The notes beneath the pieces are model-generated. The model ran no database searches, was not told where the DNA came from, and saw nothing but the letters and a program-made list of their open reading frames with translations. From assembly GCA_016841965.1 (NCBI GenBank), contig JAEANN010000006.1, positions 1-40,213 on the forward strand: DNA of 40,213 nucleotides. The letters run 5' to 3'. Shown here in pieces: positions 1 to 40,213 of this stretch. The translations under genes and the position numbers were made by a program. Numbering within the stretch: position 1 is the first letter of the stretch; every line of letters begins with the position of its first letter. The stretch is from Candidatus Roseilinea mizusawaensis. GTDB taxonomy: Bacteria; Chloroflexota; Anaerolineae; J036; Brachytrichaceae.

Positions 1-707
1 GCGAGCGCGGACGCGGCGCGAGAGCGGATTGCCCGCGCGCGCCGGCCTCGGCCGCGAGGCCGGCGACCGGGCGTAGTGGACAACCGGCTTGTTGCATCGC
101 GCCGCGAGGACGCGGCGCGAGAGCGGACGCGGCGTGGAGCGGACGTGGCGCGAGAGCAGGTGTGGCGCGAGAGCGGATTGCCAGCGCTCGCCGGCCTCGT
201 CCGCGCGGCCGGCGACCGGGCGTAGTGGCCAACCGGCGTGTTGCATCGCGCCGCGCGGACGCGGCGCGAGAGCGGCCCCGGCGCGAGAGCGGCCGCGGGG
301 GGTGCGCGGCTTGCCCGCGCGCCCCCGGCGCGGGCGCGGGCCGCGGCCGCGAGGCCGGCGACCGGGCGTAGTGGACAACCGGCTTGTTGCATCGCGCCGC
401 GAGGACGCGGCGCGAGAGCGGACGCGGCGCGAGAGCGGACGCGGCGCGAGAGCGGACGTGGCGCGAGAACGGATTGCAGCGCTCGCCGGCCTCGTCCGCG
501 AGGCCGGCGACCGGGCGTAGTGGACAACCGGCTTGTTGCATCGCGCCGCGAGGACGCGGCGCGAGAGCGGACGCGGCGTGGAGCGGACGCGGCGCGAGAG
601 CGGACGTGGCGCGAGAGCGGACGCGGCGTGGAGCGGACGTGGCGCGAGAACGGATTGCCAGCGCTCGCCGGCCTCGTCCGCGAGGCCGGCGACCGGGCGT
701 AGTGGAC
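1..707. repeat. Nested GC-rich tandem hairpin repeat array
   Basis: This gene-free stretch is a tandem array. The landmark GGCGACCGGGCGTAGTGG starts at 62, 211, 357, 506 and 688, giving periods of 149, 146, 149 and 182 bp. Each unit carries a perfect 10-bp hairpin TCGCGCCGCG/CGCGGCGCGA with an AGGA or CGGA loop (97-120, 246-269, 392-415, 541-564). A second hairpin, GCCGGCCTCG/CGAGGCCGGC with loop TCCG or GCCG, lies at 41-64, 190-213 (one mismatch), 485-508 and 667-690. Between them sits a shorter repeat of about 17 bp, GCGGACGCGGCGCGAGA and variants, in changing copy number, which explains the longer last period. The array runs off the left edge. The long open frames through it are composition artefacts. 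Function is unknown; a REP-like or structural DNA role is a guess. Confidence 0.93.
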
Positions 708-840
708 ATCTGTCAGGTGGCTAGATGGACGGGCAATTTGAGGCCGTTCGTGTAAACTAACATCGCCTCGGTCATGTTAACGGCCGGGCCGTAACGCAAG
801 TGATCTGCAATCCATATCTCAACTTAAAGGAGTGACAGCG

Positions 841-1842
841 ATGGCAAGACCGGTTACGCTTTTCACAGGGCAGTGGGCGGACTTGACGCTCGACAAAGTG
901 GCCGAAAAGGCCCGCTCGTTCGGTTACGATGGACTGGAGCTGGCGTGTTGGGGCGATCATTTTGATGTCTCGCGCGCGCTCAGCGAAGATGGCTATGTTC
1001 AGTCGCGCTGGGACATTTTGAACAAATATGGTCTGCAGTGCTTTGCGATTAGCACCCACCTGGTAGGGCAGGCAGTGTGCGATGTGATCGACGAGCGGCA
1101 CAAAGCGATTCTGCCGCCGCACGTGTGGGGCGACGGCAAGCCCGAAGGCGTGAACCGCCGCGCAGCGGAGGAAGTTGCCAACACGGCGCGCGCCGCGGAA
1201 AAGTTCGGCGTGAAAGTGGTCAACGGTTTCACCGGCTCAAGCATCTGGCGTTACGTGTACTCGTTCCCGCCAGTCTCGCCGGAGATGATCGACGCCGGTT
1301 ACCGCGAGTTTGCCGATCGCTGGAATCCCATTCTGGATGTGTTCGACCAAGCCGGCGTGAAGTTCGGCCTCGAGGTGCACCCGACCGAAATCGCTTTCGA
1401 CATTGCTTCGGCCGAACGTGCGTTGCAGGCGCTGAACCACCGCCCGGCATTTGGCTTCAACTACGACCCGTCGCACTTTGGCTATCAGGGCGTGGACTAT
1501 GTCGGCTTCATTCGCAAATTCCGTGACCGCATCTATCACGTGCACATGAAGGATGTGGGCTGGAGCAGTGTGCCCACACAAGCCGGCGTGTTCGGCGGGC
1601 ATGTCGCTTTCGGCGACTCGCGCCGTTACTGGGACTTCCGCTCGCTGGGCCGGGGCAAGATCAATTTCGAGGAAATCATCCGCGCGCTCAACGAGATCGG
1701 CTATAACGGCCCGCTTTCGGTGGAGTGGGAAGACAGCGGCATGGACCGCGAGCATGGCGCCACCGAGGCCGCTGCCTTCGTCAAGCGCATCGACTTCAAA
1801 CCCAGTGCTGTGGCGTTCGACGCGGCGTTTGAGAGGAAGTAG
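841..1842 (+). CDS. Sugar phosphate isomerase/epimerase (AP-endonuclease-2 type TIM barrel)
   Basis: A 333-residue cytosolic protein of the xylose-isomerase-like TIM-barrel family, which interconverts sugars or sugar phosphates with a divalent metal. Visible family marks are the early strand ending [14 protein letters not shown], the central GLEVHPTE with a metal-ligand Glu and His, the [12 protein letters not shown] segment with Asp and His, the HVHMKD segment, and the late [10 protein letters not shown] Glu. Length is near the upper family range. I chose ATG 841 because AAAGGAG (826-832) lies 8 nt upstream; a GTG at 832 overlaps that site. A truncated four-helix gene and then a Gfo/Idh/MocA dehydrogenase follow on the same strand, a common pairing in inositol or unusual-sugar catabolism. 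The exact substrate cannot be read from the sequence. Confidence 0.92.
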
Positions 1843-1876
1843 ACGAACAGACGACAGACGACAGATGACAGACCCG
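1841..1876 (+). repeat. Short heptamer array (AGACGAC type)
   Basis: Starting inside the isomerase stop codon, the sequence repeats the 7-mer AGACGAC and variants: AGACGAA at 1841, AGACGAC at 1849 and 1856, AGATGAC at 1863, AGACCCG at 1870, with one extra base after the first unit. It directly precedes the start region of the four-helix-bundle gene and forms the left border of that gene's insertion between two operon-like neighbours. Confidence 0.75.
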
Positions 1877-1886
1877 GGAGTGAGCG

Positions 1887-2117
1887 ATGCACAATTATCG
1901 TCAGTTGAAAGTGTGGCAGCGCAGTCTGGCATTTGCGCTCAGAGTGTATCGTGAGGCTGCCGAGCACTTTCCTGCTGACGAACGTTTTGGTTTGACCAGT
2001 CAAATCTGCCGGGCTGCCGGTTCTATTCCCATGAATATCGCCGAAGGGTCGGGCAATAGCTCGAACAAAGAGTTTTGCCGATATCTGGATATGGCGAAGC
2101 GATCTGGTGAACTCTGA
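1887..2117 (+). CDS. Truncated four-helix-bundle protein (S23/IVP family)
   Basis: The 76 residues match the start of the four-helix-bundle family known from 23S rRNA intervening-sequence ORFs: the opening HNYRQLKVWQ, then GLTSQICRAAGSIPMNIAEGSGNSSNKEF. Family members are usually about 115-130 residues. Here translation stops at SGEL, where a GSxxELE helix should begin, because the sequence passes into a CTCTGAA heptamer array that supplies TGA. The last helix or so is therefore missing. GGGAG (1876-1880) lies 6 nt before ATG 1887, so it could still be translated. The gene sits between co-directional sugar genes with heptamer arrays on both sides, which suggests an insertion that was later eroded. 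Family function is poorly known; some relatives (Avd) assist diversity-generating retroelements, but no reverse transcriptase is present here. Confidence 0.85.
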   Translation: MHNYRQLKVWQRSLAFALRVYREAAEHFPADERFGLTSQICRAAGSIPMNIAEGSGNSSNKEFCRYLDMAKRSGEL

Positions 2118-2270
2118 ACTCTGAACTCTGTACTCTGTACTCTGAACTCTGTACTCTGAACTCTGAACTCTGAACTCTGAACTCTGAACTCTGTACTCTG
2201 TACTCTGAACTCTGAACTCTGTACTCTGTACTCTGTACTCTGTACTCTGTACTCTGTGCTCTGTGCTCTC
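2110..2270 (+). repeat. Heptamer tandem array, 23 copies (AACTCTG/TACTCTG)
   Basis: Exactly 161 bp, 23 contiguous 7-mers. Most are AACTCTG or TACTCTG, mixed without strict order; the last two drift to TGCTCTG and TGCTCTC. The first unit overlaps the 3' end of the truncated four-helix gene and supplies its stop codon. The last unit ends one base before the GGAGG ribosome site (2272-2276) of the next gene. Because 7 is not a multiple of 3, all frames read the array as repeating peptides; none is a credible gene. Confidence 0.97.
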
Positions 2271-2281
2271 TGGAGGATTCA

Positions 2282-3478
2282 ATGAGCGACCCTAAAGTTG
2301 GATTTGTGACAATGGCCGGCCCGAAAGCCGAAGGAACCGCGCCGACCGTGGGCGTGGGCATGTTGGGCTATGCGTTTATGGGCAAAGCGCACTCGAACGC
2401 CCTGAAGAAGCTGCCGTACATGATGTACCCGCCGCCGGCTATTCCCCGCCTGGTGGCCATCGCCGGCCGCAATCAGGACGCGGTGCAAGAGGCCGCCCGG
2501 CGCTATGGGTACGAGAAAGCCTATACCGACTGGCGCCAGATGATGGACGACCCGGACGTGCAAGTGTTCGTCAACAACGGCCCCAACAACGTGCACCTCG
2601 AGCCGAATGTGGCGGCCGCCAAAGCCGGCAAGCACATCATGAGCGAGAAGCCGCTGGGCCGCACGGCCGCCGAATGCAAGGAGATGTGGGACGCGGTGGT
2701 CAAGGCCGGCGTCAAGCATCAGGTCGCTTTCAACTATCGCTTCGTGCCGGCGGTGCGCCTGGTGCGCCAACTGATCGAGCAGGGCAAGCTCGGCCGCATC
2801 TATCACTTCCGCGCCACGTATCTGCAAGAGTGGATTGCCGACCCCGATTTCCCGATGGTGTGGCGGCTCGACCAGTCGGTGGCCGGCAGCGGCACGATCG
2901 GCGACCTCGGTTCGCACATCATCGACCTGGCGCGTTACCTGGTCGGCGAGCCGAAGAGCGTGATGGCGCGCACCGAAACCTTCATTCCCGAGCGCAAGAA
3001 CGCCGAGGGCAAAGTTGAGAAGGTCACCGTGGACGATGCCTTCCAGGCCATCATCGAGTATGAAGGCGGCGCAGTGGGCACGTTGGAAGCCTCGCGTTTC
3101 TGCCCCGGCCGCAAAAACTTCAACACCTTCGAGATTAACGCCGAGCACGGCAGCATCCGCTTCAATCTTGAGGCGATCAACGAACTCGAAGTGTTCTGGA
3201 AGCACGGCGCAGTGGACAAAGACACGATGGGGTTCACCAAAGTGCTGGTGTCCGAGTCCTATCATCCGTGGTGGGGCAACTGGTGGCCGCAGGGCCACTT
3301 CATCGGGTGGGAGCATACCTTCGTCCACGAGTGGGATCACTTCCTGCGCGCCGTGGTGAAGGGCGACCCAGTGACGCCGCACGGGCCGGACTTCGAGGAT
3401 GGCTACAAGAACGCGGTGATCTGCGACGCGATTGTGGCGTCGGCCCAGTCGCGCCGACAGGTAGATATCAAGTACTAA
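2282..3478 (+). CDS. Gfo/Idh/MocA family oxidoreductase
   Basis: A 398-residue NAD(P)-dependent sugar or inositol-type dehydrogenase. The Rossmann motif GVGMLGYAFMG is at about residues 22-32, followed by the family motif SEKPLGRT near 121-128. The catalytic-domain signature lies in the stretch with NYRFVPAVRL, GKLGRIYHFRATY and GTIGDLGSHIIDLARYLVGE, whose His in GSHIIDLAR is the usual catalytic-region residue. GGAGG at 2272-2276 sits 5 nt before ATG 2282 and fixes the start. Together with the isomerase upstream it probably oxidises and isomerises the same sugar. The region between them holds the truncated four-helix gene and a 23-copy heptamer array. A hairpin with a weak T-rich tail follows at 3517. 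Confidence 0.93.
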   Translation: MSDPKVGFVTMAGPKAEGTAPTVGVGMLGYAFMGKAHSNALKKLPYMMYPPPAIPRLVAIAGRNQDAVQEAARRYGYEKAYTDWRQMMDDPDVQVFVNNGPNNVHLEPNVAAAKAGKHIMSEKPLGRTAAECKEMWDAVVKAGVKHQVAFNYRFVPAVRLVRQLIEQGKLGRIYHFRATYLQEWIADPDFPMVWRLDQSVAGSGTIGDLGSHIIDLARYLVGEPKSVMARTETFIPERKNAEGKVEKVTVDDAFQAIIEYEGGAVGTLEASRFCPGRKNFNTFEINAEHGSIRFNLEAINELEVFWKHGAVDKDTMGFTKVLVSESYHPWWGNWWPQGHFIGWEHTFVHEWDHFLRAVVKGDPVTPHGPDFEDGYKNAVICDAIVASAQSRRQVDIKY

Positions 3479-3516
3479 CCGCGCAGCCCGACGCGCGTGT
3501 TGCGTTGCGAGCTATG

Positions 3517-3552
3517 ACGTGGCGCGTCCAGCCGGCGCGCCACGTTGTGTTT
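3517..3552 (+). terminator. Hairpin, probable terminator after the oxidoreductase
   Basis: ACGTGGCGCG (3517-3526) and CGCGCCACGT (3536-3545) form a perfect 10-bp stem with a 9-nt loop, followed by TGTGTTT. It lies 39 bp after the oxidoreductase stop. The T-run is broken, so termination strength is uncertain. The remaining 3553-3671 shows a possible -10 box TATGAT (3587-3592) for the globin but no convincing -35. Confidence 0.6.
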
Positions 3553-3671
3553 GCATCGGCGGCGCACTGACGTGTGCAGTCTGGTTTATGATTGCCCCGC
3601 CACCTTCGCCTGGCGCTCTTAGCGTTGCGAGACGGCGCAGGTGGACGAATAATCAGGCGAATGGAGACGAC

Positions 3672-4079
3672 ATGACGCCGGAACAAATCAAGCTCGTGCA
3701 GACAACTTTTGAAAAGATTCGACCGGTTGCCCAGGAAACCGGCGAGTTGTTCTATCAAAAATTCTTCGAGATGGACCCGACGGTGCGCCCTCTGTTCAAG
3801 GGCGATGTAAAGCGGCAGGGCTTGATGCTCATGACCGCAATTGGCATGGCTGTCAGCAATCTCGACCGGCCTGAAACCATTGCAGGCAATATCGAGGCGC
3901 TGGGCCGCCGGCACTGGCAATACGGCGTGCGCGTGGCAGACTACAACACCTTTGGCGCTGCGCTGATGTGGACGCTTGAGCAAGTGCTTGGCGACGCTTT
4001 CACGCAGGAAGCGCGCGAAGCCTGGGGTGAAACATTTGCGCTGCTGTCGAGCAGCATGAAGCAGGCCACAAAGGAATAG
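3672..4079 (+). CDS. Single-domain globin
   Basis: A 135-residue heme globin of the bacterial haemoglobin/flavohaemoglobin-domain type, with no reductase domain. Expected residues are visible: Phe42 in RPLFKGD (CD1), Gln49 as likely distal E7, and proximal His81 in GRRHWQYGVRVADYNTFG (F8), with a Trp after the His. Such proteins bind O2 or NO and often help with NO detoxification or oxygen delivery. ATG 3672 is chosen because GGAG (3663-3666) precedes it closely and the globin fold begins at once; the frame is open upstream to 3519 without homology. It appears to be a single-gene unit ending at a strong hairpin terminator (4119). Confidence 0.93.
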   Translation: MTPEQIKLVQTTFEKIRPVAQETGELFYQKFFEMDPTVRPLFKGDVKRQGLMLMTAIGMAVSNLDRPETIAGNIEALGRRHWQYGVRVADYNTFGAALMWTLEQVLGDAFTQEAREAWGETFALLSSSMKQATKE

Positions 4080-4118
4080 CAGGCGCCCGCTGCGCCATGC
4101 GCCAGACAGCTAGCAGCA

Positions 4119-4154
4119 AGGCCCGCCGCATTGCGCCGGCGGGCCTGCTTTGTT
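4119..4154 (+). terminator. Rho-independent terminator after globin
   Basis: AGGCCCGCCG (4119-4128) pairs perfectly with CGGCGGGCCT (4137-4146) around an 8-nt loop, followed by GCTTTGTT. It separates the plus-strand globin from the convergent minus-strand LLM gene that ends at 4175. Confidence 0.85.
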
Positions 4155-4174
4155 CCCATGTCGGGGCGATGTCA

Positions 4175-5113
4175 TCAGTTCCCGGCAAAGCGCGGCAGCA
4201 CTTCCTGCATGAACAGACGCGCGCCGTCGGTTCTGGGAAAGTCGGCAAAGCGCAGGATGAAGTGCTCTACGCCTGCCTCGGTAAAGCGGCGCAGTTGCGC
4301 GGCTACCTCGTCGGGCGCGCCGACGAGCGCGCTCGACGGATCATAGAAGGGGCTGGCTTGCGCCATGCGCAGCGCGGCTTCGCGCGATGGCGCGACGGCC
4401 ACGCACTCGTTGCTCCACGTTTTGACGATGCTGCTGTAGTCGCGGCCCACTGCCTGGCAGTGATCGCGCAATGTGTCGAGCAGTTCGCGGTAGTGCTCCA
4501 GCGTGCCGCCGGGAAAGTTCCACCAATCCGCATATTTGGCCGTGACGCGCAAGGTGAGCTTGCGTCCGCCGCCGCCGATCATCAATGGAGGCATAGGCGC
4601 CGGCTTGGGTTCGCAAATCGCCTTTTCGATGTGATAGTAGCGGCCGTGAAATGTTGCGCGAGCTTCGCGCCACATCAGGCGGATGATTTGCGCGGCCTCG
4701 TCGAGCTGGTGGATGCGGATGGCCGGCTCTGGAAACTCGTAGCCATAGGCCAGGTATTCGTCCTGTTTCCATCCTGCGCCGATGCCGAGGACAAAACGCC
4801 CGTTGGTCAATGCCTGCAATGTTGCACCCATCTTGGCAACCAGCGCCGGGTTGCGGTAGGACTGCGACAACACAATGCTGCCAAAGGTGAAGTCCTTGAA
4901 CAGGCCGGCCAGGTAACACAGTGTCGTCCAGCATTCGTAGGTGTCGGTCATCGGGTCCTGAAAGGATGCCCAGGGCACGAAATGATCCGCCACCCATGCG
5001 GAGGCAAAGCTGCCGCGCAGGGCGTCCAGGTTTTCGACGATCTGATCGACGAAGGCGCGGCCGGTGGTTCCATCCACGGGGAAGTCGGGCACGCGCCAGC
5101 CAAAATGAACCAT
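4175..5113 (-). CDS. LLM class (luciferase-like, probably F420-dependent) oxidoreductase
   Basis: A 312-residue protein of the bacterial luciferase-like monooxygenase family, a TIM barrel that binds F420 or FMN. Seen motifs are SAWVADHFVPW near the start, FGSIVLSQSYRNPALVAKMGATLQALTNGRFVLGIGAGWKQDEYLAYGYEFP in the middle, PLMIGGGGRKLTLRVTAKYADWWN, and a C-terminal LVGAPDEVAAQLRRFTEAGVEHFILRF. These fit the F420-dependent LLM subgroup better than true luciferases; cofactor choice is inferred. It is the last gene of a probable minus-strand operon after the sucrase/ferredoxin-like gene (34-bp gap). GGAAAG a short distance upstream of ATG 5113 is a modest ribosome site. Confidence 0.9.
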   Translation of the reverse strand: MVHFGWRVPDFPVDGTTGRAFVDQIVENLDALRGSFASAWVADHFVPWASFQDPMTDTYECWTTLCYLAGLFKDFTFGSIVLSQSYRNPALVAKMGATLQALTNGRFVLGIGAGWKQDEYLAYGYEFPEPAIRIHQLDEAAQIIRLMWREARATFHGRYYHIEKAICEPKPAPMPPLMIGGGGRKLTLRVTAKYADWWNFPGGTLEHYRELLDTLRDHCQAVGRDYSSIVKTWSNECVAVAPSREAALRMAQASPFYDPSSALVGAPDEVAAQLRRFTEAGVEHFILRFADFPRTDGARLFMQEVLPRFAGN

Positions 5114-5147
5114 GAGTCACTTTCCAATTTGCGCAATAACCCGTTGG

Positions 5148-6041
5148 CTACTCGATGCCGATCAGCCGAAATTGATCTTGCGCTGAGGGGACTTCATCCC
5201 GGCAATTGGTGTAGGTATAGATGGCGGCTTTGTCGCGCGTCATTTCCACATAGCGCCGCTCGCCGTCGGCGGTGGTGATTTCGATGCGCCAGTGATTGTC
5301 GGACAGGGCGGTGGTTTGTGTTGCGCGGCAGGCGTTGATCGCGGTGGCCCCGCTGTGCTGCCGGAAGAAGTAGTCGGCGGCCTGCAACACAGCGTCTTGA
5401 TTCGACCGCCCGCGCAGATTGTCGATGACAATCTCGCCGGCGCGATAGTGCTCGACCAGCCCGACAGCGCTGGCCGGTGTAACCCGCCCATACACAATGC
5501 CGTGCGGCAGGCAGATCACATTCGCGGCGAAGCGATGGCCGCCCACGTGCGAGGCCAGCCATACATCCCATCCCGGCTGCGCTGCGAGTGTGTGGTACAC
5601 CGGCACGCCCAGCCTGGCGCAGCAGGCATCGCGCGATCCATGCGCGCAGACCACAATCAGCGGATCGCCGGACTTATTGCTGTCGTAACGCGCGTCCCCC
5701 GAAACGATTGCCGGCAGATCGAGCCGCATTAGATCGGCGTAGGCGTTCAAGGTGAAGCGATACAGCCGCACGTTCGCTTCGCGCGACACAACCACATAGA
5801 ACACCGGCCCGGCTTGTTGGCGGCCCGGCTGGCGTATGAGTTGCAGCCGCGCGTGGGGGATTGTTTTCAGTGCGGCGCTCAGCCGGTTTTTCACCGGCTG
5901 CGACAACCGGCTGCCCTCAAAGGCGTCTGATTCCCACGTTTCGGCATATTCCAGCAGCAGCCAGACATCGGCGCGGGCTGCGGTTGCAAACAGGTGTTCG
6001 CCGGCCTGTGTGGCAAACTCGGCGCAATGAATACCGGACAT
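5148..6041 (-). CDS. Sucrase/ferredoxin-like (Apd1-type) 2Fe-2S protein
   Basis: A 297-residue member of the sucrase/ferredoxin-like family, a thioredoxin-fold ferredoxin. The diagnostic motifs are VCAHGSRDACC (Cys132, Cys140) and SHVGGHRFAANVICLPHGIVYGRV (His165, His169). In the eukaryotic homologue Apd1, two Cys and two His at these places bind a redox-active 2Fe-2S cluster, so the same Cys2-His2 ligation is predicted here. The adjacent Cys141 is an extra thiol of unknown role. The C-terminal third (about 205-297) is a second domain common in bacterial members. No ribosome site is obvious before ATG 6041. It lies between the NHL gene (33-bp gap) and the LLM oxidoreductase, so it may pass electrons to one of them; that link is inference. 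Confidence 0.88.
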   Translation of the reverse strand: MSGIHCAEFATQAGEHLFATAARADVWLLLEYAETWESDAFEGSRLSQPVKNRLSAALKTIPHARLQLIRQPGRQQAGPVFYVVVSREANVRLYRFTLNAYADLMRLDLPAIVSGDARYDSNKSGDPLIVVCAHGSRDACCARLGVPVYHTLAAQPGWDVWLASHVGGHRFAANVICLPHGIVYGRVTPASAVGLVEHYRAGEIVIDNLRGRSNQDAVLQAADYFFRQHSGATAINACRATQTTALSDNHWRIEITTADGERRYVEMTRDKAAIYTYTNCRDEVPSAQDQFRLIGIE

Positions 6042-6074
6042 GTTGCGGGGGCTGACTGTTGCTGTGCCGAGCGG

Positions 6075-7004
6075 CTAGACTTTGGCCAGTTTGGTGATGC
6101 GCCCGCCGGTGATCCACTCGACCACGTACAGGTTGCCGTCCTTGTCGGCGGCCATGCCGTGCGGGCTGTTGAACTTGCCGGCTTGCAAGTGGTCGTGGAT
6201 GTTGGGCCATCCTTTGACTTTCACCACGTCTTCGTTGCTGCCCAGATGTGTCACCAGTCTGTCGTTGCCGTCCAGGATGGTCAGCCGCGCGTATAGCTCG
6301 GGCATCATCAGAAACTCGCCGTGGGTGATGAAGCCATCCGGGCTGGTGAGGTAGTCTGCGCCAAAGGCGCGTTTGTAGTTGCCCTCGACATCATAGACCT
6401 GGATGCGTTTGTTGCTGCGGTCGGCGATGTACAGCTCTGGCTCGGCTTTGCGCGTGTCCACCCAGATGCCATGCGGGCAACTGAATGCGCCGGTCTTACC
6501 TTCCTCGCCGTTGATGCTGTTCAGGTATTTGCCTGTTTTGTCATAGCGGTGGATGTAGTTCGAGCCGTAGCCGTCGGTGACCCAGATGTCGCCGTTGCCG
6601 CCGAATCGCGCTTCATTCACCGCGACCCACGTCGGCGAATAGTTGGCCTTCTGGTATACAGGATGATCGGGCCTGTCGATGTTGAGAACGGTCTTGCCGT
6701 CCAGCGTGGTCTTCAGCACTTCGCCGCTGCCCTGATCGGTGAGCCAGAGGTATTCGGTGTCGCCTTCCTTGACCAGCGTCATGCCGTGCGCGCCGAGGAA
6801 ACGATCGCCCCACCAGTCGATCAGTTTGCCGCCAGAGTCGAACACCAGAACGGCCGGGTTGGCCTGATTGAACACCAACACATTGCCTTTTTCACTCACC
6901 ACCACGCCGTGCGTGCGGCCATTCTCGCGCCCGCTGGGTGTTTCAGGAATGCGCGCCCAGTTGTCGATCCATTCATAGGTGTGCTGTCCAGTCCCAATGC
7001 GCAT
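6075..7004 (-). CDS. NHL-repeat six-bladed beta-propeller protein (PAL-like)
   Basis: A 309-residue beta-propeller resembling peptidyl-alpha-hydroxyglycine alpha-amidating lyase and other NHL proteins. Repeated blade signatures are visible: HGVVVSEKGNVLVFNQ, HGMTLVKEGDTEYLWLTDQGSGEV, NGDIWVTDGYGSNYIHRYDKTGKYL, CPHGIWVDTRKAEPELYIADRSNKRIQVYD, and SPHGMAADKDGNLYVVEWITGGRITKL. No signal peptide is seen. AAGGAG (7011-7016) is followed at once by three in-frame ATGs; the third, at 7004, has a 6-nt spacing and begins MRIGTG, so I prefer it. The longer open frame upstream has no homology. Its place after a PhyH dioxygenase suggests it handles a product or regulates that enzyme, but no reaction can be assigned. 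Confidence 0.88.
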   Translation of the reverse strand: MRIGTGQHTYEWIDNWARIPETPSGRENGRTHGVVVSEKGNVLVFNQANPAVLVFDSGGKLIDWWGDRFLGAHGMTLVKEGDTEYLWLTDQGSGEVLKTTLDGKTVLNIDRPDHPVYQKANYSPTWVAVNEARFGGNGDIWVTDGYGSNYIHRYDKTGKYLNSINGEEGKTGAFSCPHGIWVDTRKAEPELYIADRSNKRIQVYDVEGNYKRAFGADYLTSPDGFITHGEFLMMPELYARLTILDGNDRLVTHLGSNEDVVKVKGWPNIHDHLQAGKFNSPHGMAADKDGNLYVVEWITGGRITKLAKV

Positions 7005-7075
7005 CATCATCTCCTTGCCCGCATCGCTTTTTGACGCGAGTTCCTGCTGCACCCACTTTGCCAACCTGAATAAGC

Positions 7076-7861
7076 TTACTGTGGCCAGACGCGAGGGAAC
7101 GCGTCGCCTTGCAGCATCTCGCCGTCGTCCACGGTCACGTACGGCTTCATGATGTGGTTGCCGCCTTCCACGTAGATCGTGTCCTGGGTCATGTAGTGGA
7201 AGGCAATCGCGCGTCGGGGCCGGCCGCTGCGATTGGCATGTGAGCCGTGCCACGTCAGCGGGTGGTGATAGTGCACGTAGCCTTTGGGCACCGGGCACAG
7301 TCGGACTTCGATCTTATGGCCTTTGTACTCTGTCGGCATGTCCCCGAAGTCTTTCAATGTATGCAGAAAATCGATCTCTTTGCCCCACAGGTGCGAGCCG
7401 GGCACCATGCTCATGCAGCCGTTCGACTCGTCCACATCGTCCAGCGCCACCCAGGCCGTGATCTGTGTGTCGAGCGGGGCGATGTTGGGCCAGTAAGGCG
7501 AATCCTGGTGCCACATGTTCACTCCGCCGGTTTGTTGGGGCTTGTATTGGATCTGGTCGTGCCAGATGCGCAGTTCACGCGCGCCGGATAGTTGGGCCAC
7601 TTCCTCCACCATCTTGTAGTTGAACATCAGCGCCTTGAACGGCCCGCTGGCCTGCCACATGTTCACGATCTGCCACACGGGGGCGTCGGGCTTGCCGCTG
7701 AGGTTCACGATGCGCACTGGCCTGTGTTCCAGCCGGTCTGCGTTATCAATCACGCGCTGCAATTCTGCGCGCAATTCCTCCACCTGTTCGTCGCTCAGCA
7801 CACGACTCCCCAACACAAATCCGTTCGTCTTGAATGCCTGAACCTGTTCTGCTGTCAACAC
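7076..7861 (-). CDS. Phytanoyl-CoA dioxygenase (PhyH) family protein
   Basis: A 261-residue Fe(II)/2-oxoglutarate dioxygenase of the PhyH family. The 2-His-1-Asp triad is readable: His118 and Asp120 in MWHQDSPYWP and the distal His205 in PLTWHGSHANRSGRPRRAI, whose Arg residues would bind 2-oxoglutarate. Bacterial PhyH proteins hydroxylate varied small molecules, so substrate is open. The start is GTG 7861, supported by GGAGGG (complement of 7869-7874) at 7 nt. It is the first gene of the probable operon PhyH, NHL propeller, sucrase/ferredoxin-like, LLM oxidoreductase. Confidence 0.93.
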   Translation of the reverse strand: MLTAEQVQAFKTNGFVLGSRVLSDEQVEELRAELQRVIDNADRLEHRPVRIVNLSGKPDAPVWQIVNMWQASGPFKALMFNYKMVEEVAQLSGARELRIWHDQIQYKPQQTGGVNMWHQDSPYWPNIAPLDTQITAWVALDDVDESNGCMSMVPGSHLWGKEIDFLHTLKDFGDMPTEYKGHKIEVRLCPVPKGYVHYHHPLTWHGSHANRSGRPRRAIAFHYMTQDTIYVEGGNHIMKPYVTVDDGEMLQGDAFPRVWPQ

Positions 7862-7993
7862 TTTACTTCCCTCCGCTAAGAGTATGCAACCCAGAATCGC
7901 GCGGGTATTTTACCTGATGGGTTGTTACGCCTGCGCGGGAGAGCATCCAGGCGCGCTTTGGGGTGTGCGTTTGGGCAGGCGTCTGGATTCATG

Positions 7994-8024
7994 CGCAAGC
8001 GTGAATAACGGTTCTGCGCTTGCG
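7994..8024. other. Intergenic 8-bp hairpin
   Basis: CGCAAGCG (7994-8001) and CGCTTGCG (8017-8024) form a perfect stem with a 15-nt loop just beyond the stop of the minus-strand methyltransferase. No U-tract follows on either strand, so a terminator role is only possible. The rest of 7880-8047 shows no gene. Confidence 0.4.
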
Positions 8025-8047
8025 TACGAATATGGCGCGCCGGCATC

Positions 8048-9031
8048 TCAAGGCCTGTGTTTGCGCCGCACGCGCAACACAACGATCTTTGTGGGGTGAT
8101 TGAACGGGGCCGGATCGACCGGCGGCGCGCCGGCAATCGTGTGTGGATAGCCAGTCACGTCGGCCGGCGCGGGGATGATCTGCTCGACCTGCATGTATCC
8201 ATCGGCGCACAGGTGCTGTAGTGTGTTCATGTAATCGCGGCCGGCTACGAACAGTGCGTTGTTGACGGCGACTAGCCATCCCCCGTCGGAGACCAGCGGG
8301 CGCACTTTGTTGATCAGCCGATCGGCGGCGCGCTCCAGATCGACCGTGCCGGCGCTGCCGGCGGCGAAGAACGGCGCATCGAGAAACACGCAGTCGAACG
8401 TATCCCCGGCGCGGCGCATGCGGCTGGTCATGGCCCAGAAGTCGCCGGCGATGAAATCACTTTTATGGATGGGAAAGCCGTTGAGGGTGTATGTTTCTTT
8501 CGCCAGGTTGAGGAAGGCGCGATTAGCGTCGAGGTGAACGACGCGCTGTGCGCCGGCAGCCATGGCTGCTGCGCCCAAGCTGCCGGTGTAGGCGAATGTG
8601 TTCAGCACGGTTTTGCCTTTCAGATGGCCCAACGCCCAGGCGCGCAGGTTGCGCGTGTCGAGATAGAAGCTGGCATCGCGGTTGAGCAACAAATTGACGG
8701 CATAGCGCACGCCGTGCTCGCAGATGCGCGTGTCGGGCCGCGCGCCGTCGATCAATATGCCCCTGCGCTGCGCAGGGTCTGAGGCATGCCGCGTTTTGAC
8801 CACGCAGGCTGTGATCCAGTTTAGCCGGCGCGCCAGAAAATCGCGCGCAGCCTGCATGGCGGCTTGGCCGGCCTCGGGTGGGTCGGCGTAGTTGTGCATG
8901 ACCAGCGTGCGCGCGTACAGGTCGATGACCAGATCGGGGTTGCCCTCATAGAAGCCGGCGAACAGGCGCAGCGCTGCCTCATGCTTTGCGTCGAACAGCG
9001 CCGCGCGCGCCTCCACCGCCTGTGACAGCAT
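8048..9031 (-). CDS. Class I SAM-dependent rRNA methyltransferase (RlmI/RlmL-like)
   Basis: A 327-residue SAM methyltransferase similar to the RlmI/RlmL C-terminal domain family. The N-terminal part (about 1-100) has LVIDLYARTLVMHNYAD, as in RlmI-like proteins. SAM motif I is KTVLNTFAYTGSLGAAAMAAGAQRVVHLDANRAFLNLA; motif IV is FDCVFLDAPFF, where many relatives have DPP. Such enzymes methylate 23S rRNA cytosines, but target and base are not certain because of the DAP variation and the lack of a clear PUA domain. ATG 9031 has GAGAGG 9 nt upstream; a TTG at 9040 is the alternative. Three TTGAGAG-type octamers precede the start. purU lies 43 bp upstream on the same strand. Confidence 0.87.
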   Translation of the reverse strand: MLSQAVEARAALFDAKHEAALRLFAGFYEGNPDLVIDLYARTLVMHNYADPPEAGQAAMQAARDFLARRLNWITACVVKTRHASDPAQRRGILIDGARPDTRICEHGVRYAVNLLLNRDASFYLDTRNLRAWALGHLKGKTVLNTFAYTGSLGAAAMAAGAQRVVHLDANRAFLNLAKETYTLNGFPIHKSDFIAGDFWAMTSRMRRAGDTFDCVFLDAPFFAAGSAGTVDLERAADRLINKVRPLVSDGGWLVAVNNALFVAGRDYMNTLQHLCADGYMQVEQIIPAPADVTGYPHTIAGAPPVDPAPFNHPTKIVVLRVRRKHRP

Positions 9032-9032
9032 C

Positions 9033-9056
9033 CCTCTCAACCTCTCAAGCTCTCAA
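9033..9056 (-). repeat. Three 8-bp direct repeats at a ribosome-binding region
   Basis: CCTCTCAA, CCTCTCAA and GCTCTCAA (plus-strand reading) occur in tandem immediately upstream of the methyltransferase start, so on the coding strand each unit offers a GAGAGG-like Shine-Dalgarno. It is another case in this window of simple repeats placed right before a start codon. Confidence 0.6.
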
Positions 9057-9074
9057 CCTTCCCAGCCTTACCGA

Positions 9075-9947
9075 TCACCCAAACACGACCGTGCGGTTAC
9101 CGTACACCAGCACCTTGTGGTTGAGGTGATACCAGATCGCGCGCGACAACACCAGCTTCTCCAGGTCCTGACCCTGACGGATCATGTCGGCCACACTGTC
9201 CTTGTGGCTGACGCGCGTCACATCTTGTTCGATGATGGGGCCGGCGTCCAGCTCGGGCGTGACGTAGTGGGCGGTGGCGCCGATGATCTTCACGCCGCGC
9301 GCGTGGGCGGCGCGGTAGGGGTTGGCCCCGGCGAAAGCCGGCAGGAACGAATGATGGATGTTGATGATGCGGTTGGGATAGCGCGCGATCAACCCGGCGC
9401 TGACGATCTGCATGTAGCGCGCCAGCACGACGAAGTCAATGTCGTACTGTGCAAGCAAGTCGAGCTGCCGGCGCTCGGCCTCGGCTTTGCTGTCGGGCGT
9501 GACCGGCACAACGTGATAGTCGATGCCGGCCCGCCGCGCCACCGGCTCGAGTGTTGCGTGATTGCTGATGATGAGCGGCGCGCGCACCGGCCACTCGCCG
9601 GATTCGGTGTGCGACAGAATGTCGTACAGGCAGTGCGATAGTTTCGACACGAAGATCGCCATGCGCGGGATTTCGTCGGAGAAATGCAGCGTCCACTGCA
9701 TGGCGTAGCGCTCGGCGATGGAGATTTGGAAGAACTCGCCGATCTTGTCGCGCGGAATGTTAAAGCGCGACAGGTCCCACTGCACGCGCATGAAGAACAC
9801 CTGCTGTTCTTGGTCCACGTGCTGGTCGAGGTACAGGATGTTGCCGTCGTGCTTGTAGAGCCAGTCGGTCACGGCGGCCACCAGGCCGGTGCGATCTGGG
9901 CAGTGTATGAGCAATGTGGCGGAATGAAGTTGTGTCGTCGTTGGCAT
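9075..9947 (-). CDS. purU: Formyltetrahydrofolate deformylase
   Basis: PurU hydrolyses 10-formyl-tetrahydrofolate to formate and tetrahydrofolate, balancing one-carbon pools. The 290 residues show an N-terminal ACT domain (about 9-85, starting ATLLIHCPDRTGLVAAVTDWL) and a formyltransferase-fold domain with catalytic Asn196 and His198 in INIHHSFLPAF and Asp234 in ELDAGPIIEQD. Length matches the family (about 280). ATG 9947 gives the expected N-terminus; no Shine-Dalgarno is visible there, and an in-frame TTG at 9968 would only add a non-homologous extension. It may share a transcript with the methyltransferase downstream. Confidence 0.96.
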   Translation of the reverse strand: MPTTTQLHSATLLIHCPDRTGLVAAVTDWLYKHDGNILYLDQHVDQEQQVFFMRVQWDLSRFNIPRDKIGEFFQISIAERYAMQWTLHFSDEIPRMAIFVSKLSHCLYDILSHTESGEWPVRAPLIISNHATLEPVARRAGIDYHVVPVTPDSKAEAERRQLDLLAQYDIDFVVLARYMQIVSAGLIARYPNRIINIHHSFLPAFAGANPYRAAHARGVKIIGATAHYVTPELDAGPIIEQDVTRVSHKDSVADMIRQGQDLEKLVLSRAIWYHLNHKVLVYGNRTVVFG

Positions 9948-10034
9948 GGGACCGACTGTAACAGACAAGCCAGTTCGGTGCAGCGCAGACAGATTCAGTC
10001 ATACCGCTGCGCCGCTCAAGCGGCGCGCGTATGT

Positions 10035-10082
10035 TGCTTGTGCTGCGTCCTCGCGCCGCGCTGAGACGAAGCCGATGAGGGG
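10035..10082 (-). repeat. Diverged copy of the left-end GC-rich repeat
   Basis: Read on the minus strand, this spacer between purU and the ZIP gene contains CTCATCGGCTTCGTC followed by GCGAGGACGCAGC, matching the repeat elements GCTCGCCGGCCTCGTCC and GCGAGGACGCGGC of the 1-707 array with the middle deleted. It aligns to the spacer at 15046-15084 at roughly 31 of 39 positions by eye. It looks like an old single copy of the same dispersed family. Confidence 0.6.
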
Positions 10083-10106
10083 GCGATTGCAAATCCAAAA
10101 TCGGTA

Positions 10107-10919
10107 TCACCCCAGGGCCACATCGAGCATCATCATCACCGCGAAGCCGGTCATGGCGCCAAATGTGGCGATGTTAGAGTGCTCGCCCTGCTGCGATTCC
10201 GGGATGAGTTCTTCGACGACGACGTAGATCATCGCGCCGGCGGCAAAGCTGAGCGCATAGGGCAAAATGGGTTGCATGAGCAATACGGCCGCCGCGCCGA
10301 TGACGGCTGCCACCGGCTCCACCGTGGCAGAAAGCTGACCGTAGAAAAAGCTGCGCCCGCGCGACATGCCCTCGCCGCGCAACGGCATCGCCACGGCCAG
10401 CCCTTCGGGGAAATTCTGGATGCCGATGCCGATGGCCAGCGCCAGCGCGCCGGCGAGGGTGGCGGCCGGCAGGCCGGCCGCTGCCGCGCCAAATGCCACG
10501 CCAACCGCCAGCCCTTCGGGAATGTTGTGCAGCGTGATCGCCAGCACCAACAGCACGCTGCGCTGCCACGAGGTCTTAATGCCTTCTGCTTTGGAGACGG
10601 GCAGGCCCAGATGCAGGTGGGGCAGGATGCGGTCGATCACCCATAGGAAACCGCCGCCGCCCAGGAAGCCGATCACCGCCGGCAGCCAGGCCGGCACGCC
10701 GTTGGCCTCGGCCATCTCGATGGCCGGCGCCAGTAGCGACCAGAAACTGGCGGCGATCATCACGCCGGCTGCGAAGCCCAGCATCAGGTCGAGCGTGCGT
10801 TTGTTGACGCTGCGAGAAAGAAAAACGCCGCCGGCGCCTAGCGCCGTCATGCCCCATGTGTAAAGTGTGGCAAGAAACGCCAGCCCGACAGGATGAATGC
10901 CTTGCAATGATTCGATCAT
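10107..10919 (-). CDS. ZIP family divalent metal transporter (GufA/ZupT-like)
   Basis: A 270-residue membrane protein that imports zinc or other divalent metals. About eight hydrophobic segments are seen. The metal-site motifs are [14 protein letters not shown] (131-144, TM4) and [13 protein letters not shown] (168-180, TM5), with EELIPES (226-232) later, as in the GufA branch. A short His-containing loop (HLHLG, about 101-105) lies between TM3 and TM4. ATG 10919 begins [19 protein letters not shown]; the frame is open further upstream but reads only Cys/Arg-rich nonsense through the GCGCAA repeats. No Shine-Dalgarno is clear. The divergent spacer carries iterons and a palindrome that may regulate it. 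Confidence 0.93.
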
Positions 10920-10949
10920 GAGTGGCCTACAGGGTGGCGCACTGACCGA

Positions 10950-11043
10950 TTGCGCAACCGAAATTTGATTGTAGCCATGCGAAGACAGCGCGCAACAGCG
11001 CGCGCAACAGCGCGCGCAACAGCGCGCAATTGTGCAATTGCGC
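10950..11043. promoter_or_regulatory. GCGCAA iterons and palindrome in a divergent spacer
   Basis: The motif GCGCAA occurs at 10952, 10990, 11002, 11014 and 11024; the first sits in the 8-bp palindrome TTGCGCAA (10950-10957). The middle copies repeat with 12-bp spacing. The last copy begins an inverted repeat GCGCAATTG/CAATTGCGC with 2-bp spacing (11024-11043). The cluster lies between the ZIP transporter (minus) and the thioesterase (plus), about 30-125 bp from the ZIP start. A metal-sensing repressor site is a reasonable inference. Confidence 0.6.
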
Positions 11044-11161
11044 CTGCGCAGTGTGTTTAGGAATGCCGGGTAAAATTCGCCGGCAACTGCACAACAACCA
11101 TGCAAGCCAACTTGTTTGGATTGCAGCCCAAACGATGCAATTGACCCCCGGTTCTGGAGAC

Positions 11162-11905
11162 ATGCTGCAAGCCAAAAAATCGCGTTTCAGCACACAAATT
11201 CAGGTTCGCTCGTATGAAGTCGGTGCAGACGGCTGCCTGCATCACGGCCATCTGGCGCGCTACGCGCTGCACGCCGGCAATCTTGTCACGCAGGCGCTCG
11301 GCGTCGATGCTGCGTGGTACGAAGCGCATGGCACGTTCTTTGTCGTACGCGGGCTGCGCATCGTGTTCGAGTCGGGCGCGCGGGACGAAGAGACCCTGAG
11401 CATCGAGACCTGGCTCAGCGCAGCGCGGCGCGTGCGTGGCTACCGCGAAGTGCGGATTAGCTCGGCGTGTGATGGCCGGCAGATTGCCGGCGCGCAGTTG
11501 GACTGGGTGTATGTGGATCGCGCCACGCTCAGCCCGGCGCGCATGCCGGCAGAGATGGTCGATCGCTTGCAGTTAGAAGCCGAGAATGCTTGTCCACAGG
11601 TGTGGCAAGCCGGCCGGCCTGTCGGCGCGCCCCACCTGCATCAGCGCGTGGTCGAGCATCGCGAACTGGATGTGTTGCGCCACGTCAACACCGCCGTGTA
11701 CCTGGAGTGGTGCGAGCAGGCATGGTGCGAGGCAACCGGTCGCGCCCCGGCGGATGTGCGTGGGCACCAGCTCGAGTTTCTGCGTTCGGCGGTGTTGGGG
11801 GACGCGATTACGGTTGTCAGCCGGCCAACATCGACCGGTGTGTGGCAACAGGAGATTCAGCGCGCCGGAGAGACACTGGCCACCAATTTGTGTTGGGCCG
11901 GCTGA
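11162..11905 (+). CDS. Double-hotdog acyl-ACP/acyl-CoA thioesterase
   Basis: A 247-residue protein with two hotdog domains, as in acyl-ACP thioesterases. The first (about 10-130) starts [35 protein letters not shown]; the second (about 155-245) has [27 protein letters not shown], the DxxxHVNxxxYLxW active-site pattern of 4HBT/FatA-type enzymes, with Asp, His and Asn present. It should release fatty acids from ACP or CoA. ATG 11162 follows GGAG (11156-11159) by only 2 nt; an ATG at 11135 is in frame and could be the start instead. It is divergent from the ZIP gene and convergent with the LDH2 gene 8 bp downstream. Confidence 0.86.
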
Positions 11906-11912
11906 ACAGTGC

Positions 11913-13022
11913 TCAAAAGGGGAAACTGTACTGGCTCAGCCCCAGCTCCTGCTGCATGACCCTGATTTCGGCCTGTAAGTTGGGCACGATGGGGATGCCT
12001 TGCGCCATGACGCGCGCAATGCTCTCGGCTTCCTTTTCGCCGGCAATGTAGACGCGATCATGCCCCAGCGCTTTGCGCGCCGCGCGCAACTGGCGCGCGA
12101 TCTCGCCGGTGGTGCGCTTGAATTCGCTCAGCGGCACGAACGACTCGATGTGAATTGCCATGAAAAAATGCCCGATGCGATACGGGACGCGCCGGCCCTG
12201 CGCATCGAAGCCGATCAAGCCATACATGAACGCGCCGCTCTGAAAAGCTGAGGAGAAGATCTCGACCATCGTCGCCAGGCTATAGCCTTTGTGGCCGCCG
12301 TGGCTTTCGCCGGCCCCGCCCAAGGGCAGCAGCGCCGCCTCGCCGCTGTCCAGTCCGTTCAGCAACTGGTTGGCGTCGGTGATGTCGTTGCCGTCGCGGT
12401 CGATGGCCCAGCCGGGTTGGCCAGGACGCTCTTCGCGCGCCAACACTTCATATGTGCCGCGCTGCACAATGGAAGTGGCCCCGTCAAACAGGAAGGGGCA
12501 GGTGTCGTCGTCGGTGGGCGCGCCGAAGGCGATTGGGTTGGTGCCGAGCATCGGGAAGGTGGCAAAAGTAGGGGCGATGGCCGGCCGGGCATTGGTGAAA
12601 CACAAGCCGGCCATGCCGGCCTGGATCGCCATCAGGGGGTAATAGCCGGCGATGCCGAAATGGGTCGAGTTGCGCACCGCCACCGCGCCCAGCCCATAGG
12701 TGCGCGCTTTGTCGATCGCCAGTTGCATGGCTTTCACGCCGATCACGTGGCCCATGCCGTGGTTGCCATCGACGAGCGCCGTGGTGGGGCTTTCACGCAC
12801 CACCTCGAAGCGGGTGACGGGCTGATGCTGGCCGCGCTTGATGCGGTCGTAGTAATACTTCAGCCGGCCGATGCCGTGCGATTTGATGCCGCGCACGTCG
12901 GCGGCGATCAGCACCTCTGAAGCGGTGCGGGCATCTTCATCGGGCACGCCCAGCCCTTTGAATACGTCGATCATGAACTGCTGGACGGTGGCGACGGGCA
13001 GATAGTGGGTTCCTTCAATCAT
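11913..13022 (-). CDS. Malate/L-lactate/DpkA-type (LDH2 family) dehydrogenase
   Basis: A 369-residue NAD(P)-dependent oxidoreductase of the LDH2/MDH2 fold, which includes malate and ureidoglycolate dehydrogenases and delta1-piperideine-2-carboxylate reductase. Motifs: DVRGIKSHGIGRL with catalytic-type His49, GMGHVIG, VAVRNSTHFGIAGYY (His121), MLGTNPIAFGAP, and GGHKGYSLATMVEI. Length is typical. Neighbours are a lysine 6-aminotransferase and a GNAT protein on the same strand, which favours a role in lysine or cyclic imino acid metabolism over malate, but the sequence alone cannot settle it. The short spacer before the start (13023-13061) separates it from the aminotransferase. Confidence 0.92.
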   Translation of the reverse strand: MIEGTHYLPVATVQQFMIDVFKGLGVPDEDARTASEVLIAADVRGIKSHGIGRLKYYYDRIKRGQHQPVTRFEVVRESPTTALVDGNHGMGHVIGVKAMQLAIDKARTYGLGAVAVRNSTHFGIAGYYPLMAIQAGMAGLCFTNARPAIAPTFATFPMLGTNPIAFGAPTDDDTCPFLFDGATSIVQRGTYEVLAREERPGQPGWAIDRDGNDITDANQLLNGLDSGEAALLPLGGAGESHGGHKGYSLATMVEIFSSAFQSGAFMYGLIGFDAQGRRVPYRIGHFFMAIHIESFVPLSEFKRTTGEIARQLRAARKALGHDRVYIAGEKEAESIARVMAQGIPIVPNLQAEIRVMQQELGLSQYSFPF

Positions 13023-13061
13023 GGCGTGTGAGTGTATTGCATATTGCGCATTGGGCGTTTG

Positions 13062-14459
13062 TCAATCGTCGCTCGACAATCGTCGCAGAGCGGCTGCGAG
13101 CTTGTCGGCAAACAGCTCGATCTCCTCGTGCGTGACATCGAGGGTGGGGCGCAGGCGGATGGAATCGATGCCGGCGCCAATCATAAGCAAATTCTGTTCT
13201 TCGAGCGCGATGTCGAGCAGGCGCGTTTTCATGTGGCGTGAAGGCAAGCTGAAGCCTTGATACAACCCCAACCCACGCCGGTTGAAGATGCGATCGGGAT
13301 AGCGCGCGCACAGATCGTCTAGCCGGCGGCACAGGTGCTCTGTTTTGGCCGGCACGCGCTCGATCAAATTTTCCTCGCGCACAATTTTCATCTCTTCGAC
13401 AAAGCGCACCATGTCGGCCAGCGAACCGCCCCAGGTCGAGTCGAGCACGCCGCGATCTTCCATCGGGCGCAGCATGTACACTACGCCGTTGCCCAGCTTC
13501 TTGGCTGTGGCAACGGCGTGCGGCGGGTAGGGTAGATCAAACAGATCAATGGCGAAGAATGCCCCACACGGGCCGCCGGCGGTCTGCACTTCGTCGAAGC
13601 CCAGCCCAACCTCGTAGCGGTGCGCCAGTTCGCTCAGCCCGCGAAAGAATTCAGGTTGCGCGACGCGATGGCCGCCCGCGCCCTGAATCGGCTCGACGAT
13701 GATGCCGACGATCTCGCCGGCGTAACGCCGAAGGAAATCTTCCACGGTATCCAGGCATTTGCGGGTGATGCGGCGCTGCTCGTCTGCCGGCATGTGGGCG
13801 TGTACGGCGGGGAACTCGACCTGGATGTTGCCTGGCACAAAGCCGTGAAAGTCTTTTGTCACCACCGGGTCGTGCGCCATTTGTGTCACGTTCAGCGCGA
13901 ACACAGTGCGGCCGTGAAAGGCCTGGTCGAAGTAGAGGAAGCGCCGTGCGGTGGGCAGCCGGCCTGTCTTCAGCAGTTTCTGATCGTGCAGGTTGATCAG
14001 ATACTTCATCATGTTCTCCACCGCTTCGGCGCCGGAGTTGACTGTATATACCTCAAGTTGTGGGTTGCGCATGCAGGCCGGCGCAAGGTCGTGAATCAGC
14101 CGGTAGTAATCCAGGCATTCGCGGGTGAGGTAATCCGGGTTGCACATTTTGGTGTTGGCTGCTACGGACAATCGGCGCACATAGTCCGGCTCATACAGGC
14201 GCGGGTGGTTGTAACCCAGCAGGTGCGAGGCGTACAAGCCGCTCCAATCGAACAGCCGCTCGCCATCGACTGTGGCCAGCCACATGCCGCGCGAGTTGGC
14301 CAGATCGACGGCAAAGGGGAAAGGATCGGTGATCACGTAGCGCGCCAGCTCATCGAGCATGGCTTTGCTGAGCGGGCCGGGAAAGCGGGCCGGGGTGGGG
14401 GCAGGCGTTGATGTCATGGCGTCTGTGCAAGACAAGGTTTGCTTAGCGATGCCGATCAC
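13062..14459 (-). CDS. lat: L-lysine 6-transaminase (class III aminotransferase)
   Basis: A 465-residue PLP enzyme of the L-lysine epsilon-aminotransferase type, which converts lysine and 2-oxoglutarate to aminoadipate semialdehyde (cyclising to piperideine-6-carboxylate) and glutamate. LAT-specific segments are clear: YTVNSGAEAVENMMKYL, DQAFHGRTVFALNVTQMAHDP, TKDFHGFVPGNIQVEFPAVH, and GLGFDEVQTAGGPCGAFFAID with cofactor Asp289; the PLP lysine is Lys320 or Lys321 in TAKKLGNGV. The GTG at 14459 overlaps the upstream GNAT stop as GTGA, the usual sign of translational coupling. ATG 14417 is an alternative giving a shorter N-terminus. Neither has a clear Shine-Dalgarno. Confidence 0.92.
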   Translation of the reverse strand: MIGIAKQTLSCTDAMTSTPAPTPARFPGPLSKAMLDELARYVITDPFPFAVDLANSRGMWLATVDGERLFDWSGLYASHLLGYNHPRLYEPDYVRRLSVAANTKMCNPDYLTRECLDYYRLIHDLAPACMRNPQLEVYTVNSGAEAVENMMKYLINLHDQKLLKTGRLPTARRFLYFDQAFHGRTVFALNVTQMAHDPVVTKDFHGFVPGNIQVEFPAVHAHMPADEQRRITRKCLDTVEDFLRRYAGEIVGIIVEPIQGAGGHRVAQPEFFRGLSELAHRYEVGLGFDEVQTAGGPCGAFFAIDLFDLPYPPHAVATAKKLGNGVVYMLRPMEDRGVLDSTWGGSLADMVRFVEEMKIVREENLIERVPAKTEHLCRRLDDLCARYPDRIFNRRGLGLYQGFSLPSRHMKTRLLDIALEEQNLLMIGAGIDSIRLRPTLDVTHEEIELFADKLAAALRRLSSDD

Positions 14460-14920
14460 AGGTCACGCGCAAAGTGTATCTCGCCGTCGCCGCGCCCCGT
14501 GATGTGGAAGCCGCAGCGCAGATAGAAAGAGATGGCGTCTTGCCAGGTGGCCGTGGTCTCTAGCACGATGCACCGGTCGCCCTGGGCGCGGGCGTGATCG
14601 ATCAGCCGGTTGAGGATACGCCGGCCAATTCCCGCGCGCCGGCATTCCCGATCCACCGACATGCGCACGATGCGCGACACGCCCGGCGCTTCGGGAATCA
14701 ACGCGCCTGTGCCCACCAACGCGCCGGCCCGCCAGGCGGTCAGGAACACGCCATGCACGTAATGGCGCGCGATGTCATCCAGGTCTGGGTTAAGGGTTGG
14801 ATCGAGCGTGCCCCAGTGCTCTTGTAGGCCGGCTAGGATTAGCGCCCTGGCGGCGGCCTGATCGGCCGGGCTGAAAAGACGAATCGATATCTCCGTGGGG
14901 TCATGCATGCAGTCAATCAT
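14456..14920 (-). CDS. GNAT family N-acetyltransferase
   Basis: A 154-residue GCN5-related acetyltransferase. Motif A, the acetyl-CoA loop, is RMSVDRECRRAGIGRRILNRLIDHA (about 94-118); the C-terminal motif B is LETTATWQDAISFYLRCGFH. The family moves acetyl groups from acetyl-CoA to amines; the target is unknown, but linkage by a 4-bp stop/start overlap to the lysine aminotransferase hints at a lysine-derived amine. ATG 14920 is used; an in-frame ATG at 14908 would trim four residues. It is the first gene of the minus-strand set GNAT, aminotransferase, LDH2. Confidence 0.88.
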   Translation of the reverse strand: MIDCMHDPTEISIRLFSPADQAAARALILAGLQEHWGTLDPTLNPDLDDIARHYVHGVFLTAWRAGALVGTGALIPEAPGVSRIVRMSVDRECRRAGIGRRILNRLIDHARAQGDRCIVLETTATWQDAISFYLRCGFHITGRGDGEIHFARDL

Positions 14921-15040
14921 ACATGCGCCAGTGGCGCGATGACACGGTGCAGGGTTGAGAGCGTCATGACAATTTGGCCTTTGCGCCAGGATGTGGTGTA
15001 TTGTGTGTCAGATGTGTTAGAGTGGGTCAGACTCATTCGC

Positions 15041-15096
15041 TCTCACGCTGCTTCCTCGCGGCGCGATAGGACGAGGCCGGTGAGCCAACTTTCTGC
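15041..15096 (-). repeat. Diverged, internally deleted copy of the left-end repeat
   Basis: On the minus strand this reads GCTCACCGGCCTCGTCC then ATCGCGCCGCGAGGA and GCGTGAGAGCGAAT. These match, in the same order, GCTCGCCGGCCTCGTCC, ATCGCGCCGCGAGGA and GCGCGAGAGCGGAT in the 1-707 array; the roughly 50 bp between the two hairpins of the array unit are missing. The surrounding 14921-15199 shows no gene; it lies between divergent units. Confidence 0.7.
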
Positions 15097-15199
15097 TGTG
15101 CGGCAGAGGCGGTGCTGGCTTTCGGCGTAATCTAAAGCCGATTGGGGCCGACAAGGCACACAGCTTGCTAAGAAACAGGCGGGCTTGTCTTGCCTGGCG

Positions 15200-15238
15200 C
15201 AGCCTTTCGAGGCTGTCCAGACAGGCTGAAAGCCTGTC
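15200..15238. other. Two tandem hairpins (UUCG loop and GAA loop)
   Basis: CAGCCT/AGGCTG (15200-15215) closes a TTCG tetraloop, and GACAGGCT/AGCCTGTC (15220-15238) closes a GAA loop, both perfect. They stand in the 520-bp spacer before the LacI gene and about 60 bp before a terminator-like hairpin. They could be a REP-type element or part of a small RNA; no promoter for such an RNA is convincing. Confidence 0.55.
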
Positions 15239-15297
15239 CCACAAGTTCCTGTTTTATGCGCTGGGAAGGCGGGCTCCGCCGGCCAGGGGGTGTTGCA

Positions 15298-15335
15298 TCA
15301 GGCAGCCACATCAGCTGCCTGATTTGTTGTGTTCT
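15298..15335 (+). terminator. Orphan rho-independent terminator-like hairpin
   Basis: TCAGGCAGC (15298-15306) pairs perfectly with GCTGCCTGA (15314-15322) around a 7-nt loop, followed by TTTGTTGTGTTCT. On the plus strand no protein gene lies upstream for over 2 kb, so it either ends an unrecognised small RNA or insulates the LacI promoter that starts 24 bp later. Confidence 0.65.
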
Positions 15336-15358
15336 CCTCGGATTATGTGAAAAGCCTG

Positions 15359-15386
15359 TTGACAACTCCGTTTTGGGTGCTATGAT
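15359..15386 (+). promoter_or_regulatory. Sigma70-type promoter of the LacI gene
   Basis: TTGACA (15359-15364), a perfect -35, and TATGAT (15381-15386), a 5/6 -10, are separated by 16 bp. The start of transcription is predicted near 15393, giving a leader of about 50 nt before ATG 15443. Confidence 0.85.
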
Positions 15387-15393
15387 TGAATCA

Positions 15394-15423
15394 TTCACTG
15401 AAATCTGCGATGATTTCAGTGAA
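15394..15423. promoter_or_regulatory. 12-bp inverted repeat operator at the LacI start site
   Basis: TTCACTGAAATC (15394-15405) and GATTTCAGTGAA (15412-15423) are a perfect inverted repeat around TGCGAT, so the symmetry axis falls on a central CG as in LacI-family operators. It begins at the predicted transcription start, the right place for autorepression. It could also fold as an RNA hairpin in the leader. Confidence 0.75.
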
Positions 15424-15442
15424 CCGTTCAGAATCGTGCTGA

Positions 15443-16519
15443 ATGTCTATGGCTTCAACTGCAACGCTGCGGGATGTGGCCAGGTTGGCTGGCGTATCGA
15501 TTGGCACCGCCTCTCAGGCGCTGAACAATCGCCCTAACGTCTTGCCAGAGACCCGCCAGCGTGTGTTGAAAGCAGCCCAGTCGCTGGGCTATGTTGCGCC
15601 GGTTACCTCTGCCGAGCGCCGCCCGCTGATTTCCACGATCGGCATGCTGACCAAGCACGACTACGGGCCGCCGCCCGAACTCAACTTATTCTTCTCGCAT
15701 GTTCAGGCCGGCGTGGAGATGGAGTGCCGGGCGCACAAGATCAACCTCATGTTCTCTGCGATCGAGGTGGACCAGAGCAACCGGCCAATTGAGTGGCCGC
15801 GCATGATCGATAATCGCCAGATCGATGGTCTGCTGTTGATCGGTGCGAACATCGATGCGGTAGTGCATGGGCTGCGCCGCAAGCTGGGCACGCCGATTGT
15901 GCTGGTGGATAGCTACGCTCCCGGCTATCACTTTGACAGTGTGCTGATCGATAACATCGGCGGCGCGATGCAGGCAGTCAGTTATCTGATCGACTGCGGG
16001 CATCAGCATATTGGCTTGATCGGCACCAACCCGACTTCTCCACCCGACATTTTGGAGCGGCGCGAAGGCTACCGGCGCGCATTGCACATGCGCGGCATCA
16101 CACGCGAATACATCGAGGATAGCCAGATGGAGCAGGGAGACGGCTATCGGGCTGTCAGAAATTTGTTAAAGGCCAACCCGCAGGTCTCGGCTGTGTTCGT
16201 GGCCAACGATGACACAGCTCTGGGCGTCATGAATGCTGCCCGCGATATGGGATTGAATGTGCCGGGCGATCTTTCTGTCGTGGGCTTCGACGATATTGAG
16301 CTGGCCAGGGAGGCGCATCCGGCGCTGACAACGGTGCATGTTCATAAAACCTGGCTGGGCCGGTTGGCGGTGCAACGCCTGATCGAGCGCGCCCAGTATC
16401 CCGACCAGCCCCGCATAACGGTCACCGTTGCTACACATCTCGTCGAGCGAGAGTCCACTGCCCCGAACCGCAATGCGCAGTTGAAGGAGGTGAGTGCTGC
16501 AGTTAAGACATACCCCTAA
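15443..16519 (+). CDS. LacI family transcriptional regulator
   Basis: A 358-residue regulator with the LacI helix-turn-helix at the N-terminus (about 6-55: ATLRDVARLAGVSIGTASQALNNRP, then VLKAAQSLGY) and a periplasmic-binding-protein-like sensor domain (about 65-340) with ALGVMNAARDMGLNVPGDLSVVGFDDIELA, the usual hinge and core sequence. It should repress until a sugar binds. The binding-protein gene follows 76 bp downstream on the same strand, so it probably controls the transport locus; its own promoter carries a 30-bp inverted repeat. ATG 15443 is used; ATG 15449 is equally possible and neither has a strong ribosome site. Confidence 0.95.
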   Translation: MSMASTATLRDVARLAGVSIGTASQALNNRPNVLPETRQRVLKAAQSLGYVAPVTSAERRPLISTIGMLTKHDYGPPPELNLFFSHVQAGVEMECRAHKINLMFSAIEVDQSNRPIEWPRMIDNRQIDGLLLIGANIDAVVHGLRRKLGTPIVLVDSYAPGYHFDSVLIDNIGGAMQAVSYLIDCGHQHIGLIGTNPTSPPDILERREGYRRALHMRGITREYIEDSQMEQGDGYRAVRNLLKANPQVSAVFVANDDTALGVMNAARDMGLNVPGDLSVVGFDDIELAREAHPALTTVHVHKTWLGRLAVQRLIERAQYPDQPRITVTVATHLVERESTAPNRNAQLKEVSAAVKTYP

Positions 16520-16595
16520 ATTCAACTCTTGATACCCAATCGAGTTTTGCTGTCTGTCACACTTTTTAAGTCAGGAAATAGGAGGACTAAACAGT

Positions 16596-18692
16596 ATGAG
16601 CAAAATGAGCAAATTGTCACGGCGCCGATTTTTGAAAGTGACGGCGCTGGCCGGCGGCGCGGTGGGCCTCGCGGCCTGCGCCACATCCGAGCCGCCTGCT
16701 CCTGCCCCGGCAGAGCCGGTTCAGCCCGCCCAACCGACGGCCACGGCTGCGCCGGCCCCAGCCCCCGCCACCCAAGCGCCGGCTGCAGAGGCCCCAGCAT
16801 CCAAGTTCAAGGAAGCGCCAATGCTGGCCGAGCGCGTTAAGGCCGGCGAATTGCCGCCCGTCGATGAGCGCCTGCCTGAAAGCCCGCAGGTTGTCAAGCC
16901 CCTGGTCGCCCCCGGCATGTATGGCGGCACATTGCGTCAGGGCATCGTCGGCACCAGCGTCACCTGGGGCGGCGGTCTGTACACCTTCCAGTGGGAAAAC
17001 CTGGTGCAATGGAAGCCGGACTTCTCCGACATCGAGCCAAGCATCGCCGAGCGCATCGACATCAGTCCAGATGCCAAAGAGTACACCTTCCACATTCGCA
17101 AGGGACTCAAGTGGTCCGATGGGCAGCCCTTCACATCTGATGATGTCCTGTTCTATATCCAGGACGTCATGTTCAACACAGAACTCAAACCTGGTGGGCC
17201 CGGCGCAGATTGGCTTCCCAAAGATCAGCGCGAAGGCTTCAGGGCTGAGAAGGTTGACGACTTCACTTTCAAGCTGATCTTCCCTAAGCCCTACGGTACG
17301 CTGCTCTATCAGTTGGCGACCTGGTCTGGCCGAGAGTTTGCACAATATCCAAAGCACTACCTGCAGCAGTTCCACAAGACCTACAACGAGAAGATCGACG
17401 AGCTGGTGGCGGCCGAAGGGCGCGAGAACTGGGTGCAGTTGTTCTTCGCCAAAGGCCCCGACACCTGGGGCAACCCCGACCGCTTCATGGATGTGCCCGA
17501 ATATCCATCTCTCGGCCCATGGGTGGTGGTGCAGCCGATCGGCTCCGGCACGACCGCTCGATTCGTGCGCAACCCCTACTACTGGAAGGTGGATGACCAG
17601 GGCAATCAGTTGCCCTATGCCGACGAGGTAATCATCACCGCCTACCAGGATCCCGAAACGCGTGCGCTGGCCATGCTCAACGGCGACCTAGACTTCATCA
17701 AAGACCCCGGTGAAAACAACCGCGAGCTGTACTTCGACGCGGTGAACGAAGGCAAGCCGATCAAGATTATCAGCCGCACCCCCGATGGCGGCAACACCAT
17801 GTCGATTCACTTCAACAGAGGATCGAAGAACCCGGTGTTGCGCGAGATCTTCCAGAACAAAGACTTCCGCATCGGCATGTCGCATGCCATCAATCGTCAG
17901 GAAATCATCGAGGTGGTGTTCAAGGGCCAGGGCAAGCCGGCTCAGGTGGCTCCGCTCGAGAATTCGCCCTTGTATATCGAGCGCCTGGCCAACCAGTACC
18001 TGGAATACGATGTGAAAACCGCCAATGAATATCTGGACAAGGTGCTGCCCAACAAGGATGCCAGCGGGATGCGCCTCGGGCCGGACGGCAAGCCGTTGAC
18101 GCTGATCTGGACGCTGCTTGACCAGAACTACACCGGCGGCGACGCGCGCGCCTGGTTGCAGGCGGCTGAGTTGATCGTTGGTTACTTCAAGGAAGTCGGG
18201 GTGGATGTCAAGATGGATGTAGTGTCCGATCAGGTGCTGGGCGAGCGCCGCAACACCAACGACATCGACATGTTCGCCTTCCATGGCGGCGAGGGTGGCG
18301 CCGGCATCACGGCCATTCTCGACCCGCGCTGGCACATCCCCGGCGATTACTGGGGCATGTTTAGCTGGGGCTGGGCGCCCTACCTGACCGGCGCTGAAAT
18401 CAACGAGACCATCGCGGCCAACTTCGTCGAGCCGCCGCCTGGCATGAGCGAGATCCGCGAAATGTGGTCCTTCGCCACGCAGCAGCCCACCTTCGAAGGC
18501 CAGGTGGCCGAAATGAAGAAAGTGCTAGAAGTCTCGGCAGACGAATTTTGGTGCATCGGCATTTCGCGGCCTGGCATGAGCTATCAGCCGATGAGCAAGC
18601 GCCTGAATGGCCTGCCCGACGGCGCGGTGGATGGCTGGCTGCCCGGCACGCACAAGATCATGCGCCCCGAACAGTGGTGGCTCGAAGCGTGA
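16596..18692 (+). CDS. Family 5 ABC transporter substrate-binding lipoprotein (Tat-exported)
   Basis: A 698-residue extracytoplasmic binding protein of the SBP_bac_5 type. The N-terminus has a Tat motif SRRRFLK (8-14) and a lipobox GLAAC with Cys28, then a Pro/Ala-rich linker to about residue 70, so it is probably exported folded and lipid-anchored. Family signatures: YTFHIRKGLKWSDGQPFTSDDVLFYIQDV and later VLREIFQNKDFRIGMSHAINRQEIIEVVF. The family takes up peptides, nickel or, in many thermophiles and Chloroflexota, oligosaccharides; the LacI regulator and glycoside hydrolase nearby favour oligosaccharide. GGAGGA (16581-16586) is 9 nt before ATG 16596. A strong hairpin and a heptamer array separate it from the permease genes. 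Confidence 0.95.
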   Translation: MSKMSKLSRRRFLKVTALAGGAVGLAACATSEPPAPAPAEPVQPAQPTATAAPAPAPATQAPAAEAPASKFKEAPMLAERVKAGELPPVDERLPESPQVVKPLVAPGMYGGTLRQGIVGTSVTWGGGLYTFQWENLVQWKPDFSDIEPSIAERIDISPDAKEYTFHIRKGLKWSDGQPFTSDDVLFYIQDVMFNTELKPGGPGADWLPKDQREGFRAEKVDDFTFKLIFPKPYGTLLYQLATWSGREFAQYPKHYLQQFHKTYNEKIDELVAAEGRENWVQLFFAKGPDTWGNPDRFMDVPEYPSLGPWVVVQPIGSGTTARFVRNPYYWKVDDQGNQLPYADEVIITAYQDPETRALAMLNGDLDFIKDPGENNRELYFDAVNEGKPIKIISRTPDGGNTMSIHFNRGSKNPVLREIFQNKDFRIGMSHAINRQEIIEVVFKGQGKPAQVAPLENSPLYIERLANQYLEYDVKTANEYLDKVLPNKDASGMRLGPDGKPLTLIWTLLDQNYTGGDARAWLQAAELIVGYFKEVGVDVKMDVVSDQVLGERRNTNDIDMFAFHGGEGGAGITAILDPRWHIPGDYWGMFSWGWAPYLTGAEINETIAANFVEPPPGMSEIREMWSFATQQPTFEGQVAEMKKVLEVSADEFWCIGISRPGMSYQPMSKRLNGLPDGAVDGWLPGTHKIMRPEQWWLEA

Positions 18693-18710
18693 TCTGAACG
18701 GCGCGCAAAG

Positions 18711-18755
18711 ACTACGGAATACGCAGCCTGCATTGGGGGTTGCGTATTCCGTAGT
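18711..18755 (+). other. 15-bp intercistronic hairpin after the binding-protein gene
   Basis: ACTACGGAATACGCA (18711-18725) pairs perfectly with TGCGTATTCCGTAGT (18741-18755) around a 15-nt loop, 18 bp after the binding-protein stop. No U-run follows, so it is more likely a 3'-end stabiliser or partial attenuator than a full terminator. This would leave more binding protein than permease. Confidence 0.8.
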
Positions 18756-18806
18756 GCACACTACACATTCTGTCTGTATACTACACCACCTAGTCTGTGA
18801 GTTGTG

Positions 18807-18911
18807 TACTCAGTACCCGGTACTCAGTACTCATTACTCAGTACTCATTACTCAGTACCCGGTACTCAGTACTCACTACTCATTACTCATTACTCGGTAC
18901 TCAGCACTCTT
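18807..18911 (+). repeat. Heptamer tandem array, 15 copies (TACTCAG/TACTCAT)
   Basis: Fifteen contiguous 7-mers, mainly TACTCAG and TACTCAT with TACCCGG, TACTCAC, TACTCGG and a final CACTCTT. It shares the TACTC core and period with the array at 2110-2270 and likewise ends just before a ribosome site (AAGGA, 18915-18919). Confidence 0.95.
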
Positions 18912-18928
18912 GCTAAGGATGGGTGCCC

Positions 18929-19915
18929 ATGCTGAAATTCATGCTGCGCCGCTTGTCGTATGCCGCCATCGCAGTCTTCGCCATCTCACTCGTATCGTTT
19001 GCCGTGATCCAGTTGCCGCCCGGCGACTACGTGACCGACATGGTCAACCGCATCCGCATCACCGGCGGCAAGATCGACCCGGCCTTCGAGCAGCGCATGC
19101 GCGAAGTGTATGGCTTCAACGAGCCGATGATCGTTCAATACATCAAGTGGATCAGCAATATCATCACGCGCGGTGAATTTGGCTACTCGTTTGTGTACAA
19201 GCGCGACGCCGGCGAAATGATTGGCGAGCGCTTGCCTACTACCGCGGTCATGGTGCTAGGCGCAGTCACGTTGACCTGGGCAATTGCGCTGCCGCTGGGT
19301 GTTGCTGCAGCAGTGAAAAAGCACTCTATCATTGACTACGGCGCGATCTTCATCGGCTTTGTAGGTTTGGCGGTGCCCAGCTTTATTCTGGCGATTGTGG
19401 TGATGTATCTCACCTTTCGCGCGGTGGGGCGCGTGAACATCGGGCTGTTCTCGCCCGAATTTGTAGATGCTCCGTGGAGTCTGGCCAGGCTGCTCGATCT
19501 GCTGCGCAACATGTGGCTGCCGGCCTTGTTGGCAGCTATCACCGGCATTGGCGCGCTCACTCAGACCATGCGCGCCAACCTGCTTGACGAGTTGAACAAG
19601 CCCTATGTCACCACAGCGCGCGCCAAAGGCTTGGCTGAGTGGAAGTTGCTGGCCAAGTATCCGGTGCGTCATGCGCTCAACCCGTTCGTCAGCACTATCG
19701 GCTGGCTGCTGCCTGCCCTGGTGACGGGCGATGTGATCATTTCGATCGTGCTGAATCTGCCCACGGCCGGCTCTATGTTGTACGCCGCTCTGATTCAACA
19801 AGATCAATATGTGGCAGCCGGCTTCATCCTGCTGCTCAGCACTCTGACCGTTGTTGGCACGCTGATCTCCGATCTGCTGCTGGCGTGGCTTGACCCGCGC
19901 ATCCGTCTGTCCTGA
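18929..19915 (+). CDS. ABC transporter permease (DppB/OppB type)
   Basis: A 328-residue inner-membrane permease of the peptide/oligosaccharide ABC class. The N-terminal helix MLKFMLRRLSYAAIAVFAISLVSFAVIQL is typical of DppB, followed by PPGDYV and a loop with MREVYGFNEPMIVQYIKWI. About six membrane helices are seen. The EAA loop that contacts the ATPases is in TTARAKGLAEWKLLAKYPVRHALNP. ATG 18929 lies 9 nt after AAGGA (18915-18919); a GTG at 18923 is in frame but too close. It is the first gene of the permease-ATPase block and is separated from the binding protein by a hairpin and a heptamer array. Confidence 0.95.
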   Translation: MLKFMLRRLSYAAIAVFAISLVSFAVIQLPPGDYVTDMVNRIRITGGKIDPAFEQRMREVYGFNEPMIVQYIKWISNIITRGEFGYSFVYKRDAGEMIGERLPTTAVMVLGAVTLTWAIALPLGVAAAVKKHSIIDYGAIFIGFVGLAVPSFILAIVVMYLTFRAVGRVNIGLFSPEFVDAPWSLARLLDLLRNMWLPALLAAITGIGALTQTMRANLLDELNKPYVTTARAKGLAEWKLLAKYPVRHALNPFVSTIGWLLPALVTGDVIISIVLNLPTAGSMLYAALIQQDQYVAAGFILLLSTLTVVGTLISDLLLAWLDPRIRLS

Positions 19916-19939
19916 CGCGCGCAACACGGGGTAGCACAA

Positions 19940-21085
19940 ATGGCAACACTTGCACCGGGTCTGCAAAACAAGACTGCTTCGGCGGCCGAAGTCCAGGAAG
20001 CCAAACGCAGCGTCGAGGTCGCTTCGCAGTGGAAATTAATGTGGTGGAAGTTCCGCAAAGACAAGCTGGCAATCGTCGGCAGCGTCATTGTGATCATCTT
20101 CTACACAGTAGCCGCCTTTGCGGAGTTCTTCGCCCCCAAGTCGCCGGAATTCTTCGACCCCCAGTATGTCTATGCCCCGCCCCAGCCGCTGTTCCTCTTT
20201 CTCGACGGCCAGTTCAACCCCTTCGTGTATGGCTTGAAATTCGAACGTGACCCCAAGTCGCTCAAGAAGACCTGGACAATCGACTACAACAACCGCATCC
20301 CGGTCGGTCTTTTTGTCGAAGCAGAGCCATACAAATTGCTCGGCCTTGTGCCCTGGAATGTGCACCTTTTCGGGCCAAAAGATCCGAAGCAGCCCTTCTA
20401 CCTGATCGGCGCAGACAAGAGCGGGCGTGACATGCTCAGCCGCATTATCCACGCGGCGCGCATTTCGCTGACCGTCGGCCTAATCGGCGTTTTTCTGTCG
20501 TTGCTGATCGGCGTCACCATTGGCGGCATCTCTGGCCTAGTCGGCGGCCTTGTCGATGTGGTCATCCAACGCATCATCGAGATTGTGAACTCGGTGCCCA
20601 GCTTGCCGATCATGATGGCGCTGGCGGCCATCGTGCCGCCCGGAACGCCTCCGGTGCAGGTCTACGTGATCGTCACCCTTATCCTGGCCTTATTGAGCTG
20701 GACCGGCATGGCGCGCGTGGTGCGTGGCCGATTCCTGGCGCTGCGCGAGGAGGACTTCATCTTGGCCGCTCGGCTTGACGGCGCCAAACGCAGCCGGCTG
20801 ATCTTCCGCCACATGGTGCCGTCGTTTCTCAGCCACATCATCGCCTCGATCACCATCTCCATCCCATACATGATTCTGAGCGAGACCAGCCTCAGCTTCC
20901 TGGGCATCGGATTGCGTCCGCCGGTGGTGAGCTGGGGTGTGATGTTGCGCGATGCCCAGCAGATCGCCGCCGTCGCCAACTATCCCTGGCTGCTCTTCCC
21001 GGCGCTGGCCGTCGTTATCTTTGTGCTGTCCATGAACTTCACCGGCAACGGCCTGCGCGACGCCGCCGACCCCTATGCCAATTGA
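19940..21085 (+). CDS. ABC transporter permease (DppC/OppC type)
   Basis: A 381-residue second permease of the same transporter. Features: a cytoplasmic N-terminus (about 1-45), first helix near 48-66 (LAIVGSVIVIIFYTVAAFAEF), a long extracytoplasmic insert up to about residue 150 typical of DppC, the segment LIGADKSGRDMLSRIIHAARISL, and the EAA loop LAARLDGAKRSRLIFRHMVPSF. The insert includes a stretch with PQPLFLFLDGQFNPFVYGL that is common in Chloroflexota and thermophile oligosaccharide-type homologues. The ribosome site before ATG 19940 is weak. Spacing to the first permease is 24 bp. Confidence 0.95.
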   Translation: MATLAPGLQNKTASAAEVQEAKRSVEVASQWKLMWWKFRKDKLAIVGSVIVIIFYTVAAFAEFFAPKSPEFFDPQYVYAPPQPLFLFLDGQFNPFVYGLKFERDPKSLKKTWTIDYNNRIPVGLFVEAEPYKLLGLVPWNVHLFGPKDPKQPFYLIGADKSGRDMLSRIIHAARISLTVGLIGVFLSLLIGVTIGGISGLVGGLVDVVIQRIIEIVNSVPSLPIMMALAAIVPPGTPPVQVYVIVTLILALLSWTGMARVVRGRFLALREEDFILAARLDGAKRSRLIFRHMVPSFLSHIIASITISIPYMILSETSLSFLGIGLRPPVVSWGVMLRDAQQIAAVANYPWLLFPALAVVIFVLSMNFTGNGLRDAADPYAN

Positions 21086-21154
21086 CAATTTTGGATTGCC
21101 GCATGCCCTGCGCCACTCGAGTCCAAAATCCAAGATCGAAAATCCAAAATTCCC
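21086..21154 (+). other. Spacer with AATCCAAAAT direct and inverted repeats
   Basis: ATTTTGGATT at the start of the spacer is inverted-repeated by AATCCAAAAT at its end, with further TCCAAAATC and GAAAATC copies between. A similar AAATCCAAAATC piece occurs at about 10089-10100 near the ZIP stop. A stem joining the ends could sit just before ATG 21155. Confidence 0.5.
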
Positions 21155-22195
21155 ATGAACGATTCGCTGCTTGAGTTCAAGGATTTGCGCGTGCATTTCT
21201 TCACCGACGAAGGCGTGGTGAAGGCGGTCGATGGCGTCGATCTCAGCGTGCCGCGCGGCAAGACCACCTGTATCGTGGGAGAAAGCGGCTGCGGCAAAAG
21301 TGTGATGTCGCTGGCTGCCATGCGCATCGTGCAGAAGCCCGGCCGTATTGTCAGCGGCCAGATTCTGTGGCACGGTAAAAACGGCAAGGTCACCGACCTG
21401 AGCGAGCTGTCTCCCAGCGGCCCCGATATCCGCAAGGTGCGCGGCGGCGAGATCGCCATGATCTTTCAAGAGCCGATGACCAGCCTGAGCATGTTGTATA
21501 CCATCGGGAATCAGATCGGTGAGGTCATCCGGTTGCATCAGGGCGTCTCCAAGCAAGAAGCCCGCAATCGCACAATCGAAATGCTGCGCAAGGTGCGCAT
21601 CCCTCGCCCGGAGCGGCTGGTCGACGAGTACCCCTTCCGGCTGAGCGGTGGCATGCGTCAGCGCGCCATGATCGCTATGGCCCTCTCGTGTAACCCGGCT
21701 TTGCTCATCGCCGATGAGCCAACGACAGCCCTCGATGTGACCACTCAGGCCCAAATTCTCGACCTGATGCTCGACTTGCAGCGCGAGTACGGTATGGGCA
21801 TCATGTTCATCACCCACGACCTGGGCGTGGTGGCCGAGATCGCCGACTATGTCGCAGTGATGTATCTCGGCCGGGTGGTGGAAAGCGCCGACGCTGACAC
21901 CCTTTTCAATAATCCCAAACATCCCTATACACAGGCCCTGCTGGGTTCCATTCCAAAGATCACCGCTACCCGTCAGCCTTTGGAGCCGATTCAGGGCATG
22001 GTGCCCAATCCGTTCCGCCGGCCTGCCGGTTGCAGTTTCCATCCGCGCTGTGCGCAGGCGATGGCGGCCTGCTCGGAAATTGTGCCAGAAGCCTATCGCA
22101 TTGCGGATGGCCATATTGCACGTTGCCTGCTGTACGCGGATAACCAGCCGGCCGGGGGCGAGCCGGCTCAGTCGATGATGCGTTCGATGCGTTAA
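21155..22195 (+). CDS. ABC transporter ATP-binding protein (DppD/OppD type)
   Basis: A 346-residue ATPase powering the transporter. Walker A GESGCGKS is at 42-49, signature LSGGMRQR at 163-170, Walker B LLIADEP at 183-189 and the switch His at 211. The C-terminal oligopeptide-transporter domain has the Cys pattern CSFHPRC-x6-C with C293, C299, C306 and C324, which in this class can hold an iron-sulfur cluster. Its stop codon TAA is followed directly by the ATG of the second ATPase, which points to coupled translation. No good Shine-Dalgarno is seen; the upstream spacer carries AATCCAAAAT repeats. Confidence 0.96.
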   Translation: MNDSLLEFKDLRVHFFTDEGVVKAVDGVDLSVPRGKTTCIVGESGCGKSVMSLAAMRIVQKPGRIVSGQILWHGKNGKVTDLSELSPSGPDIRKVRGGEIAMIFQEPMTSLSMLYTIGNQIGEVIRLHQGVSKQEARNRTIEMLRKVRIPRPERLVDEYPFRLSGGMRQRAMIAMALSCNPALLIADEPTTALDVTTQAQILDLMLDLQREYGMGIMFITHDLGVVAEIADYVAVMYLGRVVESADADTLFNNPKHPYTQALLGSIPKITATRQPLEPIQGMVPNPFRRPAGCSFHPRCAQAMAACSEIVPEAYRIADGHIARCLLYADNQPAGGEPAQSMMRSMR

Positions 22196-23275
22196 ATGAC
22201 ACACCGCATGACTAGACAGACCATGTCAACACAACCGGCCAGTGGCCAACAGCAGGGCGACATTCTCTTGCAGGTGCGCAACCTCAAGATGTATTTCCCG
22301 ATCGTGAAGGGCGCTTTCGGCGCTGTCAAAGGCTACGTGCGCGCCGCCGACGACATCAACTTTGACATCCGCTTTGGCGAGACGGTCGGTCTGGTGGGCG
22401 AGAGCGGCTGTGGCAAGACCACTGTCGGGCGCTGCATCGTGCGCGCCTACAAGCCGACCGGCGGGCAGATGCTGTACTATGGCAGCAACGACGGTCAGGT
22501 GGTCGATCTGGCTGAGTTGTCCGAAGACCAGGTCAGGCCCTACCGCCGCGACATCCGCATGATCTTTCAGGACCCTTATTCGTCGCTCAATCCCCGCATG
22601 CCGGTGTTTGAAAATGTGGGCGAGGGGTTGCTTAATCTGACCGATATTCGCGGCAAAGATCTGGAGGAGCGCGTCAAGGATGCCATTGTGCGCGTGGGGT
22701 TGCGACCTGAGTACATCCGGCGCTTTCCACATGCTTTCTCCGGCGGTGAACGCCAGCGCATCGTCATCGCCCGCGCGCTGGTGACTAATCCCCGCCTCGT
22801 TGTGTGTGATGAGGCTGTGGCTGCCCTCGACGTGTCCATCCGCGCTCAGGTGCTCAATCTGCTGGAAAACCTGCGCAACGATCTGAATCTGACGTACCTG
22901 TTTGTCTCGCATGACCTCAGCGTAGTCCGTTACATCTGCGACCGCGTGGTGGTGATGTACGTCGGCAAGATGGTCGAGTCGGCCCCGGTGAACGATTTGT
23001 TTGCCCGGCCTTTGCATCCCTACACCGAGGCGCTCATGTCTTCGGTGCCGATTCAGAATCCGCGCCAGCGCAACCGGGGCGCGCGCATCCGGCTGGAAGG
23101 TGAAGTAGCCGATCCATCTAATCCGCCGACCGGCTGCTACTTCCACCCGCGTTGCCGCTATGCCCAAGAACGTTGCCGGGTCGAGCAACCTGTCTTGCGC
23201 GAAGTGGCCCCGAATCGTATGGTGGCCTGCCACTTTGCCGAAGAGCTGGATTTGCAGGGCGCCATTCAGGCCTAG
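22196..23275 (+). CDS. ABC transporter ATP-binding protein (DppF/OppF type)
   Basis: A 359-residue partner ATPase. Walker A GESGCGKT is at 68-75, signature FSGGERQR at 171-178, Walker B LVVCDE at 191-196 followed by AVAALD where many relatives read PVSALD, and the switch His at about 219. The C-terminal Cys cluster CYFHPRC-x6-C is present. ATG 22196 abuts the previous stop; ATG 22208 and 22223 are also possible since the conserved part starts near residue 23. With the two permeases and the other ATPase this completes a full family-5 importer. Confidence 0.95.
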
Positions 23276-23292
23276 CCGGATCAAATGCTCTG

Positions 23293-23314
23293 ACTGCACG
23301 GCCTTGTGTGCAGT
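23293..23314 (+). other. Small hairpin between ATPase and hydrolase genes
   Basis: ACTGCAC (23293-23299) and GTGCAGT (23308-23314) form a 7-bp stem with an 8-nt loop, followed by AAATTGCT. It is too weak for a firm terminator call and also sits where the hydrolase ribosome site would be expected. Confidence 0.4.
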
Positions 23315-23322
23315 AAATTGCT

Positions 23323-25059
23323 ATGAGAAGATATCTCGCCCATTGGATTGCCTACGGCGTAGCAGCGGGGCTGTTTGCCGGTGCTTTGCTTGTGCTTCAG
23401 GCGGCCGCCTTGCCGGCGCAGCATGTGCAAGCTGCGTCAACTCCCCCGCCGCCGACGATCTCTGCCACTCCTCGCCCGACGCGCACCCCGCGCCCGACGC
23501 CATCCCCAACGCCGACCCGCATCCGTGCCGCGATCGAAGTGGGTGCCAGCGCGCCGGCCAAATCCTTCAGCCCGCGCATGCTGGGCAGCAACCTGCCGGC
23601 CTGGCTGAAAAGAGACGTGTTTGAAAATGAGACTTTTCGCCGGCGTGTCGCCGCCTCGGGCATTCGCCTGTTGCGCATTCCCGGCGGCGCGTGGGGCGAC
23701 GAATATGGCTGGTTGAGCTGCGAGACCGGCCGCGATCAGCCCGGCGCCTTTCCCTGCCGTTTCCCGTGGGCGGCGCGCCCCACCGACTTCATCAACTTTT
23801 TCAAGGCCCTTGCCGCGCAGGGCAGCCCCATCGCGCCGATGTACATTGTCAACGTCAACTACACCGCGCAGGAAGCGGCGGCGCTGGTGGCCTTTCACAA
23901 CAGCTTTGTCACCGACACCACGCCCATCGGCGTGGATATTCGCGGCACCGACTGGTATACCGCCGGGCGCTGGGCGCAACTGCGCGCTGCCGGCGGCAAC
24001 CCACAGCCCCTGCGTATCACCCTGTGGGAAATCGGCAATGAGCTGTATGGCGGCAAGCCGACCGTCAAAGGCTGCCCCCCTAACGGATGGGAGAACACAT
24101 GGACCTGCAACGGCGCTGAGTACATCGACGGCAACGCCGGACACGACGGCTTCATCAAGATGCGCGCGGCGATGCAGGCGGTCGATCCCACTATCCTCGT
24201 TGGCGCGGTCGGCCATGAATCTTCACTCGGCGCATGGAGTCGCCGCGTGTTGACGCGCGGCGGTTCGGTGATGGACTATTACGTGGTTCACACCTATCCT
24301 CAGTATTACAACTACGGCAACCCGCGCCGCGAGATCGAGCACATCCTCTCCATTCCGCAATATCTGTGGCCCAAGATCAAACGCGAAGCGGATCTGGCAT
24401 TTGCCGAGTATGCCGGCGGGCGCGCTATTCCCATCGCGCTCAATGAATTTAACATTGTGCCAGAGTGGGGCAAGACGGACTATCGCAATTACCTGAACAA
24501 GCATGTCAACGCACTGTTCATCGCCGACTCCATCGGCATGATGATCGCGCAGGGCTACGACATGGCTGCGCAATGGGATGTGATGAACGGCCCCAGCCCG
24601 GAGATGGGCGGCGGGGTGAACGAGTTTGGTCTGATGCGCGCCTACGAGTACGATCGCCAGATGACGCGCCAGCCGCAGTACTACGCCTTTCCCATCTGGG
24701 CGCGTTTTGGATTGGCGACGCTGCCGGTCACGTCGTCGGTGGACCCGGCCAAAGAGATGAGCGTGTATGCCGGTCGGCCTGAGCCAGGCGTCGTCTCGGT
24801 GTTGCTCATCAACAAGAGCGACCGCCCCGCTGACGCGCAGATCACACTGGCCGGCGCGCGCCAGATCCTCAGCGGCACGCTCGACACGCTCACGGCAGAG
24901 TCGCCCGACGCGCTGAGCGCGACGTTCAACGGCGTGGCGAATCCAAAGGATGATTTGTCCGATGCGCCGGCGCTGGCCTTGAAGGGCGTAGCCGGCAACC
25001 GCTTGCCGCACACTCTCCCACCCTATTCGATCGCCCTTTTGCGCCTGAGGGTGCGCTAG
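23323..25059 (+). CDS. Secreted glycoside hydrolase, clan-A-like (GH51/GH39-type) with Pro/Thr linker
   Basis: A 578-residue exported protein. Residues 1-38 are a signal or anchor helix, 41-66 a Pro/Thr-rich linker, and about 70-480 a catalytic barrel. LWEIGNELYG gives a likely acid/base Glu240 and IALNEFNIVP a likely nucleophile Glu375, the pattern of clan GH-A enzymes such as alpha-L-arabinofuranosidases; HTYPQYYNYG between them fits too. The last 100 residues form a beta domain (VSVLLINKSDRPADAQITL). It follows the ABC importer by 47 bp, so it may release the sugar the importer takes up. The exact GH family and substrate are not certain. No strong ribosome site precedes ATG 23323. Confidence 0.82.
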   Translation: MRRYLAHWIAYGVAAGLFAGALLVLQAAALPAQHVQAASTPPPPTISATPRPTRTPRPTPSPTPTRIRAAIEVGASAPAKSFSPRMLGSNLPAWLKRDVFENETFRRRVAASGIRLLRIPGGAWGDEYGWLSCETGRDQPGAFPCRFPWAARPTDFINFFKALAAQGSPIAPMYIVNVNYTAQEAAALVAFHNSFVTDTTPIGVDIRGTDWYTAGRWAQLRAAGGNPQPLRITLWEIGNELYGGKPTVKGCPPNGWENTWTCNGAEYIDGNAGHDGFIKMRAAMQAVDPTILVGAVGHESSLGAWSRRVLTRGGSVMDYYVVHTYPQYYNYGNPRREIEHILSIPQYLWPKIKREADLAFAEYAGGRAIPIALNEFNIVPEWGKTDYRNYLNKHVNALFIADSIGMMIAQGYDMAAQWDVMNGPSPEMGGGVNEFGLMRAYEYDRQMTRQPQYYAFPIWARFGLATLPVTSSVDPAKEMSVYAGRPEPGVVSVLLINKSDRPADAQITLAGARQILSGTLDTLTAESPDALSATFNGVANPKDDLSDAPALALKGVAGNRLPHTLPPYSIALLRLRVR

Positions 25060-25099
25060 CGGCGCGGCCTATGGCCGGCTGAGTCAACGGCCTTCGCGT

Positions 25100-25810
25100 T
25101 CATGGGGCCGGCGCTTCTGTTCTGCCAATCAGTGTCTTCTGCTCCTCGTTGATGCGCTGGCCAAACTGTCGGATGATGTGCCTGACGATGCCCACGCCTG
25201 AGCAGAACCAGATTTCTTCTTCTGTGTTTGTGGAGCGCCGCTGCAGGTGCGCGCAGGCATCAGCTTGGCCCGCGCCCCAGTCCACCGGATTTTGATCGAG
25301 TACACGCCACGCGCCTGTCTTGCCGCCGCCAAAAGTCTGCCCCACTGTCACCGGCCATGTCGCCAGCAACATGGCTTCGTAGCCGCGCCCGTTGGTTTCA
25401 ATCAACGTTTCAGGCCGGCTGGCTGCCCGATACAGCCGGTCGTCGAGCGCCACATAGTATTCCGTCCTCTCTAGCCGCTCGCCCAGCAGGCATGACTCCA
25501 CGTGCAGTTCAAATACCTGCGCCTCGTCCATCTGCCACGCCGAGGTGACCGTTTCTGTGATCGCGCCACGCGCTGTTTTGCTGACGCCGCGACCGACGCA
25601 TTCGTCGTTGCGATTGGTTTCGTAGGCCCATTGTGCGCCGACTGCCAGGCCGAATGCTTTGGCGGGCAGGGATGCAACAGTGATGGGTTGACGGGTAACG
25701 GCAGGCATCGGCGGCGCGGTTGCGGCCGGCCTTTCCTCCTGTTGCGCCACGCCGGCGCAGGCGGTCGCAACGATCACCATGCCAGGCAAGATCCATCGTG
25801 CGAGATGCAT
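25100..25810 (-). CDS. Hypothetical lipoprotein
   Basis: I do not recognise a named family. The 236-residue product starts MHLARWILPGMVIVATACAG, a signal peptide with a lipobox and Cys18, then a short low-complexity linker (QQEERPAATAPPMPAV). The mature part (about 48-236) is predicted beta-rich, with GAQWAYETNRNDECVGRG, AWQMDEAQVFELHVESC and WFCSGVGIVRHIIRQFG, resembling outer-surface lipoproteins that begin GxxWxY. AGGAGGT (complement of 25818-25824) lies 7 nt before ATG 25810 and fixes the start; the longer open frame upstream is not real. A ferredoxin gene lies 95 bp upstream on the same strand. A 27-bp piece of its 5' region is repeated in that spacer. Confidence 0.82.
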   Translation of the reverse strand: MHLARWILPGMVIVATACAGVAQQEERPAATAPPMPAVTRQPITVASLPAKAFGLAVGAQWAYETNRNDECVGRGVSKTARGAITETVTSAWQMDEAQVFELHVESCLLGERLERTEYYVALDDRLYRAASRPETLIETNGRGYEAMLLATWPVTVGQTFGGGKTGAWRVLDQNPVDWGAGQADACAHLQRRSTNTEEEIWFCSGVGIVRHIIRQFGQRINEEQKTLIGRTEAPAP

Positions 25811-25879
25811 ACAATACACCTCCTGCTGCGCTGAAACGCCAAACAAAAATGTCGGCAGCACCCTGTCGCACTGCCGGCG

Positions 25880-25906
25880 TTTCCTCCTGTTGCGCCACGC
25901 CGGCGC
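25880..25906. repeat. 27-bp exact direct repeat (second copy at 25732-25758)
   Basis: The same 27 bp (beginning TTTCCTCCTGTTGCG, ending CACGCCGGCGC) occurs at 25732-25758, inside the lipoprotein coding region for AGVAQQEE, and at 25880-25906, against the ferredoxin stop codon. Similarity continues a few bases further. It looks like a partial duplication of the lipoprotein 5' end or a recombination scar. Confidence 0.85.
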
Positions 25907-26094
25907 TAGATCACGCGGATCGCCCCGTCCGGGCAATCTTCGACTGCCTGCTTCACGTCTGCTTCCAGCCCGGGCGGGATCGGGTCGAGCTTGACAATGG
26001 CGTAGCCTTCCGGCCCGACCTCGAACACATCCGGCGCAGTCGATTCGCACAAGGCGCAGCCGCCGCATTTGGTCTGGTCAACAATTGCTTTCAT
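25906..26094 (-). CDS. Small ferredoxin, single 4Fe-4S cluster
   Basis: A 62-residue ferredoxin. KCGGCALCESTAPDVFEV supplies Cys10, Cys13 and Cys16 and DCPDGAI near residue 55 supplies the fourth Cys, enough for one [4Fe-4S] cluster; the compact length fits the single-cluster class. It carries electrons in the cytosol; the partner is unknown. ATG 26094 is preceded by GAGG (complement of 26104-26107) at 9 nt. The frame is open upstream but the extension has no homology. It faces the UbiD-like chimeric ORF across a 216-bp divergent spacer (26095-26310) in which I see no other gene. Confidence 0.93.
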   Translation of the reverse strand: MKAIVDQTKCGGCALCESTAPDVFEVGPEGYAIVKLDPIPPGLEADVKQAVEDCPDGAIRVI

Positions 26095-26273
26095 GAAAAG
26101 AACCTCTGGACTTGGGCTGGAAATATAGACTGCCGTTCTGAGGGGCGCCATGATGCGCATGATGCGAATGAATCGGCAGGGCTGCATGGCCCAGTCTGTC
26201 CGATGCGCCGGGCGTGAGTATAGGCAGGGTTGCTGGCTGCGCAAGTGACATTCTTCACGCCCCCCGGCGCGGG

Positions 26274-26301
26274 TTGAGTAAATCTGTGTTTGAGGCACAA
26301 T
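26274..26301 (+). promoter_or_regulatory. Possible promoter giving a leaderless transcript
   Basis: TTGAGT (26274-26279) and CACAAT (26296-26301) are 16 bp apart. The predicted start near 26308 would be almost at ATG 26311, fitting the lack of a ribosome site there. The -10 matches consensus at only 4 of 6 positions. Confidence 0.4.
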
Positions 26302-26310
26302 CAACTCGCC

Positions 26311-26844
26311 ATGTCATTCCGCGATTACCTTCGGCGTCTCGACGCGCACGGCAATCTCACGCGTGTGCGGACGCCCATCTCCAAAATCCACGAGATTGCC
26401 GGCGTGCTAAAGAAGATCGAGCCGCGCCCGGCGCTGTTCGAGCAGGTGATCGAAGCGCCCTTTTGTGTGGCTGGCATCACCCCAGCGAGCCGTGAGACCG
26501 CGCGTCTCGATGTCAGCACTGCCGCGCGCGTCGACGCAGAGCCGCCCTCGTTGGCGGCGATCAATCAATCGCTCACAATGGCGTTGTCGCGCGTGAATAG
26601 CGATCTGATCAACATGTTTTCGTCGGCGACGCAGGTCTTTGACAGCCGGCCGCCATCGCCCACAATCGTGGCGTTGAAAGATACGGCTGGCAGCGTCCGC
26701 GAAGCGCTGGCCGACTGGTCGAGCGCGTCTGTCAGTAGCGACAGCGGTTGGAGCAGCGCATCTGACTCAGGCTCCAGCAGTTGGAGCGGCGGCGGCAGTT
26801 CGAGCGGGGGAAGTTCGGGCAGCGGCGGGGGCGGATTTGGTTAG
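26311..26844 (+). CDS. Chimeric ORF: UbiD N-terminal fragment joined to a DUF2207-like Ser/Gly tail
   Basis: A 177-residue ORF in two parts. Residues 1 to about 60 (MSFRDYLRRLDAHGNLTRV, then PISKIHEIAGVLKKIEPRPALFEQV and an SRE end) match the start of UbiD-family decarboxylases, which are normally about 450 residues or more; the prenyl-FMN site is absent. The rest includes VNSDLINMFSSATQVF and a Ser/Gly run ending GGGGFG, closely like the tails of the two DUF2207 proteins at 29572 and 31561 (INSGLTAMFSSVASTF ... GGGGFG). It could be a recombination remnant or a new small protein. It is convergent with menA, its stop overlapping by 3 bp. There is no Shine-Dalgarno. Confidence 0.75.
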   Translation: MSFRDYLRRLDAHGNLTRVRTPISKIHEIAGVLKKIEPRPALFEQVIEAPFCVAGITPASRETARLDVSTAARVDAEPPSLAAINQSLTMALSRVNSDLINMFSSATQVFDSRPPSPTIVALKDTAGSVREALADWSSASVSSDSGWSSASDSGSSSWSGGGSSSGGSSGSGGGGFG

Positions 26845-27770
26845 CTCCCGGCCAGCCATGCCCATGCCACGACCGACGCCGCCAGCAGCAGGCCGAATCG
26901 CATATGCAACGCGGCTGTCTGGCGCAGCACGCCGTTCAATGCCGGGACATCGGTTGTGCTGAGCGCAATCTGAATCAACCGATATGCCTGGGGCAGCAGC
27001 ACAGCCACGACTAGTGTGGTGAGGGGCAGCGCGCCCACCATCACGCCGGCTAGCACGCTAATGAACGCGCCGGCCATCAGCACAACAAACTCGATTTGTG
27101 CGCCGCGCCGGCCCAGGCGGGTCGCAACCGTGCGCTTGCCGGCCTGCCGATCACTGTCCAGGTCGCGCAGGTTGTTGGCGTGCAAAATGGCTGCCACCAG
27201 CAGGCCGATGGGCGTCGCGGCCAGCAGGACAGCCGGTGTCACGGTTTGTGTCTGCACGGCATAGGCGCCGGCGACCATGCCCGGCCCCATCGCCAGGAAG
27301 ACGGCGATCTCGCCGAAACCGAGATAGGCCAGCGGGGCAGGGCCGGCGGTGTAAAGCACGGCGATCAATATGCCCAGCGCCCCGATGATCCACACCGGCC
27401 ATCCGCCAATCCAGGCCAGCCCAACGCCCAGGATTGCGCCCGCGCCCAGGCAGATCCATGCCCCGATCAACACCTGACGCGGCGCAAGCAAGCCATCCTG
27501 AATCACACGGCTGGGGCTGAGCGAAGCGCTGCTGTCGGCCCCGCTGCGATGATCCATGTAGTCGTTCAGCAAGTTGGCGCCGGCCTGCAACAACACGGCC
27601 CCCAGCAATGTCAGCGCGGCCGTGATCGGATTGAAACGGCCATCGCGCCAGGCCAGCGCCACCCCCAGCGCGATCGGCGCCACGGTGGCCGCGAAGGATT
27701 TCGGCCGCGTGGCCTGAATCCAGATCGAAGCGCGCCGGCCTGGGGTGTGCAACGTGGAAGGCGCAATCAT
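26841..27770 (-). CDS. menA: 1,4-dihydroxy-2-naphthoate polyprenyltransferase (UbiA family)
   Basis: A 309-residue membrane prenyltransferase that joins a polyprenyl chain to dihydroxynaphthoate in menaquinone synthesis. About nine hydrophobic helices are seen. The first Asp-rich motif NLLNDYMDHRSGAD (about 67-80) and the second NNLRDLDSDRQAGKRT carry the Mg-diphosphate ligands; the opening WIQATRPKSFAATVAPIALG is MenA-like. Start ATG 27770 overlaps the VOC gene stop as ATGA, so translation is probably coupled. Other UbiA-type substrates cannot be ruled out, since no further men genes are in the window. Confidence 0.92.
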   Translation of the reverse strand: MIAPSTLHTPGRRASIWIQATRPKSFAATVAPIALGVALAWRDGRFNPITAALTLLGAVLLQAGANLLNDYMDHRSGADSSASLSPSRVIQDGLLAPRQVLIGAWICLGAGAILGVGLAWIGGWPVWIIGALGILIAVLYTAGPAPLAYLGFGEIAVFLAMGPGMVAGAYAVQTQTVTPAVLLAATPIGLLVAAILHANNLRDLDSDRQAGKRTVATRLGRRGAQIEFVVLMAGAFISVLAGVMVGALPLTTLVVAVLLPQAYRLIQIALSTTDVPALNGVLRQTAALHMRFGLLLAASVVAWAWLAGS

Positions 27771-28507
27771 GCCAGCCGGATGCCGTAATCGCGCGCGGCG
27801 TAATCGTAGAACATTTCGGTTACGCGCGCGGTTTCGGGGCGCAGGCCGCGATAGGCCGGCTTGATCTGGCTGAGCTGGATCAAAAAGCGCACGCCGCCCA
27901 GCTCGATCGTGCCATACAGAGACAGCCGTTCCACCCGTTCGAGCAAGGTGAAGTGGCTGGCGTATTCAGGGCATGTCTGCGCCAGGTGGGCATGCGCCGC
28001 TTCCAGATTGTCCACCACGAAGCCCAGATGATGGATGCGCGAGGGCAGGCCGTCGGACAACGGCATCCCAGGCCGGGCGTCGAAGAAGAAGAGCGCATTG
28101 ACGCCGGTGGTGAGCACCAGCAAGTGTTCGTCGTCGCGCACGATGCTCATCTTCAGGCCGTCATGAAAGAAGCGCCGGCAGGCGGCGCGGTCGGTGGTGG
28201 CCAGCGCCAGATGATCGAAGCCAAAATTGGTGAAGGTCGTGTCTTGCTTGCTCAGCGGGCGCGCGTCGAGCACGAAGTCGGCATGGCCGTAGTGATCGAC
28301 GATCTCGTACAGCCACATGTCGGGGAAGATCAAATCGCCGTTGGGCATGCTGACGCGCAGATGGTGCGCGGTGAGCAGTTCGGCCGGCAACAGACGATCA
28401 AGGGCCTGATGCACCACTTCATGACGACGGATCGGGCCGGCGAAGCGACGGCCATCGGGCAGGGAAAACGAGACCATTACCTCGGCGGGTTGCTCTGCGT
28501 GATTCAT
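27767..28507 (-). CDS. VOC (glyoxalase/bleomycin-resistance) domain protein with an extra N-terminal domain
   Basis: A 246-residue protein. The C-terminal part (about 90-215) is a vicinal-oxygen-chelate domain: FDHLALATTDRAACRRFFHDGLKMSIV with a metal-ligand His, then RIHHLGFVVDNLEAAHAHLAQ with a second His. The N-terminal 85 residues (VSFSLPDGRRFAGPIRRHEV, VSMPNGDLIFPDMWLYEIVDHYG) are not a fold I can name; the strand pattern could be beta-grasp-like. GGAGG (complement of 28513-28517) sits 5 nt before ATG 28507 and beats the GTG at 28513. It lies 13 bp after the hydrolase and overlaps menA by 4 bp, so the three genes form an operon. Reaction unknown. Confidence 0.82.
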   Translation of the reverse strand: MNHAEQPAEVMVSFSLPDGRRFAGPIRRHEVVHQALDRLLPAELLTAHHLRVSMPNGDLIFPDMWLYEIVDHYGHADFVLDARPLSKQDTTFTNFGFDHLALATTDRAACRRFFHDGLKMSIVRDDEHLLVLTTGVNALFFFDARPGMPLSDGLPSRIHHLGFVVDNLEAAHAHLAQTCPEYASHFTLLERVERLSLYGTIELGGVRFLIQLSQIKPAYRGLRPETARVTEMFYDYAARDYGIRLA

Positions 28508-28520
28508 GCGCACCTCCGGG

Positions 28521-29360
28521 TCAGCGCTGGGCGGCGATGAAGCCGCGCAACAGGCCGGCGGTCAGTTCGGCTTGCTGAAGGTGAATGAAGTGCGCGCAAT
28601 CCGGGGCCATGACCAGCCGGGCGCCGCCAATCTTTGAGACAACCGTCTCCTTCAGGAAATCCGGATTGAGGAACGGCTCGTGCGCGCCGCCGATAACAAG
28701 GGTGGGGGCGCTGATGCGCGGCAGTTTTTCGGGGAAGTGTGTGCCAATCGTCCACACATCGAAGATGCCCAGAAAGGCTTCGGGCGACCAGGTGCGCGAG
28801 CCGGACATGAAGTGTTCGAGCAGGTCGGCGTCCATGTCGCCGTACCAGCCCAGCTTCCAGATGGTGGCCCGGCCCTGCATGTCGTTGGCGCCTTGCTGGA
28901 AGAGGCCGCGCGCGGCGTCGTTCACCGGCACGCCGGTGGCCGGCACCGGGCCGATCAAAACCAAGCTTTTGACGCGCTTGCCCAGCTCAGCGGCGCACCA
29001 CTGGGCGATGGCCCCGCCGGTCGAGTGGCCGACGAGCGTAAACCCACTCAGCCCTTCAGCCTGGATGACGGCCATGGCATCCTGAGCCAGTCGCTCGAAG
29101 GTGTAGCCGGAGTGCGGCTTATCCGAATGGCCGCAGCCGCGCATGTCGGGCGCGATGACCCGGTATTCATCGGGCGGCAGCGACGCCAACAGGGATGACC
29201 AGTGCTCCGCCGTCGAGTTGAAGCCGTGCAACAGCAAGATCACTTCCGGTCCGTTGCCGTACACATAATAGGCAATGCGCGCGCCATCATTGGCCTGAGT
29301 AAAGCGCGGCGCGGCAAAGGCTTGCTGAATCACAGCATCGTGGCTTGGTTTGACTTTCAT
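28521..29360 (-). CDS. Alpha/beta hydrolase
   Basis: A 279-residue serine hydrolase. The oxyanion segment is LLLHGFNSTAEHW (about 43-55), the nucleophile elbow GHSTGG follows VIQAEGLSGFTLV (Ser near 118), and the catalytic His is in DCAHFIHLQQ. The acid is probably in the strand LVIGGAHEPFLNPDFL. The fold matches MhpC/BioH-like C-C or ester hydrolases. It may act on menaquinone-pathway intermediates, as a MenH-like enzyme, given menA in the same operon, but that is inference. AAGGAAAG precedes ATG 29360. It is divergent from the DUF2207 module across 211 bp. Confidence 0.9.
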   Translation of the reverse strand: MKVKPSHDAVIQQAFAAPRFTQANDGARIAYYVYGNGPEVILLLHGFNSTAEHWSSLLASLPPDEYRVIAPDMRGCGHSDKPHSGYTFERLAQDAMAVIQAEGLSGFTLVGHSTGGAIAQWCAAELGKRVKSLVLIGPVPATGVPVNDAARGLFQQGANDMQGRATIWKLGWYGDMDADLLEHFMSGSRTWSPEAFLGIFDVWTIGTHFPEKLPRISAPTLVIGGAHEPFLNPDFLKETVVSKIGGARLVMAPDCAHFIHLQQAELTAGLLRGFIAAQR

Positions 29361-29412
29361 CTCACATCTTTCCTTGTTCCAGACAGCTCCAGGATTGCAA
29401 CCCTTAATCGGT

Positions 29413-29430
29413 TTGTGAAAGCCGTCACAA
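29413..29430. promoter_or_regulatory. CRP/FNR-type palindrome
   Basis: TTGTGA (29413-29418), six bases, then TCACAA (29425-29430) is a perfect inverted repeat and contains the CRP core TGTGA-N6-TCACA. It lies in the divergent spacer between the hydrolase and the DUF2207 module and could control either side. Confidence 0.7.
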
Positions 29431-29436
29431 GCAGAT

Positions 29437-29446
29437 GCTTATAAGC
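29437..29446. promoter_or_regulatory. Palindromic -10-like element
   Basis: GCTTATAAGC is a perfect 10-bp palindrome that offers TATAAG, a 5/6 -10 box, on both strands. It is 6 bp from the CRP-like site. No clear -35 accompanies it on either strand, which fits an activator-dependent promoter. The rest of 29361-29571 shows no other strong signal. Confidence 0.45.
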
Positions 29447-29571
29447 CGGCAAGCTGAGAGCAGGCAGCCCTACCGCTAAGTTCGGGCTGAGAATCAGCCG
29501 GGGAAGGCCGTGGTACAGTCCAGATGTCTGGTTTGGATTTGCTTAATTCCTGGCTAAGGAGCATTGCATTC

Positions 29572-31431
29572 ATGCGCGTGGACATCAAAAGGTGGAGCCG
29601 GCCGCTGTGGGGTGTGCTGGTGGTGGGCGCCGTGTTCCTTGCTTTCCTGATATTCGTCGCAGCGGATTCTTCTGTCCAAGCCGAAACCAAGACGCTGGAA
29701 TGGATGCGCCTGGACACTGAGATCACGGTGCTGCCCAACGGCGATCTGCGCATTGTGGAGACGAATGTGATCGACTTCACGAGCGGCACGTTCACGTTCG
29801 GCTATCGGGATATCGATCAGTCGCGCTTGACGGGCATTGTGGATGTGCTGGTGACGGAGCAAGGGCGCGCGCTGCCGGTTGAGCTTTCGCAAACCGACGA
29901 AGGCTATTTTCGCATCCGCTATGAATTCGAGCCGGCCCGGCAAGAGCGGCGCGTGTTCACGGTGGAGTACACCGTGCAGGGCGCGACGCGCTACTACGAC
30001 GATGGGGATGAAGTGTTCTGGGCCGGCGTGTACGCCGATCGCAACGGCTTTGCAGTGCAGGCTGCGCAGCTGACGGTGCGATTGCCCGACGGCGCAAGCG
30101 CGCTCGACGCGCAGACGTATGGCCCGCGCGCCGAGGTGACGGGGCAGGGCGAAAACGTCGTTGTGGCCGAGGCGCTGGAGCCGATTGCCAGTGGCGATCA
30201 ATTCGAGATTTGGGTCAAGTTTCCGCACGGCGTGATTGCGGGATCGCCGCCGCCCTGGCAGGCCGGCTACGATCGCCAGCGCGAATACGAACGGACGCTG
30301 AAGCCGGTGGTTGATCTGGGGGTGTTGTTGCTGGCCGGCTTGGTGCTGGCCGGTGGTGTGCCGGCGGCAATTGTGCTGTGGTATCGGCGCGGGCGAGACC
30401 CGCAGGTGGCCAGCGTCGCCGAGTATCTGAGCGAACCGCCGGCCGGTCTGTCTCCGGGGCTGGCCGGCGCGTTACTCGACGAGAAGGCCGATCTGCGCGA
30501 CATCGTCGCCACGCTGGTCGATCTGTGCCGGCGCGGTGTGCTGCGCATGCGTGAAGAACAGACCCCTGGCCTGTTTGGTATCGGCACGATCCGCGACTGG
30601 GTGTTCGAGCGCGGGCCGCAGTTCACCAAACAACTGGCGCAACACGAGCGGGAGCTGATTCGCGCGCTCGATCTGGACACGCAAGACAGCGTCTCCCTGT
30701 CTAGCCTTAAGGATGTTTTCTACAAGAGCGTCCCCGGCATTCAGTCGGCGTTGTACGAGCAACTGGTGACCGCCGGCTACTATGACCATCGGCCCGACAA
30801 GGTGCGCAATCGCTTCATGCTGATGGGCATTGTGGTGCTGGTCATCGGCGTCGGCAGTGTCATCATCACCGGCCTGTTGGCCGCTGAGGGAATCACCTCG
30901 ACCGGGATTGCGCTGAGCGTGGCGAGTGCCATTGTCGGCGCCGTGCTGGCGGTTGTGGGCGCCAACATGCCGGTGCGCACACGCAAGGGCGCCGAGATGC
31001 GCCAGCGCGTGGACGCATTCAAGCGCTATCTCGACGCCATCGAGCGCTACGTAGACCTGAAAGCCGCCACCGACCAGTTTGATCGCTATTTGCCCTTTGC
31101 GGTCGCCTTTGGCATTGACCGTAGCTGGATGCGCAAGTTCGCGGCTGCCGACACGCCGGCGCCGACATGGTACGTGCCGCATCTGCGGTCGGTTTCCGTG
31201 GGCCGGGGCGCTGGCGACTCGGGTTCGAGTGTGGCCGGGGCGGCCAAAGCGCCATCGGGAGGGATCGCGGGCGCCAATGCCGGCCTGACCTCCGGCCTGG
31301 CCGGCATGAATGCCGGGTTGACGGCCATGATGTCGTCGGTGGCGTCTACCTTCTCCAGTTCGCCGTCGTCCAGCAGCGGTGGTGGCGGCGGCGGCGGAAG
31401 CTCGGGCGGCGGAGGCGGTGGCTTCGGTTAG
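29572..31431 (+). CDS. DUF2207 membrane protein, first paralogue
   Basis: A 619-residue membrane protein of the DUF2207 family (function unknown). Order: N-terminal hydrophobic segment (13-31), an extracytoplasmic beta-rich DUF2207 domain (about 40-235: MRLDTEITVLPNGDLRIVET, FGYRDIDQSRL, VYADRNGF), a helix at 247-271, a cytosolic segment (ADLRDIVATLVDLCRRGVLRM, winged-helix-like), two helices (415-436, 441-463), a conserved MPVRTRKGAEMR and FDRYLPFAVAFGIDRSWM region, and a Gly/Ser tail (from about 545) ending GGGGGGFG. AAGGAG (29556-29561) is 10 nt before ATG 29572; an earlier ATG at 29524 lacks a site. First gene of a five-gene module. Confidence 0.92.
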   Translation: MRVDIKRWSRPLWGVLVVGAVFLAFLIFVAADSSVQAETKTLEWMRLDTEITVLPNGDLRIVETNVIDFTSGTFTFGYRDIDQSRLTGIVDVLVTEQGRALPVELSQTDEGYFRIRYEFEPARQERRVFTVEYTVQGATRYYDDGDEVFWAGVYADRNGFAVQAAQLTVRLPDGASALDAQTYGPRAEVTGQGENVVVAEALEPIASGDQFEIWVKFPHGVIAGSPPPWQAGYDRQREYERTLKPVVDLGVLLLAGLVLAGGVPAAIVLWYRRGRDPQVASVAEYLSEPPAGLSPGLAGALLDEKADLRDIVATLVDLCRRGVLRMREEQTPGLFGIGTIRDWVFERGPQFTKQLAQHERELIRALDLDTQDSVSLSSLKDVFYKSVPGIQSALYEQLVTAGYYDHRPDKVRNRFMLMGIVVLVIGVGSVIITGLLAAEGITSTGIALSVASAIVGAVLAVVGANMPVRTRKGAEMRQRVDAFKRYLDAIERYVDLKAATDQFDRYLPFAVAFGIDRSWMRKFAAADTPAPTWYVPHLRSVSVGRGAGDSGSSVAGAAKAPSGGIAGANAGLTSGLAGMNAGLTAMMSSVASTFSSSPSSSSGGGGGGGSSGGGGGGFG

Positions 31432-31560
31432 GTGTCAGGCGATCCGTGTGGGACTGTCAGAATCGCCGCCTGAATCGCTTTACAATGATTGCATCTGGCT
31501 GGCGTGCGTCGCGCAAAGTGCGCCAGCCTTGTTTATTGGCTTTTGGCAAAGAGGGAGTCA

Positions 31561-33483
31561 ATGGGATCTCAAGTTGACCGTGCGCGGAGATATCGTGGCC
31601 GGGCGCTGGCGTTGTTCGCGCTGGCGGCCTTGTTCCTTGCGGGGTTGGCGGCGTCGCCTGCCGCCGCCCAGGCCAAGACGTTGCAATGGCAGCGCCTCGA
31701 CACGGACATCACCGTGCTGCTGAATGGCGATCTGGAGATCGTCGAGACAAACGTCATTCACTTCATCAGCGGCTCTTTCTCGTTTGGCTACCGCGATATT
31801 GATCTGTCGCGCTTGGAAGCGGTCGAGAATATACAGGTAACCGATGACACCGGTCAGCGATTGCGTGTTGAGCGAACCACCGATGGCAGCGTCTTGCGCA
31901 TCAAATATTATTTCCCCCTGGCGTCGCGCGAGACGCGCACGTTCAGGCTGCGCTATACGGTTCGCGGCGCGGTGCGGTACTACGCGGAGGGTGACCAGGT
32001 GTACTGGGCCGGCGTGTACGCCGACCGCAATGGCTTCTCGGTGGAATCGGCGCGCATCACGGTGCGGTTGCCCGAGGGCGCCACGGCCACAATCGCCGAT
32101 GCCTATGGGCCGCAGGCGCGCGTGACAGGCCAGGGCGAAAGCCTGGTTGTCGCCGAAGCATTGAGCCCCATTCCCAGCGGCCAGGAGTTTGAAATCCGGG
32201 TGCAGTTTCCGCACGGCATCGTGCAGGGGCAGCCGTCGGCCTGGCAGGCCGAGTTTGATCGGCAACGCGAGTTTGAAGAGACGGTCAAACCCGGCATTAA
32301 CCTGGTTGTGCTGTTGATATCGCTGGCGATGTTGTTTGATGGGCCGGCATTGGCGGTGGTGTTGTGGTACACGCGCGGGCGTGACCCGAACGTAGGGTTG
32401 ATTGCTGACTACTTGAACGAGCCGCCGGCCGGCATCACGCCGGGCGTGGCCGGCACGCTGGTCGATGAGCAGGCCGACCTGCGCGATGTCATTGCCACGC
32501 TGGTCGATCTGGCCCGGCGCGGCATTGTCGTGATGGAGGAGCAGGGCAAGCCCAACCGGGCCGGCTTGCTAACGGGCCGGGACTGGGTTTTCTCGCGCGG
32601 GCCGGAGTTCGGCAGCGCGCTGGCGCCGCACGAGCAAAAGCTGATCGAGGCGTTGGGGTTGACCCAGAAAGACAGCGTGTCGTTGTCGGCCATGCGCAAT
32701 CGCTTCTACACGAAGATACCCGGCATCAACGATGCGCTGTACAGCCAATTGGTGGCGGGCGGATATTATCAGCGCCGGCCCGATCAGGTGCGCGGCGCTT
32801 ACGCAAGCCTGGCCTCTACGCTGATGGTGTTGACATTTGTTGTGGGCTGCCTTGCTTTGACCGTTCTGGTTGACCTCGCCGATACTGCCATTCTCCTGCC
32901 GATAGGTCTTGCAGTGACGACGTTGGCATTCTTGATCGTGTCCGGTCAGATGCCGGTGCGCACCCGCAAAGGCGCTGAGGCCAGGATGCGGTTGGAGGCG
33001 TTCAAGCGCTATCTGCAGAACATCGAGAAGTACACGAACGTTCAGGCGGCTACCGAGCAGTTCGAGAAGTATCTGCCCTACGCGATCGCATTTGGGCTGG
33101 ATCGGACGTGGATCTCGAAATTCGCCGCTGTGGACACGCCGGCGCCGACGTGGTATGTGCCGTATGGCCGGCCGCGTTCCTACGGGCCGCGCGGGCCGGC
33201 GGGACTGGCCGGCGCGAGTCAATCCGCGCTTGGTGATATTAGTGGCGCGGCAAGCGCCGGCGGCGGTCTGGGCGGACTCGATCGTGGCCTGAGCCAGGGC
33301 CTGTCGAACATCAATTCGGGGCTGACTGCCATGTTTTCATCCGTGGCCAGCACATTTGTGAGCACGCCGGCGCCGCCACCGGGCAGCAGTTCTGGGCGAT
33401 CCGGGAGCAGTGGCCGAGGCTGGAGCGGGGGCGGCAGTCTTGGCGGCGGCAGTTCGGGCCGCGGCGGTGGCGGCTTTGGCTAA
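31561..33483 (+). CDS. DUF2207 membrane protein, second paralogue
   Basis: A 640-residue close paralogue of the preceding protein, alike along its full length: signal peptide ending near residue 38 (ASPAAAQA), the same LDTDITVLLNGDLEIVET and FGYRDIDLSRL openings, VYADRNGF, the same membrane helices, MPVRTRKGAEAR, FEKYLPYAIAFGLDRTWI, and a tail with INSGLTAMFSSVASTF ending GGGGFG. The tail is longer and Arg/Trp-spiked (SGRSGSSGRGWSGGG). ATG 31561 follows GAGGGAG (31551-31557) closely. It clearly arose by tandem duplication. A candidate -10 TACAAT at 31481 lies in the 129-bp spacer but has no matching -35. Confidence 0.92.
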   Translation: MGSQVDRARRYRGRALALFALAALFLAGLAASPAAAQAKTLQWQRLDTDITVLLNGDLEIVETNVIHFISGSFSFGYRDIDLSRLEAVENIQVTDDTGQRLRVERTTDGSVLRIKYYFPLASRETRTFRLRYTVRGAVRYYAEGDQVYWAGVYADRNGFSVESARITVRLPEGATATIADAYGPQARVTGQGESLVVAEALSPIPSGQEFEIRVQFPHGIVQGQPSAWQAEFDRQREFEETVKPGINLVVLLISLAMLFDGPALAVVLWYTRGRDPNVGLIADYLNEPPAGITPGVAGTLVDEQADLRDVIATLVDLARRGIVVMEEQGKPNRAGLLTGRDWVFSRGPEFGSALAPHEQKLIEALGLTQKDSVSLSAMRNRFYTKIPGINDALYSQLVAGGYYQRRPDQVRGAYASLASTLMVLTFVVGCLALTVLVDLADTAILLPIGLAVTTLAFLIVSGQMPVRTRKGAEARMRLEAFKRYLQNIEKYTNVQAATEQFEKYLPYAIAFGLDRTWISKFAAVDTPAPTWYVPYGRPRSYGPRGPAGLAGASQSALGDISGAASAGGGLGGLDRGLSQGLSNINSGLTAMFSSVASTFVSTPAPPPGSSSGRSGSSGRGWSGGGSLGGGSSGRGGGGFG

Positions 33484-33506
33484 ATCAACACACACACGAG
33501 GAATCT

Positions 33507-34025
33507 ATGAATCAGGGTAAAACGCTCGGCTTGATTCTGACAGGTATCGGCGCCGCTGTTCTGGCGATCGTTGTGTTATGGGCGTTGGTGAACAACGATC
33601 CGGCGATGACAGCATCGGCAAAGGTGCTGGCCGTGTTCTTTGGGTTGCTGATCTCTGCGCCATTGCTGGGATTTGGCATTTATACGCTGAACAAGGGGCG
33701 CGCAGAGGCCGGAGAAGAGAGGGTGATTGCCAGACAGCGCAAGTTGCTCAACATGGTGATGACGCGCGGGCAGGTCAACATCCCCGAGGCCACGCTTGAG
33801 TTGCAGGCGACGCGCGACGAAGCGCGGCATCTCATCTATGACCTGATTGGCAAAGAGCTGTTCAGCGGCTATGTCGATTGGGAGGGGGGTGTGCTATATT
33901 CGTCAGACGCAGGCAAACTCAAGGAGGGTGGCCGGTGCCCCAAGTGCGGCGGCAAGCTTCAGTTGGCCGGTAAGGGGTTGGTCAAGTGTCCATACTGTGG
34001 CACAGAGATTTTCTTGTCGCAGTGA
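33507..34025 (+). CDS. Membrane protein with winged-helix-like and zinc-ribbon domains
   Basis: A 172-residue protein with two membrane helices (7-28 and 38-60), a segment that looks like a winged helix (about 72-132: RKLLNMVMTRGQVNIPEATLEL, EARHLIYDLIGKELFSGYVDWE with a GGVLYS wing), and a C-terminal zinc ribbon whose ligands are Cys144, Cys147, Cys161 and Cys164 (CPKCGG and CPYCGT). The cytosolic face would carry the last two domains. No named family is assigned. GAGGA precedes ATG 33507. It is 23 bp after the second DUF2207 gene and belongs to the module; a linker between the membrane proteins and soluble partners is an inference. Confidence 0.85.
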   Translation: MNQGKTLGLILTGIGAAVLAIVVLWALVNNDPAMTASAKVLAVFFGLLISAPLLGFGIYTLNKGRAEAGEERVIARQRKLLNMVMTRGQVNIPEATLELQATRDEARHLIYDLIGKELFSGYVDWEGGVLYSSDAGKLKEGGRCPKCGGKLQLAGKGLVKCPYCGTEIFLSQ

Positions 34026-34103
34026 TATCCGATATGGCGGTCGGCCGTCAGCTTATCAACTGATTGCTGCCTGCTCGGTTGAAACCATACCTGGAGGTTG
34101 AAC

Positions 34104-34622
34104 GTGAGCTCGAACTATGAACGGATTTCCGAAGAGCGCGGGTGGCTGGAAAAGCTGATCGGCAAGATTCCCGGCTACAAGGGCTACAAAGAAAAAGAAA
34201 TGCGCCGCGAGGCAGACCGGCTCTTGCGCGAAGCCCTGGTGCGCGATCTGACCTTGCAGCTCAACCGGCTGGCTCCGATGCAGACGGCCTTGCTGGAGCA
34301 GGGTGGCATCGACTGGATGGACGACATCGGCGCCGTAAAGACATCTTTGCAGACCCTGATCGATCGGGTACGGCACGCCGCCCAGGGATACGCCGGCTTC
34401 TTCGACGCTGTGCGGGTCAAAGAAGATGACCTAGACCGGCTGGAACAGTTCGATCAGCAACTGGTCGCCGAGTTGGAGCGTATCACAGCTTCATTCGATG
34501 CGCTAGAGAGCGCCATCGGGTCCGGCGCAGAAATCAGGTCGAGCATCGCTGCGTCGCGCAAGCTGATTCAAGGAATCAACGATCTATTCAGCAAGCGGAG
34601 CAGTGTCATTACGGGAATGTAG
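34104..34622 (+). CDS. Hypothetical helical protein of the SPFH module
   Basis: A 172-residue, mostly alpha-helical soluble protein with no named family. The N-terminus has ERGWLEKLIGKIPGYKGYKEKEMRREADRLLREAL, then helical stretches with LTLQLNRLAPMQTALLEQG, LQTLIDRVRHAAQGYAGFFDAVRV and FDQQLVAELERITASFDALESAI; coiled-coil pairing is likely. GTG 34104 is chosen because GGAGG (34093-34097) lies 6 nt upstream; the TTG at 34098 overlaps that site. It sits between the zinc-ribbon and SPFH genes, which suggests it acts with the SPFH protein, perhaps as a PspA-like scaffold; that is a hypothesis. Confidence 0.8.
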   Translation: MSSNYERISEERGWLEKLIGKIPGYKGYKEKEMRREADRLLREALVRDLTLQLNRLAPMQTALLEQGGIDWMDDIGAVKTSLQTLIDRVRHAAQGYAGFFDAVRVKEDDLDRLEQFDQQLVAELERITASFDALESAIGSGAEIRSSIAASRKLIQGINDLFSKRSSVITGM

Positions 34623-34679
34623 TTGGTTGTTGGCCGACTGGCCTAATGGCTGGCGCTAACTTTTAAGGAGAATCAAATC

Positions 34680-35711
34680 ATGCCACGGCTTATCGACGTA
34701 ATTGAATGGCCAGATCAGGGGCCAAATGAGATCGTTCGTCGCGTGCCGGATCAAGGACAGGGCGATATTCGTCTGGGGTCGCAGGTGATTGTGCGCGGCG
34801 CGCAGGTTGCTGTGTTCTACCGTGACGGCAAAGCGCTGGACGCATTCAAAGAAGGCCGGCATACCTTGTCAACGGCCAACCTGCCGCTGCTCAGCAGCTT
34901 GATCGGGCTGGCAACCAACAGCAAGACGCCGTTTCCCGCCGAAGTGTACTTTGTCACCACCAAGGACTTCCTGGACATGAAATGGGGCACGCCGGGCGAA
35001 CTGACCGTGCCGGACAGTGTGCTGGGCATGGTGCAGTTGCGCGCTTTTGGCACGTACTCGATGGCGATCAGCGACCCGATTCGATTTGTGAATCAGGTGG
35101 TTGGCGTGCAGGGCATCTATACCACTGCCCAGATCAATGATTATCTGCGCGGCATCATGCTGAGCGAGATTGCTAGTGTGATCGGCAATGTGATGAAGAC
35201 ACGCTCGTTGCTCGATCTGGCTGCCCTCCAGGCAGACCTGGGCGCGGCGATTCAGGCCAAGGCCGCGGACGACTTTGAAGCGATCGGGATTCAACTGAAG
35301 AAAGTCTATGTTGTGCAGGTGCAGCCCGGCGAGGAAACTGCCAAGGCGATCGCCCAGCGCAGCGCGATGGGCGCGCTGGGCGTGAACTATATGCAGTATC
35401 AAGCCGGCCAGGCGATGCGCGAAGCAGCCCAGAACGAAAGCGGCGGGGTGGCCGGCGCCGGTGTCGGCCTGGGCGCCGGGATCGGACTGGGGCAGGTGCT
35501 TGGCCAGGCTGTTGCGGCCGGCATGACACAGCCGGCGCCGGCTCAGCCACAGCAACCCCAACAGCCTGCGGCCAACGTGCAGACCAAAGCGCAGATTCGC
35601 GCTGCAATGACCAATCTAGACGTGCGCTTGGCCAACGGAGAAATCAGCGAAGCCACGTATAACCGGCTGTACGAGAACCTGACCAAGGCGCTGGAGACTG
35701 CGCCGGAATAG
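34680..35711 (+). CDS. SPFH domain protein with C-terminal SHOCT-like motif (YdjI-like)
   Basis: A 343-residue protein. Residues about 30-215 are an SPFH (stomatin/flotillin-like) domain of the branch often labelled virion-core-like: LGSQVIVRGAQVAVFYRDGKALDAFKEGRHTLSTANLPLL, FPAEVYFVTTKDFLDMKWGTP, GTYSMAISDPIRFVNQV, and DDFEAIGIQLKKVYVVQV. No membrane helix is present. Then come a Gly/Ala-rich segment (245-280), a Pro/Gln linker (283-298) and a SHOCT-like end (305-335: NLDVRLANGEISEATYNRLYENL). AAGGAG precedes ATG 34680. It closes the module before a strong terminator. B. subtilis YdjI is a soluble SPFH protein held at the membrane by partners, a fair comparison. Confidence 0.92.
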   Translation: MPRLIDVIEWPDQGPNEIVRRVPDQGQGDIRLGSQVIVRGAQVAVFYRDGKALDAFKEGRHTLSTANLPLLSSLIGLATNSKTPFPAEVYFVTTKDFLDMKWGTPGELTVPDSVLGMVQLRAFGTYSMAISDPIRFVNQVVGVQGIYTTAQINDYLRGIMLSEIASVIGNVMKTRSLLDLAALQADLGAAIQAKAADDFEAIGIQLKKVYVVQVQPGEETAKAIAQRSAMGALGVNYMQYQAGQAMREAAQNESGGVAGAGVGLGAGIGLGQVLGQAVAAGMTQPAPAQPQQPQQPAANVQTKAQIRAAMTNLDVRLANGEISEATYNRLYENLTKALETAPE

Positions 35712-35740
35712 GGCATCGGCATGCCTGTTCGATAGTTGTG

Positions 35741-35784
35741 ATGCGCGGCGCAATCCGAAAATTGCGCCGCGGCGCATTTTCTTC
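35741..35784 (+). terminator. Rho-independent terminator after the SPFH gene
   Basis: GCGGCGCAAT (35745-35754) and ATTGCGCCGC (35761-35770) form a perfect 10-bp stem with a 6-nt loop. Outer ATGCGC/GCGCAT bases can add to it with a bulge, and TTTTCTT follows. It separates the DUF2207-SPFH module from the str operon. Confidence 0.9.
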
Positions 35785-35802
35785 CCCGGATGGCATGACT
35801 TG

Positions 35803-35811
35803 TGGTATAGT
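35803..35811 (+). promoter_or_regulatory. Possible upstream extended -10 promoter
   Basis: TGGTATAGT gives a TGN-extended -10 (TATAGT, 35806-35811). No -35 is visible at the right distance. It could be a second, upstream promoter for the str operon. Confidence 0.45.
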
Positions 35812-35924
35812 TCTCTGCCCGCGACACACGCACACAGTGCCGGCGATACATCTGGTAGAGGAGCCGTTGTGGTTAGAAACAAGTGTTCGAGCCTTAGCGC
35901 CTGCGAATTCGCGAGTTTCTCGAA

Positions 35925-35952
35925 TTGACAAAAGAGAGGCTTTTGGTACAAT
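35925..35952 (+). promoter_or_regulatory. Strong promoter of the str operon
   Basis: TTGACA (35925-35930), a perfect -35, and TACAAT (35947-35952) preceded by TGG as an extended -10 are 16 bp apart. Start is predicted near 35959. The 10-bp palindrome GCGAATTCGC (35903-35912) lies just upstream. The leader to ATG 36083 is about 124 nt and holds a 12-bp hairpin. Confidence 0.88.
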
Positions 35953-36008
35953 CCGCAAGCTAACCGCTCGAACAAGGCGCGTGCGCGCTAGCAATAACTG
36001 AATCAAAT

Positions 36009-36039
36009 GAAGAGGCTACTGGGTGTCAGTAGCCTCTTC
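36009..36039 (+). promoter_or_regulatory. 12-bp leader hairpin upstream of rpsL
   Basis: GAAGAGGCTACT (36009-36020) pairs perfectly with AGTAGCCTCTTC (36028-36039) around GGGTGTC. It lies within the predicted str leader, 43 bp before rpsL. It is followed by TGTCGCC rather than a U-run, so a regulatory leader fold is more likely than a classical attenuator. Confidence 0.75.
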
Positions 36040-36082
36040 TGTCGCCTGATGAACAGTGATTCATTAGTCAAGAGATCAAAAT

Positions 36083-36526
36083 ATGCCGACAATTAACCAG
36101 TTGATTCGCAAAGGCCGCAAGCCAAAGCCGTCTTATAGCAAGGCGCCGCAATTGCAGTCGACCACGAACACGCTAAAGGGCGGCAAGCGCACCGTGCATC
36201 GCAAGGGCGCGCCACAAAAGCGCGGCGTGTGCACTGTCGTGCGCACCCAGACACCCAAGAAGCCAAACTCAGCCTTGCGCAAGGTTGCGCGCGTGCGCCT
36301 GTCTAACCTTACCGAAGTGACGGCCTATATTCCCGGCGAGGGCCACAAACTGCAAGAGCACTCGGTGGTGCTTGTGCGCGGCGGCCGCGTCAAGGACCTG
36401 CCCGGCGTGCGTTATCACATCGTGCGCGGCACCCTAGACGCCGATGGCGTGGAAAAGCGCAGTCAAGGGCGCTCTAAATACGGCACAAAGCGCGCAAAGA
36501 AGACTGGCGACAACAAGAAGAAGTAA
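36083..36526 (+). CDS. rpsL: 30S ribosomal protein S12
   Basis: S12 helps decode at the ribosomal A site. The 147 residues include [18 protein letters not shown] (Lys59/Lys60, the streptomycin-site region), [31 protein letters not shown] and SRSKYG-like [10 protein letters not shown] at the end. About 16 residues ([17 protein letters not shown] region, 26-42) are inserted before PQKRGVC compared with the E. coli form, as in Firmicutes-type long S12. ATG 36083 gives [13 protein letters not shown], the expected start. It opens the str operon with rpsG, fusA and tuf in the standard order. Confidence 0.98.
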
Positions 36527-36542
36527 CGCAAGTAACGTGAGA

Positions 36543-36585
36543 GCGGAATGAACTCAGCGCTTGGGTTCTGGCGTCTGAGTTCCGC
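36543..36585 (+). promoter_or_regulatory. Imperfect hairpin in the rpsL-rpsG spacer
   Basis: GCGGAATGAACTCAG (36543-36557) can pair with CTGAGTTCCGC (36575-36585), leaving a short bulge. In E. coli, S7 binds the rpsL-rpsG spacer to control the operon; this fold is placed where such a site would be, but the E. coli structure is not recognisable. Confidence 0.45.
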
Positions 36586-36599
36586 AGTCTGAGGGAAAA

Positions 36600-37070
36600 A
36601 TGCCAAGACGATATCGACCCGCCAAGCGCGAGATTGCGCCGGATTTGAAATACAACAGCGTTGTGATTCAACGATTAATCAATCGCATGATGCGCCGAGG
36701 CAAGAAGAGTGTCGCCCAGCGCATCGTATACACCACCATGGGGCTGCTCGAAGAACGCACGCAGAAGCCTTCCATGCAGGTGTTCGAGAGCGCCATGGCG
36801 AACTTGCGGCCCTCGGTTGAGGTCAAGCCTCGGCGTGTGGGCGGCGCAACACTGCAGGTGCCGGTGGAAGTGAATCCGTTCCGGCAGGAAAGTCTGGCTA
36901 TGCGTTGGTTGATCAGCGAAGCCCGCAAACGCTCTGGCAAGTCGATGGCAGAGAAGCTGGCGGCTGAGATTTTGGATGCAGCCAATAACACCGGCGCCGC
37001 TGTGAAGAAGCGCGAGGAAACGCATAAGATGGCAGAGGCCAACCGGGCCTTTGCGCACTTCCGATGGTAA
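36600..37070 (+). CDS. rpsG: 30S ribosomal protein S7
   Basis: S7 nucleates folding of the 3' domain of 16S rRNA and contacts the E-site tRNA. The 156-residue sequence is full length: MPRRYRPAKREIAPDLKYNSVVIQRLINRMMRRGKKS at the rRNA-binding N-terminus, EVKPRRVGGATLQVPVEVNPFRQESLAMRWLISEARKRSGKSM in the middle and KKREETHKMAEANRAFAHFRW at the end. GAGGG (36591-36595) is 4 nt before ATG 36600. In enterobacteria S7 is the operon repressor; the hairpin just upstream could be its target. Confidence 0.98.
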   Translation: MPRRYRPAKREIAPDLKYNSVVIQRLINRMMRRGKKSVAQRIVYTTMGLLEERTQKPSMQVFESAMANLRPSVEVKPRRVGGATLQVPVEVNPFRQESLAMRWLISEARKRSGKSMAEKLAAEILDAANNTGAAVKKREETHKMAEANRAFAHFRW

Positions 37071-37087
37071 TCACCGTTAGCCCGGTG

Positions 37088-37136
37088 GTCAGTCCTCCAA
37101 TCTCTAGCTCTACGATTGTCTCTAGGATTGGCTGAC
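37088..37136 (+). promoter_or_regulatory. Imperfect hairpin in the rpsG-fusA spacer
   Basis: GTCAG (37088-37092), CCAATC (37097-37102) and CTAG (37104-37107) pair in register with CTAG (37122-37125), GATTGG (37126-37131) and CTGAC (37132-37136), with bulges of 4 and 1 nt on the left. It ends 23 bp before fusA, whose own ribosome site is weak, so it may affect EF-G translation. Confidence 0.5.
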
Positions 37137-37159
37137 TGCTGACGGCCAATTGTTGAGAA

Positions 37160-39253
37160 ATGGCGAACGAATACCCGCTGAACAAGCTCCGCAATATCGG
37201 TGTCATCGCGCATATCGACGCGGGCAAAACGACCACGTCTGAGCGCATCTTGTATTACACCGGCCGAACGTACAAGATCGGCGAAGTGCATGAAGGCGCC
37301 GCGACCATGGATTACATGGTGCAGGAGCAGGAGCGCGGCATCACGATCACGGCTGCGGCGACGACCTGTTACTGGAAGGATATTCAGATCAACCTGATCG
37401 ACACGCCCGGCCACATCGATTTCACGGTCGAGGTGCAACGCAGCTTGCGGGTGCTGGATGGCGGCGTGGTTGTTTTCGACGCGGTTGCCGGCGTAGAGCC
37501 ACAGTCAGAGACAGTGTGGCGACAGGCCGACAAATACGGTGTGCCGCGCATCTGCTTTGTCAACAAGATGGACCGCGTCGGCGCTAGTCTCGAACGCACG
37601 GCGCAAATGATCGTGGATCGGCTCTCGGCCAAGCCCGTCATCATGAACCTGCCGGTGGGTATCGAGGCCGGCTTCTACGGCGTGATCGACCTGCTTACGA
37701 TGAAATTGGTCACTTTCTTGGGTGAGCGGGGCGAGGAGGTCCAATATGGCGACATCCCGGCTGATAGGGTCGACGAGGCGCAAGCAGCCCGCGAGCGCAT
37801 GATCGAATCAATATCCGAGACAGATGATCAGTTGATCGAAAAATACCTGTCAGGCGAATTGCCATCTGTTGACGAGCTGAAGGCCGCTTTGCGCCGGGCG
37901 ACCATCGCGCGCAAGCTATTCCCAGTTTTCTGCGGCTCGGCGCTCAAGAACAAGGGCGTTCAGCTCGTGCTCGACGCGGTTGCCGATTACCTGCCGTCGC
38001 CGCTGGACGTGCCGCCTGTGACCGGCGTCAATCCAAAGACCGGCGAGACAGTGCTACGGCATCCCGACCCGAAAGAGCCGTTCTCGGCGTTGGTCTTCAA
38101 AGTCATCAATGATCCAACCGGCATGGGGAAGATGGCTTTCTTCCGGGTGTATTCGGGGCGGATCAGCCAGGGCGACATGGTGCTGAATACAGCCAAAGGT
38201 CGTCAGGAACGTATGGCGCGGCTGTACCGAATGCATGCCAACAAGCGCGAGGCAATCACCGAAGTCAGCGCCGGCAACATTGGCGTCTCGCTTGGCTTGA
38301 AAGAAAGCATTACCGGCGACACGCTCTCGGCCATCACCGATCCCGTTTTGCTGGAGAGCATCTCTTTCCCTGAGCCTGTCGTCAAGCTGGCTGTCGAACC
38401 AAAGACGGTCACAGATCAAGACAAACTCAGCCGGGCGTTGAAGGCGCTGAGCGACGAGGATCCAACTTTGCACGTGGCTTCGGATGAGGAAACCGGCCAG
38501 ACTACCCTGGCCGGCATGGGCGAGTTACATCTCGATGTAATCGTCGATCGCATGCGGCGCGAGTATGGCGTTGAAGTGCGCGTCGGCAAGCCCAGCGTGG
38601 CATATCGCGAAACCATCACCCGGCCATCCCGCGCGCGCCATCGCTTCGTCCGCCAGTCCGGTGGGAAGGGGCAGTATGGCGATGTGGATCTCGAGATCGA
38701 GCCTAACGAGAAAGGCAAAGGCTTTGAGTTCGTGAACAATATTGTCGGCGGCGCGATTCCTAAAGAATATATCCCGGCGGTCGAGAAAGGCGTCAAGGAA
38801 ACCCTCGACAGCGGCATTATTGCCGGCTATCCGATGGTCGACGTCAAGGTCAAGCTGGTGGACGGCTCATACCACGAGGTGGATTCATCAGAAATGGCCT
38901 TCAAAATCGCCGGCTCGATGGCCATTAAGGATGCCGTCGCCAAGGCCGGCGGCGTGATTCTCGAACCGGTGATGAAGGTGGAAGTGGTGGTGCCGGAAGA
39001 GTTCACCGGCGCCGTGGTGGGCGACTTGAACTCGCGCCGGGGTGTGATTGAAGGTCTCGAACAACGCGGCAACGCACAAGCCGTTAACGCCAAAGTCCCG
39101 CTCTCGGAAATGTTTGGCTATGCCACCGACCTGCGCGGGATGACGCAAGGCCGCGGCAATTTTGTGATGGAGTTTGCTTACTATGCAGAGATGCCGCGCA
39201 ATCTCGTCGACGAGCTGTTGCACGGTAAATCTTCGAAGGACGGTAAGAAATAA
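37160..39253 (+). CDS. fusA: Elongation factor G
   Basis: EF-G drives translocation with GTP hydrolysis. The 697-residue protein is full length. The G domain shows G1 [19 protein letters not shown] (about 17-35), the switch region [14 protein letters not shown]3 DTPGHIDFT and G4 NKMDRVGA; domains II-V follow, with [19 protein letters not shown], the domain IV tip GKGQYGDV and C-terminal [18 protein letters not shown] 37160 yields [20 protein letters not shown]. The Shine-Dalgarno is poor (TTGAGAA). Codon use is rich in GGC and C-ending codons, unlike the next gene. Confidence 0.98.
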
Positions 39254-39265
39254 GCACTTTCATAC

Positions 39266-39363
39266 CCTGGTTCGGAAGGTTGGCCAGGTCCTCTTGTTCT
39301 TAAGGTCCCCGGCTTCCAACTTCCGAGCTTGATTGCACAGGCACTTTAAGAACTAAAGAGGAC
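39266..39363 (+). promoter_or_regulatory. Interlocking inverted repeats in the fusA-tuf spacer
   Basis: Two imperfect inverted repeats overlap. Pair A: CGGAAGGTTGG (39273-39283) with CCAACTTCCG (39316-39325). Pair B: GTCCTCTTGTTCTTAA (39288-39303) with TTAAGAACTAAAGAGGAC (39346-39363). Their arms alternate A-B-A-B, so they form a pseudoknot or two exclusive folds. A small CCTGG/CCAGG stem (39266-39288) is a third option. Pair B lies against the tuf ribosome site (AGAGAGGAT). Confidence 0.6.
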
Positions 39364-39377
39364 TAGAGAGGATAGAC

Positions 39378-40213
<836 letters not shown>

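Follow-up and report, generated by a model that had tools for sequence, protein, structure and literature searches.

Introduction

Which clients bacterial SPFH proteins serve, and which partners define each kind of them, are largely open questions. In Bacillus subtilis, the SPFH protein YdjI has no transmembrane (TM) segment, needs the membrane proteins YdjG and YdjH for its localisation at the membrane, and in turn localises PspA (PMC8581546). YdjG carries two zinc ribbons, an NTF2-like domain and a TM segment, and YdjH a TPM domain (PMC11237479). An SPFH protein is likewise accompanied by a membrane partner in the NfeD-stomatin(-PspA) operons (PMC2636767). Proteins in which Band_7_1, the commonest companion of SHOCT, is combined with a SHOCT domain resemble in architecture the SPFH protein analysed here, the C-terminus of which is SHOCT-like; the accessible part of the source (PMC3581485) describes no operon partners for them. 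The DUF2207 family, to which two of the proteins described here belong, also includes YciQ of Escherichia coli and SMU.243 of Streptococcus mutans, for which SPFH or HEL neighbours have not been described. Mutation of the S. mutans DUF2207 gene causes defects in stress tolerance and biofilm formation, and susceptibility to cell-wall and membrane antimicrobials is unchanged without the protein (PMC10457818).

The locus described here consists of two tight gene pairs, HEL-SPFH and DUF2207-ZR, which are often joined, and it supplies concrete partner predictions for an SPFH protein. The reading preferred here, tentatively and at a little under an even chance, is that a HEL-SPFH scaffold would be anchored and signalled to by the DUF2207-ZR pair; the linkage of the genes is observed, and the function is inferred.

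Layout of the locus and comparison with described systems

The window (the whole stretch of DNA analysed, 40,213 nucleotides) is a 40-kb contig of a 3.86 Mb genome of the Chloroflexota, the nearest named relatives of which are Anaerolineae/Thermoflexales MAGs. All five genes named in the initial annotation were found at 29572-35711 in one direction (+ strand), with intergenic gaps from D1 to SPFH of 129, 23, 78 (counted to the GTG of HEL) and 57 bp. The features were as follows:

26551-26844, + strand: remnant tail of a third DUF2207 gene, fused in frame with a UbiD_N-like ORF through a deletion
29572-31431, + strand: D1, DUF2207 membrane protein (domain matches, hydropathy)
31476-31487, + strand: -10-like block CGCTTTACAATG in the D1-D2 gap, possible internal promoter
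31561-33483, + strand: D2, second DUF2207 protein (domain matches, AF2 model)
33507-34025, + strand: ZR, with two TM segments, a winged helix and a C-terminal zinc ribbon
34104-34622, + strand: HEL, soluble helical protein of 172 aa with GTG start (listed ORF from TTG 34098)
34680-35711, + strand: SPFH, Band_7_1 (YdjI-type) with Gly-rich linker and SHOCT-like C-terminus
35743-35790, + strand: intrinsic-terminator-like hairpin (35743-35771) and T-rich run

The locus is flanked on its 5' side by divergent UbiA-type, glyoxalase-like and alpha/beta hydrolase genes and on its 3' side by rpsL-rpsG-fusA, which stand behind a promoter-like site of their own. The domains first assigned to the five genes were recovered for both DUF2207 proteins, the winged-helix/zinc-ribbon protein, the helical protein and the SPFH protein, but not in full for SHOCT, the match to which lies below the cut-off (E 0.021).

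As in pspA-ydjGHI (PMC8581546, PMC11237479), a TM-less Band_7_1 SPFH protein is combined with two membrane proteins, one of them with a zinc ribbon, and a soluble helical protein. However, SPFH is the sole homologous part and the gene order is different. YdjI ends in a zinc ribbon, whereas the SPFH protein of the window ends SHOCT-like; ZR differs from YdjG in having two TM segments, a winged helix and one CxxC...CxxC ribbon at the C-terminus, and is not classed as a YdjG. The operon in the window holds no PspA, no TPM protein (PF04536) and no LemA partners were found in the whole genome, and the single PF04012 (PspA) match of the genome lies on another contig (contig 31). Because only SPFH is homologous, TPM is absent and PspA is encoded elsewhere, the locus is placed outside the B. 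subtilis PspA-YdjGHI system; the resemblance to YdjGHI that had been pointed out initially holds for the SPFH family, its lack of a TM segment and the set of roles, but not for homology of the remaining parts. No description of a system of this exact composition was found in the literature searched, in agreement with the initial annotation.

On contig 31 (L074, 4070-7478), PspA, an unassigned 276-aa protein, NfeD and a Band_7 stomatin are encoded consecutively. This row is a separate PspA-SPFH operon, so the same genome holds an operon of the NfeD-stomatin kind, in which both the SPFH subfamily and the partner differ from those of the window.

HEL

The listed ORF of HEL starts at TTG 34098, with GGAGG immediately 5' of it. 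On the grounds of ribosome-binding-site spacing and of orthologue starts, GTG 34104 is most likely the true start. HEL matched no Pfam family. Its one clear relative was NCBIfam LIMLP_15305, known from Leptospira (E 8e-12, 45.4 bits vs a cut-off of 210 bits), of which HEL appears from this profile match to be a distant homologue standing outside the defined family. The HEL family is marked by the motif PGYKGYKEKExRREAD and by a second block around 92-101.

The AF2 model of HEL is a helical bundle (pLDDT 81) with predicted helices of 41, 22, 34 and 20 residues. Conservation is highest at residues 21-40 and 81-110 (mean 0.73-0.86), and the conserved blocks mostly overlap less confident parts of the model (confidence values 57-77 and 61-63; residues 81-90 are confident), which fits a surface that folds on an obligate partner; in the model, the conserved segments thus look like a partner-binding surface. 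A Foldseek search with the model gave no match at E 0.001, and helical bundles yield uninformative Z values. The top rows of the fold search were IncA and designed bundles. Searches of solved structures with the HEL and SPFH profiles returned nothing usable. Weak matches between HEL and PspAA (E 0.08) were discounted as evidence.

HEL might be a functional replacement of PspA, that is, an ESCRT-III-like or analogous remodeller recruited by SPFH and the membrane proteins, and the locus accordingly a diverged YdjGHI/Psp system. The layout of roles equals that of pspA-ydjG-ydjH-ydjI, including a membrane protein with an ectodomain and a low-complexity tail (PMC8581546, PMC11237479); HEL stands in the place of PspA beside an SPFH protein of the Band_7_1 family, and the LIMLP_15305 model has no match in B. 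subtilis. Against this, a search for PspA_IM30, and so for a PspA/ESCRT-III protein, gave no match among the window proteins (for HEL, at E up to 10), no PspA entry was present among the fold matches listed for its four helices, which is not proof, and no clear amphipathic helix was recognised at the N-terminus. A real PspA is moreover encoded elsewhere in the genome with its own NfeD and stomatin. Since HEL has no detectable sequence relationship to PspA and a true PspA exists elsewhere, a PspA-like role is possible by analogy only, and replacement of PspA is considered unlikely. An anchored HEL-SPFH scaffold is preferred.

Survey of gene neighbourhoods

Co-occurrence was examined in three steps. 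Sixty relatives were searched with HEL (45 positive), 40 loci were fetched, and the order DUF2207-ZR-HEL-SPFH was seen to recur among them. Eighty loci were subsequently chosen by HEL alone, with SPFH disregarded; an SPFH gene followed HEL in 80/80, at a median gap of 32 bp and at no more than 150 bp in 77. Finally, the identical 110 Anaerolineae genomes were searched for each family and the results compared, strong Band_7_1 matches being counted as SPFH.

HEL and SPFH occurred together in 87 of the 110 genomes (HEL only 3, SPFH only 0, neither 20) and lay side by side on the same strand in 80 of the 87. HEL is therefore a near-obligate partner of the SPFH gene, which was never seen without it in this class-wide sample and stands here beside a membrane pair that includes the widespread DUF2207. 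DUF2207_C and ZR were both present in 74 genomes (DUF2207 only 8, ZR only 2, neither 26), adjacent in 56 of these. All four families were clustered as DUF2207-ZR-HEL-SPFH in 41/110 genomes. Conserved gene order, tested across the class, thus exceeds chance. The Fisher p-values, uncorrected for phylogeny, were 4e-19 for HEL/SPFH, 5e-16 for DUF2207/ZR and 8e-5 for HEL/ZR; because they ignore shared ancestry and incomplete assemblies, the counts and not the p-values are taken as the evidence. Loci may also be interrupted or wrongly joined in MAG assemblies, and genomes that are related do not count as independent samples.

The two pairs could be unrelated systems that are neighbours through inherited gene order. 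DUF2207-ZR is paired yet stands apart from HEL in 13 genomes, ZR is missing from 20 HEL genomes, and a YccF protein, a THEP1-type NTPase or a DUF433/DUF5615 pair can replace or split the pairs. Of the genomes with HEL, about 20% have no DUF2207 or no ZR, so that the DUF2207-ZR pair is dispensable in some genomes. On the other hand, HEL and ZR are same-strand neighbours in 60 of the 70 genomes that have both, which belong to many families, and the presence of the two is associated (the HEL/ZR value above). Mere neighbourhood is accordingly judged unlikely, and a functional connection between the HEL-SPFH and DUF2207-ZR pairs is tentatively retained. Of the five-gene module proposed in the initial annotation, the co-conservation and synteny of the families stand, with four of them clustering, but the unit of five genes does not: the real unit is the two pairs, and the second DUF2207 gene is lineage-specific.

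Several insertions and neighbours were recorded alongside. In nine loci, among them L100, L104, L118, L133, L051, L065 and L070, the gene of a membrane protein carrying two YccF domains has been inserted just upstream of HEL. In loci without DUF2207-ZR (L113, L116, L120, L128, L142, L149, L154), a THEP1-type NTPase gene (PF03266) lies upstream of HEL, next to it or close by. A toxin-antitoxin-like DUF433/DUF5615 pair, or one member of it, lies amid DUF2207, ZR and HEL in L090-L092 and L096. HEL-SPFH is often convergent to a cluster of the recurrent gene families c4 and c5 (12 loci each; fabG- and plsX-like by eye), for example in L106, L116, L119, L127 and L137.

SPFH and ZR

The SPFH protein matches Band_7_1 (PF13421, E 1.6e-52), the Pfam family of YdjI, for which a match was also obtained in B. 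subtilis, and itself lacks a TM segment. Its C-terminus scored 15 bits with SHOCT (PF09851) at a cut-off of 27 bits, and SHOCT was found at E <=0.01 in 4 of 38 SPFH relatives; as the match lies under the cut-off, "SHOCT-like" is the proper label. The SPFH core is conserved as far as the Gly-rich stretch, beyond which the C-terminus varies: among the 38 members, HTH_17 was found in 13, GYF_2 in four and zinc ribbons in three, besides SHOCT-like ends. On a tree of the core (58 rows; 23 rows were left out, the HTH rule being too narrow), the four C-terminal types need 8 changes, against a minimum of 3 and a shuffled mean of 24.8, so the C-terminus has been swapped several times, though the swaps are clustered. 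Excisionase-like HTH_17 ends are seen, for instance, in L100, L105, L111 and L126.

ZR relatives match PCI/HTH models, with PCI in 23 of 25 members. From the TM count and charge, the winged helix and zinc ribbon of ZR are inferred to be cytoplasmic. Together with the HTH_17 ends of 13/38 SPFH members, the winged-helix/PCI matches would suit a membrane-tethered regulator, in which ZR and those SPFH forms that end in HTH_17 would bind DNA, with transcription under the control of the scaffold at the membrane. PCI-type winged helices, however, are frequently protein-binding, and the SPFH protein of the window carries no HTH at its SHOCT-like C-terminus, which is exchangeable; such regulation is thought very unlikely. 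The HEL-SPFH scaffold with its DUF2207-ZR anchor is retained as the preferred reading.

DUF2207 proteins

D1 and D2 (54% overall identity) match both PF09972 and PF20990 above the cut-off; the N-terminal DUF2207 matches have E 1.5e-14 (D1) and 4.4e-18 (D2), the DUF2207_C matches E 2e-42 and 2.5e-39. D1 is composed of an N-terminal TM/signal segment, an ectodomain, a TM segment, DUF2207_C with a TM hairpin, and a Gly-rich tail ending in GGGGFG. Each protein clusters with its own orthologues from two further species of the genus, so that the duplication is older than the genus, with D1 as the upstream copy. Tandem DUF2207 copies in L069 and L096 look independent. In the sister species L033 a third DUF2207 gene is intact (1268-3412, 714-aa ORF), and in the window it is reduced to a tail within an in-frame chimera with the UbiD_N-like ORF (26311-26844).

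By hydropathy and its AF2 model, D2 consists of a signal/TM segment, a beta-sandwich (40-216), a TM segment, a winged-helix-like cytoplasmic part, a TM hairpin and a disordered linker of about 100 residues, followed by a docked C-terminal strand (pLDDT 83). The modelled ectodomain resembles Ost1/ribophorin I (6ezn_A; Z 15.8, 175 aligned, rmsd 2.5) and, in second place, the N-domain of M1 aminopeptidase (Z 12.7); in the prediction, the DUF2207 ectodomain folds like the second lumenal domain of Ost1. As in those proteins, a TM segment follows, but an OST context is lacking. Sequence homology to ribophorin I was unconfirmed in 30 DUF2207 members: one of the 30 matched PF04597 (E 0.16) in the region of the structural match, and chance families score equally. 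With an ectodomain-only profile, no match was obtained among PDB sequences; the matches of the full-length profile to the PDB were Gly linkers only and were rejected. TM count and charge would put the ectodomain outside and the tail inside.

New in these results are the repeated swaps of the SPFH C-terminus, the ribophorin I/M1-N-like ectodomain model and the candidate interface of HEL, the Band_7_1-SHOCT combination being already known. As DUF2207 is present in model organisms (YciQ, SMU.243), the fold and the partner hypothesis can be tested there.

Proposed mechanism

The locus would be a chromosomal membrane-scaffold module of two functional pairs. At its core would stand the TM-less SPFH protein, which presumably forms oligomers at the cytoplasmic membrane face, and its near-obligate soluble partner HEL, while DUF2207 and ZR would form the membrane part. 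The DUF2207 beta-sandwich ectodomain could sense or bind something outside the membrane, and the winged-helix-like domain and Gly-rich tail of DUF2207, with the winged helix/zinc ribbon of ZR, could dock or release SPFH-HEL. Through its C-terminal module (SHOCT-like here; HTH_17, GYF_2 or a zinc ribbon elsewhere), SPFH might recruit lineage-specific clients. The physiological role is likely the maintenance of the envelope under stress. A role of the locus in defence against phages or bacteriocins, for which a link of the SPFH protein YqfA to toxic-peptide resistance might speak (cited in PMC2636767), is highly improbable, given that HEL is present in 90/110 genomes of the class and stands here beside rpsL-rpsG-fusA, that a search of plasmids and viral contigs found no HEL, and that no PADLOC family matched.

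The presence, in a little-studied group of the Chloroflexota, of a YdjI-type SPFH protein with HEL and often with DUF2207-ZR suggests a membrane-stress scaffold without PspA. A bolder proposal, which we put forward with some doubt, is that HEL is the first member of an undescribed class of obligate adaptors for SPFH, belonging to PspA-independent YdjI-type scaffolds of the Anaerolineae with DUF2207-ZR as receptor (ribophorin-like ectodomain) and exchangeable client modules on SPFH.

Regulation and flanking sequences

The terminator initially reported behind SPFH was recovered: the hairpin, with its T-rich run next to it, folds better than shuffled sequences (z -2.6), and compensating changes preserve the stem in one sister species (L033). 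Terminator-like sites are not enriched over the region (9 found vs 7.7 expected). Within the D1-D2 gap, the core CGCTTTACAA of the -10-like block is shared by the three species of the genus, while the remainder of the gap has diverged among them; D2 may therefore own a separate promoter, and D1 may stand apart from the rest.

The stretch before rpsL (35925-36050) contains a strong promoter-like site (TTGACA-16-TACAAT), as well as a 13-bp hairpin without mismatches (z -6.6). An Rfam search for leader RNAs, this hairpin included, gave no match; site and hairpin are highly conserved in the three species and may represent a ribosomal-protein leader.
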